Virus record (IMG/VR): IMGVR_UViG_3300042924_002592
Location: 1 to 41,564 of that record
Origin: a virus
Length of the DNA stretch: 41,564 nt
Direction: 5' to 3' (one strand)
In this document: positions 1 to 41,564 of the stretch, in pieces
Numbering within the stretch: position 1 is the stretch's first letter
How the letters are laid out: each line of letters begins with the position of its first letter
Position numbers and translations under genes: made by a program
Notes under the pieces: generated by a model
What the model saw: only the letters and a program-made list of their open reading frames with translations
The model's database searches: none
What the model was told of the DNA's origin: nothing

Positions 1-116
1 AACACCAACATTACAGGTGGTGCTGATGCAGGAACCCAAAGAAAAAATGTGTTGACGAGAGCGAATGCGGCGAATAAAAGAATAATAATCAATACTTTTA
101 GATCATCTTTATGCAT
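1..116 (-). CDS. Small membrane or exported protein (3' end outside window)
   Basis: An open frame begins with ATG at 116 and runs off the window edge with no stop. It starts MHKDDLKVLIIILLFAAFAL and continues into VNTFFLWVP and a short Ala/Pro stretch. Residues 8-28 form one strongly hydrophobic segment after a short charged N-terminus, so it is a single-pass membrane protein or has an uncleaved signal. A GGAG ribosome binding site lies 7 bases before the ATG. It follows dsbA in the same direction, behind a structured 100-base gap. I do not recognise the family. Small membrane proteins at such positions may be lysis or envelope factors, but nothing here shows that. Confidence 0.55.
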   Translation of the reverse strand, partial: MHKDDLKVLIIILLFAAFALVNTFFLWVPASAPPVMLV

Positions 117-137
117 AATATAACTCCGAAGAGAAGA

Positions 138-211
138 TGGGGTGGGGAAGGTGAACTCCCACGGCGAGCAGTCTGGCGGATAGTGCCGTCAACTTAGAGT
201 ATTGCACCCCA
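138..211 (-). other. Structured intergenic element (possible leader RNA)
   Basis: The gap between dsbA and the small membrane gene is richer in G+C than its surroundings and can fold as a multi-branched structure. A 7-bp closing helix pairs TGGGGTG (138-144) with CACCCCA (205-211). Inside it a GTGGG/CCCAC helix (142-146 with 158-162, competing at its base with the outer helix) and an ACGGC/GCCGT helix (161-165 with 185-189) are possible. It lacks tRNA T-loop and anticodon geometry. Read on the minus strand it would be the 5' leader of the small membrane gene. Confidence 0.35.
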
Positions 212-217
212 ATATTT

Positions 218-454
218 TTATTTAGCCACGTTTTCGTAAATGGTTTGGAAATCGCTCTGCTCTGCGACTTCTTCCTCATAATTACGTTTGTGGTAAACAC
301 GCGCCAGTTTACGAGCCAACTTCTTTGGAATCTCACATTCGTCTTGCATCTTCTGAAGAATGTCTTTAATCAGATCACGTTCAGCCTCAATACGAGTGAG
401 TGAGTTGGAGATTTCTTGAAGGCATCCCAATACCTTTACTTTATCAAGTGCCAT
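218..454 (-). CDS. dsbA: DsbA-like double-stranded DNA-binding protein, late transcription
   Basis: This 78-residue protein matches the C-terminal pattern of T4 DsbA as I remember it: a basic helix, a YHK-x-N motif (here LARVYHKRNY), an acidic ExxAE stretch and a terminal YE/YD motif. In T4, DsbA binds double-stranded DNA near late promoters and modulates late transcription. It is translationally coupled to gp45, because the gp45 stop TAA overlaps the first of two adjacent ATGs (457 and 454). GGAG lies 4 bases from the first and 7 bases from the second, so I prefer 454. Its position next to the clamp gp45, itself the late-transcription activator, fits. A CTAAATA late-type box overlaps its stop codon. 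Confidence 0.75.
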   Translation of the reverse strand: MALDKVKVLGCLQEISNSLTRIEAERDLIKDILQKMQDECEIPKKLARKLARVYHKRNYEEEVAEQSDFQTIYENVAK

Positions 455-456
455 CA

Positions 457-1131
457 TTATTCTCCGAAAGTTGAACTTGCGGCTTCAATCGCAATGTAAT
501 AGGTGATGTCAACAGTTTTGTGCTTAAATCGAGCAAGACCTTTCTTGGCAATTGCAACGTCATACGAACCTTCAAGTAACTTGAAGTTTTCGACCTTCAT
601 CACAACTTTGAATTCCTTACCATTCTCAGCAGTACCAATTTCAATCTTGGACTGATCAGCAGAATCATCCTTCACGTCTGTAGCAATGAAGTGAATTGTG
701 GAACCATCGCTTTCAAACACGAAGTTGGGCGAACCAGAGATGCCAGCACTCTTACGCATCCAATCAAGATCTTCTTGCGAAAGACTGAATGAACAATCAG
801 GCTCACCAAACGTGATTGCCTTCTCAGGTGGAGTTACAATAACTTTCGGCGAGCAATACTTGATGTAATCAGACTTCTTGTTTGCACTAATATTGAGTTT
901 GTCATCGTCAAACGACAACTCGGCATCCTTGTACAAAGATACCTTTGCCAAAAGTTTGTTCAAATCATAAAGAGCGAACTCTTTTGGAAAACTCTCACCA
1001 ACAGTTGCTTCAACGAAGATTGTCTTGAGTGGAGAAATAGTTTTCAAAGTATTGCCAGACTTGAACTGCAAACTTTGATTAATGCCTGAAAAGTTTTTCA
1101 GGACTTGCACAGTATCATCAGAAAGTTTCAT
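457..1131 (-). CDS. 45: gp45 DNA polymerase sliding clamp
   Basis: The 224-residue protein begins MKLSDDTVQVLKNFSGINQS, closely like the T4 gp45 N-terminus (MKLS-DT---LKNF--IN), and ends with the Tyr-x-Ile-Ala-Ile-Glu-Ala strand seen near the gp45 C-terminus; length is close to T4 gp45 (about 228). gp45 is the trimeric clamp that tethers the replicative polymerase and also activates late transcription through gp55 and gp33. The ATG at 1131 is chosen over an upstream in-frame start at 1191 because GAGG sits 9 bases before it and the alignment begins there. The 5' end overlaps the gp1 gene by 14 bp. A near-perfect sigma70 promoter lies just upstream inside gp1. Confidence 0.95.
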   Translation of the reverse strand: MKLSDDTVQVLKNFSGINQSLQFKSGNTLKTISPLKTIFVEATVGESFPKEFALYDLNKLLAKVSLYKDAELSFDDDKLNISANKKSDYIKYCSPKVIVTPPEKAITFGEPDCSFSLSQEDLDWMRKSAGISGSPNFVFESDGSTIHFIATDVKDDSADQSKIEIGTAENGKEFKVVMKVENFKLLEGSYDVAIAKKGLARFKHKTVDITYYIAIEAASSTFGE

Positions 1132-1786
1132 AATTAACGACCTCATTTGCTTCAACACGATTATTATATAACGAATCAACCAACTTGTCAACTCTCACAG
1201 TCAACTCATCCAACGAACAATTATTATCCATCACAATATCATAATGCGAACCAATCCAAGCCCATTCACTGAAATGAATTTCTGGATATGCATTGCGCAT
1301 TATTTCTTGTTTGTTATAAAGATTGCATTCACGAGCAAGACTATACCACTCAGGATCATCACCACGACGAACGCGAATAACTTTGCCACCTGATTTTACG
1401 ATTGCATCAATTTCATTTGGGAAACGAACATCAGCAATCACATAGTTATTCCATGGTGCTTGTTCGCAGCGTCGCATCACAGTATGAACCCAGAGGTCAG
1501 GGTGAAATACATCACGACCTGCCTCTGTGCCCATTAGTTGGAGAGCCAATCTTGGTGAAAACTCACAACCGAATTTTTCTGACCACCACTTATCTGGCTG
1601 CTCACGCCATGCTCTAGATCCTGGAGTGTCACCTTCAAGCATGGAACGATTCCAACCGAAGATCGTGGCACAGGCGTCTTTGACGCTATTCGCATAACTC
1701 TCTTTGACGAAATCATGACGATCCACCAAGAGATCTGCAACTGTGCCTTTACCTGCTCCAATAAAGCCAACTAAACCTACAATCAT
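1118..1786 (-). CDS. 1: gp1 deoxynucleoside monophosphate kinase
   Basis: The 222-residue protein opens with MIVGLVGFIGAGKGTVADLL, a P-loop of the GxxGxGKGT kind (residues 7-15) typical of phage dNMP kinases, and it contains the family motifs LQLMGTEAGRD (near 82-92), W-HTVM and VIADVRFPNE, where the last Asp-Val-Arg-Phe-x-Asn-Glu is highly characteristic. These enzymes phosphorylate dNMPs to dNDPs for phage DNA synthesis. T4 gp1 (241 aa) also accepts hydroxymethyl-dCMP, so a role in supplying unusual nucleotides is conceivable given the modification island just upstream. It follows the glycosyltransferase gene by 15 bases with a GAGA binding site, and its end overlaps the gp45 start by 14 bp. 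Confidence 0.9.
   Translation of the reverse strand: MIVGLVGFIGAGKGTVADLLVDRHDFVKESYANSVKDACATIFGWNRSMLEGDTPGSRAWREQPDKWWSEKFGCEFSPRLALQLMGTEAGRDVFHPDLWVHTVMRRCEQAPWNNYVIADVRFPNEIDAIVKSGGKVIRVRRGDDPEWYSLARECNLYNKQEIMRNAYPEIHFSEWAWIGSHYDIVMDNNCSLDELTVRVDKLVDSLYNNRVEANEVVNYETF
1163..1191 (-). promoter_or_regulatory. Sigma70-type early promoter for gp45
   Basis: Read on the minus strand: -35 TTGACA at 1191-1186, exactly 17 bases, then -10 TATAAT at 1168-1163. Both hexamers match the consensus fully. It lies in the 3' end of the gp1 coding sequence and would start transcription about 25 bases before the gp45 ATG, giving the clamp and dsbA expression independent of the upstream island. Confidence 0.75.
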
Positions 1787-1801
1787 AACAAAATCTCTTT
1801 A

Positions 1802-2641
1802 TTAAAGAGAACCGACCCAATTGGCAACTGCAGGCATATCACCAGTGAATGCATAAGTGCCGATATGATGTGTTTTCATCCATGGGCAGAGCCAAATTTT
1901 ACCACCAAGATGACGCCACCACTGGCAGAACATATAATCTTCAGACAAGTAGCGATCTGATCCACCAACTTCCTTCTCAATACCATCCATCATGACCACA
2001 CGCTTGCGATCAATGACGGTATCGAAATAGGCGTGAATGTATCGCTTACCATCGAAGTTGGCTTGACCAACATGGTCTGGACGATAACTAAACTCAGGAT
2101 AGGCTTCTTTAAATTTATCAAAGACTTCACGTTTGACGAGCATGAAGCCAGTACCAATTTCAAGAACTTCAATTGGTTCAGCAACAGAGAATTTTTCAGT
2201 GCCTGGTGCTGGATTGAATACGAAATCACCAGCAACCTTTTCCATTTCAAGAGGCTCAATGTCAGGATGACGCTTCACAGCTTCCTTCACAGCACCCCAC
2301 TTAATGGATTTCTTTGGATATGGACCACCAATAACATCCTTATCAAGAGCAAGCAATGCAACAACATCACGCGGATCAAAATGAATATCAGCGTCGATGA
2401 ATAAGAGATGAGTGTAACCTTCTGCACGAAGGAATTCATCTACAAGATAATTGCGAGCGCGAGTGATAAGAGATTCATTGAAGATGAAAGAGAAACGAAC
2501 TTCAATGCCATATTGAGCGCACAATGCTTGCAAGTCTAAACAAGACTTCAAATACATACCATGCGCCATACCACCGTACATCGGAGTTGCGACAAAGAGT
2601 TTGTTTTTGCGCAAATCCTCAACCTTAACTTCTAACTGCAT
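1802..2641 (-). CDS. GT-A fold glycosyltransferase
   Basis: The 279-residue protein has a GT-A architecture: a nucleotide-binding start (KLFVATPMYGG), a metal-binding DxD in LLFIDADIHFDP (Asp83-Ala-Asp85), and a C-terminal acceptor region with LSEDYMFCQWW, where the SED triad is common in such enzymes. Proteins of this type are frequent in aquatic T4-like phages. It would transfer a sugar from a nucleotide donor, but the acceptor is unknown. It is the last gene of the island, two bases after the P-loop kinase stop, with GGAG 9 bases before the ATG. That placement makes a hydroxymethylated DNA base a plausible acceptor; host polysaccharide or phage protein are alternatives. Confidence 0.75.
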   Translation of the reverse strand: MQLEVKVEDLRKNKLFVATPMYGGMAHGMYLKSCLDLQALCAQYGIEVRFSFIFNESLITRARNYLVDEFLRAEGYTHLLFIDADIHFDPRDVVALLALDKDVIGGPYPKKSIKWGAVKEAVKRHPDIEPLEMEKVAGDFVFNPAPGTEKFSVAEPIEVLEIGTGFMLVKREVFDKFKEAYPEFSYRPDHVGQANFDGKRYIHAYFDTVIDRKRVVMMDGIEKEVGGSDRYLSEDYMFCQWWRHLGGKIWLCPWMKTHHIGTYAFTGDMPAVANWVGSL

Positions 2642-2643
2642 AA

Positions 2644-3225
2644 TTATTCACTCCAGTTGTAAAATTTTCTAATATGATCAATAATCTTAGACTGATCATC
2701 GAGATTTTCGTTGACCATTGTCTCTATATAGTCCATGAGTGTCAGCGACCCCATGATATTCGAGATTTTAGTCTTACGAGAATTTTTGAATTTGTCATCT
2801 TGATCATCTTTGCGATCAATGTGACGTTGATCAAGAGTGCTATCCTTGACTGTAAGGATTAGAATCTTGAAATCATTTGGGAATAGTTCAGAAAGGCGAT
2901 CAAGCATTTTGCCATTGAACAAACGATCACCTTCGAAGATCACATTTACACTATGACCATCTGCATTTGATTCATATGCAAGATTACTAAAGAACGCAGT
3001 AGCATCTGGTTGAACTGCCATTGACAAACGATCAGTGCCCTGGAACACATTACCATCATTCACATACTTGCCAAGAATATAAAGATTCAGTTTCTTGGAA
3101 TACATTGCATCAAGAAGTTTCTCTGGCTTCGAAGTAACCCAATCATCAGCCATGGAAATCAATTTAAACATCAAAGTGGTTTTGCCAGTTGCTGGCTCAC
3201 CACCCATAGCAATCACTCTTACCAT
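2644..3225 (-). CDS. P-loop kinase, candidate 5-hydroxymethyl-dU DNA kinase
   Basis: The 193-residue protein starts MVRVIAMGGEPATGKTTLMF, with a Walker A motif GEPATGKTT at residues 9-17, and has a Walker B-like strand VNVIFEGD (near 94-101) and a later Arg/Lys/Asp-rich lid (QRHIDRKDDQDDKFKNSR). Small P-loop kinases next to alpha-GPT-pyrophosphorylase-type genes are known in hypermodified phages, where they phosphorylate 5-hydroxymethyluracil in DNA to activate it. Here that neighbour is directly upstream and overlaps it by 7 bp (ATGGTAA). GGAGG lies 4 bases before the ATG. The substrate is inferred from context; the kinase fold is seen in the sequence. No second domain is fused to it. Confidence 0.65.
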   Translation of the reverse strand: MVRVIAMGGEPATGKTTLMFKLISMADDWVTSKPEKLLDAMYSKKLNLYILGKYVNDGNVFQGTDRLSMAVQPDATAFFSNLAYESNADGHSVNVIFEGDRLFNGKMLDRLSELFPNDFKILILTVKDSTLDQRHIDRKDDQDDKFKNSRKTKISNIMGSLTLMDYIETMVNENLDDQSKIIDHIRKFYNWSE

Positions 3226-4244
3226 AATGCCTCCAAACCTTCTTTCACTGGTTGTTCATCATCGAACATCCAATCCATTCGTTCTATTCTACCTGTTCTT
3301 AAGAAATAAGTAAACTTTTCTTTGTTGATTGTATTTCTCGGAGCAAGTCTGAGATCAAGAGTTTCATTTCTTGCTTGCCACAAAACATTCCATTCAATAC
3401 CAGTCCAACCGTCGCCTTCTGCTTGATTGATTTCTTCAGACTGGCGATCAAGATAATAACCAAGATATCGACCATGATGTTCACGAAAGATTTTCTTGAA
3501 TGAGCAAAGGCAAGTCTCCATCGTGAAGAAATCGATTTGATTGCTCAGTTGAGGGAATCGAGATCTGGTTTCCTCAAGAATTTCTTTGGCATGGCTTTCA
3601 AGGTCTGCGCATTCCCCAGAAGTGAGTTTAACATCATATTTGTCATCTTGCCCGAGGGCGAGATGCAGACCATTACGATGAGAGCGAGAGCCTGCAAAAT
3701 CGTCAAGCATGAGGCTGTCAGGTACACAAGCAATGCCAGCAGTATGAACAAGATGCTGAAGGTAAAACCAAGTGGAATAGCGACCAAATTTGTGAAGAGA
3801 AGTTTTAAGATTATTCCAAAGATTGTGGAAAGATTGCGTTTCGTTGTCGCCATAATAATTTTCTAGAACCTCACGTTGAGTTTTCTTGCCAATAAACTTT
3901 TGGTAAGATGCGAACATGGCAGGCAAGTGACCTTTGTTCCACTTTGTATCAACTTGGTATCTGAGTCTTTTGTAGTTGTGACTATTCCACCATTCGATAC
4001 GATCAACGGTAGCAAGTTCATAGTCTGGGAATTCATTTTTTAGAACCCATGCAGTTGGCAATTGATAGGTGTTACCATAAAGCCATGCAAGCCAGAGTTT
4101 TTCCTCATCATTGTGTTCGTATCGACGGTGGAGATAGTTTGTCATCCATACCGCTGGATCGCAGTCGCCAAACTGCATCGACCACGCATACCAGCGGATG
4201 AATGACTCGCGCCTCTCTTTAGTTGTTGAACGCAGGGAGGACAT
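3219..4244 (-). CDS. alpha-glutamyl/putrescinyl thymine pyrophosphorylase-like (amino acid:DNA transferase or HMUDK helical domain)
   Basis: The 341-residue, Trp- and His-rich, mostly helical protein resembles the alpha-GPT-pyrophosphorylase group predicted and later linked to thymine hypermodification in phages: RRESFIRWYAWSMQFGDCDP near the N-terminus, then WLAWLYGNTYQLPTAW, a GRYSTWFYLQ segment and LDDFAGSRSHRNGL. In characterised systems these proteins displace the phosphate of phosphorylated hydroxymethyluracil with an amine or amino acid. A related helical domain is also part of 5-hmdU DNA kinases, so this gene plus the adjacent P-loop kinase could be one kinase split in two. ATG at 4244 follows an in-frame TTG. 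It overlaps the ParB-like gene by 26 bp and no strong binding site is visible, suggesting coupling. The family call is from memory of motif pattern. Confidence 0.65.
   Translation of the reverse strand: MSSLRSTTKERRESFIRWYAWSMQFGDCDPAVWMTNYLHRRYEHNDEEKLWLAWLYGNTYQLPTAWVLKNEFPDYELATVDRIEWWNSHNYKRLRYQVDTKWNKGHLPAMFASYQKFIGKKTQREVLENYYGDNETQSFHNLWNNLKTSLHKFGRYSTWFYLQHLVHTAGIACVPDSLMLDDFAGSRSHRNGLHLALGQDDKYDVKLTSGECADLESHAKEILEETRSRFPQLSNQIDFFTMETCLCSFKKIFREHHGRYLGYYLDRQSEEINQAEGDGWTGIEWNVLWQARNETLDLRLAPRNTINKEKFTYFLRTGRIERMDWMFDDEQPVKEGLEALW
3286..3314 (-). promoter_or_regulatory. Sigma70-type promoter for P-loop kinase and downstream genes
   Basis: On the minus strand, -35 TTTACT at 3314-3309, 17-base spacer, -10 TAGAAT at 3291-3286. 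It lies inside the 3' end of the transferase-like gene, about 60 bases before the kinase ATG. The -35 hexamer is the same as in the promoters at 5603, 7143, 9477 and 22696. Confidence 0.5.
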
Positions 4245-5532
4245 CAACAGTTACATCAAGTTGCATATATTGAATCATATCACGAAGTTTGTCAATGTGC
4301 TTTTCTTGATCATCAATAGCCAATTCATTCTTGCTCTTGAAATACAAAACAATAGCACCCTTTTTCTTTTTCATATTGTACATTCTGTGAACGATATAAC
4401 CAAGGGCAACAGCATGTTCTGCCTTCGAAGCAGTTGCATGAATCGCTGCAACACCTTTCAACTCATACTTCTTCACTTTGTAGTTGTTCAAGAAATTGTC
4501 ATCATAGGCAATCAAATTGTCTTGATACTTTAAAGCATTTTGTTGAGTTGCAAAATCGTTCATAATAGAACGAAACAAACCATTGAGTTTTTTCTTGTCT
4601 TCAGTGATCAACGAGAATCGTTCATAAATCAATTCACGAGCACTGTCGACCTGAAGCGGATCAGAAAGATCAAATCCTTCGCTCACCAAGAAGTTATTGA
4701 TATTTCTCTTGATGTCACCATCTGTATTGGTTTTACGAACAATAAAGTCCTCTTTATTTTCTAAAAGACCAAACAGATCATAGTTGGCATTACGAGTTTT
4801 CTCATCAGCACCAAACTCAGTTTCATTTATATAGACAACAGGAATCTCTTTGAGCGCAGTTCTCGAAACTGCCTCAAGGCGATTATTCCCATTGAGAATG
4901 GTATATACAATTTTGTTTTTATGACGAGAAACAACGACAACTACAGGATCTTTCATCAACCAATCCCAAGCATCTTTGGGGTTTTGATCAAACCGAGATT
5001 TGATCTTACGAACATGGTTAACGTCAATCTGTTCAACGCGAATTTGATTTCTCTTATATGCGTGAACAGTTTTGACAGGTTCAAGAACAACTTTGTATTG
5101 ACCTGACTTTATCGCTTCATGAATTGTTGTTACAGTTGTTTTGTCTTGAACAAAGCGGTCAGTTGGCTTGATGCCTTCAGAACGACCCTCAATCCAATCT
5201 ACGAGTGTTTGCTTATGTTCTTCAGTTAGCAATGACTCATCAATGCAATGCGCATTGTTTGATTTATTGTAGAACATATTTTTGTTCCAAGACATGCCAT
5301 AATCAAGACCAAACCACTCAAGTGTTTGAGCGATATCGTCTTCATGCGCACTACCTTCGAACAATAAAGACTTTTCAAGTTTACCCTTGTAAAAGTCGTC
5401 CCAGAACTGGGCACTAGAGATTGAAGAAATATAATCTAACTTATCGGTTTTGGGGGACTTATAACCAATGTTCATCATCCCATTTTCAATGTTACGAAAA
5501 CCATAAACATAACACACTTTACTAGTCAACAT
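4219..5532 (-). CDS. GIY-YIG-like / ParB-like domain protein
   Basis: The 437-residue protein seems to have three parts. Residues 1-100 begin MLTSKVCYVYGFRNIENGMM and NIGYK, a spacing like the two tyrosine-containing strands of GIY-YIG nucleases. Residues about 150-230 resemble a ParB/sulfiredoxin-fold domain, with IRVEQIDVNHVRKIK and the signature ILNGNNRLEA. Residues 250-437 are a lysine-rich helical region. ParB-fold proteins include CTPases, nucleases and serine kinases (SerK/SbnI), and they recur in predicted phage base-modification operons. Start ATG at 5532 has AGGAG at 6 bases and is preferred to a TTG at 5550. A dedicated promoter lies upstream. The role may be DNA-site recognition, nuclease or small-molecule kinase; the sequence does not decide. 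Confidence 0.6.
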   Translation of the reverse strand: MLTSKVCYVYGFRNIENGMMNIGYKSPKTDKLDYISSISSAQFWDDFYKGKLEKSLLFEGSAHEDDIAQTLEWFGLDYGMSWNKNMFYNKSNNAHCIDESLLTEEHKQTLVDWIEGRSEGIKPTDRFVQDKTTVTTIHEAIKSGQYKVVLEPVKTVHAYKRNQIRVEQIDVNHVRKIKSRFDQNPKDAWDWLMKDPVVVVVSRHKNKIVYTILNGNNRLEAVSRTALKEIPVVYINETEFGADEKTRNANYDLFGLLENKEDFIVRKTNTDGDIKRNINNFLVSEGFDLSDPLQVDSARELIYERFSLITEDKKKLNGLFRSIMNDFATQQNALKYQDNLIAYDDNFLNNYKVKKYELKGVAAIHATASKAEHAVALGYIVHRMYNMKKKKGAIVLYFKSKNELAIDDQEKHIDKLRDMIQYMQLDVTVDVLPAFNN

Positions 5533-5602
5533 ATCAAACTCCTTCGGCAAATAACATTATGCCATATAAGGTTAAATTGTCACCACTATTAGCGACAGAT
5601 AT

Positions 5603-5631
5603 ATTATAGGTTATCTAATCGCAAAAGTAAA
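5603..5631 (-). promoter_or_regulatory. Sigma70-type early promoter for ParB-like gene
   Basis: On the minus strand, -35 TTTACT at 5631-5626, 17-base spacer, consensus -10 TATAAT at 5608-5603. It occupies the 107-bp gap between the GNAT and ParB-like genes. A TGTCGC/GTGACA hairpin (5597-5578) sits at the predicted transcript start. The stretch TTTACTTTTG-GATT is shared with the promoter at 9477-9505. Confidence 0.75.
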
Positions 5632-5639
5632 CAGCAATT

Positions 5640-6146
5640 TTAATAAACTTGCACACATCCACCTTTACCCTTTTTATACACTGCTGCATGTATAACAGGA
5701 TCATTCAGATCATAGATTCCATCGGCGAAATTCTTGCCATTAATCTTGAACATACTCAGCGAACATCCACTTTTCTGTTTTCCCAAGAATTTGAATCCCA
5801 TGGATTCATAGAATACGACTGCATCAGGCTCTGCTGAAACGCGATAGTAACTGGTGCCAAGACCTTGTGCGCGATCAAGAGAGTCTTGAGTGAGTAATCT
5901 TGCAACACCCTTACGTCTATGTTTCGCAAACGTATGAAGCAATTGTAGATTGAAGACATATGGAGTTTTCTTAGATCGTGTCGTGATAATCGCGCCAGCC
6001 AACTCTCCGCCGTCCCAACACCCAATACAGTACTGCCATTGTTCCTGCATGTCAGCCTTTGCCACAAAAGTCTTGGCAAAAGAGTCTGCTTTATCTTCAG
6101 TGATATGCGCGACGAATTCATCGCGACTTGTATCACGCAGCCTCAT
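5640..6146 (-). CDS. GNAT-family N-acetyltransferase
   Basis: The 168-residue protein has the GNAT core: the acetyl-CoA-binding signature in LHTFAKHRRKGVARLL (R-x-x-G-x-A form, about residues 70-86) after a strand reading YVFNLQLL, and the C-terminal AVVFYESMGFKFLG element that closes the fold. It would acetylate an amine. In this operon the natural candidate is an amino group on a modified base or its precursor; self-protection or protein acetylation cannot be excluded. Start ATG 6146 is chosen because an earlier in-frame start (6212) would overlap the amidoligase by 80 bp; with 6146 the overlap is 14 bp. The binding site is weak (GAG at 4 bases). It is the last gene before the ParB promoter. 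Confidence 0.8.
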   Translation of the reverse strand: MRLRDTSRDEFVAHITEDKADSFAKTFVAKADMQEQWQYCIGCWDGGELAGAIITTRSKKTPYVFNLQLLHTFAKHRRKGVARLLTQDSLDRAQGLGTSYYRVSAEPDAVVFYESMGFKFLGKQKSGCSLSMFKINGKNFADGIYDLNDPVIHAAVYKKGKGGCVQVY

Positions 6147-7005
6147 GGAACTCGCGTTTCTTTTCTCCACGTTCCTTTGGATATTTGGTTTGCTGCCATC
6201 CATGATATTCATCCAAATTCCACTTAAATGGTGGAAATTTATAATCAGATTCAGAAAGAATTTCCTTCACTGAGGGACCCTGGTTCAGTGCTGAGTCGAC
6301 GAACTTTTCCACGAATCGAAACTGAGATTCCATTTCCTCACGTTTAGTTGTGGAACGGAAGCAGCGAAACTCAATCGTACCAGTATGCTTCATGCAGTAA
6401 GTATTAATGGCAAATCTAAATGGTCGACCCATTGATACGCCATCTTTGCCAGCAGCATGTAATTTAATAAAATGATCAAAGTCAGTTGCAAGATTGATAA
6501 TGTTGTCGCACATATAGTCAGGCATTGGACGACCACCATCAAACTTCAAATACATCTTTGCGCCTTCTACTTGCTTCATCTCAGAAGTTTCATAGAATTG
6601 ATAACAGGCTTCAATGGTATCTTGTTGATTGTCTTTAATGTAAGCAATCAAACGCTTGAGTCCATCAATATCATTTTTCAATCCTGGAACAAAGACATGA
6701 ATATGTCCATGATTGACGCAGGAAGCAGTAGGCATATTGCCATACTCAATAAACATTTCTTTCAAACGCATGATACGATCAACTTGTTCCTGCCAAGTTT
6801 TAGTTGGCATCATATTGACTTCGCCGCCCATCCATGGCTCTTTGCCAAGTGGATCACAAGCACGATATTGAAATGGTGGATGAAGATTTACAATGTCTGT
6901 TTCAGCATATTCCCATTTGCCGAGAGTTGGGGGAATCTCCATACGACGATCAATATCACCCCATTCAATCTCAGCACCATATGTAAACGTTGACTTATCG
7001 TACAT
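6133..7005 (-). CDS. Amidoligase-like (COOH-NH2 ligase) enzyme
   Basis: The 290-residue protein shows the amidoligase family plan (ATP-grasp/glutamine synthetase-like carboxylate-amine ligases): N-terminal MYDKSTFTYGAEIEWGD, where T-x-G-x-E-I-E is the metal/ATP-binding strand, a central histidine motif VNHGHIHVFV, and a C-terminal TGTIEFRCFRST strand with the family's E-F-R. Such enzymes form amide bonds between a carboxylate and an amine. They are associated with peptide tagging, and with predicted DNA base modification in phages. Start 7005 has AAGGA 8 bases upstream and overlaps the glutaminase end by 11 bp. Adjacent to an ammonia-generating glutaminase and an acetyltransferase, it probably builds or extends an amino-acid-like side chain. 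Its substrate is unknown. Confidence 0.75.
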   Translation of the reverse strand: MYDKSTFTYGAEIEWGDIDRRMEIPPTLGKWEYAETDIVNLHPPFQYRACDPLGKEPWMGGEVNMMPTKTWQEQVDRIMRLKEMFIEYGNMPTASCVNHGHIHVFVPGLKNDIDGLKRLIAYIKDNQQDTIEACYQFYETSEMKQVEGAKMYLKFDGGRPMPDYMCDNIINLATDFDHFIKLHAAGKDGVSMGRPFRFAINTYCMKHTGTIEFRCFRSTTKREEMESQFRFVEKFVDSALNQGPSVKEILSESDYKFPPFKWNLDEYHGWQQTKYPKERGEKKREFHEAA

Positions 7006-7684
7006 GCTGTAAATCCTTTGCATCATCAATCAAAACATAGTTCTTCTGAAAGATACCTTTGCCAATTGTGGTATAAAAGTTCATACCAATCTCAATAGGA
7101 TTTTTGAGGTCAGCACGAATTGCAATATCTTTCGTTGAAGTAATTATACCGCCATTTGGCAAAGAAGTAAAGTAAATTGGACGCTTACCGTTGCGATAGA
7201 AACGCAGTTTATTTTCTTTGTATAACTCAATTACAGCCATGGAAGCATTCTGAAACTCAAGTAATGGAGACTTCTTTGCCTCAAGAGTATGAAGGATCAA
7301 CTCACTGTCATTTCTGGTTTTGCATTTGTATCCATATAGACGTTCCCAGTTCTCTGGCATCTCTTGTGTGATCACGCCATTATGCACAATCGAAATATTC
7401 TCATTCCATAATGGCTGATTGAACTCAAGATCAGACGTAGAATATCGGCAGTGACCAATTAGATATAGATTGCCATCTTCATTCACACAATTGTTTAGAT
7501 CGAGTGATTCTAAAAACTGTGTGGCTGGTTTAGCCTCAATGCGAGTTTTAACTTCGCCATCACGCACCCAAGAAACACCAGTTGCATGTAATCCGCGAAT
7601 ACTAGACTCGCGAAAAACATCAGCAAGCATAATCAAGTCACGAGAACTTGGGTTCTCAATATAAGCACCAATGATTGCGCACAT
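6995..7684 (-). CDS. Stand-alone class II glutamine amidotransferase (Ntn glutaminase)
   Basis: The 229-residue protein is a complete class II glutaminase domain without a synthase partner. It begins MCAIIG, so Met removal exposes the catalytic Cys2. The glutamine-binding motifs are RGLHATG (30-36), GHCRYST (77-83), HNG (101-103) and ND (125-126), as in GlmS, PurF and asparagine synthetase. It would hydrolyse glutamine and pass ammonia to a partner. The gene is sandwiched between the TET/JBP-like dioxygenase (stop one base before its ATG, with no Shine-Dalgarno, so translation is likely coupled) and the amidoligase, which it overlaps by 11 bp. The amidoligase or the base-transfer enzyme is therefore the likely ammonia acceptor. 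Confidence 0.85.
   Translation of the reverse strand: MCAIIGAYIENPSSRDLIMLADVFRESSIRGLHATGVSWVRDGEVKTRIEAKPATQFLESLDLNNCVNEDGNLYLIGHCRYSTSDLEFNQPLWNENISIVHNGVITQEMPENWERLYGYKCKTRNDSELILHTLEAKKSPLLEFQNASMAVIELYKENKLRFYRNGKRPIYFTSLPNGGIITSTKDIAIRADLKNPIEIGMNFYTTIGKGIFQKNYVLIDDAKDLQHVR
7143..7171 (-). promoter_or_regulatory. Internal sigma70-type promoter for amidoligase and GNAT
   Basis: On the minus strand, -35 TTTACT at 7171-7166, 17-base spacer, -10 TATAAT at 7148-7143. It is inside the glutaminase coding sequence, about 140 bases before the amidoligase ATG. The match in both boxes and in spacing equals that of the intergenic promoters, but coding constraint cannot be excluded. Confidence 0.45.
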
Positions 7685-7685
7685 A

Positions 7686-8978
7686 TTAGGCGAACATATT
7701 TTCTAGGGTTGAGATTTCTTCATATGCTTTTGGATGGTATTTTTGAACCATCTCTTTTCCACCAACTCTCTCAAGATAGTCATACCACTCTTGTTCTTCC
7801 CACATTCCTTCTGAAATGCCATTCCAGAGTCTTCGTTGGAGTGGATGTTCTTTGTTTTTTCGACGTGACTCAACATAATTAAATCGATGATCTTCATACT
7901 CTTTGCTTCCAAGTTCGAGCATCTTCTCACGCAGATAACAAACAAGACTTACACGCTCAGCAGTTTCATCTTGTAGTTCAATAGGTGTATTGCCGTGAAT
8001 GTACTCATGATTATTGACAAGCAGCAGGTCACCTGGTCGTACATTCACAGCAATACGAACTTCTGGCAATATGAGATATCCACCTGTATAATTGCCATTA
8101 TTTGAAAGAACGAGAAGATTACTCAACCCATTCGTAAAGTCACCAGCATCGCGATGCGCTGCTGTTCTAAATGTTTTGTTCACTGTGATTGTTGTAAACA
8201 CAGTTTGTGGAACGAGGAATGCTGGGTCAATTTTATCTGCTGCTTCACGTTGAGCAGCATGACGATTTGGTAACAATTCTGCAAAACCGCGATCAAGTGT
8301 TTGTAAAAACGGAAATGACATTTGAAATTTATCAAATGAGTTTTGCGTATATGCTGTCGCACGACCATATGGAATGCGAGGATAACGATCAAACCATCCA
8401 GCAATGCCAGACAAAACTACATTGGCATAAGTTGTGTCAGAGATATAAGTTTCTTCAACACCACGTGCTTCTTCTTTACGATCCTTCACAGACATCTTAA
8501 CTGCTTTCTTGAGCCACTTATCAAAGTCAAAATTATCCTCTTTGACTTTGGCACTCAACCAAACAAGACCACGTGATGAACCTTCGTCTTTATATTTCTC
8601 TCGAAGATTTTCTACTTCTTCAGCAACATCAATCTTGACAACAGAATTTTCTGGCTGCTTCTTGAAGAATTCTAAAACACGCAATTGAAACTCAGTAGCC
8701 CATTCACGACCACCGCATTTCTCACCTTTCGGTCCAGCAGCAAGCCCACGGTTTTGAGTTGGTGTTGCTGCTTCTCTCAATCCAGCATACGCAGCATCTT
8801 GCTCTTGTTTGCTGAAGTAATTTTTACGAAACTTGAATGCAATATTATCTTCGTGTTCACTTCCAAGATAACAATCAGTGTCTTCATTGATGAGAGTGTC
8901 AAAATGAGACTCATCAAGAAATTGACCTAGCAAATGTTCGCAATCAAATTTTGATTTGGCAATAATAACTTTTGTCAT
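7686..8978 (-). CDS. TET/JBP-family 2OG-Fe(II) dioxygenase
   Basis: The 430-residue protein has a C-terminal double-stranded beta-helix of TET/JBP type. TVNKTFRTAAHRDAGDF carries the iron ligands His275 and Asp277, followed by LLVLSNNGNYTGGYLILP, the distal ligand in HEYIHGNTP (His328) and the 2-oxoglutarate-binding Arg342 in ERVSLVCYLR. The FRTAxHxDxGD form is the one I associate with JBP and phage TET enzymes, which oxidise thymine or 5-methylcytosine in DNA. Residues 1-250 hold no domain I recognise. It heads the island: a consensus promoter and AGGAG (6 bases) precede it, and the glutaminase follows after one base. No cytosine-5 methyltransferase or dUMP hydroxymethylase is visible in the window, so hydroxylation of thymine in situ is the simplest reading. 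Confidence 0.8.
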   Translation of the reverse strand: MTKVIIAKSKFDCEHLLGQFLDESHFDTLINEDTDCYLGSEHEDNIAFKFRKNYFSKQEQDAAYAGLREAATPTQNRGLAAGPKGEKCGGREWATEFQLRVLEFFKKQPENSVVKIDVAEEVENLREKYKDEGSSRGLVWLSAKVKEDNFDFDKWLKKAVKMSVKDRKEEARGVEETYISDTTYANVVLSGIAGWFDRYPRIPYGRATAYTQNSFDKFQMSFPFLQTLDRGFAELLPNRHAAQREAADKIDPAFLVPQTVFTTITVNKTFRTAAHRDAGDFTNGLSNLLVLSNNGNYTGGYLILPEVRIAVNVRPGDLLLVNNHEYIHGNTPIELQDETAERVSLVCYLREKMLELGSKEYEDHRFNYVESRRKNKEHPLQRRLWNGISEGMWEEQEWYDYLERVGGKEMVQKYHPKAYEEISTLENMFA

Positions 8979-8998
8979 AGTTTTCTCCTGCTCATGAT

Positions 8999-9027
8999 AT
9001 TATATATCCAGCAAGGCGCAATGTCAA
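8999..9027 (-). promoter_or_regulatory. Consensus sigma70 promoter for the modification island
   Basis: On the minus strand, -35 TTGACA at 9027-9022, 17-base spacer, -10 TATAAT at 9004-8999: full consensus. Transcription would begin about 14 bases before the TET/JBP-like ATG, just including the AGGAG ribosome site. It lies directly behind the stem-loop at 9057-9081. Confidence 0.8.
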
Positions 9028-9056
9028 ACTCAGTATTTTCCGAAACGCAAATGAAA

Positions 9057-9081
9057 CTGTGGGGGCATTGCACCCCCACAG
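9057..9081 (-). terminator. Strong stem-loop after the small HTH-like gene
   Basis: CTGTGGGGG and CCCCCACAG form a perfect 9-bp helix with a 7-base loop. On the minus strand it lies 30 bases after the stop of the 97-residue gene and is followed by TTTCATTTG, a poor but present U-rich tract; the other strand is followed by AACTTTTT. It could therefore stop transcription from both sides. With the promoter immediately after it, the unit resembles the stem-loop-plus-early-promoter cassettes described for T4-type phages. Confidence 0.65.
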
Positions 9082-9110
9082 AACTTTTTCAGTTTTTTAG
9101 AATTGGCTGA

Positions 9111-9404
9111 TTAGCCCATCGTGACGCTGATAGCATCGCGGTAGAGAGTCTTGCGAGCACGTGCAATTTGACCCTGATCGAGATACTTCTCGAACTGCTT
9201 CGAAGGATTGCCAAGACGATAGGCAAAAACCTTCTCACCACGCGAATTCGTGACGCGATTGGTGTATACAGAGATACCTTCATTGCGTGCGCGATAAGCG
9301 AGGTCAGCAGCATTGTCAACCTTGAACATGGCGCGAACTTGACGCGATGTCACGGTGTTGCCGTCAGCAAGATAAGAAACAAACGAATTAAGAGCATTAG
9401 ACAT
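9111..9404 (-). CDS. Small conserved phage protein, possible winged-helix
   Basis: The 97-residue basic protein begins MSNALNSFVSYLADGNTVTS and contains TSRQVRAMFKVDNAADLAYR followed by a strand-turn-strand segment (SVYTNRVTNSRGEKVFAYRL), a layout compatible with a small winged helix-turn-helix. I have the impression of related proteins in other aquatic T4-like phages but cannot assign a function. A transcriptional role is only suggested by the fold guess. ATG 9404 follows GAAGG at 8 bases; a GTG at 9419 would bury that site. It has its own promoter, a leader of about 65 bases with a hairpin, and a strong stem-loop after it, so it is a monocistronic early unit. Confidence 0.65.
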   Translation of the reverse strand: MSNALNSFVSYLADGNTVTSRQVRAMFKVDNAADLAYRARNEGISVYTNRVTNSRGEKVFAYRLGNPSKQFEKYLDQGQIARARKTLYRDAISVTMG

Positions 9405-9424
9405 ATTAATAACCTTCACAAAAA

Positions 9425-9466
9425 CACCCCTTCAATAATATCGCAAGATTGGGGCTTTCCTTGCGA
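9425..9466 (-). promoter_or_regulatory. 5' leader hairpin with possible pseudoknot
   Basis: In the predicted leader RNA of the 97-residue gene, TCGCAAG (9466-9460) pairs with CTTGCGA (9447-9441) over 7 bp. The 12-base loop holds CCCC (9454-9451), which can pair with GGGG (9430-9427) downstream to form an H-type pseudoknot just before the ribosome binding site. This is compatible with a small cis-regulator or an RNA-stabilising fold. I recognise no known riboswitch. Confidence 0.35.
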
Positions 9467-9476
9467 CATACTTGTT

Positions 9477-9505
9477 ATTATATAATAACAAATCCCAAAA
9501 GTAAA
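9477..9505 (-). promoter_or_regulatory. Sigma70-type early promoter for small HTH-like gene
   Basis: On the minus strand, -35 TTTACT at 9505-9500, 17-base spacer, consensus -10 TATAAT at 9482-9477. The predicted start is about 65 bases before the ATG at 9404. Confidence 0.75.
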
Positions 9506-9512
9506 CTCTTGC

Positions 9513-9974
9513 TTACCAACTTGATTGATATTCAATCATCCAATCTTCAGGAAGCGCAAGAACATGATCAATGATCTCAATCGTGTTTCGAAGATCATCG
9601 AAATATCCTTCATCAAGTTCAGTGCTGCCGAAAAAGAATCCATCAGTTGGCGGCAAGAGTTCTGCAGCAAGACTATGATCAGCCAAGACTTGTTGGCACA
9701 ATTCGTGTAGTTTGCCTAATTCTTCTCGACCGACGAAATATGCCTTACAATCATCGTTGCCTTCTTGAATATTCTCTACAAACCAATTATGAATCGCATT
9801 TGCCTTTCGCCAGTATCCAACCTCAGCAGTCACTTCCTTGAATGTGAATCCACCATTTTTCATATAATCTTTCAACTCAGGAAACAATTTCACCATTGCT
9901 TCTTTCGTTTCTTTATCTGCTTCGTTGTAATCAGAAAGATACTTCGAAGCATTCAAATACATATCGAGACCCAT
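9513..9974 (-). CDS. Conserved hypothetical protein (MGLDMYL family)
   Basis: The 153-residue acidic protein begins MGLDMYLNASKYLSD, a start shared by a family of uncharacterised phage and bacterial proteins, and contains VGYWRKANAIHNWFVENIQ and GFFFGSTELDEGYFDDL. No catalytic motif is recognisable. AGGAG lies 6 bases before the ATG. It follows the CobS-like gene by 12 bases and is probably cotranscribed with it. No signal peptide or membrane segment is present. Confidence 0.7.
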   Translation of the reverse strand: MGLDMYLNASKYLSDYNEADKETKEAMVKLFPELKDYMKNGGFTFKEVTAEVGYWRKANAIHNWFVENIQEGNDDCKAYFVGREELGKLHELCQQVLADHSLAAELLPPTDGFFFGSTELDEGYFDDLRNTIEIIDHVLALPEDWMIEYQSSW

Positions 9975-9986
9975 GATAATCTCCTA

Positions 9987-11360
9987 TTAGAACACACCGC
10001 CGTTGCTTCTGCGAACAGCAACCTTCTCAAGAGTCGAGATAATACGGAGTTTGATTTGCTCGCTCGACAATCCTTGATTTCGCAACTCTTCAATCTCCAA
10101 CTCAGAGAATGTCACAGACTCACCCTTATACGAAAAGGTGGTAGAGAGTGTGTTGTAGTCTTTGGTTATGACCAATTCATCTGGACGCGCAGTGGTGGCT
10201 GTGGCTTCAGGAGCCACAGGAGCAGGAGTCGCCTCAGCATCAACCTTCGTATACAGATCCAAGAACGCAGTCTTGGTGTCAGCGTCGAAACGATTCAAGC
10301 ACATCTCAATTGCCTTCAAACGATTGTTGAAGATAGAGAATGCCTTGCTGATATGCACAAGACGACGAGTCGAGATGACTTCATCAACCGCACCATCAGC
10401 AAAAGACTTGCGGATAACCTCAGCCCATGTGATCAGACGATCAATGAACGTCGTGTCAGTGATATTCAGAACAGCGAAATTCTTTTCAAGAATCTTGCGC
10501 TCAGTATTGGCTGGCGGATACTCTTGCTCAACAGTGATCGCGAAACGTTCCAGGAATGCTTCGTTGAGTAAATTGGTGCCGATGAATCGACCATCGTCGC
10601 TGCCCTTGCCCTTCGTGTTCGCAGTCGCAATCACGTTGAAGCCAGCAGCAGGATGAACAACCTCACCAGTCTTTTTGTCAAAGTATGGCTTGCCCTCAAG
10701 AATCGGCTGCAAGCACAGAATGTCTTCCGTGCCGAGATCACACTCATCGAGCAAGAGCACAGCACCACGACGCATCGCAGTGATCACTGGTCCTTCACGA
10801 CGCACAGTATTGCCATCGACCAATTCATAAGAACCAATCAGATCAGACTCATCAGTGCGTTTCGTGATATTCACGCGGATCAATTCACGTTTGAGCGCAG
10901 CACAAACCTGCTCAATCATGAACGTCTTGCCATTGCCAGACAAGCCAGTGATATAAATGGGATAGAATATTTGGGACTTGATGATGTCACGCAAGTCATT
11001 GTAGAATCCAAACGGAACATATGTTTCGTTGCGATCAGGCACAAACGACTCGGTGAGATTTTGCGCACGGCGAGAAGCAATGTTCACAACCTGCGCAACC
11101 ATCGCAGCAGCGGCAACAGGTTCAGGTTGCGCCACCGACGCAGGAGTGATGCAGCCAACGTTCTTGGGAACGATATTGTACTGACCGCGACCAACCTTGC
11201 GCTCACGCAGAATGAAGTATGGGAAATTGGGAATCCCGTTCTTCTTGTTCAAACAATAGTCATTCAGTTCCTTGACCGAGACCACATCTTTGTCGAAGTG
11301 CTTGTGCAATTGTTCAAGCACAGCAATCTTCGCATTCGCATCATAATTAGATTTTCTCAT
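9987..11360 (-). CDS. cobS: CobS-like MoxR-type AAA+ ATPase
   Basis: The 457-residue protein is an AAA+ ATPase. From ATG 11360, Walker A is GLSGNGKT (139-146), Walker B is LLLDECD (about 202-208), and there is a sensor-1 strand FNVIATANTKGKG and an arginine-bearing LNEAFLERF, as in MoxR/CobS proteins. Residues 1-70 may form a small DNA- or protein-binding domain. Genes called cobS are near-universal in T4-like cyanophages, but their link to cobalt chelation is unproven. With the CobT-like VWA protein encoded next door it fits a MoxR-VWA chaperone pair. The in-frame GTG at 11372 is an alternative start. It follows the 69-residue gene, whose promoter cassette probably drives both. Confidence 0.85.
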   Translation of the reverse strand: MRKSNYDANAKIAVLEQLHKHFDKDVVSVKELNDYCLNKKNGIPNFPYFILRERKVGRGQYNIVPKNVGCITPASVAQPEPVAAAAMVAQVVNIASRRAQNLTESFVPDRNETYVPFGFYNDLRDIIKSQIFYPIYITGLSGNGKTFMIEQVCAALKRELIRVNITKRTDESDLIGSYELVDGNTVRREGPVITAMRRGAVLLLDECDLGTEDILCLQPILEGKPYFDKKTGEVVHPAAGFNVIATANTKGKGSDDGRFIGTNLLNEAFLERFAITVEQEYPPANTERKILEKNFAVLNITDTTFIDRLITWAEVIRKSFADGAVDEVISTRRLVHISKAFSIFNNRLKAIEMCLNRFDADTKTAFLDLYTKVDAEATPAPVAPEATATTARPDELVITKDYNTLSTTFSYKGESVTFSELEIEELRNQGLSSEQIKLRIISTLEKVAVRRSNGGVF

Positions 11361-11378
11361 TTCATCACTCACTGAAAA

Positions 11379-11588
11379 TTATTTAAGAACAAAACCCATA
11401 TCATCAACAACACGGTGCGGGGCAGCGGCAGTCACATAACCTTCATCACCGTCATCACACCGAACATAGATAACGTTCAAGTCACCCTTTTCAAGTTTAA
11501 AAGTGTCAAATTCCAACACGCGCCCATTACAGGCTGGTGTACCCAGAGACTCGCAAGCCTCAATTTTTATAACGTCGTTCAACTTCAT
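11379..11588 (-). CDS. Small hypothetical protein with leaderless promoter
   Basis: The 69-residue protein (MKLNDVIKIEACESLGTP...) is beta-rich and acidic, with RCDDGDEGYVTAAAPHRV near its end; it could be a small barrel but I do not recognise it. The ATG at 11588 is fixed by the promoter: the -10 CATAAT ends 6 bases before it, so transcription should begin at the A of ATG and there is no room for a Shine-Dalgarno. The CobS-like gene follows within about 20 bases. Confidence 0.6.
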   Translation of the reverse strand: MKLNDVIKIEACESLGTPACNGRVLEFDTFKLEKGDLNVIYVRCDDGDEGYVTAAAPHRVVDDMGFVLK

Positions 11589-11594
11589 AAGACA

Positions 11595-11656
11595 ATTATG
11601 GCTGTTTTCCCGCTAAAACGCAATAGAAAAAACCCGAATAAAATCAATAACTTACG
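11595..11656 (-). promoter_or_regulatory. Promoter cassette copy A: 15-bp box, 18 bp, -35, 17 bp, -10
   Basis: On the minus strand, CGTAAGTTATTGATT (11656-11642, overlapping the stop of the CobT-like gene), 18 bases, -35 TTGCGT (11623-11618), 17 bases, -10 CATAAT (11600-11595), 6 bases, ATG 11588. The identical box and spacings occur at 13944-14005 and 14221-14282. The box would lie about 54-68 bases before the start point, where activators bind. Confidence 0.7.
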
Positions 11657-13937
11657 CCACCGCCAGTTCTTCGGCTAGTTTCGTGAGGAGGAGACGATTG
11701 CTCTTCTTGCTACCCACGTTCTTGGAAAACTCGCGAGCCATCTTATTCTTGTTCATATCGCTGGTGATCTCAAGTTTGTCATCAACGATGTTAGTGTTCG
11801 GAAGAGCAACATAGAAATACTTGTCATATCCGAGACGCTCAACGATAAGATAATTGTGTTCGCGGAAACATTTCTTGGCAACATCTTGTTGATCATGCGA
11901 CTTGTCAGCAATAAGATACTTCATGTCACGTTGAATGGCTTTCTTGTTACCAACAAAGAAACCAAGATGCTTACAACCAGTCACATCGGCAACCAACTCC
12001 GTGATCGCTGCTTGCATATAATAATTATTGGCCAACTTAACTTTCTTCTTGGTCTTTTTGTCAATCAGATAGACAACAGATCTGCGACGATCGTCGTAGA
12101 AACCAGAGTTTGTGTCCATCGGAGGATATAAAAGATTGTTGCCACCATCACCGTCAGTCAGATACACAACGTTGCAAACATCCAACTGATGCTTGTTCTG
12201 GAACGCAGTAATGATTCCGCGAGAAGCAAGCAAAGTTTCGATGAACGGAGTGCCATTCAAACCAAAGCCAGAAGTGTCCCAATTGTATTGCCAGTTGCCG
12301 TGATCGGTATCATTTGAACCATAACTATCATAGCAGCGACCATACTCATTCGCAACGACGCACATCGCATTGAACGCACGACGATATTGCACAGGCGACA
12401 GTGAAGAACCAATCAGATGTTTCAGATGGAACCAATTACTCGTCATCGTCATGTCAACAGCGGGATTAGAGACGAAACGTTTCTGCGTCTTCATCATCTC
12501 GCGCAACTTCTTGTTATCATAGCAATCGTCGCTGAAGCCATAAACTTCAAACGGGACTTTGGCAAGTTTGCAGAACGAAGCAAGCACAAGCATTTGCTCA
12601 ATCGTATTGCGGAGAATGTCGCCCATCGAACCAGACATATCAACGAACATGATGAAGCCATGATTCTTACCCTTCGGCACAACGGTGATCTTCTTGAAGA
12701 GATCATTGCTGAACTTGTACTTGTGCAGCACGTTCATGTTCAACTCACCAGTTCGAGCAGTCTGTGTCCGAGCATACTCGCTGGCTTTCTTGCGCATCTC
12801 AAATTCTTTCAGAATATGCATGATGACTTTCTTGTTGTTCGTGTTGAACTTGCGAACACACTTCTGAACAACAGTATCGTATGCAATACCGTGATGACCA
12901 TAACGACGATCAGTATCAGCAACTTGCGCACGGAAGAATCGCTCAAGATCATTCACAACTTCCGTGTTCGGAAGGATGATGTTCTCAAGAACAGCATCAG
13001 GCAACTCATACATGAAGATTTTGCCAGTCTCGTTGACCAATTCCTGCTCACGCTGACGGAAATTGCGATCAGTTACAGACTGCGGCTCATCTTCATCTTC
13101 TTGTTCTTCTTCATCATCACCGTCACCAGAAGAATACTGGTTGCTGTCAGATTCTTCTTCATCTGACTCAGTTTGATTGTCAGAATCTTCAGCATCAGTG
13201 CCGTCTGATTCTTCGTCTAGATCAGAGTCATCGTTGCCGTCGATGTTATCTTCATAGTCAGAATCATCACCAACGTCATCGTACTCATCAGAATCTTGTT
13301 GATCCTGCTGACTTTCTTCCTTCATCTGCTCTTGAAGGTCTTGTTTGTTTTGAATCTTGTTTTGCTCGTTTTGTTTGGTGTAGTCATACACACGACGAGC
13401 AATGTCAACAACTTGATCCCAAGTTTCAGCAGCCTCAACTTCGCGAACAATCTCACGCTCGAAATCATTGAATTCAACAATGACATGTGAACCCATCTTG
13501 AAACGCAAATTGATGCGATCAATCAGGTTCAACTTGCTGAGGTCGTCGAGTTTCTTGATGCCGAAGAAGTCACGCTCATATAATGATGCATATGCACGAG
13601 CGAAAGATTTTGAAAGTCCAGGGAACTTGCGTTTGACAAGTTTCTCAATGCGAGCATCTTCGATGACGTTCAAAAAGTCTTTGAACTTCTTGTTGTCTTC
13701 GCTGTTCTTGATCTCATTATGCCAGCCCTGCTCAGGTGTATTCAGAGCATGACCAACTTCGTGACCTGTCAGCAAGTCATACAAGTCGCCGTCCATGTCC
13801 TTCCAAACAGGAAGAACCATCGTGCGATTCTTGAGGTCGAAGTATGCCGTTCGAACGTTTTGGTGCGAGACCGTGATATTCTCAGAAGCCAAGAGTTTGG
13901 CAAGAATAGATTTAGATGTCTGTAAATTCGTTTTCAT
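11652..13937 (-). CDS. cobT: CobT-like protein: HExxH metallopeptidase motif plus VWA domain
   Basis: The 761-residue protein has three parts. The N-terminal 200 residues contain a zinc-peptidase motif LTGHEVGHALN (His59-Glu60-Val-Gly-His63) and VIEDARIE, where a third ligand could lie. Residues about 205-290 form an extremely acidic Asp/Glu/Ser linker. The C-terminal half is a von Willebrand A domain with the metal-binding FVDMSGSM (Asp433 onward) and a later VYLTDGDGG. The acidic-linker-VWA layout is that of CobT subunits, partners of CobS. The metallopeptidase motif adds a possible protease function, with the CobS-like ATPase as unfoldase or activator. The ATG at 13937 is 6 bases after a -10, so the transcript is predicted to be leaderless. 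Confidence 0.8.
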   Translation of the reverse strand: MKTNLQTSKSILAKLLASENITVSHQNVRTAYFDLKNRTMVLPVWKDMDGDLYDLLTGHEVGHALNTPEQGWHNEIKNSEDNKKFKDFLNVIEDARIEKLVKRKFPGLSKSFARAYASLYERDFFGIKKLDDLSKLNLIDRINLRFKMGSHVIVEFNDFEREIVREVEAAETWDQVVDIARRVYDYTKQNEQNKIQNKQDLQEQMKEESQQDQQDSDEYDDVGDDSDYEDNIDGNDDSDLDEESDGTDAEDSDNQTESDEEESDSNQYSSGDGDDEEEQEDEDEPQSVTDRNFRQREQELVNETGKIFMYELPDAVLENIILPNTEVVNDLERFFRAQVADTDRRYGHHGIAYDTVVQKCVRKFNTNNKKVIMHILKEFEMRKKASEYARTQTARTGELNMNVLHKYKFSNDLFKKITVVPKGKNHGFIMFVDMSGSMGDILRNTIEQMLVLASFCKLAKVPFEVYGFSDDCYDNKKLREMMKTQKRFVSNPAVDMTMTSNWFHLKHLIGSSLSPVQYRRAFNAMCVVANEYGRCYDSYGSNDTDHGNWQYNWDTSGFGLNGTPFIETLLASRGIITAFQNKHQLDVCNVVYLTDGDGGNNLLYPPMDTNSGFYDDRRRSVVYLIDKKTKKKVKLANNYYMQAAITELVADVTGCKHLGFFVGNKKAIQRDMKYLIADKSHDQQDVAKKCFREHNYLIVERLGYDKYFYVALPNTNIVDDKLEITSDMNKNKMAREFSKNVGSKKSNRLLLTKLAEELAVA

Positions 13938-13943
13938 AGTGGA

Positions 13944-14005
13944 ATTCTGTATGAAACCCTGTAAAAAGGCAACAGGAAAAAACCCTTACGAATCAATAAC
14001 TTACG
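13944..14005 (-). promoter_or_regulatory. Promoter cassette copy B for CobT-like gene
   Basis: Box CGTAAGTTATTGATT at 14005-13991 (overlapping the stop of the 70-residue gene), 18 bases, -35 TTGCCT (13972-13967), 17 bases, -10 CAGAAT (13949-13944), 6 bases, ATG 13937. Spacing is identical to copies A and C. Confidence 0.7.
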
Positions 14006-14011
14006 AAGGGT
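13977..14011 (-). terminator. Putative intrinsic terminator overlapping a stop codon
   Basis: On the minus strand, ACCCTT (14011-14006) can pair with AAGGGT (13987-13982), extended by CG/CG pairs around a T bulge, and is followed by six T (the helix and run share one T). The loop is the repeated 15-bp box region. It would end the 70-residue gene's transcript while the next promoter starts. Confidence 0.45.
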
Positions 14012-14213
14012 AGACTGTACGAATATCACCAATTACACGGCGAAATTCAACTTCATCAGAATCATCACGAACGGAAATATACTCAACTGACCGTCCACTA
14101 GGGTTTTCACCGTAGATTTTCATAGCCTCATTTTCAGTTTTTACTGAAGCCACCATTTTATTAATAAAAATGGGGTGGCTGACCTTTTCCCAAACTTCAT
14201 AATAGGTTTTCAT
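14001..14213 (-). CDS. Small hypothetical protein with leaderless promoter
   Basis: The 70-residue protein begins MKTYYEVWEKVSHPIFINKM and ends VIGDIRTVYPS; it alternates strands and one helix and matches no family I know. ATG 14213 is preferred to an in-frame start at 14249, because the -35/-10 pair lies between them and the -10 TAGAAT ends 7 bases before 14213. It sits between peptide deformylase and the CobT-like gene, with a promoter cassette on each side. Confidence 0.6.
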   Translation of the reverse strand: MKTYYEVWEKVSHPIFINKMVASVKTENEAMKIYGENPSGRSVEYISVRDDSDEVEFRRVIGDIRTVYPS

Positions 14214-14220
14214 ACAGAGT

Positions 14221-14282
14221 ATTCTACATGAAACTCTATGAAAAATCAACAGGTAAAACTATAATAAAATCAATAACTTACG
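14221..14282 (-). promoter_or_regulatory. Promoter cassette copy C for the 70-residue gene
   Basis: Box CGTAAGTTATTGATT at 14282-14268 (overlapping the deformylase stop), 18 bases, -35 TTGATT (14249-14244), 17 bases, -10 TAGAAT (14226-14221), 7 bases, ATG 14213. Copies B and C also share GTTTCAT just before or within the -10 region. Confidence 0.7.
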
Positions 14283-15018
14283 AGGAGACCACTTTATATA
14301 CAAATTTCTCAGGCTCTTTTTGTTGGGTTGTTCTATTTGGTTGTTCTAATATTTGTATTTTTGGTGATTCTTGCGCTGCAATTGGCTTCATCTTTTGTTT
14401 TTGTGAAATCACCAATTGACCTTCTTGTTTTCTTTCTTGTTCTTGCACAACTTTGATTTTAGATGCTGTTGCTCTTATTCTTTTCACATTCTTCTTAACT
14501 TTTCGTTTTGCAATATCAAGTTTAATTGGGCTGACTTTATCAGTAAACATGATCCCATCTAGATGATCAATCTCATGCTGAACGCATACAGCAGTCAATC
14601 CACTGAATGTCTCTTCAATAATTTGACCACCAACTGCTTGGAATTTAACTTTCACCCATTCTGATCTATCTACTTTTAAATATAAACCTTGATATGATAG
14701 ACATCCTTCTTCAAAAGTTGATGGGGTCATTGATCGGTCAACAATTTCTGGATTAAACATCACCCAAATTTCGCTACCCATATTAATCGCACAAACTCTT
14801 TCACGCAATCCAACTTGATTTGCAGAAAGACCGAGACCTTGCAATTCACCCAACGTTTCTGCCAAAGAAAACGCAAGATACTTTGCGTGTTCAAAATCAT
14901 CTAATGTTTCTAATTTAACAGGAACTGTTGGTTGGCGTAATATTGGATCATAAAAATCTACAAGATCATAGATTTCGTAATCAATCATATCGCCTTTATA
15001 ATATTTAATTTTTTTCAT
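14278..15018 (-). CDS. def: Peptide deformylase with C-terminal extension
   Basis: The 246-residue protein has all three deformylase motifs: GLGLSANQVG (Gln67), EGCLS (metal ligand Cys106) and QHEIDHLDG (ligands His148 and His152, catalytic Glu149). It should remove the N-formyl group from nascent proteins; phage deformylases are common in aquatic phages. Residues 170-246 form a basic, Gln-rich tail absent from the minimal phage enzymes. The start overlaps the gp46 stop (TAATG), so it is coupled to the recombination genes upstream. Confidence 0.92.
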   Translation of the reverse strand: MKKIKYYKGDMIDYEIYDLVDFYDPILRQPTVPVKLETLDDFEHAKYLAFSLAETLGELQGLGLSANQVGLRERVCAINMGSEIWVMFNPEIVDRSMTPSTFEEGCLSYQGLYLKVDRSEWVKVKFQAVGGQIIEETFSGLTAVCVQHEIDHLDGIMFTDKVSPIKLDIAKRKVKKNVKRIRATASKIKVVQEQERKQEGQLVISQKQKMKPIAAQESPKIQILEQPNRTTQQKEPEKFVYKVVSS

Positions 15019-16727
15019 TATGATATCACCTGCGAGAAATTTTTAACTTTCGCGAATCGTATTGTGTGTTTAAACTTATCAACCATCTGATCAGTCTTGT
15101 GCGTGATCACAAAGATGTTTGTATTGTCATTCATCATATTTATCAACTTCATAAATTCTTCAGTACCATTGATGTCAAGAGAACCATCAAAGACCTCGTC
15201 GAAGATGAGCAGATTAGTATTGACACTGTTCTTTAATTTGGCGACCGACCTCCAGGTAAACAACAGTGCTAGGTCAATACGTTTCTTTTCGCCCTCTGAG
15301 AAGTTTTCATAACTGAAATCATCTCGGTGACGAGACTTGATGGTCTCCTTGAACTCCTCGTCAATGTTGAAGTTGACAAAGAAGTCCATCGCAGCCAAAT
15401 ACTTATTAACCAGTTTGTTGATAACTGGAACGTACTGCTTAATGATTTTCGACTTAATCCCGCCATCTTTAAGCAACTGCGCGACAATATCATAATGTTG
15501 TGTTTGTTCAGATACCGTTTTTCTTTTTTCGTTGAATGCTTGTAATGCGTTGAGCAATTCTTTTGATTGTGCCTTGAACTCATCGCTCATGGCTGGTTTA
15601 CTTTCTATGTCTTGGATTTCTTTTTCAAGTTTCGTAATATAGTTTCGAACCTGCTTGCGAGAAGTATTAATCCGCACAAGGTCTTGTTCAAGAACTTTAA
15701 GATTTTGCTGTGTTGCTTTAATTGTATTGATTCGACGTAGAACGGCATCACTCTCTTCCTTTAGTTTGGTTAGACCTTCGGTTAGTTCTGTGATTTTACT
15801 GTTACAAGTGTGTACTTTTTCGTCTTTGTTATTGATAGCCTGATCGCAGGTTGGACAAGTCGAATTTACAGAATAGAACTCGATGTCTTTCTCGAGTTTC
15901 TGGATATTCCCTTCAATCTTGGCTTCAAGTTGATTTAACTTTGTGAATTTCTTTGCTGTACTGTCATCATCTGATACTTCGGTTAATAGACTTTCAATTT
16001 GAGTTTCTTTTTCAGTTGCTTCTATTTCAAGTGCTGAGAGTGATGCCGTGTTTTCAGTCACTTCTTGTTTCTTTGCGTCTACGATTTCTTTTGTATTCTT
16101 CTTGAGTTCGTCAAGATGTTTCTTGTGTAGTTCAATTTTATCTTTGGTGTTATCAATTTGAATCTTTAGTTGTGCTGCTTCATCTTTGAGAGTGTGTAGT
16201 TTGCTTTTGACGATCACATTCATGGAAGAAAAGATCTGGATGTCAAGCAGATCTTCAATGACAACTCGACGGTCCGCCGCTGACAACTGCATGAATGGAG
16301 TAAAGTTGGTTGAGCCGAGGATAACTATTTGTGTAAACGACTTATAGTTCATCTTCAAAATAATCTTTTCAAGATGATCCTGATAGTCTTTAGATCTTGC
16401 GTCTTGATTCAGAAGTTCATCATCGCAGTAGATCTCAAAAACGTTTGGTCGAATACCACGAATAACTTTATATGACTTCTTGCCAATATCAAACTCAACT
16501 TCAACGAGGCAATCTTTTTCATTGACTGAGTTTACAAGTTGAGGTTTATTAATATTGCGGAATGGTTTGCCGAACAATGAGAATGTAATGGCATCCAGGA
16601 ATGTTGACTTACCTGCACCATTCTCACCCACGATCAACGTCGTGGAGTTTTCGTTCAGTGAGATTTCTGTAAAGACATTTCCAGTAGAAAGGAAATTCTT
16701 GTATCGAACTTTTTTGAATAGAATCAC
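15018..16727 (-). CDS. 46: gp46 recombination endonuclease subunit (Rad50/SbcC-like)
   Basis: The 569-residue SMC-type ATPase has Walker A GENGAGKST (34-42), a Q-loop region near FTQIVILGST, long heptad coiled coils on both sides of a zinc-hook CPTC (291-294), the ABC signature FSEGEKKR (476-483) and Walker B LLIFDE (506-511). Length is close to T4 gp46 (560). With gp47 it forms the nuclease that resects DNA ends for recombination-dependent replication and helps degrade host DNA. Its start overlaps the gp47 stop by 4 bp (ATGA). Confidence 0.96.
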   Translation of the reverse strand: MILFKKVRYKNFLSTGNVFTEISLNENSTTLIVGENGAGKSTFLDAITFSLFGKPFRNINKPQLVNSVNEKDCLVEVEFDIGKKSYKVIRGIRPNVFEIYCDDELLNQDARSKDYQDHLEKIILKMNYKSFTQIVILGSTNFTPFMQLSAADRRVVIEDLLDIQIFSSMNVIVKSKLHTLKDEAAQLKIQIDNTKDKIELHKKHLDELKKNTKEIVDAKKQEVTENTASLSALEIEATEKETQIESLLTEVSDDDSTAKKFTKLNQLEAKIEGNIQKLEKDIEFYSVNSTCPTCDQAINNKDEKVHTCNSKITELTEGLTKLKEESDAVLRRINTIKATQQNLKVLEQDLVRINTSRKQVRNYITKLEKEIQDIESKPAMSDEFKAQSKELLNALQAFNEKRKTVSEQTQHYDIVAQLLKDGGIKSKIIKQYVPVINKLVNKYLAAMDFFVNFNIDEEFKETIKSRHRDDFSYENFSEGEKKRIDLALLFTWRSVAKLKNSVNTNLLIFDEVFDGSLDINGTEEFMKLINMMNDNTNIFVITHKTDQMVDKFKHTIRFAKVKNFSQVIS

Positions 16728-17776
16728 GTTGTCTCCATAGACAATGCTTCATTGTACACTTCACGCAATACGGTCTTTATTTTATCTGATTCTACAGGTA
16801 AAGTCAAACCATCAACGTATTTACTTAGAATTGACATTGTATCTTCTGCTTGGTCAATATCAACTTCGACATTTTCAGTGATCTCTGAAAAGTCTTCAAC
16901 CACAGAAACTTCAAGAGGATTGACTTTGGCAAGAGAATCCAATAGTGTATCGAACAAGAATGAATTGTTGCGCTTCTCAACAACAATCTTCACATACTTG
17001 CTTGTCAAATGAGAATAATCTGCATTGACAAGATCATTGTAATACAATTCATCATCATTGTATTGAATCTTGTAGAACATGTTCAATGGATTTTTGATGA
17101 ATTCTAATTGACGAGTCTCAGTATCATAGATGTGAAACCCACGCTCATCATTATAATCAGCCCAAGTCATCTCTCCAGGAGTGCCAACATATACAATGCT
17201 GCCGCTGTTGCTCTTGTGATGGAAGTGACCTGAGAGAACAAGATCATACTTCTGAAGTTGAGCAGGATCCATACCTTCGTGACAAATGCTGCCACGATCC
17301 ATCTCAAACCCTTGCAGTTCAAAGTGACCAAAACAAACGTGGTTGGTGCTTCTCTTGATAAAATCAAGAATTTCCAGTTCATTATCCTTACAGATCCAAG
17401 GAATGATATCAATACCTTGCCATTCCGTTGGTTCATTGTAAACAATAACGTTTGGATAGTCTTTGAGCAGTAACTCTGGCGAATTGACTTCGAGTGTATT
17501 CTTGAATGTGATGTCATGGTTGCCAAGCAACGTATGCATCTCTATATTATGTTCAACCAGTTTATCAAAAAAATACTTGCGGCAAAGAGCAAGAGACTGA
17601 AAAGAAATATACTTCCGACGATCAAATAGATCACCAAGTTGAAAGATGGTCCTAACTCCATGGTCCACCAAATAAGGGAAAAAATGTTTCGTATAAAACT
17701 CACGATAATGATTATGAAAGGCAATGCTATCGCCTCTCATACCAAAATGTGTGTCACCCAATATTGCTATCTTCAT
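16724..17776 (-). CDS. 47: gp47 recombination endonuclease subunit (Mre11/SbcD-like)
   Basis: The 350-residue metallophosphoesterase shows the Mre11 motifs in order: ILGDTHFG (Asp8, His10), FQLGDLFDRR (Asp49), LLGNHD (85-88), a VCFGHFE motif near 150 and LSGHFHHKS near 186. Length matches T4 gp47 (339). It is the nuclease partner of gp46. The 5' end overlaps the gp55 gene by 23 bp, and the 3' end overlaps gp46 by 4 bp, so gp55, gp47, gp46 and deformylase form one translationally coupled string. Confidence 0.96.
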   Translation of the reverse strand: MKIAILGDTHFGMRGDSIAFHNHYREFYTKHFFPYLVDHGVRTIFQLGDLFDRRKYISFQSLALCRKYFFDKLVEHNIEMHTLLGNHDITFKNTLEVNSPELLLKDYPNVIVYNEPTEWQGIDIIPWICKDNELEILDFIKRSTNHVCFGHFELQGFEMDRGSICHEGMDPAQLQKYDLVLSGHFHHKSNSGSIVYVGTPGEMTWADYNDERGFHIYDTETRQLEFIKNPLNMFYKIQYNDDELYYNDLVNADYSHLTSKYVKIVVEKRNNSFLFDTLLDSLAKVNPLEVSVVEDFSEITENVEVDIDQAEDTMSILSKYVDGLTLPVESDKIKTVLREVYNEALSMETT

Positions 17777-18293
17777 CTACAAACTTCTCCAAACCTGCCT
17801 TCTTGATTTTCTTTTCTTTACGAGCATTTTCGTAATTTACAATAAACTCTGAAATGTTTTCGTATAACTCAAATTGTCTAAAGGTTCCATCTTCATTTTC
17901 ATTAAGTTCAAACTCATCAAGAATGCCAGCAGTCTCAGTAGCCTTGTACTTAACATACAATTGTTTCTTTTCTTTCTGAATGCGACGTAAGAATGCATAA
18001 TATACTATTTGAGTGAAATAGGCAAATGGATTGCTTGATTTTGCTGGGTCAAAATTGTCAACGTACATTACGCAGTTTTCAATCGCGTCAGCAACCATTT
18101 CATCTCGAAAAGTATAAGACAAGAAATTGGGTTTGTGTGAAAGATTCTCAGCAATCTTCATAAAGCATTCAGCGACGTATCGAGGAATCTGTGGCTTTGG
18201 TTGTCCTGCTCGTTTTGCTTTGCGTATTGCTGTTCTATACGCAGTCATTTCTTTCAGGAAATCTTTATTATTGATATAGTGATTTTTTGCCAT
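17754..18293 (-). CDS. 55: gp55 sigma factor for late transcription
   Basis: The 179-residue protein contains the sigma region-2-like core of gp55, with NFDPAKSSNPFAYFTQIVYY followed by AFLRRIQKEKKQ, which is the hallmark of T4-type late sigma factors; T4 gp55 has 185 residues. It directs host core polymerase to TATAAATA-like late promoters together with gp33 and the clamp gp45. Such boxes precede the capsid, tail and neck genes of this window. It follows the small oxygenase gene by two bases. Confidence 0.95.
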   Translation of the reverse strand: MAKNHYINNKDFLKEMTAYRTAIRKAKRAGQPKPQIPRYVAECFMKIAENLSHKPNFLSYTFRDEMVADAIENCVMYVDNFDPAKSSNPFAYFTQIVYYAFLRRIQKEKKQLYVKYKATETAGILDEFELNENEDGTFRQFELYENISEFIVNYENARKEKKIKKAGLEKFVDEDSNIG

Positions 18294-18295
18294 AA

Positions 18296-18907
18296 TTAAA
18301 CAATCTTCATAAAGTTACTAATTGAGAATCTGTTGTATTCAGGATTTGATTCATTTGTTTTAATTTCTGTGACACCATGTTCAATTCTTGATGGGAAAAT
18401 AACGCATTGATTATCTTCTAAATCAATAAAAAAGTCATATTTGGGAAAATGTAATAATCCACCAGAAAAGGCTTTTGGTTTTTTGTATAAACAACAAATA
18501 GATGTAAAGATACATTCATCGCGGTGTGGTTTATAAAAATCTCCATTAGCATATGACTGAACTATAGTAGAATCTGAATTTATTGAATCGTAAAGATCAA
18601 AGTATGTATCATCAATTCCATCAATAATATGCTTTAGATGGGGGTCTGCGATTGTATTCCGAGCGCAAACCATGATGCTTGAGAACTCTGGATTTCTATA
18701 AACATCGTTTAAAAATATCCCAGCGTTTCGTTTTTTAGTGATCCCAAGACTATCACCTGCTGCTCCAGTCATATAGCCAGGAACCATTCTTTTTTGTAAG
18801 AATAATAATTCAGACCAAACACCTTCATATTCATGTTTTTCATATACATCATGTAAAATGACATGAGTGAATGGTTCTTTTTTAATTTCAATGTTTAAAC
18901 GTTTCAT
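18296..18907 (-). CDS. 2OG-Fe(II) oxygenase, prolyl-4-hydroxylase-like
   Basis: The 203-residue protein has the dioxygenase triad: His128 and Asp130 in FYKPHRDECI, His177 in FPSRIEHGVT, and Arg193 in YNRFSISN for 2-oxoglutarate. The SGGLLHFP strand between them is typical of the beta-helix. This kind of enzyme is very common in aquatic T4-like phages with unknown substrates (protein side chains, DNA or metabolites). It lies between gp55 and a small conserved gene upstream of uvsW, outside the modification island, so a DNA role is not implied by context. Confidence 0.8.
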   Translation of the reverse strand: MKRLNIEIKKEPFTHVILHDVYEKHEYEGVWSELLFLQKRMVPGYMTGAAGDSLGITKKRNAGIFLNDVYRNPEFSSIMVCARNTIADPHLKHIIDGIDDTYFDLYDSINSDSTIVQSYANGDFYKPHRDECIFTSICCLYKKPKAFSGGLLHFPKYDFFIDLEDNQCVIFPSRIEHGVTEIKTNESNPEYNRFSISNFMKIV

Positions 18908-18909
18908 AA

Positions 18910-19356
18910 TTAATGGACTGGTTTATCTTTTTTTGCTTGCATTGCTTCGAGAATTGACACAACCTTTGTCATTGTTTCAGATGTATTAGCAGTAATGTCA
19001 GCAGTTGTCTTTTTCTTAACTGGTGTTTTAATTTGCGCTGTGTTATTATAGAAAAAATCAGCAACGTATTCATATTGTTCAACAAATTCAGCGCGAACTG
19101 GTGAAGCAAATAATACCTCATAATCATCAAAATCTACTTCTTTGATCTCGATTACTGATTGAGGGAGGTACTCTTGCATCGCTAAGATTTGCCGACCTTC
19201 ATCAAATATAGTTTCAATTTCAATTCTCAGAGGCAACTCTACTGTGATGTATCCTTCTTTATAAGTTACATATCCAATGATGTCATCTGGGATAGAACGC
19301 AAGCGAATGAATCGCAGTTCACCTCTTGGTTTATATTCTGGTTTATCTTCAGACAT
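18910..19356 (-). CDS. Hypothetical protein in uvsW-gp55 interval, possible Sm-like barrel
   Basis: The 148-residue protein has an N-terminal beta-rich half (RFIRLRSIPDDIIGYVTYKE then YITVELPLRIEI) that could form a small five-stranded barrel, and a C-terminal helical tail with a basic KKK stretch and TMTKVVSILEAMQAKK. I do not recognise a function. Its ATG overlaps the uvsW stop region, and the oxygenase follows after two bases, so it belongs to the recombination and late-sigma operon. Confidence 0.65.
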   Translation of the reverse strand: MSEDKPEYKPRGELRFIRLRSIPDDIIGYVTYKEGYITVELPLRIEIETIFDEGRQILAMQEYLPQSVIEIKEVDFDDYEVLFASPVRAEFVEQYEYVADFFYNNTAQIKTPVKKKTTADITANTSETMTKVVSILEAMQAKKDKPVH

Positions 19357-20822
19357 TAATTTATCCTTACGTTATTCGTTGTGAAAGGAAATTTTTCTTC
19401 ACTGTAGATCTTCACCCGTTCCTCATAGTGCTTCAATGTGAAGTTTGTATAAGGACCATAACGTAGATCATCAGCGATATCGTACAGTGTTGCTGCTTCT
19501 TTATTTTCACCTAGACGCAGCACACGCCCAATGGACTGCAATGCTCGAATTTTACTCTTTGTTGGAGAGGAGAATATAATATTATGTAGGTTACGAATGT
19601 TTACTCCAGTAGAGAATGTTCCGTAACTTGCCACAATGATCGCATCGTTTTCTTGTTCAGTGATATGTCTTACTGCTTCGCGATCTTCTGCTTCAACCCC
19701 ACCATGAATAAAAAATACTTTTCGACCATTTGCTTTTTCAGTTATCCATTCGAATAATAGTTTACCGTGTTTTTCAACATAAGTAAATAAAACAAGACTA
19801 TTGCCTTTGAGATTCAACGCAAGATCAGTGATGAAGCGATTGCGCCCTTCGTGTTGAACGAGAAACCCCATCTCGTCCTGATAAGTAAAACCTTTAACTG
19901 TTTTACAAACTATTTCTGGATACTTCAATACAATGCACTTGATGCTGAAGTTGGCGAGTTGTTTACGCTCAATGAGTTCTTTTGTGGAAATAACTTTGAA
20001 CGTAGGACCGAATAATCCTTCAAGAACTAGTTTATTGACCTTGCTATCATCAAGTGTACCTGTCGTGCCAATACGCACATCACAGTTGATGAGTTTAGTC
20101 ATGATAGAAGTTAATGACTTGGCTTTAAATGTATGTGCTTCGTCGCCAATGATGAAATCAAACTGCGCAAAGTATTTCTTTGGCATCTCATAGATAGATT
20201 GCCAAGTTGATATTACAAGATCACTATCAGGTATCTTGCTTTCACCACCATAAATCTTCTGACAATACTTGTCTACATCCCATCCATTTATAGATGAATA
20301 GTTCTTAAAGTCAGAATGCATCTGAGTGACGAGATTAATCGTAGGAACAATCAACAATCCACGCTTCTTACCTGTGTTCAACAGGTGGCGGATCATCATA
20401 TAGATGATTAGTGATTTTCCTGACGCTGTTGGTGAAATGAGTACAGTTCTCTTCTTCGTAAGTCCGACGCTTGACGCAAGGAGTTGATAATCTCTGGGTT
20501 CAATTGACAAAGAAAGAGCCGAAGCCAGATTTTTGGTGTCAACAGGATAGATTTCCTTTTCTTCATCGATGTACTCACAGGTGTAGTTGCTATCCTTGCA
20601 AAACTTTTTGATATACGGAACTAAACCAAGATAAATTTGTCTTGTATTCAGATTCAAGAGTCGAATCTTTCCGTCCCAGTATTTATTGCGAAATGCTGGA
20701 GAAAATTGATAGCCTGGAGTTGAAAATGTAAAGAACTCTGACATCTCTTGCAAGATGGCAGGTTCAGCAGTCACTTGGACATAGATGTTATTTACTTTTT
20801 CAATTACAACGTGCTCAATCAT
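19356..20822 (-). CDS. uvsW: UvsW RNA-DNA/DNA helicase
   Basis: The 488-residue superfamily 2 helicase has Walker A SPTASGKSL (130-138), a GDEAH box near 227-231, a TATGT-like motif GTTGTLDD, and the C-terminal motif VI QSIGRVLRLGE; an N-terminal double-psi-like domain precedes the helicase, as in T4 UvsW (503 aa). UvsW unwinds branched DNA and R-loops, and switches replication from origin-dependent to recombination-dependent. The start overlaps the GT17 gene stop (ATGA). Confidence 0.95.
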   Translation of the reverse strand: MIEHVVIEKVNNIYVQVTAEPAILQEMSEFFTFSTPGYQFSPAFRNKYWDGKIRLLNLNTRQIYLGLVPYIKKFCKDSNYTCEYIDEEKEIYPVDTKNLASALSLSIEPRDYQLLASSVGLTKKRTVLISPTASGKSLIIYMMIRHLLNTGKKRGLLIVPTINLVTQMHSDFKNYSSINGWDVDKYCQKIYGGESKIPDSDLVISTWQSIYEMPKKYFAQFDFIIGDEAHTFKAKSLTSIMTKLINCDVRIGTTGTLDDSKVNKLVLEGLFGPTFKVISTKELIERKQLANFSIKCIVLKYPEIVCKTVKGFTYQDEMGFLVQHEGRNRFITDLALNLKGNSLVLFTYVEKHGKLLFEWITEKANGRKVFFIHGGVEAEDREAVRHITEQENDAIIVASYGTFSTGVNIRNLHNIIFSSPTKSKIRALQSIGRVLRLGENKEAATLYDIADDLRYGPYTNFTLKHYEERVKIYSEEKFPFTTNNVRIN

Positions 20823-21649
20823 AGATCATCAATTTTCTGCTGAATACCATTGAAAATTCTATAGACATTTTCTGGGATGTTAGCAACATCACCTTTCTCA
20901 AATGCATGAACATTAGGGTCGCGATTAAAGATATCGCCACCTTCTTGAAGTTTCTTGTTTATATACTCCATGCTCTTAAATTGTTCTTGATTCTTTTCCT
21001 GATGAGCAAATGTTTCAATCTTATACTGAATTGCTTTTGGATCCAACCACCAACTTAAATGCCATCCACCATTATGAATTACTGCATGAGAATATCTGTT
21101 ATTGTGGACGTTTTTGGCTCTTTCTCTTTTAGTGTATGCATTTGTTGAGACGGTACTAAAGAGTATTTGATTATTCTTAGATTTGTTTTCAAAATTAAAC
21201 TGATAATGATCCATTTGAATGGATAACGCTTCATAACCACTTGCGAAACAATCTTTTGCAATTCCAATGCAATCTTTATGATAGATTTCATCGCAGTCAC
21301 TTATAAAGATAAGTGAGTCATCTGAGAATAATCCAAGACATTCTGTTATGTGATCGCGTTGACCATTCTCAACTTGCCATGGTCCTGTGTTATAGTCTCT
21401 CTCGTGGTTTGGAATTTTATCGAAATCAAAATCACTTCTTTTGCACACAAAGGGAAAGTAGATGATTTTGTCTATGTACTTTTTATATCTGGAGATGTTA
21501 TTCATGAAGTGCATCGGCTTTTCATGCCCACTTTGCGTGATTGGCGCTTCAACCAAAACAAAATGATCAACATGATCGTAAAGGTATTCAAGTCTACCTT
21601 CAAGCATATCAAGTTCATTACAGAACATAAAAGTATCAATAACTTTCAT
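20819..21649 (-). CDS. GT17-like glycosyltransferase
   Basis: The 276-residue protein begins MKVIDTFMFCNELDMLEGRL, the characteristic FFNELDxLExRL start of glycosyltransferase family 17 (beta-1,4-GlcNAc-transferase-like), and has FISDCDEI as the metal-binding DxD and GGWHLSWWLDP as a conserved acceptor-site segment. It may decorate phage structural proteins or host surface glycans. It is inserted between uvsW and a DUF6445-like gene, overlapping both by 4 bp, which suggests an accessory pair carried inside the recombination operon. Confidence 0.8.
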   Translation of the reverse strand: MKVIDTFMFCNELDMLEGRLEYLYDHVDHFVLVEAPITQSGHEKPMHFMNNISRYKKYIDKIIYFPFVCKRSDFDFDKIPNHERDYNTGPWQVENGQRDHITECLGLFSDDSLIFISDCDEIYHKDCIGIAKDCFASGYEALSIQMDHYQFNFENKSKNNQILFSTVSTNAYTKRERAKNVHNNRYSHAVIHNGGWHLSWWLDPKAIQYKIETFAHQEKNQEQFKSMEYINKKLQEGGDIFNRDPNVHAFEKGDVANIPENVYRIFNGIQQKIDDL

Positions 21650-22218
21650 GAATTATCTCGTTGAATATCAATGTTCATAATATCAATAAAAAATGGATTG
21701 ATTAGTCTACCATTTTCTAATGTATCACCAAAATAATTTTCTGATTTGTGAAGAACAGTACCAGAATAAATTATTGCACGATTGTAAACATTTTGTACAA
21801 CCTGTTTTACAGTAATGTTTTCTTTATTTGATGGATCATTTGGATCTACATCATAGAAAATTGTGCCACTATTTGGTGGAGGATTTGGGGTTAGGTACAC
21901 TAAACCTGCAACTGTCTTTTTATCATAATGTGGCCAACTATCACCATCGCTTTCTAAACATACTTGATACCTAGAAAGCATCATCTCATCTATAGAAACA
22001 AAGTGTTTAGGGTAGCCGAACAAATTGTTGAATAGAGTGCTTTTCAATAAATTGAAATACTTTAAACTCAATGTTTGTATTTCATCAGTACGAACTCCAG
22101 GAATCTTGGCACCATTGTCATTATAGTTTGAAGTGAAATTTTGTTTAAGAGCAAAACTTCTAACAGAATCTGGATCTTCGTAAAAATTATCAACAATAAG
22201 TATTTTATTTTCAAACAT
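21646..22218 (-). CDS. DUF6445-like protein, probable 2OG-Fe(II) oxygenase fold
   Basis: The 190-residue protein starts MFENKILIVDNFYEDPDSVR, the family start VDNFYxxPDxVRxxAL, and has dioxygenase-like residues: H-x-D in SWPHYDKK (His97, Asp99), GLVYLTPNPPPNSGT, a distal His157 in GTVLHKSENYFG and Arg171 in NGRLINPFF. The same pattern occurs in the 182-residue paralogue at 37145. I infer a dioxygenase; the substrate is unknown. The ATG at 22218 overlaps the uvsY stop (TAATG) and is preferred over an in-frame start at 22272 that would lie inside uvsY. Confidence 0.7.
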   Translation of the reverse strand: MFENKILIVDNFYEDPDSVRSFALKQNFTSNYNDNGAKIPGVRTDEIQTLSLKYFNLLKSTLFNNLFGYPKHFVSIDEMMLSRYQVCLESDGDSWPHYDKKTVAGLVYLTPNPPPNSGTIFYDVDPNDPSNKENITVKQVVQNVYNRAIIYSGTVLHKSENYFGDTLENGRLINPFFIDIMNIDIQRDNS

Positions 22219-22667
22219 TAACGTGCACCTTGAATGAACTTTTCCCAGCCCATGTATTCTTTCAATTGCCAAGTACGATTATTCAATTCTTTCATAACGT
22301 TGGTACAAAAATTTGCTGACTCTTCATGATAGGCTTTTTTTCGTTTAAGTTTTGTCAAATCATCATCACCATCAAGATACACTTGAATGTCTGACTTGAG
22401 GGTGAATCTAAATGGCTCCCAACCAAGTTTATCCAATTCATCTTGATCAAGTTTGCCGTTATAGTACATCCACTTCAATTTCTTGAGTTTGTCATATTCC
22501 ATCGCTGCTCTTTTTGCAGCAAGATTATGCAAAGACAAATATTTGTTATACTTGTTGTGAAGAATAGGAATACGCAAGATTTCTTTGCCAGGTTCTGTGG
22601 TATCTACTTCAGAATCCCTTTCCCATTGAACCATCAATTCTTCAAGTGGTGGAGTTTCAATTTTCAT
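22218..22667 (-). CDS. uvsY: UvsY recombination mediator
   Basis: The 149-residue helical protein matches the UvsY plan: an N-terminal region with a run of basic helices (NKYLSLHNLAAKRAAMEYDK), the segment WMYYNGKLDQDELDKLGWEP comparable to YYSGRGD---- in T4, then KSDIQVYLDGDDDLTK and a C-terminal helix near the gp32-interaction region. UvsY loads UvsX recombinase on gp32-covered single strands. Length is near T4 UvsY (137). The gene heads the uvsY-DUF6445-GT17-uvsW operon behind its own promoter, and follows the late structural block. Confidence 0.9.
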   Translation of the reverse strand: MKIETPPLEELMVQWERDSEVDTTEPGKEILRIPILHNKYNKYLSLHNLAAKRAAMEYDKLKKLKWMYYNGKLDQDELDKLGWEPFRFTLKSDIQVYLDGDDDLTKLKRKKAYHEESANFCTNVMKELNNRTWQLKEYMGWEKFIQGAR

Positions 22668-22695
22668 ATTAATACAAGTGTGATAAGATAGTTCT

Positions 22696-22724
22696 ATTAT
22701 ACACTATTATCATTTGTAAGTAAA
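22696..22724 (-). promoter_or_regulatory. Sigma70-type early promoter for uvsY operon
   Basis: On the minus strand, -35 TTTACT at 22724-22719, 17-base spacer, consensus -10 TATAAT at 22701-22696. It lies in the 159-bp gap between the tail-tube-like gene and uvsY, marking the switch from late to early genes. The rest of that gap holds a weak CAAGA/TCTTG hairpin and nothing else I can support. Confidence 0.75.
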
Positions 22725-22826
22725 CTCCTGCCGAAGCTCTAGCAAGAATTTACTCTTGTATAATTAAACAGTATAATCACTATGTGTGGTTTGAACGAAG
22801 TACCAATAGATTATATCTAGTATCTA

Positions 22827-23372
22827 TTAAATTCTTTCGTATTCATAATAAGCAAATCGAAAAGTTGCATCTGCAACGACAATGTTCTCTGCTGTATCTT
22901 GCGAGTTGAACATTAATGATGATAATGTCGTTGGAAACAAATCATAAAATTTGACTCTGAATTTGGGATTGTTCTTATTCGAGTGTAGTGTCATAATTGC
23001 TTCAGAATATTGTGGCTTGCCTTTTGGTGCAGTTCCAAAAAGATATGGAGCTCTTGCAAGCCTTTCCAAATCTCTATATTCTTTGAAATCAGTCGGAAAT
23101 GTCATAGCACGAATCCAATCATGAATTTCAGTAAATGCGCGCATATCTTCATCAACTAAAAATGTAATTGTAAATGTATCATATATCATCTTTTCGCCAG
23201 GATGATATAAGTCAATAAATGGTGTTGGTCTAACAATTTCTGTTAATGAAACTCCAGGAACATTTGCTGCTTGACAATAATATGTGGATCCAGGCAAACG
23301 ATCAAATGTTACTCTAAATTTGGTACTTTGGAGTAAGTCTGTATTAGTTGGAGATCTAGTTAATGCAGTCAT
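22827..23372 (-). CDS. Tail tube-like protein, candidate tail terminator gp3
   Basis: The 181-residue protein is of gp19/tail-tube fold type: LQSTKFRVTFDRLPGSTYYC, AANVPGVSLTEIVRPTPF, YDTFTITFLVDEDMRAF and a C-terminal strand ATFRFAYYEYE are the tube family landmarks. The main tube gene is at 30094, so this is a paralogue. In aquatic T4-like phages the gene right after gp23 and before uvsY is often annotated gp3 (tail completion), which fits the position here. ATG 23372 is preferred over a TTG at 23393, with GGA about 9 bases upstream. It has its own late promoter and is insulated from gp23 by a terminator. Confidence 0.75.
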   Translation of the reverse strand: MTALTRSPTNTDLLQSTKFRVTFDRLPGSTYYCQAANVPGVSLTEIVRPTPFIDLYHPGEKMIYDTFTITFLVDEDMRAFTEIHDWIRAMTFPTDFKEYRDLERLARAPYLFGTAPKGKPQYSEAIMTLHSNKNNPKFRVKFYDLFPTTLSSLMFNSQDTAENIVVADATFRFAYYEYERI

Positions 23373-23399
23373 TGAAAAAATTCCGTAAGTCAACTAATC

Positions 23400-23407
23400 T
23401 ATTTATA
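23400..23407 (-). promoter_or_regulatory. Late promoter TATAAATA
   Basis: The exact T4 late -10 box TATAAATA on the minus strand, 28 bases before the tail-tube-like ATG and directly behind the gp23 terminator. It should be recognised by the gp55-containing polymerase. Confidence 0.75.
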
Positions 23408-23413
23408 GAAAAT

Positions 23414-23441
23414 AAAAAAGGGGGAGCATTTCTGCTCCCCC
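23414..23441 (-). terminator. Strong intrinsic terminator after gp23
   Basis: On the minus strand, GGGGGAGCA pairs with TGCTCCCCC around a GAAA tetraloop (9 perfect base pairs), followed by TTTTTT. It begins 45 bases after the gp23 stop and is the clearest terminator in the window. Confidence 0.92.
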
Positions 23442-23485
23442 CGAGTCACATTACCTTATTATTTTTATAAAGTCGGTAATAACTA

Positions 23486-24829
23486 TTACTGGTTGATGTT
23501 CAACACTTGGAACTTACGATAGTAAACGTTGTTACCGTTTACAAGAGCTCCTGTACCAGCTACGCCACCTGTTGCGAATGGATTTGCAACGAGACCGTAA
23601 CGAGTCTTGAAGCCAACCTTTGGTTGGTAAGTCGTTGGATCGATAGCACGTACCATTTGTAGAGGAACGTATGGGCAGTAGAACAAGCCAGCGTCATAAG
23701 CGTTTGTACCCTTATAACCGACAACAACATAGTCTGAATTGGCGACAGAATATGGATCAACATAGACCTTGATACGACCGAATAGTGTACCAGCGAATGT
23801 GTTGCCTGTATCGTCAACTGTTAGATTTGTGTTGTTTGACAATGCTGAGTTGTAGTCTAGAAGACCTGTCATTGCAAGAGCTGATGCAACATCGGTTGAA
23901 ACGATGAGCAAGTTACCCTTACCACGACGGGTGTCTTTAGCGATCTTGTTGGCTGCTCTTTCGATTGCGAACAAGAGTGACTTGTACTTCTCAACTTGCC
24001 AACGACCTGATGTACCACCTGCAGTGGTGTCGTTTGAATTCAAGTTGAAGGTATTTGATGTCACACCGACGATACCGACGTTTGCTGTTGCATAGATCGT
24101 ACGAACAACTTCGCGGTTGATTTCAGCAAGAATTTCTGTTGACAAGATATTTGTCAATTCTGTTTCTGCGTCGAGACCGTGAACTGCCTTGAGATCTTGT
24201 GCAAGTTCTAGCGTGTATGCTGCTTGCAAGCCGCGTGTATTTGCTGTAACAGCAACACGATCGATTTGGAAGCCCATATACTTCATCGTTAGATCTTCAC
24301 CAGATGCGGTGTCGAGACCGAAGCCAGTGTTTGCAAGACCGTAGATTGATGAGTTAGCATTACCTGGATTTATAGTGCTGGTGAATGCAGTCATTGTACC
24401 GTTACCAGAGTGGGCGTTATTTGCTTCGTCGAAGAGAGCTTCACCGCCACGTGCTGTTGAGGATGCATAGACTGAGCGCATTGCGAAAATCAAACCTGTT
24501 GGACCAGTCATTGGCTGAACGCCGCAGATGTCATAAGCCATTAGGTTTGGAAGAGCACGACGGACCAATCCGATTAGGATTGGGTCGAAGCCTGTTACGC
24601 CAGTGTTGACTGTTGAAGCAAGACCGCTGATGCCTGCTGAACCCATGGCATTAGCAGGAGCTGCTTCCCATAGGTTTGTCATTGAGCGGTTTTCTTCTTG
24701 AAGGGCACGTTCTTGGTTTTCTAGAACAAGGGCAGTAACTGCACGCTTGTATGGATCAGAGATCGCTGGAAGATCGCCGTGATCAAGAACTGGAGCCCAC
24801 TTTTTTGTAATGGTTTCATTTAGATACAT
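23486..24829 (-). CDS. 23: gp23 major capsid protein
   Basis: The 447-residue protein is T4-type major capsid: GFDPILIGLVRRALPNLMAY followed by DICGVQPMTGPTGLIFAMRS is the diagnostic gp23 core. The N-terminal propeptide is predicted to be cut by gp21 after Glu55 in NLWE-AAPA, which fits the T4 prohead-protease rule (Leu/Ile-x-Glu). Mature subunits would be about 392 residues and form the hexamers of the head. GGAG lies 8 bases before the ATG. It is followed by a strong terminator and preceded by gp22, as in T4. Confidence 0.97.
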   Translation of the reverse strand: MYLNETITKKWAPVLDHGDLPAISDPYKRAVTALVLENQERALQEENRSMTNLWEAAPANAMGSAGISGLASTVNTGVTGFDPILIGLVRRALPNLMAYDICGVQPMTGPTGLIFAMRSVYASSTARGGEALFDEANNAHSGNGTMTAFTSTINPGNANSSIYGLANTGFGLDTASGEDLTMKYMGFQIDRVAVTANTRGLQAAYTLELAQDLKAVHGLDAETELTNILSTEILAEINREVVRTIYATANVGIVGVTSNTFNLNSNDTTAGGTSGRWQVEKYKSLLFAIERAANKIAKDTRRGKGNLLIVSTDVASALAMTGLLDYNSALSNNTNLTVDDTGNTFAGTLFGRIKVYVDPYSVANSDYVVVGYKGTNAYDAGLFYCPYVPLQMVRAIDPTTYQPKVGFKTRYGLVANPFATGGVAGTGALVNGNNVYYRKFQVLNINQ

Positions 24830-24860
24830 TTATAATACTCCGTTAAAAAAGATGAGTTAA

Positions 24861-26102
24861 TTAGGCTTTTGGAGCCGTTTTTGTAATTGCTTGCACATAA
24901 TGTTTCATTAGACCATGAACTTCTACTTCTGGCTTATCTTCAGTGACCGTCGTCTCTTGAAGTGCCTTTACCTCACTTTTCACTTTATTTACTGGGAAGT
25001 AGTTCTCGCGAATTACTGCGAGTTTGCTATTAAACTCACCTTCTGTGGTGAACTCCACGCCCTCTGCGAGCGATTTCATTTTCTCGACCTGTACTTCGGT
25101 TAGTCCTTCACAGATCTTGCGAATTGCTTCATTTCTCTTTGCAACGTTAAGTTCCTCTGTAAGAGCAGTGATCTTAGCATCAGCATCTGATGCAAGAGTT
25201 GTGACTGCTTCTTCGAGTTCTGCAACGCGAACTGCTAGAGTTTCTGCAACCTCAACCTTCTCTTCTGGGATCTCGATGTAGTGTTCTGCAAAGAGATTCT
25301 TGAGACCGTTGATAAAGTCTTCCGTCAATTCAGAACGGAGACCTGCTTCGATTGCAACTTTATTTTCTTCCATCCATTGCTCAACAACATAGTTTAGATA
25401 TTCATCTACTTGTTCAGCTAGTTGTGTTTGCATTGCTTCATATGCTTCAGCAAGAATTTGATCATTCTCTGCTGCCATATCTTCAACGATTGATTCAACG
25501 CGAGAATTTACGGCTGCTTCAAAAATCGTTGTTGCTTTTGTGCGGAATTCTTCGGATAGAGATTCGCCATTGAAGAGAGCATCAACGTCTTCAGCCATTG
25601 ACTTGCTGTGCTTCTTGACCATGTCTTTCTTCCAGGCTTCTTTCATTTCCTTTTCGTCTTCGTCTTCCTCTTCTTCTTCTTCCTCGTCCTTATCTTCATC
25701 TTCTTCAGATTCAGCTTCGCCGAGTTTCTTGACAGGAAGTGGCATTGGAACCTTTGTGCCGCCTTCTGCGACAACTTCGCCTTCGATTTCTGTTTCTTCA
25801 GTCTTATATTCGCCAGCATCTACTGGATTCTTCTTAAGACCTTCTCCTTCGTCAGCGAGTTTCTTAGCATCTGAACCAGGAAGTTTCTTCATTGGTTCTG
25901 CTGGAACACCTTCGTGACCTGGCTTTGCAGCTGGTTTCATTTCAGCCGATGCTTTAAGACCATAGTCATTTGGTAGTGATTCTGGGGTTTGTCCACCGAG
26001 ATCTTCCATCTCGCCTGGCAATTTTGCTGCTGGTTCTTTTCCTGCAGCATTCATTGATGCTCTTAGAATTTCTGCAGCGGATTCTGATAATGTCTTAGCC
26101 AT
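24861..26102 (-). CDS. 22: gp22 prohead core scaffolding protein
   Basis: The 413-residue protein lies between gp21 and gp23 as in T4. It is highly charged: residues 1-130 are Pro/Lys/Glu-rich, followed by an uninterrupted Glu/Asp tract (near 130-155), then long helices with coiled-coil character (VAVRVAELEEAVTTLA) and a C-terminal VKALQETTVTEDKPEVE segment. Scaffolds of this type fill the prohead and are degraded by gp21. It is longer than T4 gp22 (269). A TATAAATA late promoter and AGGAG precede it. Confidence 0.88.
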   Translation of the reverse strand: MAKTLSESAAEILRASMNAAGKEPAAKLPGEMEDLGGQTPESLPNDYGLKASAEMKPAAKPGHEGVPAEPMKKLPGSDAKKLADEGEGLKKNPVDAGEYKTEETEIEGEVVAEGGTKVPMPLPVKKLGEAESEEDEDKDEEEEEEEDEDEKEMKEAWKKDMVKKHSKSMAEDVDALFNGESLSEEFRTKATTIFEAAVNSRVESIVEDMAAENDQILAEAYEAMQTQLAEQVDEYLNYVVEQWMEENKVAIEAGLRSELTEDFINGLKNLFAEHYIEIPEEKVEVAETLAVRVAELEEAVTTLASDADAKITALTEELNVAKRNEAIRKICEGLTEVQVEKMKSLAEGVEFTTEGEFNSKLAVIRENYFPVNKVKSEVKALQETTVTEDKPEVEVHGLMKHYVQAITKTAPKA

Positions 26103-26129
26103 TTGTTTTAACTCCTGAAGAAGTAATAT

Positions 26130-26137
26130 TATTTATA
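26130..26137 (-). promoter_or_regulatory. Late promoter TATAAATA for gp22-gp23
   Basis: Exact late box on the minus strand, 28 bases before the gp22 ATG and just after the gp21 stop. The same distance to the ATG is seen for the tail-tube-like gene at 23372. Confidence 0.75.
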
Positions 26138-26141
26138 AATT

Positions 26142-26786
26142 TTAAAGTTTTGACAAGAAATTCTCAAAGATCTTCAATGAGATTTCGTCAATTTGTTTTT
26201 GCTTTACATTCTTGATTTGATTATAATAAGCATTGACATCTAATTCTTTTACAATGCCATTATCCCAAACCCACTCTTTACCTTCCATAATACCTTGAAC
26301 GAAAGCACCTGGTGCGGATGGATCCGCTACAATATCAGCCGCTGTGGCCAGATAATAGTCATCTTGCACGACGTTGACACCGTTCTCGTTTTTGAGAGAG
26401 CCCATGCCACGACATGACACACCAAGAATTGCACCGCCTTCCATAAGAGACTTGGCGATTTTACCCATTGGTGTTTCAAGAATTTTTGCTTTACCAATCC
26501 AAACATTACCTTCTTGTTTGAGATTAGTGATAAGATGTGATACGCGATCTAGATTAATCGTTGGTGAATCAGGATGACCCAATTCGCCGAATGCGCGATT
26601 CTTTTGAACATAGTCTTCATCATAACGCTTCACTTCTTTCGAAAGAGTTTCTACTGGATAGATGCGACCGTTACGATTCTTTTTTTCAGCAACAAGAAAT
26701 GGACCTTGAATGAAGAGACTTTTCACACCGTTCTTTTCTTCGGTGATCATCTTCACTGCTTCAACTGTTTCTGTGATTAATTTCAT
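26142..26786 (-). CDS. 21: gp21 prohead core protease
   Basis: The 214-residue protein is a T4-type (S49/U9-like) prohead serine protease: RNGRIYPVETL near 38-48, catalytic His71 in FGELGHPD, and catalytic Ser124 in AILGVSCRGMGS. It cleaves scaffold and gp23 propeptide during head maturation. Length matches T4 gp21 (212). The gene sits between the basic core-region protein and gp22. Confidence 0.95.
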   Translation of the reverse strand: MKLITETVEAVKMITEEKNGVKSLFIQGPFLVAEKKNRNGRIYPVETLSKEVKRYDEDYVQKNRAFGELGHPDSPTINLDRVSHLITNLKQEGNVWIGKAKILETPMGKIAKSLMEGGAILGVSCRGMGSLKNENGVNVVQDDYYLATAADIVADPSAPGAFVQGIMEGKEWVWDNGIVKELDVNAYYNQIKNVKQKQIDEISLKIFENFLSKL

Positions 26787-26788
26787 TT

Positions 26789-27088
26789 TTATAGCCCCAA
26801 TGATGTGCGTTTTCTTAATGAACGCTTTCTTTTAATTAATGCTCTTGCGAGTTTTGCTCTGCGTTTAATTTTTGCGCGACGAGCACCAATTTTTCTCTTA
26901 ATTCTTTCGCTAGATGACATGCGAATCATCTTGCCACCACGAATTGTATAACCCTTAACGCCAGATACAATTTTGCGTCGTTGAACTTTGCCACCACGAA
27001 CTCTTAAACGAATAAGTTTTTTACGTCCAATTTTTTGAACGTTGGCTTCTGCGATAATTTCTCTTACGATGTCAGAAACTAAACTCAT
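26789..27088 (-). CDS. Small, very basic head-region protein
   Basis: The 99-residue protein is about one third Arg and Lys, with GRKKLIRLRVRGGKVQRRKI and a C-terminal helix of alternating RRAKIKRRAKLARAL and RKRSLRKR. No acidic core or known fold is visible. Its position between the gp68-like gene and gp21 makes it a likely internal prohead or DNA-condensing protein. It overlaps the preceding gene by 4 bp (ATGA). T4 has no obvious equivalent; related aquatic phages may. Confidence 0.6.
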   Translation of the reverse strand: MSLVSDIVREIIAEANVQKIGRKKLIRLRVRGGKVQRRKIVSGVKGYTIRGGKMIRMSSSERIKRKIGARRAKIKRRAKLARALIKRKRSLRKRTSLGL

Positions 27089-27966
27089 TGTTCGTCTCCG
27101 ATTGTAAATTTAACTCTGCTCAATGCAAAGTGTGCTGCCTTTTCAAAACTTTTTGGAGTTGTAAGCATGTCAGCAAACTTCTTTTTATTTTCGTCATTTA
27201 ATGCATCGTGAACCATATGAATGGCTTTTGCTGCACCATGACTGACTTTCATTTTAGATCCATCAGCAAACTTCATATGTTTTGCTGTAGACTTTGGATT
27301 TTCTTGTGAAGCATATGCTGCGACTTGTTCAAGACTTTCCATTAAATTGTCAACTTCAACTTCTTCTGCTGTTACGTTTGGTAATGTATCTGTAACACCA
27401 GAAGATTTAAATGGAACTGTGAAAACTAATCCAAGTTTGTCATTGCTATAAAGAGCAACTCGACGACCATCTGGGAAAATACGAACGCCAGTTCTACGCA
27501 ACACCATCATTTGTGGCGGATAAAATGATTCATCAATTGACATTGTTTCTTGTTCTGTGTCAAGAATCTCATAATGATTGTTCAATTGTTTTGAAATATT
27601 TTGAGCTGCTTTAATACGATTTAAAGTTGCTCTAAATTGATTCATTGGAATCTTATCTGATAAGAATTCTGATGGAACAATAGAACTCAACTTCATATAA
27701 TGTTTACGAGCACTTGGGCTAATTCGATTTAAAACTTGATTTTGTTGCAAGTTTGGATTTTGTGAAGACAATTGCGTATAAAGTTTGTGACCTGTTGCTG
27801 CAGCTGATGCATTAAGATCTTTCAACCCTAATGCAGACTTTGCTGCCATAACTCTTGACCTAACGCTTCCGTCAGATTTTTGAGTTGCAGAAACCTTATT
27901 CTTCTGTGCTGTCGACGGCTGCATCGCTGCTTCCGTCAACTTCTGTTTCAGATCCTTCAATTTCAT
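27085..27966 (-). CDS. Putative prohead core-region protein (gp68-like position)
   Basis: The 293-residue protein begins MKLKDLKQKLTEAAMQPSTA, has a low-complexity Ser/Ala/Gln N-terminal third and then a compact segment LRRTGVRIFPDGRRVALYSN followed by LGLVFTVPF. It occupies the place of T4 gp68 (141 aa) between gp67 and gp21, but I cannot show homology. It overlaps the gp67-like gene by 40 codons' worth less than half: 71 bp from ATG 27966, or 29 bp if the in-frame ATG at 27924 (GGA 8 bases upstream) is used. It is a real gene by length and context; the function is inferred from position only. Confidence 0.6.
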   Translation of the reverse strand: MKLKDLKQKLTEAAMQPSTAQKNKVSATQKSDGSVRSRVMAAKSALGLKDLNASAAATGHKLYTQLSSQNPNLQQNQVLNRISPSARKHYMKLSSIVPSEFLSDKIPMNQFRATLNRIKAAQNISKQLNNHYEILDTEQETMSIDESFYPPQMMVLRRTGVRIFPDGRRVALYSNDKLGLVFTVPFKSSGVTDTLPNVTAEEVEVDNLMESLEQVAAYASQENPKSTAKHMKFADGSKMKVSHGAAKAIHMVHDALNDENKKKFADMLTTPKSFEKAAHFALSRVKFTIGDEQ

Positions 27967-28135
27967 TCGTTACTTCTTCTTGTCCGAGTAAATTGGATGC
28001 AACTTCAACTTTTTTTACTTCAAGTGCGTCAGTTACTTTGGATGCAATTGCGCTATTGAAAGCATTTACAAATCCTTCTTTATTGCCAGCAATTGCTGCT
28101 GTCACTGCGTCTAATGAATACCCATCATTGCTCAT
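27896..28135 (-). CDS. 67: gp67-like prohead core protein
   Basis: The 79-residue acidic protein follows portal gp20 as T4 gp67 does (80 aa). It contains FNSAIASKVTDALEVKKVEV then ASNLLGQ, a segment I associate with gp67-type core proteins of aquatic phages, and a very acidic Glu/Asp/Ser tail. ATG 28135 has GGAG 6 bases upstream; an in-frame TTG at 28147 is less likely. gp67 is an internal scaffold component degraded to peptides during head maturation. Confidence 0.7.
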   Translation of the reverse strand: MSNDGYSLDAVTAAIAGNKEGFVNAFNSAIASKVTDALEVKKVEVASNLLGQEEVTNEIEGSETEVDGSSDAAVDSTEE

Positions 28136-28150
28136 AATTTTCTCCAATTA

Positions 28151-29740
28151 TTATTTAGTAATTTGTGCGTTAAATACAGAATTAATATCATTTGCTTGGG
28201 CTTGTGCAACTTCTTGACCTTGAGTCATTGGAGTTGGTTGTGCATTTTCGCTTGCTTCAATACCCGCTTGCTCATCTGACAATTCTTTATCCATACGCTC
28301 AATACCTTCTTCATCGAAATGAAGAACATGCTTCTTGACCCACGCTTTCGAGAAATAAACTCCAACGTATGGATCAATTTGTTGCATAAGTTGCAATCGA
28401 GAAGCCATCAATTCTGCTTCTTTAAGTTCCATAAAGTTATTATCTTTAAGGAAGTCATAGTGAATCTTTTCTTTTAATTCTTGCCATTCATCAACAGAAC
28501 AGATTCCCTTGAGAGCAAGTTGACGTTGCATAAGTTCATCGAATAGTACTGAAAACTTCGCTCTCAATCTATCAATAAACTTACTGAATTTTAATTCATC
28601 GCGTGTGATTTCTGTTGAACGACCGAGTGTGAATCCTGTTTGTGATTCAAGACGAGAAACTGGAACATTCAATGCTTTGTACAGTTTCTTTTCAAAATAA
28701 TTTACATCAGACAACTCACCAAGATTTTGTCCTGCTGGCAACGTTGTAATTTCCGTTGACTTGCCTTCGCCGCGACGCGGAATCCAAAAGTCTTCCATCA
28801 TTGACATAAACTTACGATCATCTTTGATTTCGCCTGTGGCAGAATCATAAACAACCTTGTTTCTAAACTTGGTCATAATGTCACGAAGATATTGTTCTGA
28901 TTTAACTTTTGGCATGTTACCAACGTCAATATAGAACACACGACGTTCTGGTGCACGTGACAAACGATAGATCACAACAGCATCCTCAACCATTCGGAGC
29001 TGGTTGAGGGGCTTTATCGCTTTGTGAAGGTACGATAATACGAGTGATCTTTTTGGATCCATCAATCCAGAATTGACATTTACAATTGCATCAGTTGCAA
29101 TTTTTAATCCTGAATCAGTTGGTGATGTGATCAATGTTTGACCCTGATTCATCGCTTTTTCATTGTAGACGTAAAACTCTTGAACGCCAGCAGTTACTTC
29201 AACTCCTGTGCGTGGATCTTTTTTACGAATAATACTACGAACTTTGCGAATCTTACGTGGGTCAAGATAGAGAATTTCTTGAATGCCAAGTTTTGGTTGC
29301 TTTTCGTCAATCAATACTTGATAGAATAAACGACCATCAATGTACCAATTACGGAAAATATCTGATCCAGAGTTTGAGAAGTCTAACATGCGAAGAACAT
29401 TTTGAAATTCATCGCGAATCATTTCTTTAATATTGTCTGGTTGTTCGAGATCATCTAAAAGAATTGTCACAGATTTACCAGTAACGTCGTGGACGATTGC
29501 TTCATTCACAATATCGTCAATTGCTGATTCCAGTTCTGGCTGCATCGACATTTCACGATAACGAGAGATAAGATCATTTTCGTTTTTGAAACTGGCTTCT
29601 AGATCAAGATATGTGCCAAAATAACCGCCAGAGGTGACAGTAATTGCACCATCGTCGTTTATAGGTGCAGCAACCTGAGGCTGAAGTTCAACCTCAGGTT
29701 TTTTGCGAAGAATTTCGAAGCCGAAAAGATTTATTGCCAT
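28151..29740 (-). CDS. 20: gp20 portal vertex protein
   Basis: The 529-residue protein (T4 gp20: 524) starts MAINLFGFEILRKK and carries portal landmarks: PELESAIDDIVNEAIV, LDPRKIRKVR, YRLSRAPERRVFYIDVGNMP, FWIPRRGEGKSTEITTLPAG and FTLGRSTEITRDELKF. It forms the dodecameric ring for DNA entry, and joins head to neck. A CTAAATA-like late box overlaps its stop and could serve the gp67-like gene. Confidence 0.97.
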   Translation of the reverse strand: MAINLFGFEILRKKPEVELQPQVAAPINDDGAITVTSGGYFGTYLDLEASFKNENDLISRYREMSMQPELESAIDDIVNEAIVHDVTGKSVTILLDDLEQPDNIKEMIRDEFQNVLRMLDFSNSGSDIFRNWYIDGRLFYQVLIDEKQPKLGIQEILYLDPRKIRKVRSIIRKKDPRTGVEVTAGVQEFYVYNEKAMNQGQTLITSPTDSGLKIATDAIVNVNSGLMDPKRSLVLSYLHKAIKPLNQLRMVEDAVVIYRLSRAPERRVFYIDVGNMPKVKSEQYLRDIMTKFRNKVVYDSATGEIKDDRKFMSMMEDFWIPRRGEGKSTEITTLPAGQNLGELSDVNYFEKKLYKALNVPVSRLESQTGFTLGRSTEITRDELKFSKFIDRLRAKFSVLFDELMQRQLALKGICSVDEWQELKEKIHYDFLKDNNFMELKEAELMASRLQLMQQIDPYVGVYFSKAWVKKHVLHFDEEGIERMDKELSDEQAGIEASENAQPTPMTQGQEVAQAQANDINSVFNAQITK

Positions 29741-29772
29741 ATTTTTTTACCCATCATAATAAAAATTAATTG

Positions 29773-30081
29773 TTAACCGAATGGATCAACAATTTTTTCA
29801 CCTTTTGCTCGAGCAATTGCGCCTTTGGCAACACGATTAGCAGCAGCATTTGCAAATGGATTTAGTCCAGATCTTCTAGATGCTACGCCAGCAGCAGTAA
29901 CTCTATCTTTCAAAGTGTTGATTGTGCCGCCAATTCTAGAATTCACAGCACCCGTCACTCTAGATGTTGCTGCACTGGTAACACTAGATGCTGCTCTTCC
30001 AACAAACCCAGTAACTTGTGATGTTACTTGTGCTTTTACAGTACGCTTTACACGACGTACAAGACTCTTAAAGAAACTCAT
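29773..30081 (-). CDS. Hypothetical basic protein between gp19 and gp20
   Basis: The 102-residue basic protein starts MSFFKSLVRRVKRTVKAQVT and continues with Ala/Ser/Val/Thr-rich amphipathic repeats (VTSQVTGFVGRAASSVTSA) and a Lys-rich end. The pattern suggests an amphipathic, possibly membrane- or DNA-associated protein. No family is recognised. AGGAGG lies 5 bases before the ATG, the strongest ribosome site in the structural block, so it is expected to be well expressed. T4 has no gene here. Confidence 0.6.
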   Translation of the reverse strand: MSFFKSLVRRVKRTVKAQVTSQVTGFVGRAASSVTSAATSRVTGAVNSRIGGTINTLKDRVTAAGVASRRSGLNPFANAAANRVAKGAIARAKGEKIVDPFG

Positions 30082-30093
30082 AGCGACCTCCTA

Positions 30094-30603
30094 TTAGGTT
30101 GCGCTGCTTGCTGAAGTCCAGTACTGGTATGCAAATGTAACTTGGTACTCTTCAATCGTGTCGTTTGCGCCCCAATCCAATTCAATTGGTGAAATATCAA
30201 TTGGGAACATTCCTCTAAATTGATATTCTTTAATAATTGCACCAACTTTTGAATATTGAGTCACAAGCGCGTCGAATTGATAACCGTCTGCTAGAACAGC
30301 AGCCAAGTTATCTTCGTGACTGTTAATATCTTGCATCAACAACTCAAGAGCATTGCGAATTGCAAAGTCTTCATCATTGAGGATCGTTACAGTCCAATCA
30401 GCAAATGTTCTGTTACCAGCATATTTCACATTACGTCCAAAGTATGGAACTTCAACGAGTCCAACTGTTGAACCTGGCAACTGCGCTGCTTTACACAAGA
30501 AGTTAAAGTTTGGTCCTAATCTGTTGATTTGAACCTCAAACAGATTAGGACGTGCGCCATCACCAGTAAATGTAGAAGTAAATTCTGAAATATTAAATGG
30601 CAT
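30094..30603 (-). CDS. 19: gp19 tail tube protein
   Basis: The 169-residue protein (T4 gp19: 163) has the tube signature: ARPNLFEVQINRL, FLCKAAQLPGSTVGLVEVPY, FGRNVKYAGNRTFADWTVTI and a final EEYQVTFAYQYW strand. It polymerises into the inner tube through which DNA passes. It follows the sheath gene gp18 and has a GATAAATA late-type box 26 bases upstream. Confidence 0.95.
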   Translation of the reverse strand: MPFNISEFTSTFTGDGARPNLFEVQINRLGPNFNFLCKAAQLPGSTVGLVEVPYFGRNVKYAGNRTFADWTVTILNDEDFAIRNALELLMQDINSHEDNLAAVLADGYQFDALVTQYSKVGAIIKEYQFRGMFPIDISPIELDWGANDTIEEYQVTFAYQYWTSASSAT

Positions 30604-30628
30604 TGTTTATTTCTCCTGAAACTTTATC

Positions 30629-30636
30629 TATTTATC
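30629..30636 (-). promoter_or_regulatory. Late-type promoter GATAAATA for gp19
   Basis: A one-base variant of the late box, 26 bases before the gp19 ATG in the short gp18-gp19 gap; the distance matches the exact boxes at 23400 and 26130. Confidence 0.5.
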
Positions 30637-30645
30637 TTCGTTAGA

Positions 30646-32355
30646 TTAGGCTCTACCAACGATTTCCTCGAAGGCTACGCCAGTTCTTACAGCGACAAAG
30701 TTCAACTGGATAAAGTTAATGCTTCTAGCTGGTTTAACGTAGATATCTCCAATAAACTCATTACGGTCAATGACTTCTGGAGTATTGTTCGTTGTGTCGC
30801 AAACCACGCGATAATCAAAGATACCGCGACGACCCTTAACCGTTCTCAAGAATGGCTCAACAAGCGAGACAAACTGTGCTCTTGTAAATTCATCATTGAA
30901 TTCGAAGAGGCTTGAACGTGCAGCGATCGCAATTGCTTTTTCTAGAACAATAAACAAGCGACGAACATTAATACGATCAAAAGCACTTGGCTTACCAAGC
31001 ATTGTCTTATCGCCGAAGAGAATCGTTCCTTCTCCTGGGAAACTTACAACTGGGTTGATCGCATTCTTATAAAGAGTGTCGCGTTGTGTTGAAGTTGGAT
31101 AGTAAGCAAGTTTTACGATATTCTTGACTTGACCACGAGCAGATCCTGCTGGTGAGAACCATGGGTCACGAACAGCGTCAGTTCTTGCGCAAATACCACC
31201 AATATCACCGTTCAATGGAATCCAACGATAAACATCGTTGTACTTGTCGTATTGATACTTCCAACCACTATCCATCACTGCGTATGAAGAGCTGACATTT
31301 GCAAGAGCATTCTTACGATAATTTACGATATCGTCTGTTGCTGTTGTTGATTGGCAGTTAGCGAGTGTTGGTGAAACGAATGCTACTGCGTCTTTTCTTG
31401 CTTCAGCGACAGTTTGAATTGCGTAGAGAACCGTTGCAGGTGAGTGATCGCCTGTTAGAATTAATGATACATCAATTTCTTCAGGATTCACAAACTTAGA
31501 ATATCCTGTTTGAACGTTTCCAGCAACTGGATAACCATCAGTACCGTTCACAAGAGATATTGTGTGTAGACCAGTAACATTGACTAGATCGCTAAATGCT
31601 CTGTTGGTTGCACTCTTACCCCATGTTGCTGAAGTGTTTACAGTATCTGGGTGATCTGTCCAGTGGACGTATTTTGATTGACGATAGATTACGTCGCGAT
31701 AGTAGTTTGAGTTACCAACGCTATCCTTGGCATCAGATGCTTTTGATAGGAATGGATAAACTTCAAGAACCGTATTTTGAGTTCCTGTAAACAATCCATC
31801 TTCGTCAACAACGATAACGTGAAGTTCGTCGTTTGAACCACCGACACTTGAAGCGTAAGTAGATGTTCCTGGAGCACTTGAGAAATATGGAGCATATGCC
31901 CAAGCAGAGAATAGTGATGTATTTGTATTTGCCCAAACAGAAATCTTTAGAGAGTTTCCCCTTGCGCCAGCATAACGTGCAGCCCATGCACCAACTGTTG
32001 CACTGTTTGAGTTGTAGTAGGTGTTGAAGTATGTTTCATCGTTCTTGATGAGAACATTTGAACTTGAGTTCGAAACTGCAGTATTAGTGTTTATTCCATT
32101 AACTGCACGAACTACGCGAAGGTCACTGCCATATGACAAGAAATTTGCAGCTGTATAGAATGAAACTGCTGTATTATTGTCTGGTTTGCCGAAAAACTCA
32201 ACCAGTTTGTTTTCGTCGGAAACTGCAATTGCAATTTCGGCTGGACCCCAATTAAAATTACCGCAAAACGCACCAGTCGTTGTTGCAACCGCTGGAACGA
32301 CTGTTGTTAAATCAACTTCAGATGTAACAACACCAGGAGATACTTGAAAAGCCAT
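30646..32355 (-). CDS. 18: gp18 contractile tail sheath protein
   Basis: The 569-residue protein has sheath landmarks: N-terminal VSPGVVTSEVDLTTVVPAVA, GPAEIAIAVSDENKLVEFFG, and the C-terminal domain INVRRLFIVLEKAIAIAARS, FEFNDEFTRAQFVSLVEPFL and FIQLNFVAVRTG. It is a little shorter than T4 gp18 (659), as usual for aquatic relatives that lack part of the protruding domains. It is preceded by a CTAAATA late-type box. Confidence 0.96.
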   Translation of the reverse strand: MAFQVSPGVVTSEVDLTTVVPAVATTTGAFCGNFNWGPAEIAIAVSDENKLVEFFGKPDNNTAVSFYTAANFLSYGSDLRVVRAVNGINTNTAVSNSSSNVLIKNDETYFNTYYNSNSATVGAWAARYAGARGNSLKISVWANTNTSLFSAWAYAPYFSSAPGTSTYASSVGGSNDELHVIVVDEDGLFTGTQNTVLEVYPFLSKASDAKDSVGNSNYYRDVIYRQSKYVHWTDHPDTVNTSATWGKSATNRAFSDLVNVTGLHTISLVNGTDGYPVAGNVQTGYSKFVNPEEIDVSLILTGDHSPATVLYAIQTVAEARKDAVAFVSPTLANCQSTTATDDIVNYRKNALANVSSSYAVMDSGWKYQYDKYNDVYRWIPLNGDIGGICARTDAVRDPWFSPAGSARGQVKNIVKLAYYPTSTQRDTLYKNAINPVVSFPGEGTILFGDKTMLGKPSAFDRINVRRLFIVLEKAIAIAARSSLFEFNDEFTRAQFVSLVEPFLRTVKGRRGIFDYRVVCDTTNNTPEVIDRNEFIGDIYVKPARSINFIQLNFVAVRTGVAFEEIVGRA

Positions 32356-32397
32356 GTTTTATGCTCCTATGAATGGAGAATTAAGAAATCTACTGAA

Positions 32398-32404
32398 TAT
32401 TTAG
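32398..32404 (-). promoter_or_regulatory. Late-type promoter CTAAATA for gp18
   Basis: The box lies 43 bases before the gp18 ATG, in the gap after gp17. It matches the core TAAATA of the late consensus, and the same CTAAATA occurs before gp13 and the fibre-adjacent glycosyltransferase gene. Confidence 0.4.
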
Positions 32405-32417
32405 TAAAAGGAGGATT

Positions 32418-34052
32418 TTAACGATTTACGACATCCCAAACTGATCCATCTGAGACAAATCTGTTATCACCCTCGTCGACATCAACATGTCCAGCCAAAA
32501 ATGTGGGCAGAGACTCCTCTTCGATCTGTTTCATTTGTTCTTCATGAAGTCGAAGTCGTATGTCAGTATTCGTCATGTCAGCAAAAAATTGTTGATTCGT
32601 CATCCATGAAAAGAGAACAAGAGTCATCACTAAATCGTCATGACTTCCTTCTTCCGATTCAAAACTCGTTCCTTTCGAAATAAAAGTTGAGAGCTCTGAG
32701 ATTGTTTCGAAATCTTGAACAATGAGTTTCTCACCCTCAATCAAGTTTTTCATCAATGAGCAACCCAAACGTTTGACAGATTTCGTCGTTCGAATTCCAC
32801 GATATGATTTATTTCCATAGCCCCATGTAACTGCAGTTTTCCCCTTTATATCAACGGTCGAAAGAATATTTTCATATTCATAATCTTCGAATAAAGAATC
32901 AACTACCTGCTGCCCATTGTCATTAATTTCAACAAGAACATAAGCCTGATTATAGTAATCGCCCATGCGTTTAATGATTGATGGATACACAAGAGGGCTT
33001 ATATTATTATCTTTATATGTACAAACCTGACGATAAGGAATACTTGTAACATCTATAACACTAAATGCGGAATAGTCCAATCCTTTTCCGCGAGAGGTGT
33101 CTGCAACTATCATATAATTATGCTGAGGGATCGGTGCTTGATAAATCTTAATTCCATTTTCAGTTAGATGTAATGGTTTCACGAACGCAAGAGATTTAAG
33201 TGCAGCGGCTGAAAGTAGAGTTCCTGATGAACCCATAAATTCGCATTCCATTTCCTGAAGAAACTTTTGTTCACCAAGAACGCGACGTTGTTCATCTGCC
33301 CATTGTTGAGTTCTCCCTGGAACTTGACGCCAGTTCGCTTCACAGTGTGTAAATCCATTTTGACCTTCAACGGCTTCGGTCCACATTTTATAAAAGTGAT
33401 TCATGCCATTTGGCGTTGAAGAAATTAAAATCTTCGAAGTCGTACCAGAAGAAATCGTTGGATAAACAGATGTAAAAAATTCTTCGGCAATATTACTTGG
33501 AACGAATGCAAATTCGTCAAGGTATAGAAGCGAAATAGAAAAACCACGAATTGCGCTAGAGGCAGTTGAATTAGCAATCACACGACATCCATTTTCAAGT
33601 TCAATGTCACCTTTGTTCCAAACCTTCACACCTTGCTGAATCCACATTGGCAATGCTTCATATGCGAGTTTAATGCGAGCAAGAATTTCTCTTGACGTAC
33701 TGGCTTTGTTCGCAAGAATCGCAACAGTTTTATCTTGATTGAATAGAATGTACCAAAGGATATAACCTACAATGATCGTCGTCTTACCAACCTGACGACC
33801 TGCCTTTACAATCACGCGACGATTTTCGTTAATATCAGTAACAACTTGTTTTTGAAACGGATAAAGTTCAATCTGAACGAAACCTTTATCAAGTGTAATG
33901 ATCTTAACATAGTTTTCGATAAAGTATGTTGGATCTTGAGCGCATTTGACGAACTCACGGATTTGATCCTCCGTAAGATTCATCGCCATGTTAACTCGCT
34001 TCAGCTTGGGATTGCCAAGATAATGCTTCAGTTTAGCCGCTATTTGATTCAT
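32418..34052 (-). CDS. 17: gp17 terminase large subunit
   Basis: The 544-residue protein has the packaging ATPase with Walker A AGRQVGKTT (84-92), Walker B LLYLDE (175-180) and the coupling motif SSTPNG, and the RNase H-like nuclease with ADTSRGKGLDYSAFSVID and a terminal SHDDLVMTL Asp pair. It packages and cuts concatemeric DNA. Length is below T4 gp17 (610). It overlaps gp16 by 20 bp. Confidence 0.97.
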   Translation of the reverse strand: MNQIAAKLKHYLGNPKLKRVNMAMNLTEDQIREFVKCAQDPTYFIENYVKIITLDKGFVQIELYPFQKQVVTDINENRRVIVKAGRQVGKTTIIVGYILWYILFNQDKTVAILANKASTSREILARIKLAYEALPMWIQQGVKVWNKGDIELENGCRVIANSTASSAIRGFSISLLYLDEFAFVPSNIAEEFFTSVYPTISSGTTSKILISSTPNGMNHFYKMWTEAVEGQNGFTHCEANWRQVPGRTQQWADEQRRVLGEQKFLQEMECEFMGSSGTLLSAAALKSLAFVKPLHLTENGIKIYQAPIPQHNYMIVADTSRGKGLDYSAFSVIDVTSIPYRQVCTYKDNNISPLVYPSIIKRMGDYYNQAYVLVEINDNGQQVVDSLFEDYEYENILSTVDIKGKTAVTWGYGNKSYRGIRTTKSVKRLGCSLMKNLIEGEKLIVQDFETISELSTFISKGTSFESEEGSHDDLVMTLVLFSWMTNQQFFADMTNTDIRLRLHEEQMKQIEEESLPTFLAGHVDVDEGDNRFVSDGSVWDVVNR

Positions 34053-34449
34053 TCTTTAATTGTCGCAATAACTCAGCGGTGCTGCCAACGAACACTGCTT
34101 TGTCTACATTGATATTAGTTGATGCTGCTGATTCTTTTGGTTGAAGTTCTTGTTGCTGCTTTTGTAGAATCATCAATTTCTCTGTAACGTCAGAGAGATT
34201 TTTGATCATGTTTGCTGCTACTTCATACGCTCTTGGGTGCTGCGATTCTTTCGCCACTTCAAGAATGCCGTCCAAAGCCTCATTACCCTTTTCGATAAGA
34301 TTGTAATAATTAGCCCGAGAATAGTCAGCGTCAGGATTATCAGCTGATCTGTCTGGCTCATGAATAGTAACACTTTTATGTTCCTCAGCTATTACGGGGA
34401 TATAATCAGTGTTTAAAACTTCAGATAAATTATGATCAATTTTACTCAT
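34033..34449 (-). CDS. 16: gp16 terminase small subunit
   Basis: The 138-residue protein is mostly helical with DYSRANYYNLIEKGNEALDG and SQHPRAYEVAANMIKNLSDV, then TEKLMILQKQQQEL: the central helical pair of T4 gp16 (164 aa), which forms the ring that regulates packaging. It overlaps gp15 by 4 bp and gp17 by 20 bp, the standard coupled arrangement. Confidence 0.9.
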   Translation of the reverse strand: MSKIDHNLSEVLNTDYIPVIAEEHKSVTIHEPDRSADNPDADYSRANYYNLIEKGNEALDGILEVAKESQHPRAYEVAANMIKNLSDVTEKLMILQKQQQELQPKESAASTNINVDKAVFVGSTAELLRQLKNESNSG

Positions 34450-35453
34450 GTTATATTTGGTGCATATTGAATAATTTCGTCAAACCCAAATGCAGTTTGA
34501 GCATTTGCTGTTGTTGGATCTGGAGTAATTTGAAGTTTAAATAGTTGATAATCATTTACTCCAAATGAAGTTAAATTATACGATGCATTAGAAATTGCAC
34601 CAGTTATATTTTGACCAACTTTCAAAACTCCTGCAACATCAGAGACAACTAATCTATATGATGTTGGATCCCAAGCATCAACAAATGCAGTTGAGTTTGC
34701 TGCTGATAAACTCTCACCTTGATATACCAACTCACCAATTTTAAATGTTCCAAAGCCAGTGTTCGCAGTATACAGCAAACGCTGAGATTCTTGAGTATCT
34801 GCTGTGACCATATTGTATGTATTTGCAGTAACTTTGCGAATAACATTTGCAGATGTAATTGGACCAAACATATAACCTTTAGCAGTAAATGTTAAACTCC
34901 ATACAAGAACACGTGTTGTTTCTCCGTCTCCAATATCTTCAACGTTGTAATTGATATTTTGAAGAATGAATGGCACATCAACTTTTTGATCTGCAAGACC
35001 AACCATGTCTAGTGTTAAATTATAATCGGGATTAAAGTATGGAAGAATTTGCTCAACAATTTGCGTTCCATCTTCTGTATTACGAACATATATGTATAAA
35101 GTAAATTCAAAATTATATGGTGTTGTTCGTACAATCTTAACTGTTGTGTTTGACTCAGCAGAAAAACTTTCAGAAAATAAATTTCGTTTTCTACTTGGAT
35201 CATATGTAATTGCAGTTAGTTCAAAACTCATTCTTGGGAGAGTCATTTGAACTTCTTTTGTTAATTCAGGATCTTGTGTGATGCGTTGATAAAACTTTTC
35301 TTTTTGGGCATATTGTAGTGGCACAACAATTCTTTCAATCTCAGTTGTGCCTGCTTTATTATAGCGCACCAAACGAATATTATTAAAAAGTGTGCCGAAT
35401 GCCACAACCATTTTTCGAGTAATACGATGATAAAAATGAACGTTTGAAAACAT
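34446..35453 (-). CDS. 15: gp15 tail sheath stabiliser
   Basis: The 335-residue protein begins MFSNVHFYHRITRKMVVAFG followed by TLFNNIRLVRYN and RIVVPLQYAQKEKFYQRI, the conserved N-terminal signature of gp15, which caps the contracted-tail proximal end and joins it to the neck. It is longer than T4 gp15 (272), with an additional Thr/Asn/Ser-rich C-terminal region (about residues 210-335) that looks like an inserted beta-sandwich. ATG overlaps the gp14 stop (TAATG). Confidence 0.9.
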   Translation of the reverse strand: MFSNVHFYHRITRKMVVAFGTLFNNIRLVRYNKAGTTEIERIVVPLQYAQKEKFYQRITQDPELTKEVQMTLPRMSFELTAITYDPSRKRNLFSESFSAESNTTVKIVRTTPYNFEFTLYIYVRNTEDGTQIVEQILPYFNPDYNLTLDMVGLADQKVDVPFILQNINYNVEDIGDGETTRVLVWSLTFTAKGYMFGPITSANVIRKVTANTYNMVTADTQESQRLLYTANTGFGTFKIGELVYQGESLSAANSTAFVDAWDPTSYRLVVSDVAGVLKVGQNITGAISNASYNLTSFGVNDYQLFKLQITPDPTTANAQTAFGFDEIIQYAPNIT

Positions 35454-36337
35454 TATGGTTCACCAAATGGATTGACTTCAGAGAAGTCAATGATGTTGTC
35501 TGCTTCGGTTTCCATGCGATAATTATCTTGCATACTTGTGTCATTTCCATTTTGCATTGGATCAGAAGTGGTGTGTATCCAAGAAGCACCGCTCGATTCG
35601 CCAATTATTGCAACGTTGTTTGTAAACGAGCCTTTGATATTTCTCAATTCTAAAATACGAGTTGGTTTGTCCCACGAAGCAACAACACCCTTTGCTGTGG
35701 CTGTTGCAAGAGATGACCCCTGATATGCCCATTCAAAGTCTTGATATGTTCCTGTTCCACCAGCTTGCATTGTATAATTGACAGTGACAGCTTGTAAATC
35801 TGCAATACGATCAATTGCATCAACACCAGTTTGAAGTAATTCGCCATTATACTTAAACGCCTCAACTGTTAACCCATACATGTATGGATTTTTAGCGTCT
35901 TTACCTAACTGGAAAAAGTTTTTTTCTTCTTCCACGAATTTAATTTCCATCAATTTAAATTGAACAGGAAGATAAATTAAATCGCCTTCTTTTGGTGTAT
36001 TTGCGCGCGAACCAACAATTGATGTGACATACTTTTCAAATGTTCTACGAGCAACACATACACGAGCAGTTTCTTGAATTTCTAAACCAAATTTAGAGTA
36101 AAATTCTTTGTTGCCCTCATAATCTTTAAACGTTTCAAGATACATTTCCATTTTATATGCACCAGTGAACGTTTTAACGGGATCATCACCAAATAGTTCA
36201 TCAGTAGAAGATTGTGAATATCTTGGAATATAATATACATCTATTCCGTGATTTCGAATTGATTCAATGATCAAATCTTCAAGCAAAAATTGTTCTGTTC
36301 TTGCATCTTGATTATTAAAATAGACACTTGTTGCCAT
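35453..36337 (-). CDS. 14: gp14 neck protein
   Basis: The 294-residue protein begins MATSVYFNNQDARTEQFLLE and contains DVYYIPRYSQSSTDELFGDD and YEGNKEFYSKFGLEIQE, all characteristic of gp14 (T4: 256 aa), which with gp13 forms the head completion/neck collar. The region near residues 190-260 is an extra beta-rich stretch. gp13 lies one base upstream, and gp15 follows with an overlapping start. Confidence 0.93.
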   Translation of the reverse strand: MATSVYFNNQDARTEQFLLEDLIIESIRNHGIDVYYIPRYSQSSTDELFGDDPVKTFTGAYKMEMYLETFKDYEGNKEFYSKFGLEIQETARVCVARRTFEKYVTSIVGSRANTPKEGDLIYLPVQFKLMEIKFVEEEKNFFQLGKDAKNPYMYGLTVEAFKYNGELLQTGVDAIDRIADLQAVTVNYTMQAGGTGTYQDFEWAYQGSSLATATAKGVVASWDKPTRILELRNIKGSFTNNVAIIGESSGASWIHTTSDPMQNGNDTSMQDNYRMETEADNIIDFSEVNPFGEP

Positions 36338-36338
36338 T

Positions 36339-37100
36339 TTAGCCTACTAAAAATGGAATTGGTTCTTCGTAAGTATCACGAAGTTTTTCTTCGAGTTTTT
36401 CAACTTCAATTGATGCTTCGTCCCAAATTCTCTGACCATTTATAACTAGACCACCTGGAAGAACGTAATTATCATACTTCTTCAAGTTTTCGCCCCATTG
36501 ACGTTTAAACAATTGAGTTGTATATGCTTTGAGCCAAAGATCATTAAAAACTTTGCTGTAGGCTTCTGCATCAACAACTCTAAGGCACTCAAACACCATG
36601 TAGTTTCCAGGTTTAAATCGATTATCCATATCAATTTGAAAATTTAATTTTCCAGTTACTTTGTTAAAAGTATATGGATATTCGCCTGTAATAATCATAT
36701 CAAGCATTGAGAGATGCTCGCGAGCAATGACATAATAAGTGTAGGAAGAAGATGTTAGATTGTAGAAGTCATTAAGACGAAGCTGATAATTAATATCAAA
36801 AATGTTAAATCCTGCTGATGATGTTGAAGATTGAGTAGATCCAGTATATGGAAATACTTTTGAAACTCCGATAATAGAGTCAGCAAGTTGAACATATTTG
36901 TTCGTAATATCTCCTGCGGTTAGCTGGTGCGCTAACCAAGTTCTCTCAATTCCGTCGAAATGATAGTTTCGAAATTGTTGTAATGCATCGTCAATACGAT
37001 CTTCGAGCTGATCGTCATCAACGTTAATATCAATAACTGGGAATCCGAGTTTTCGAAGACAATAGTCTTTTAATTCTGTGCGTGTGGAAGGCTGCGCCAT
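36339..37100 (-). CDS. 13: gp13 neck protein
   Basis: The 253-residue protein opens with TELKDYCLRKLGFPVIDINV and DQLEDRIDDALQQFRNYHFDG, the diagnostic gp13 start, and ends with a charged helix. It forms the head-completion ring with gp14; T4 gp13 has 309 residues. A CTAAATATA late-type box precedes it by about 25 bases, and this promoter probably serves the 13-14-15-16-17 string. Confidence 0.93.
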   Translation of the reverse strand: MAQPSTRTELKDYCLRKLGFPVIDINVDDDQLEDRIDDALQQFRNYHFDGIERTWLAHQLTAGDITNKYVQLADSIIGVSKVFPYTGSTQSSTSSAGFNIFDINYQLRLNDFYNLTSSSYTYYVIAREHLSMLDMIITGEYPYTFNKVTGKLNFQIDMDNRFKPGNYMVFECLRVVDAEAYSKVFNDLWLKAYTTQLFKRQWGENLKKYDNYVLPGGLVINGQRIWDEASIEVEKLEEKLRDTYEEPIPFLVG

Positions 37101-37123
37101 TTGAAACCTCTCTGCTATCGATA

Positions 37124-37130
37124 TATTTAG
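37124..37130 (-). promoter_or_regulatory. Late-type promoter CTAAATA for gp13 operon
   Basis: CTAAATATA on the minus strand, 24 bases before the gp13 ATG, in the short gap after the DUF6445-like gene. The distance fits the other late boxes. Confidence 0.45.
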
Positions 37131-37144
37131 TCGATTCTACAAAT

Positions 37145-37693
37145 TTAAAATTCTGTATTGAAGAAGAAGGTCTGGAATAGGCGTCCATCGTAAATATTAG
37201 TGCCGAAATAGTGATGAGAGCAGTGATATAGCGCACCGCGATACAAAACTAACCGATTATATCTGTTAGAGACATAATCGGTCATCTCCCACTTGGTATA
37301 ATCATATCCGTCGTAATCATTGTTTGTTTTTACATACTCTTTCGTTTCTTTATAGCGATAGAGTGCCGTTCCAGAGGATAGTGGTGGATCAGGATTTAAA
37401 TAACAAACTCCAGCCCAAGTATTGTAAGTATCAGCATGAATCCACGTTCTATCTTGAGATGTGCAAATTTGAAAAGCACCATCATATCCACTATTTTCTA
37501 GCCAATCTGTAACCTTTCCACCTGCATTATAAACGATTGATTGGATAGCATTTTTCACATCATCTCCCAAATAAGGAGCAGTTCTCTTTCCAGGGTAGTT
37601 TCCGATGACTCCAAATGGCTGAGAAAGAGCATAACTTCGAACCGAATCTGGATTGATATAAAAATTGTCTACAATAATAAGATTTACTTTCAT
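37145..37693 (-). CDS. DUF6445-like protein, probable 2OG-Fe(II) oxygenase fold (paralogue 2)
   Basis: The 182-residue protein starts MKVNLIIVDNFYINPDSVRS and repeats the pattern of the protein at 21646: His86-x-Asp88 in TWIHADTYN, AGVCYLNPDPPLSSGTALYR, distal His157 in ALYHCSHHYFG and Arg171 in DGRLFQTFF. The paired H-x-D, distal His and Arg suggest an iron/2-oxoglutarate dioxygenase. It sits between neck gene gp13 and two surface-sugar type genes, so it may act on structural proteins or glycans; the substrate is unknown. Confidence 0.7.
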   Translation of the reverse strand: MKVNLIIVDNFYINPDSVRSYALSQPFGVIGNYPGKRTAPYLGDDVKNAIQSIVYNAGGKVTDWLENSGYDGAFQICTSQDRTWIHADTYNTWAGVCYLNPDPPLSSGTALYRYKETKEYVKTNNDYDGYDYTKWEMTDYVSNRYNRLVLYRGALYHCSHHYFGTNIYDGRLFQTFFFNTEF

Positions 37694-37702
37694 AATATTA
37701 CC

Positions 37703-38452
37703 TCAATAGAACACAAATGTTCCGCACGGTCCTAGCCATCCCGAAACTCTCCAATCTGTTTCGATTATTTTATCTTCATGATCTCTCATATAAAAATAGA
37801 ATAATGTTTCCATATCAAAATGATGATTATTCGAATCAGATAAAAAATCAATCGTTTTATTATGCAACTCAATAAAAGTATCTAATTGTTGAGTTCCAAA
37901 TCCATATAATACGGTAGAGTATTGATACAACTTATTATTCTGTTGTTGCTCTCTCCGATCAACGTAATTATATCCCCAATAATCTTGCCATTCATGAATC
38001 AATTTATTCTTAAAAAAGATTTTGTTTTTGTTTTCTTCCGTAAACAAATGATTGTTCATATCAAAAACAAGATATCTTCCACTAACTTTAAACGTATAGT
38101 CATGCTCAAGAATATAATCTTTAAATTTCTCGTAGAATGTTTTAAGCATAAGACATTCACAATATGATTTATGTTTATGATTATTTACAATCTCGCAAAC
38201 ATCAGAGTCTATTTCTTTTAATGAGACATATTTAAAGTTTTTGATATAACCAAAATATCCTGAGAAATTTGTATTTGAGCCATCTAGCAATACAATATTT
38301 GCATCAGGAAAAGCATTTTGAATACTATTTACTGTAGAAAACGTTTGCCGAAGTCTTTCTTCCGTTGTAAAAAATGAGCGACTATTACTATATGTTAATG
38401 GTGCTGCAGTCGGTTCAATTACAGAGGTGATTACAAATAGTTTAGAGCGCAT
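37703..38452 (-). CDS. Hypothetical protein, possibly glycosyltransferase-related
   Basis: The 249-residue protein starts MRSKLFVITSVIEPTAAPLT, has RQTFSTVNSIQNAFPDANIV and LLDGS strands resembling a nucleotide-sugar-binding Rossmann-like start, then DYTFKVSGRYLVFD and HFDMETLFYFYMR. This arrangement is seen in phage proteins annotated as putative GT-A-like transferases, but there is no clear DxD. It overlaps the adjacent GT4 gene by 11 bp, so the two are coupled. The family assignment is tentative. Confidence 0.5.
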   Translation of the reverse strand: MRSKLFVITSVIEPTAAPLTYSNSRSFFTTEERLRQTFSTVNSIQNAFPDANIVLLDGSNTNFSGYFGYIKNFKYVSLKEIDSDVCEIVNNHKHKSYCECLMLKTFYEKFKDYILEHDYTFKVSGRYLVFDMNNHLFTEENKNKIFFKNKLIHEWQDYWGYNYVDRREQQQNNKLYQYSTVLYGFGTQQLDTFIELHNKTIDFLSDSNNHHFDMETLFYFYMRDHEDKIIETDWRVSGWLGPCGTFVFY

Positions 38453-39455
38453 AAAAATTATTTGTTATAATTTTTTCTAGATAGGCTTTATGTTTTTCAT
38501 GAACGATTTCATCTGAGAATCTTTCTCCCCAAAATCTACAATCGCGAGGATTAATCATTACACCGCTTTCAACATTAATCATGGCTTGAATCAACGATTT
38601 AAAATCATTAACTCTATATCCAGTTTTTCCTTCAAATACGGTTTCTGGAAATGCACCCCAATCTGTTGTAATTACTGGAGTGCCGCACAAATTTGCTTCA
38701 ATAACCATATTTCCAAATGGCTCAACATAATAAGTTAGACCTAAAAGTGCCTTTGCTCTACCAAGCAATTCATTTCTCTTTTTCGGTTCTAGATAACCAA
38801 CCAATTCAACGTGGTCTGGAATTTTATCGTATCCTAAATGTTTTAAATCTGTTGCTGGTCCTGCGATTACAAGTTTACGATTAAGTTGTTGCGTCGCTTG
38901 AATTGCCAAATGTATACCCTTTTCTGGAACAACTCTGCCCATGCAAACATAGTAGTCATGTTTTTTAGATTGATAATCGAATTCAGAAATAGTAAATGGA
39001 TTTGGAATTACTGTATCATACCAAGAAGGGTTGTTTACCATATTTCGCTCGCCATAAAACATATGCATGTGAGCGTATGATGTGAATGCTTTATATTTGG
39101 CAAACACACAGCTGGTTCTATAACCAATTGATGGCTCAAGAGATTGACAATCTGAATTTAAATCGCATGCCAGTTGATTTTCTGTGCCATAGAAGCAGGC
39201 AATAATATCACCAGGCGATTTATTCTTTTGTATTGCTTGAGCAGCAGATCGATTGAATTTTTCAAGATCATTATTGTCATGCGCTGCAACATCAATATGT
39301 CTACAATCAACTGTAGATCCCTCAAGCCCATAATGAATCATTTCAAAATGAGGTGAGAGATGTTTAATGTATTTGTAGGCATGCACGGAAAATGCTTCCA
39401 TGCGATCCATTAAACCAGTTGGCTTGGTTGGAATAGCAAGTACATGTATCTTCAT
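38442..39455 (-). CDS. GT4-family (GT-B fold) glycosyltransferase
   Basis: The 337-residue protein has the C-terminal GT-B donor domain: CMGRVVPEKGIHLAIQATQQ, LVIAGPATD, VELVGYLEPKKRNELLGRAK, YYVEPFGNMVIEANLCGTPV (the E-x7-E motif) and TDWGAFPETV. It would use a nucleotide sugar with retention of configuration. It lies directly after the tail-fibre gene, so fibre glycosylation or host-surface sugar modification is plausible. Confidence 0.88.
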   Translation of the reverse strand: MKIHVLAIPTKPTGLMDRMEAFSVHAYKYIKHLSPHFEMIHYGLEGSTVDCRHIDVAAHDNNDLEKFNRSAAQAIQKNKSPGDIIACFYGTENQLACDLNSDCQSLEPSIGYRTSCVFAKYKAFTSYAHMHMFYGERNMVNNPSWYDTVIPNPFTISEFDYQSKKHDYYVCMGRVVPEKGIHLAIQATQQLNRKLVIAGPATDLKHLGYDKIPDHVELVGYLEPKKRNELLGRAKALLGLTYYVEPFGNMVIEANLCGTPVITTDWGAFPETVFEGKTGYRVNDFKSLIQAMINVESGVMINPRDCRFWGERFSDEIVHEKHKAYLEKIITNNFYAL

Positions 39456-39484
39456 AATAAAATCACATATCGTTAATTATAATT

Positions 39485-39491
39485 TATTTAG
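39485..39491 (-). promoter_or_regulatory. Late-type box CTAAATA overlapping fibre stop
   Basis: CTAAATA followed by AAT on the minus strand overlaps the TAA of the fibre gene and lies 30 bases before the glycosyltransferase ATG at 39455, the usual late-promoter distance here. The TAA constraint makes chance partly responsible. Confidence 0.35.
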
Positions 39492-41564
39492 CGTGCATCC
39501 TTAATAGCCAAAGTTCCAAAGTAGGTTGATCCACCATCATATGTCGCAAACTGCCAAACGTCTCGGTAGTTTGCTGTCAAAGTTTGCGGAGGAACTTCGC
39601 CACCTGCCCAATAAATCGTATTTGCCCAAGTTATGCCGCGATTACCCACACCATCTTGAACAATAACAAGCGTGAACGACTGCGAGTTGCCACTTGCTGG
39701 AGCATTTGAGAAGGTGATCGTGGAGTTTGCTGTCAAAGTTCTTGTAAAGAAGTTTGATTGAGCAAGATTCAATGTATTGGCGCCATTGGTATTTGTATTT
39801 GCAACAGTACCAAGAATCAAGTTACCTGAATTACGAATACCTGGAACAACCAACACACCAGTCATGGTGTCGCCAGCCTTCAATACTGCATTGTTTGCTG
39901 CACCATAAGCAGAATTCGCTTGACCATAAGCAGCATTCGCTTGACCATAGGCGGCGTTGGCTTGTCCGTAAGCCGTATTCGCTTGAGTACGAGCGGTGTT
40001 TGCTTGGTCTCTAGCAGTATTCGCTTGACCTCTAGCGGTATTTGCTTGTTCGTATGCGTTTAGCGCATTTGTACCAGCTGTATTTGCTGCGCCGTAAGCA
40101 GCATTCGCTGTGTCACGAGCCGTGTTCGCTTGTCCATACGCAGCATTTGCAGTATCGCGTGCTGTGTTTGCTTGAGTACGAGCGGTATTTGCTTGATCTC
40201 TGGCTGAGTTTGCTTGCCCATACGCAGCGTTGGCTTGTGCATATGCAATTGTTCCAGGTGGTTCAATTACAATATTGCCAACCATTCCAGCATGAACTTG
40301 ACATTGATAAACGTAAGTGTTTCCAAGTAAGTTATATGGAACCTTCCAATATAATGTTCCACTTTCTTTAGCCTGAGCACTGCCTTCAGTGGACACAGTT
40401 CCGTTTGTTGCAACGTGAGTAAGTCCAGTGTTATATAACGCTCCACCACTTGAAACACGAATTAAGAATGGATGTCCTGAAACGTTTAAATTAAATGCAA
40501 TAGTTTCACCAGCACGGACATAAAGTGTTGGATCACCGCCTGAGTATTGATCAAACAAATAATCAGATGTTCCACTATTTGTCACATTCAGCCTTGTGAC
40601 TGCTGGCTGGTAATTTGAATTTGCTTGAATGTACGCATCGTTGGCGGTTGTTCGAGCAGTATTTGCTTGGTCACGAGCAGTATTTGCCTGACCGTATGCA
40701 TTGTTGCCAGTATCTCTTGCTGTATTTGCCTGGTTACGAGCAGAATTTGCTTGATCGTATGCTGTATTTGCTTGAGCATAAACAATGTTCGCATGGGCAT
40801 AAGCACCATTGGCTTGAGCGTAAGCAGTATTTGCTTGAGTGCGAGCAGTATTTGCCTGATCTCTAGCGGTATTTGCTTGACCATAAGCATCATTGGCTGT
40901 AGTGCGAGCAGTGTTTGCCTGATCTCTAGCGTTATTGGCTTGAGCATAAGCATTCAATGCATTGGTATTTGCCGTATTAGCACCAGCATATGCATCATTT
41001 GCAGTATTTCTTGCAGTATTCGCTTGAGCGTATGAATCATTTGCAGTCGTACGAGCAGTGTTTGCCTGATCGCGAGCAGTGTTTGCCTGATCGCGAGCAG
41101 TGTTTGCCTGAGCATATGCGCCGTTAGCCTGACCATAAGCGCCATTTGCAGTGTCACGTGCGGTATTGGCTTGACCATATCCAGAATTCGCTGTATTACG
41201 AGCAGTATTCGCTTGATCGCGAGCAGTATTGGCTTGACCATATGAATTGAGCGCAATTGTTTCCGCACTATTTGCCTCTGCATATGCATCGTTTGCAGTC
41301 GTGCGAGCGGTGTTGGCTTGGTCTCTTGCGCTATTGGCTTGATTGTAAGCCAATGTTAGATTTGCTTGAGTTGCAACTGAATTGCCGAGCAACAAAACGC
41401 TATTCGCATTTAAAATTCCAAGTCTAACATTACCAATTCTAAAATTATTATTTGCAATATCAATGACATTATTTGTTGGTTCAGTTTCATAATTGTCAAA
41501 GACATAAAATTGATTTTCTGTTGCTTTTCTGAAGAAACCAGCGTGAGTATTTGTCGCGCCATTA
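39488..41564 (-). CDS. Tail fibre-like protein with embedded cupredoxin domain (5' end outside window)
   Basis: The frame is open from the window edge to the stop at 39488, at least 691 residues, so the true start is upstream of 41564. It starts with THAGFFRKATENQFYVFDNY, a segment I associate with long fibre proteins of aquatic phages. Then follow about 35 alanine-rich heptads (40613-41350; A-x-x-x-A-N-x such as AYGQANT/ARDQANT), a copper-type domain (40250-40603), 17 further heptads (39890-40246), and a C-terminal cap with DTMTGVLVVPGI, TLNLAQSNFFTRTLTANSTI and GTLAIKDAR. In the cupredoxin the ligands His (GHPFLI), Cys, His and Met (YQCQVHAGM, spacing C-x2-H-x2-M as in amicyanin) are all present. 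The fibre would bind host surfaces. Glycosyltransferases follow it. Confidence 0.85.
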   Translation of the reverse strand, partial: NGATNTHAGFFRKATENQFYVFDNYETEPTNNVIDIANNNFRIGNVRLGILNANSVLLLGNSVATQANLTLAYNQANSARDQANTARTTANDAYAEANSAETIALNSYGQANTARDQANTARNTANSGYGQANTARDTANGAYGQANGAYAQANTARDQANTARDQANTARTTANDSYAQANTARNTANDAYAGANTANTNALNAYAQANNARDQANTARTTANDAYGQANTARDQANTARTQANTAYAQANGAYAHANIVYAQANTAYDQANSARNQANTARDTGNNAYGQANTARDQANTARTTANDAYIQANSNYQPAVTRLNVTNSGTSDYLFDQYSGGDPTLYVRAGETIAFNLNVSGHPFLIRVSSGGALYNTGLTHVATNGTVSTEGSAQAKESGTLYWKVPYNLLGNTYVYQCQVHAGMVGNIVIEPPGTIAYAQANAAYGQANSARDQANTARTQANTARDTANAAYGQANTARDTANAAYGAANTAGTNALNAYEQANTARGQANTARDQANTARTQANTAYGQANAAYGQANAAYGQANSAYGAANNAVLKAGDTMTGVLVVPGIRNSGNLILGTVANTNTNGANTLNLAQSNFFTRTLTANSTITFSNAPASGNSQSFTLVIVQDGVGNRGITWANTIYWAGGEVPPQTLTANYRDVWQFATYDGGSTYFGTLAIKDAR
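39890..40246 (-). repeat. Alanine heptad repeat block 2 of the fibre
   Basis: About 17 seven-residue units of the type A-Y-G-Q-A-N-A/T and A-R-D-Q-A-N-T, encoded as 21-bp imperfect DNA repeats. Ala falls at first and fifth positions of each heptad, as in an alanine-zipper coiled coil. Confidence 0.85.
40250..40603 (-). other. Cupredoxin (type 1 copper) domain segment
   Basis: About 118 residues without heptad repeats, from TRLNVTNSG to VIEPPGT. The four type 1 copper ligands are present: His in SGHPFLIRV (codon at 40474-40472), then Cys (40303-40301), His and Met in YVYQCQVHAGMVGNIVI. Confidence 0.8.
40613..41350 (-). repeat. Alanine heptad repeat block 1 of the fibre
   Basis: About 35 heptads (246 residues) of the same design, with common triplet supra-repeats AYGQANT-ARDQANT-ARTTAND (63 bp). 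DNA repeats are near-identical in places, for example GCGAGCAGTGTTTGCCTGAT repeated at 41076-41110, so slippage or recombination could change length. Confidence 0.85.

Follow-up and report, generated by a model that had tools for sequence, protein, structure and literature searches.

In kinetoplastids, base J is made by JBP together with a glycosyltransferase, and an earlier study on phage TET enzymes reportedly predicted that hydroxymethylpyrimidines made by TET/JBP proteins start phage hypermodification. In the 5hmdU-derived hypermodification of thymine (M6, ViI and phiW-14), a P-loop kinase and ADDT act on a hydroxymethyl handle, and tailoring follows; amines or amino acids serve as substrates of the ADDT-type enzymes known so far. 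A passage in PMC9599517 states that thymidylate synthase (TS) always accompanies the pyrophosphorylase in M6-like phages, and passages in PMC12730594 describe phage cytosine hypermodification by a C5-methyltransferase, TET and glycosyltransferases, in which TET makes the hydroxyl in DNA.

The window analyzed here (the whole stretch of 41,564 nucleotides) belongs to a T4-like virus of bacteria, IMGVR_UViG_3300042924_002592, and contains eight tightly packed ORFs, all on the minus strand, at positions 1802-8978. This island probably makes a hypermodified thymine after replication via TET, kinase and ADDT enzymes followed by tailoring, as judged from its protein families. Its features and their junctions are as follows:

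7686..8978, minus strand: TET/JBP-type Fe(II)/2OG dioxygenase, 430 aa (Pfam Tet_JBP, predicted fold); 1-nt gap to the next gene
6995..7684, minus strand: stand-alone class II (Ntn) glutamine amidotransferase (glutaminase), 229 aa (Pfam GATase_6); 35-nt overlap with the next gene
6133..7029, minus strand: amidoligase (ATP-dependent carboxylate-amine ligase, glutamine-synthetase fold), 298 aa (Amidoligase_2, predicted fold); 80-nt overlap with the next gene from its first possible start, shorter with an internal start
5640..6212, minus strand: GNAT acetyltransferase, 190 aa (Pfam Acetyltransf_10); 89-nt gap
4219..5550, minus strand: GIY-YIG-like and ParB-like protein, 443 aa, optional (ParB_N; GIY-YIG by eye); 29-nt overlap
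3219..4247, minus strand: ADDT / alpha-GPT-PPase-type DNA base transferase, 342 aa (Pfam ADDT); 7-nt overlap
2644..3225, minus strand: P-loop kinase, 193 aa (GxPxxGKxT motif, family alignment); 2-nt gap
1802..2641, minus strand: GT-A-like glycosyltransferase (GT), 279 aa, flanking (Anp1, phrog_1574); 15-nt gap
1118..1786, minus strand: gp1 dNMP kinase, the right-hand island boundary (Pfam DNMK 2.9e-9, above the curated cut-off)

Coordinates and strand bear out the original prediction of eight tightly spaced or overlapping genes ending at gp1. The gene order also recurs in relatives of lower identity, more than chance would produce. Among the window proteins, the Pfam curated cut-off was passed by the matches to Tet_JBP, ADDT, Acetyltransf_10, GATase_6 and DNMK, and those to Amidoligase_2 (0.023), ParB_N (0.023), the P-loop family AAA_33 (0.036) and the Anp1-type GT (6.4e-4) fell below it. 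Megablast of window positions 1-9500 against phages returned no match, and the T4-type late promoter pattern TATAAATA occurred twice in the window, against a mean of 1.88 expected by chance, and both copies lie away from the island. The gene combination was not described in the literature titles and abstract beginnings searched, which is no proof of its absence in print.

The Tet_JBP match of the dioxygenase reached 3.6e-24 (85.3 bits; cut-off 34.9), and H275xD277, H328 and R342 were invariant in an alignment of 34 rows including the window protein; we take H275, D277 and H328 to be the HxD...H iron ligands and R342 the 2OG-binding arginine. When the AF2 model (pLDDT 83.2, pTM 0.71) was compared with the PDB, the top 16 rows were TET2, CMD1, NgTet1 and CcTet (Z 16.9-18.8), the next reaching at most 13.7 among the rows shown, and the best Foldseek match was NgTet1 (E 3.8e-10). 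A sequence-only PDB search gave weak matches alone (NgTet1 0.057), and the structure matches listed included no thymine-specific TET/JBP catalytic domain. According to the model, the protein has the TET fold and not another 2OG oxygenase fold, so that the TET/JBP-like call is confirmed by both HMM and predicted fold; the enzyme is predicted to hydroxylate thymine in DNA.

The alpha-GPT-pyrophosphorylase-like call is likewise upheld by the Pfam ADDT model, which matched the window protein at 4.6e-20 (72.8 bits; cut-off 26.2) and 24 of 25 family rows at E <= 0.01 (best 1.3e-52); a sequence-only PDB search found no convincing relative at E <= 1. This protein is predicted to displace phosphate from a 5-phosphomethyl base. 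Its gene adjoins that of the kinase, in which the GxPxxGKxT motif was invariant across an alignment of 22 rows. Ploopntkinase3 matched 13 of these rows (best 2.9e-17), with no match at E <= 0.01 for the window row; the original kinase call is weaker than those of TET and ADDT, the match of the window protein to AAA_33 lying below the Pfam cut-off. We tentatively predict a 5-hydroxymethyl-base DNA kinase. The sole good PHROG match of this protein (6.1e-8) was a family labelled terminase small subunit.

For the tailoring genes, the stand-alone class II glutaminase and the GNAT were correctly called, with Pfam matches above cut-off (GATase_6, 3.8e-10; Acetyltransf_10, 2e-15). In a glutaminase alignment of 23 rows including the window protein, M1-C2, R80, N102-G103 and D126 were invariant, of which C2 is presumably the N-terminal cysteine and R80, N102-G103 and D126 the glutamine-binding residues; the protein is a predicted ammonia source, and a sequence-only PDB search gave no match at E <= 0.001. 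The amidoligase call is sustained by the predicted fold, the HMM score of the window protein being weak (Amidoligase_2, E 0.023, 15 bits; cut-off 22). This Pfam model matched all 27 family rows at E <= 1 (best 1.5e-7), and GxExE, GGExN, HxH and ExR were invariant. With VIA-align, the AF2 model (pLDDT 84.6, pTM 0.87) resembled YbdK (Z 11.3), GS (10.7) and GCL (10.6), with Z about 10-11.6 across these families; Foldseek alone was weak, a single match reaching E <= 0.001 and no TM score exceeding 0.48 in the rows shown, and sequence-only PDB search found no convincing relative at E <= 1. The model points to a glutamine-synthetase/YbdK-type carboxylate-amine ligase fold, and the GNAT is predicted to acylate a side-chain amine.

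These assignments raise a central question: where does the hydroxymethyl handle come from? The window is identical to positions 78495-120058 of a 173-kb contig (G001), and another contig (G005) overlaps both G001 ends and bridges a gap of ~18.4 kb, closing a genome of ~191 kb. This genome is a composite of contigs from different records, and since one of the two overlaps has 99.0% identity, a sister strain may be the source of the sequence that fills the gap. The idea that G001 is complete by itself was dropped because Cr30 queries did not find gp61, NrdA/B or DNA ligase in it. G005 contains gp61, an RNR and ThyX, the last not found in G001, and dUTPase and dCMP deaminase are present across the two contigs. 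Neither contig yielded a TS-fold protein of the 5hmdUMP-making family (PF00303), which the same search detected in the ADDT phage Cygsa01, itself lacking a TET match. C5-cytosine methyltransferase (PF00145), found beside TET in the control phage Melnitz, was not found in G001, G005, the related fragments G003 and G004, or five of the six TET phage records checked. With neither protein found, the best explanation of the handle is that TET acts on thymine within DNA. The original prediction had allowed oxidation of either T or 5mC in situ; the first is favored, and 5mC is disfavored since the two genome-closing contigs have no detected C5-methyltransferase.

A cytosine route, in which TET would oxidize 5-methylcytosine and the kinase and ADDT would act on 5-hydroxymethylcytosine, is accordingly unlikely. 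It draws on the phages with C5-methyltransferase, TET and glycosyltransferases that, as passages in PMC12730594 report, glycosylate cytosine, and on Melnitz, where C5-methyltransferase, TET and a GIY-YIG/ParB-like protein share a row with a related kinase; the lack of a PF00145 match in G001, G005, G003, G004 and five of the six TET phage records checked argues against it. Kinase relatives are thus present in a cytosine-type operon too. Two unassigned Melnitz proteins were compared with the ADDT family by hhalign and showed no relation to it. A nucleotide-level route, with 5hmdUMP from ThyX or a host enzyme and another role for TET, appears highly improbable. ThyX in G005, the presence of a TS in addition to TET in Cr30 and the synthesis of 5hmdUMP before replication in known systems (passages in PMC6449724 and PMC5977210) are consistent with it, but no PF00303 protein was found in G001 or G005, and TET persists as the downstream genes vary, in islands partly chosen by TET. 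In principle, a modified nucleotide could come from ThyX, and 5hmdUMP from an enzyme of the host.

Another question is how firmly these genes are linked. Related loci were collected as the best 80 of 145, 168 and 226 matches in similarity searches with window proteins, and the counts therefore describe one lineage cloud. Among these best matches, ADDT, kinase and glutaminase occurred together in 34 of 52 distinct TET-to-GT islands, confirming the gene co-occurrence proposed as a check; 17 of the other 18 had a GT-B glycosyltransferase instead, ADDT alone was seen at one of the 52 loci, and GT-B was not found in any ADDT locus examined. In the same best-80 sets, TET, glutaminase, ADDT and kinase lay near every one of the 21 distinct amidoligases whose flanks were long enough; of the 34 distinct ADDTs, four (28-30% identical) had no glutaminase nearby. 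Starred branches of the TET tree require the GT-B label to have changed at least twice, and on this phylogenetic evidence the cassettes following related TETs were exchanged; the series comprises GT-B alone, a different GNAT, amidoligase with GNAT, and GT-B with amidoligase and phosphatase. Enzyme families and linkage support the TET-kinase-ADDT logic and the DNA-base hypermodification island originally predicted.

It is very unlikely that the target of the block, or of its glutaminase, amidoligase and GNAT, is a protein or small molecule and not DNA, a reading suggested by NV1, in which ligase, RimK-like and GGCT genes cluster without a TET match; the 21/21 amidoligases linked to TET, kinase and ADDT (best 80 of 145, 168 and 226 matches) speak against it. 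Glutaminase and amidoligase relatives adjoin each other in NV1, and in Vibrio phage 2.275 they lie in a 7-deazaguanine gene cluster, without TET there.

From family identity and gene linkage we infer the following reactions. TET would hydroxylate the thymine methyl group in phage DNA to 5-hydroxymethyluracil, in place of the 5hmdUMP synthase with which other phages that hypermodify thymine act on the nucleotide; the P-loop kinase would phosphorylate this hydroxyl, and ADDT would swap the phosphate for a nitrogen nucleophile. Glutaminase, amidoligase and GNAT would extend the amine by transferring ammonia, forming an amide bond and adding an acyl group. The order of these last steps, less certain than the first three, is informed by 12 of the 34 ADDT islands (best 80 of 145, 168 and 226 matches), which keep glutaminase without amidoligase in the island, although it may lie elsewhere in those genomes; in all 12, a different GNAT-like gene replaces the GNAT. 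Since glutaminase stays with ADDT there, ammonia may instead be the ADDT nucleophile. The original prediction had tied glutamine-derived ammonia to the amidoligase, a link that may thus not hold. In the order we prefer, glutaminase ammonia would be used by ADDT to give 5-aminomethyl-dU, to whose amine the amidoligase would join an amino acid, with capping by GNAT. The product is likely an amide-extended aminomethyl-uracil, and its likely purpose would be to protect the phage genome from restriction or other bacterial defenses. The full scheme, with an in-DNA TET start, direct 5-aminomethyl-dU formation, an acylated aminoacyl (peptide-like) side chain and a cassette swapped behind a shared TET for glycosylation or simple acylation, is offered tentatively, as less likely than not.

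A serious contender, still short of an even chance, keeps the same core in another order: ADDT would install an amino acid, e.g., glycine, whose carboxylate would be amidated by the amidoligase with glutaminase ammonia before acylation by GNAT. The Pfam name of ADDT (amino acid:DNA transferase), the amines or amino acids used by such enzymes, and the overlap of glutaminase and amidoligase genes, which also adjoin in NV1, where no TET match was found, agree with this. So does phage amide ligase CmoY, which, in passages of PMC12783734, joins glycine to 5cxmC and has a related cluster with a glutaminase domain. The 12 islands with no amidoligase in the island count against this order.

The remaining genes appear peripheral. 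ParB_N matched seven of 21 rows of the GIY-YIG/ParB family (best 5.3e-8) and the window protein weakly (0.023), and the GIY-YIG part was read by eye with no Pfam report; the ParB half of the earlier call is thus among the weaker ones, and its GIY-YIG half is not confirmed by Pfam. By tblastn, this protein occurred in five of 34 ADDT islands (best 80 of 145, 168 and 226 matches); in the remaining ones it was missing, or a diverged or HNH-like protein was present. A similarly arranged protein, with 17% identity, lies between TET and kinase in Melnitz. As an accessory, it may target the machinery or be a nuclease cutting unmodified DNA. The GT (Anp1 6.4e-4, phrog_1574 2.9e-62) has homologues in 63 phage records, and because one lies between gp46 and gp45 in phiM12, where no TET or ADDT match was found, its predicted membership in the modification unit is not supported.

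Among described systems, Caulobacter phage Cr30, also T4-like, combines TET, ADDT and kinase in its genome, so this core is present in a culturable phage. Its ADDT is 28% identical, its 21-kb locus searched gave no glutaminase or amidoligase match, and its PF00303 protein (3.9e-113) is annotated as thymidylate synthase; this protein might be a 5hmdUMP synthase. The CmoX/CmoY 5cxmC-glycine system, in passages of PMC12783734, resembles the island in its ParBc neighbors and in the amide bond that it places on a DNA base, as is predicted here, and some of its ligases have a glutaminase domain; its handle is a carboxymethyl group on cytosine and its ligase is asparagine-synthetase-like, compared with a predicted hydroxyl handle and a predicted GS/YbdK-type fold here. 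CmoX is a C5-methyltransferase homologue, and a search with the PF00145 model gave no match in G001/G005. The phage TET cytosine system is resembled, through TET and GT-B, by the 17 related islands (best 80 of 145, 168 and 226 matches), whereas no C5-methyltransferase was detected in G001 or G005, and kinase and ADDT stand in the island in place of glycosylation. With base J the island would share in-DNA thymine hydroxylation, but here, in a phage, the hydroxyl would be phosphorylated and the base aminated, where base J is glucosylated; if so, the island holds a phage counterpart of the first base J step. Compared with M6, ViI and phiW-14, TET/JBP stands in for the TS-fold 5hmdUMP synthase, not found in the two contigs, and glutaminase and amidoligase are added. 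If true, this would be a second entry to thymine hypermodification, oxidizing T in place instead of building 5hmdUMP, with an amide-forming extension on thymine, and the cassette series behind related TETs would offer a ready enzyme set for DNA derivatization.

Eight open reading frames and gp1 were found on the minus strand where the original prediction had placed its hypermodification island (1802-8978 of the window for the eight), with short gaps or overlaps between genes. The predicted enzyme labels hold with unequal strength, because five proteins matched Pfam models above the curated cut-off (Tet_JBP, ADDT, GNAT, GATase_6 and, for gp1, DNMK), while the amidoligase, ParB, P-loop kinase and glycosyltransferase (GT) matches fell below it. 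In the family alignments, whose row counts include the window protein, the residues of the TET/JBP-like dioxygenase (TET) that we take to be iron and 2OG ligands were invariant in all 34 rows. For its predicted structure (pLDDT 83.2), the best-ranked entries were 16 of TET/CMD1 type (Z 16.9-18.8), with AlkB-type and other entries scoring lower (Z ≤ 13.7). All 27 amidoligase rows matched Amidoligase_2 at E ≤ 1 (best 1.5e-7), and the motifs GxExE, GGExN, HxH and ExR were invariant. The amidoligase model (pLDDT 84.6, pTM 0.87) gave Z scores of about 10-11.6 against YbdK, glutamine synthetase and glutamate-cysteine ligase; Foldseek alone returned one match at E ≤ 0.001, and TM scores were low. In its predicted fold, the island amidoligase resembles ATP-dependent carboxylate-amine ligases.

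Cys2 and the other expected glutaminase residues were invariant in 23 rows, and the Pfam ADDT model was matched by 24 of 25 rows of the base transferase (ADDT). The kinase motif GxPxxGKxT was invariant in 22 rows, 13 of which matched Ploopntkinase3 (the window row had no match at E ≤ 0.01). In PHROG, the window kinase matches a family that carries the name terminase small subunit. The kinase of Caulobacter phage Cr30 is annotated under the same name, and the TET proteins of DLP6 and Cr30 (loci L002 and L004) as SNF2 DNA repair proteins; these phage annotations look wrong. ParB_N was matched by 7 of the 21 rows of the ParB-like protein, whose other half appears, on inspection by eye, to be GIY-YIG. 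In three related loci (L120, L152 and L159), a protein that looks HNH-like by eye fills the slot between GNAT and ADDT in place of GIY-YIG/ParB, as if a nuclease function had been exchanged.

Linkage of these genes was assessed by scanning IMG/VR with TET, ADDT and amidoligase (145, 168 and 226 matches, respectively), and the best 80 of each were used. Seventy loci ran from TET to GT in this order; once exact duplicates were dropped, 52 distinct islands remained, the window's included (Cr30, with a different order, was set aside, and only loci with both TET and GT were counted). ADDT, kinase and glutaminase occurred together in 34 of these 52 islands from the best 80 of each scan, and all three were absent from the other 18. 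When the loci counted were instead those extending 6 kb or more beyond TET (again 52), 41 had the complete trio, 10 had no member of it and 1 had ADDT alone. An amidoligase was present in 22 of the 34 ADDT islands from the same best-80 sets (19 of these were similar, and the other 3 shared about 31-33% identity) and was not found within the island in the other 12, all of which had another GNAT-like gene. Viewed from ADDT, 34 distinct proteins with at least 5.5 kb upstream had TET in 33 cases and glutaminase in 30; the ADDTs with no nearby glutaminase (L071, L075, Cr30 and Cygsa01) are only 28-30% identical. Among the best-80 loci, 21 distinct amidoligases had sufficiently long flanks, and each of them had TET, glutaminase, ADDT and kinase nearby; this count leaves out two far relatives in named phages (28-29% identical).

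One of these two far amidoligase relatives (29%), in Vibrio phage 2.275 (L208 5866-10126), adjoins queuosine/7-deazaguanine genes and a 'nucleophile aminohydrolase' that may be another glutaminase; no TET is annotated in the inspected stretch around it, and an amide step in a guanine-modifying cluster is possible. In an island variant at L100 984-3467, ADDT is accompanied by a low-molecular-weight phosphatase (LMWPc 4.1e-17), a second GT-B-type glycosyltransferase (GT-B) and a distant amidoligase.

A 442-aa GT-B was found in 17 of the 18 islands without ADDT, kinase and glutaminase (the eighteenth is DLP6; one GT-B tested was Glycos_transf_1) and was absent from every ADDT locus examined among those from the best 80 of each scan. 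In L034 (2005-3333) and 16 further islands, it fills the space between TET and GT in place of glutaminase, ADDT and kinase. Such islands could yield base-J-like glycosylated hydroxymethyluracil, provided that TET acts on T. In phage C48C1 (L003 10001-13385), a 344-aa protein comes after TET, together with a UDP-galactopyranose mutase (GLF 5.6e-52), and galactofuranosyl-type base modification is possible.

The terminal GT had been predicted to be an island member, a claim not supported by phiM12, where its homologue sits between gp46 and gp45 and neither TET nor ADDT was found. Homologues of the GT were found in 63 phage records, and we treat it as a neighbour of the island. The glutaminase-amidoligase pair is not, alone, a sign of TET-based DNA modification, because the two genes adjoin each other in NV1, in which no TET match was found.

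A quickly built tree of TET (52 rows, of which 39 differ; DLP6 state uncounted) requires 5 changes of the ADDT/GT-B state, and its starred branches call for a minimum of 2 changes in GT-B, 4 in amidoligase and 3 in no-amidoligase. For example, L028 (amidoligase) pairs with L049 (GT-B) with support of 99. These repeated changes argue for an exchange of cassettes among islands with closely related TETs, which would fit a TET that makes a hydroxyl handle common to all of them.

Positions 78495-120058 of the 172,991-bp virus contig G001 match the window exactly, and G001 is T4-like by Cr30 queries (gp43, gp41, UvsX, gp23, gp20, gp17 and others); gp61, NrdA/B and DNA ligase were not found in G001 with these queries. 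Stretches of window 40614-41237 recur at 73-84% identity elsewhere in this contig and are maybe shared tail-fibre segments. A second contig, G005 (61,671 bp), overlaps both ends of G001 (its start at 100% over about 39.8 kb, its end at 99.0% over 3.1 kb), bridges a gap of about 18.4 kb for a joint length of about 191 kb, and contains gp61. ThyX is encoded in G005, and dUTPase and dCMP deaminase in G001; neither PF00303, the thymidylate synthase (TS) fold family that includes 5hmdUMP makers, nor PF00145 (C5-cytosine methyltransferase) was found in either contig. Judging from these genes, the virus seems able to make dTMP and seems to have no known kind of 5hmdUMP synthase and no 5mC maker. In the gap contig (L203 9561-13398), ThyX and a B12-type ribonucleotide reductase lie near gp61.

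PF00145 was detected in one of six TET phage records tested. In the control, Methylophilales phage Melnitz-3 (L212 4010-8090), four genes form a row that is apparently a cytosine counterpart of the island: a C5-methyltransferase (PF00145 7.4e-55), TET/JBP (3.6e-11), a relative of the window kinase and, between these last two, a protein that looks GIY-YIG/ParB-like by eye (17% identical to the window's).

On the basis of the protein families, we propose that TET would act first, followed by the kinase and then ADDT; in M6, ViI and phiW-14, a 5hmdU DNA kinase has been described along with transferases that act downstream of it (PMC6449724, PMC7653180). For the fourth step, two orders are conceivable. 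In one, ammonia would be the ADDT nucleophile, with aminoacylation and then capping to follow. In the other, the order originally predicted, ADDT would install an amino acid and the amidoligase would form an amide using ammonia from the glutaminase. This order is possible too, and CmoY provides a precedent: among its relatives are some that have ParBc neighbours and a glutaminase domain (PMC12783734). The glutaminase, however, is retained alongside ADDT in islands that lack an amidoligase, and for this reason we have a slight preference for the first order. The two orders can yield isomers of equal mass: the calculated [M+H]+ is 315.13 both for glycyl-aminomethyl-dU and for the amide of Gly-T, compared with 259.09 for 5hmdU, 258.11 for 5-aminomethyl-dU, 300.12 for its N-acetyl form, 316.11 for Gly-T and 357.14 for the N-acetylglycyl form.

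TET/JBP products were reportedly predicted in 2013 to be a starting point of phage hypermodification; the combination of TET, kinase, ADDT, glutaminase and amidoligase was not found described in the literature searched. TET/JBP is reported absent from the jumbo phages studied in PMC7824862, so their 5hmC is considered to be made at the nucleotide level. In the known systems treated in PMC5977210, 5hmdU is made as a nucleotide, and TS is said always to accompany the pyrophosphorylase in M6-like phages (PMC9599517). The control Cygsa01, an ADDT phage, has a PF00303 protein and no TET match. However, Cr30, with TET, ADDT and kinase, carries a strong PF00303 protein too, which may make either dTMP or 5hmdUMP and counts against reading TET as a replacement for the synthase; dTMP-making and 5hmdUMP-making enzymes are described as hard to distinguish by sequence (PMC5977210). 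Compared with systems of the M6, ViI and phiW-14 kind, the unusual feature of the proposed pathway would be a TET in the position of the 5hmdUMP synthase.
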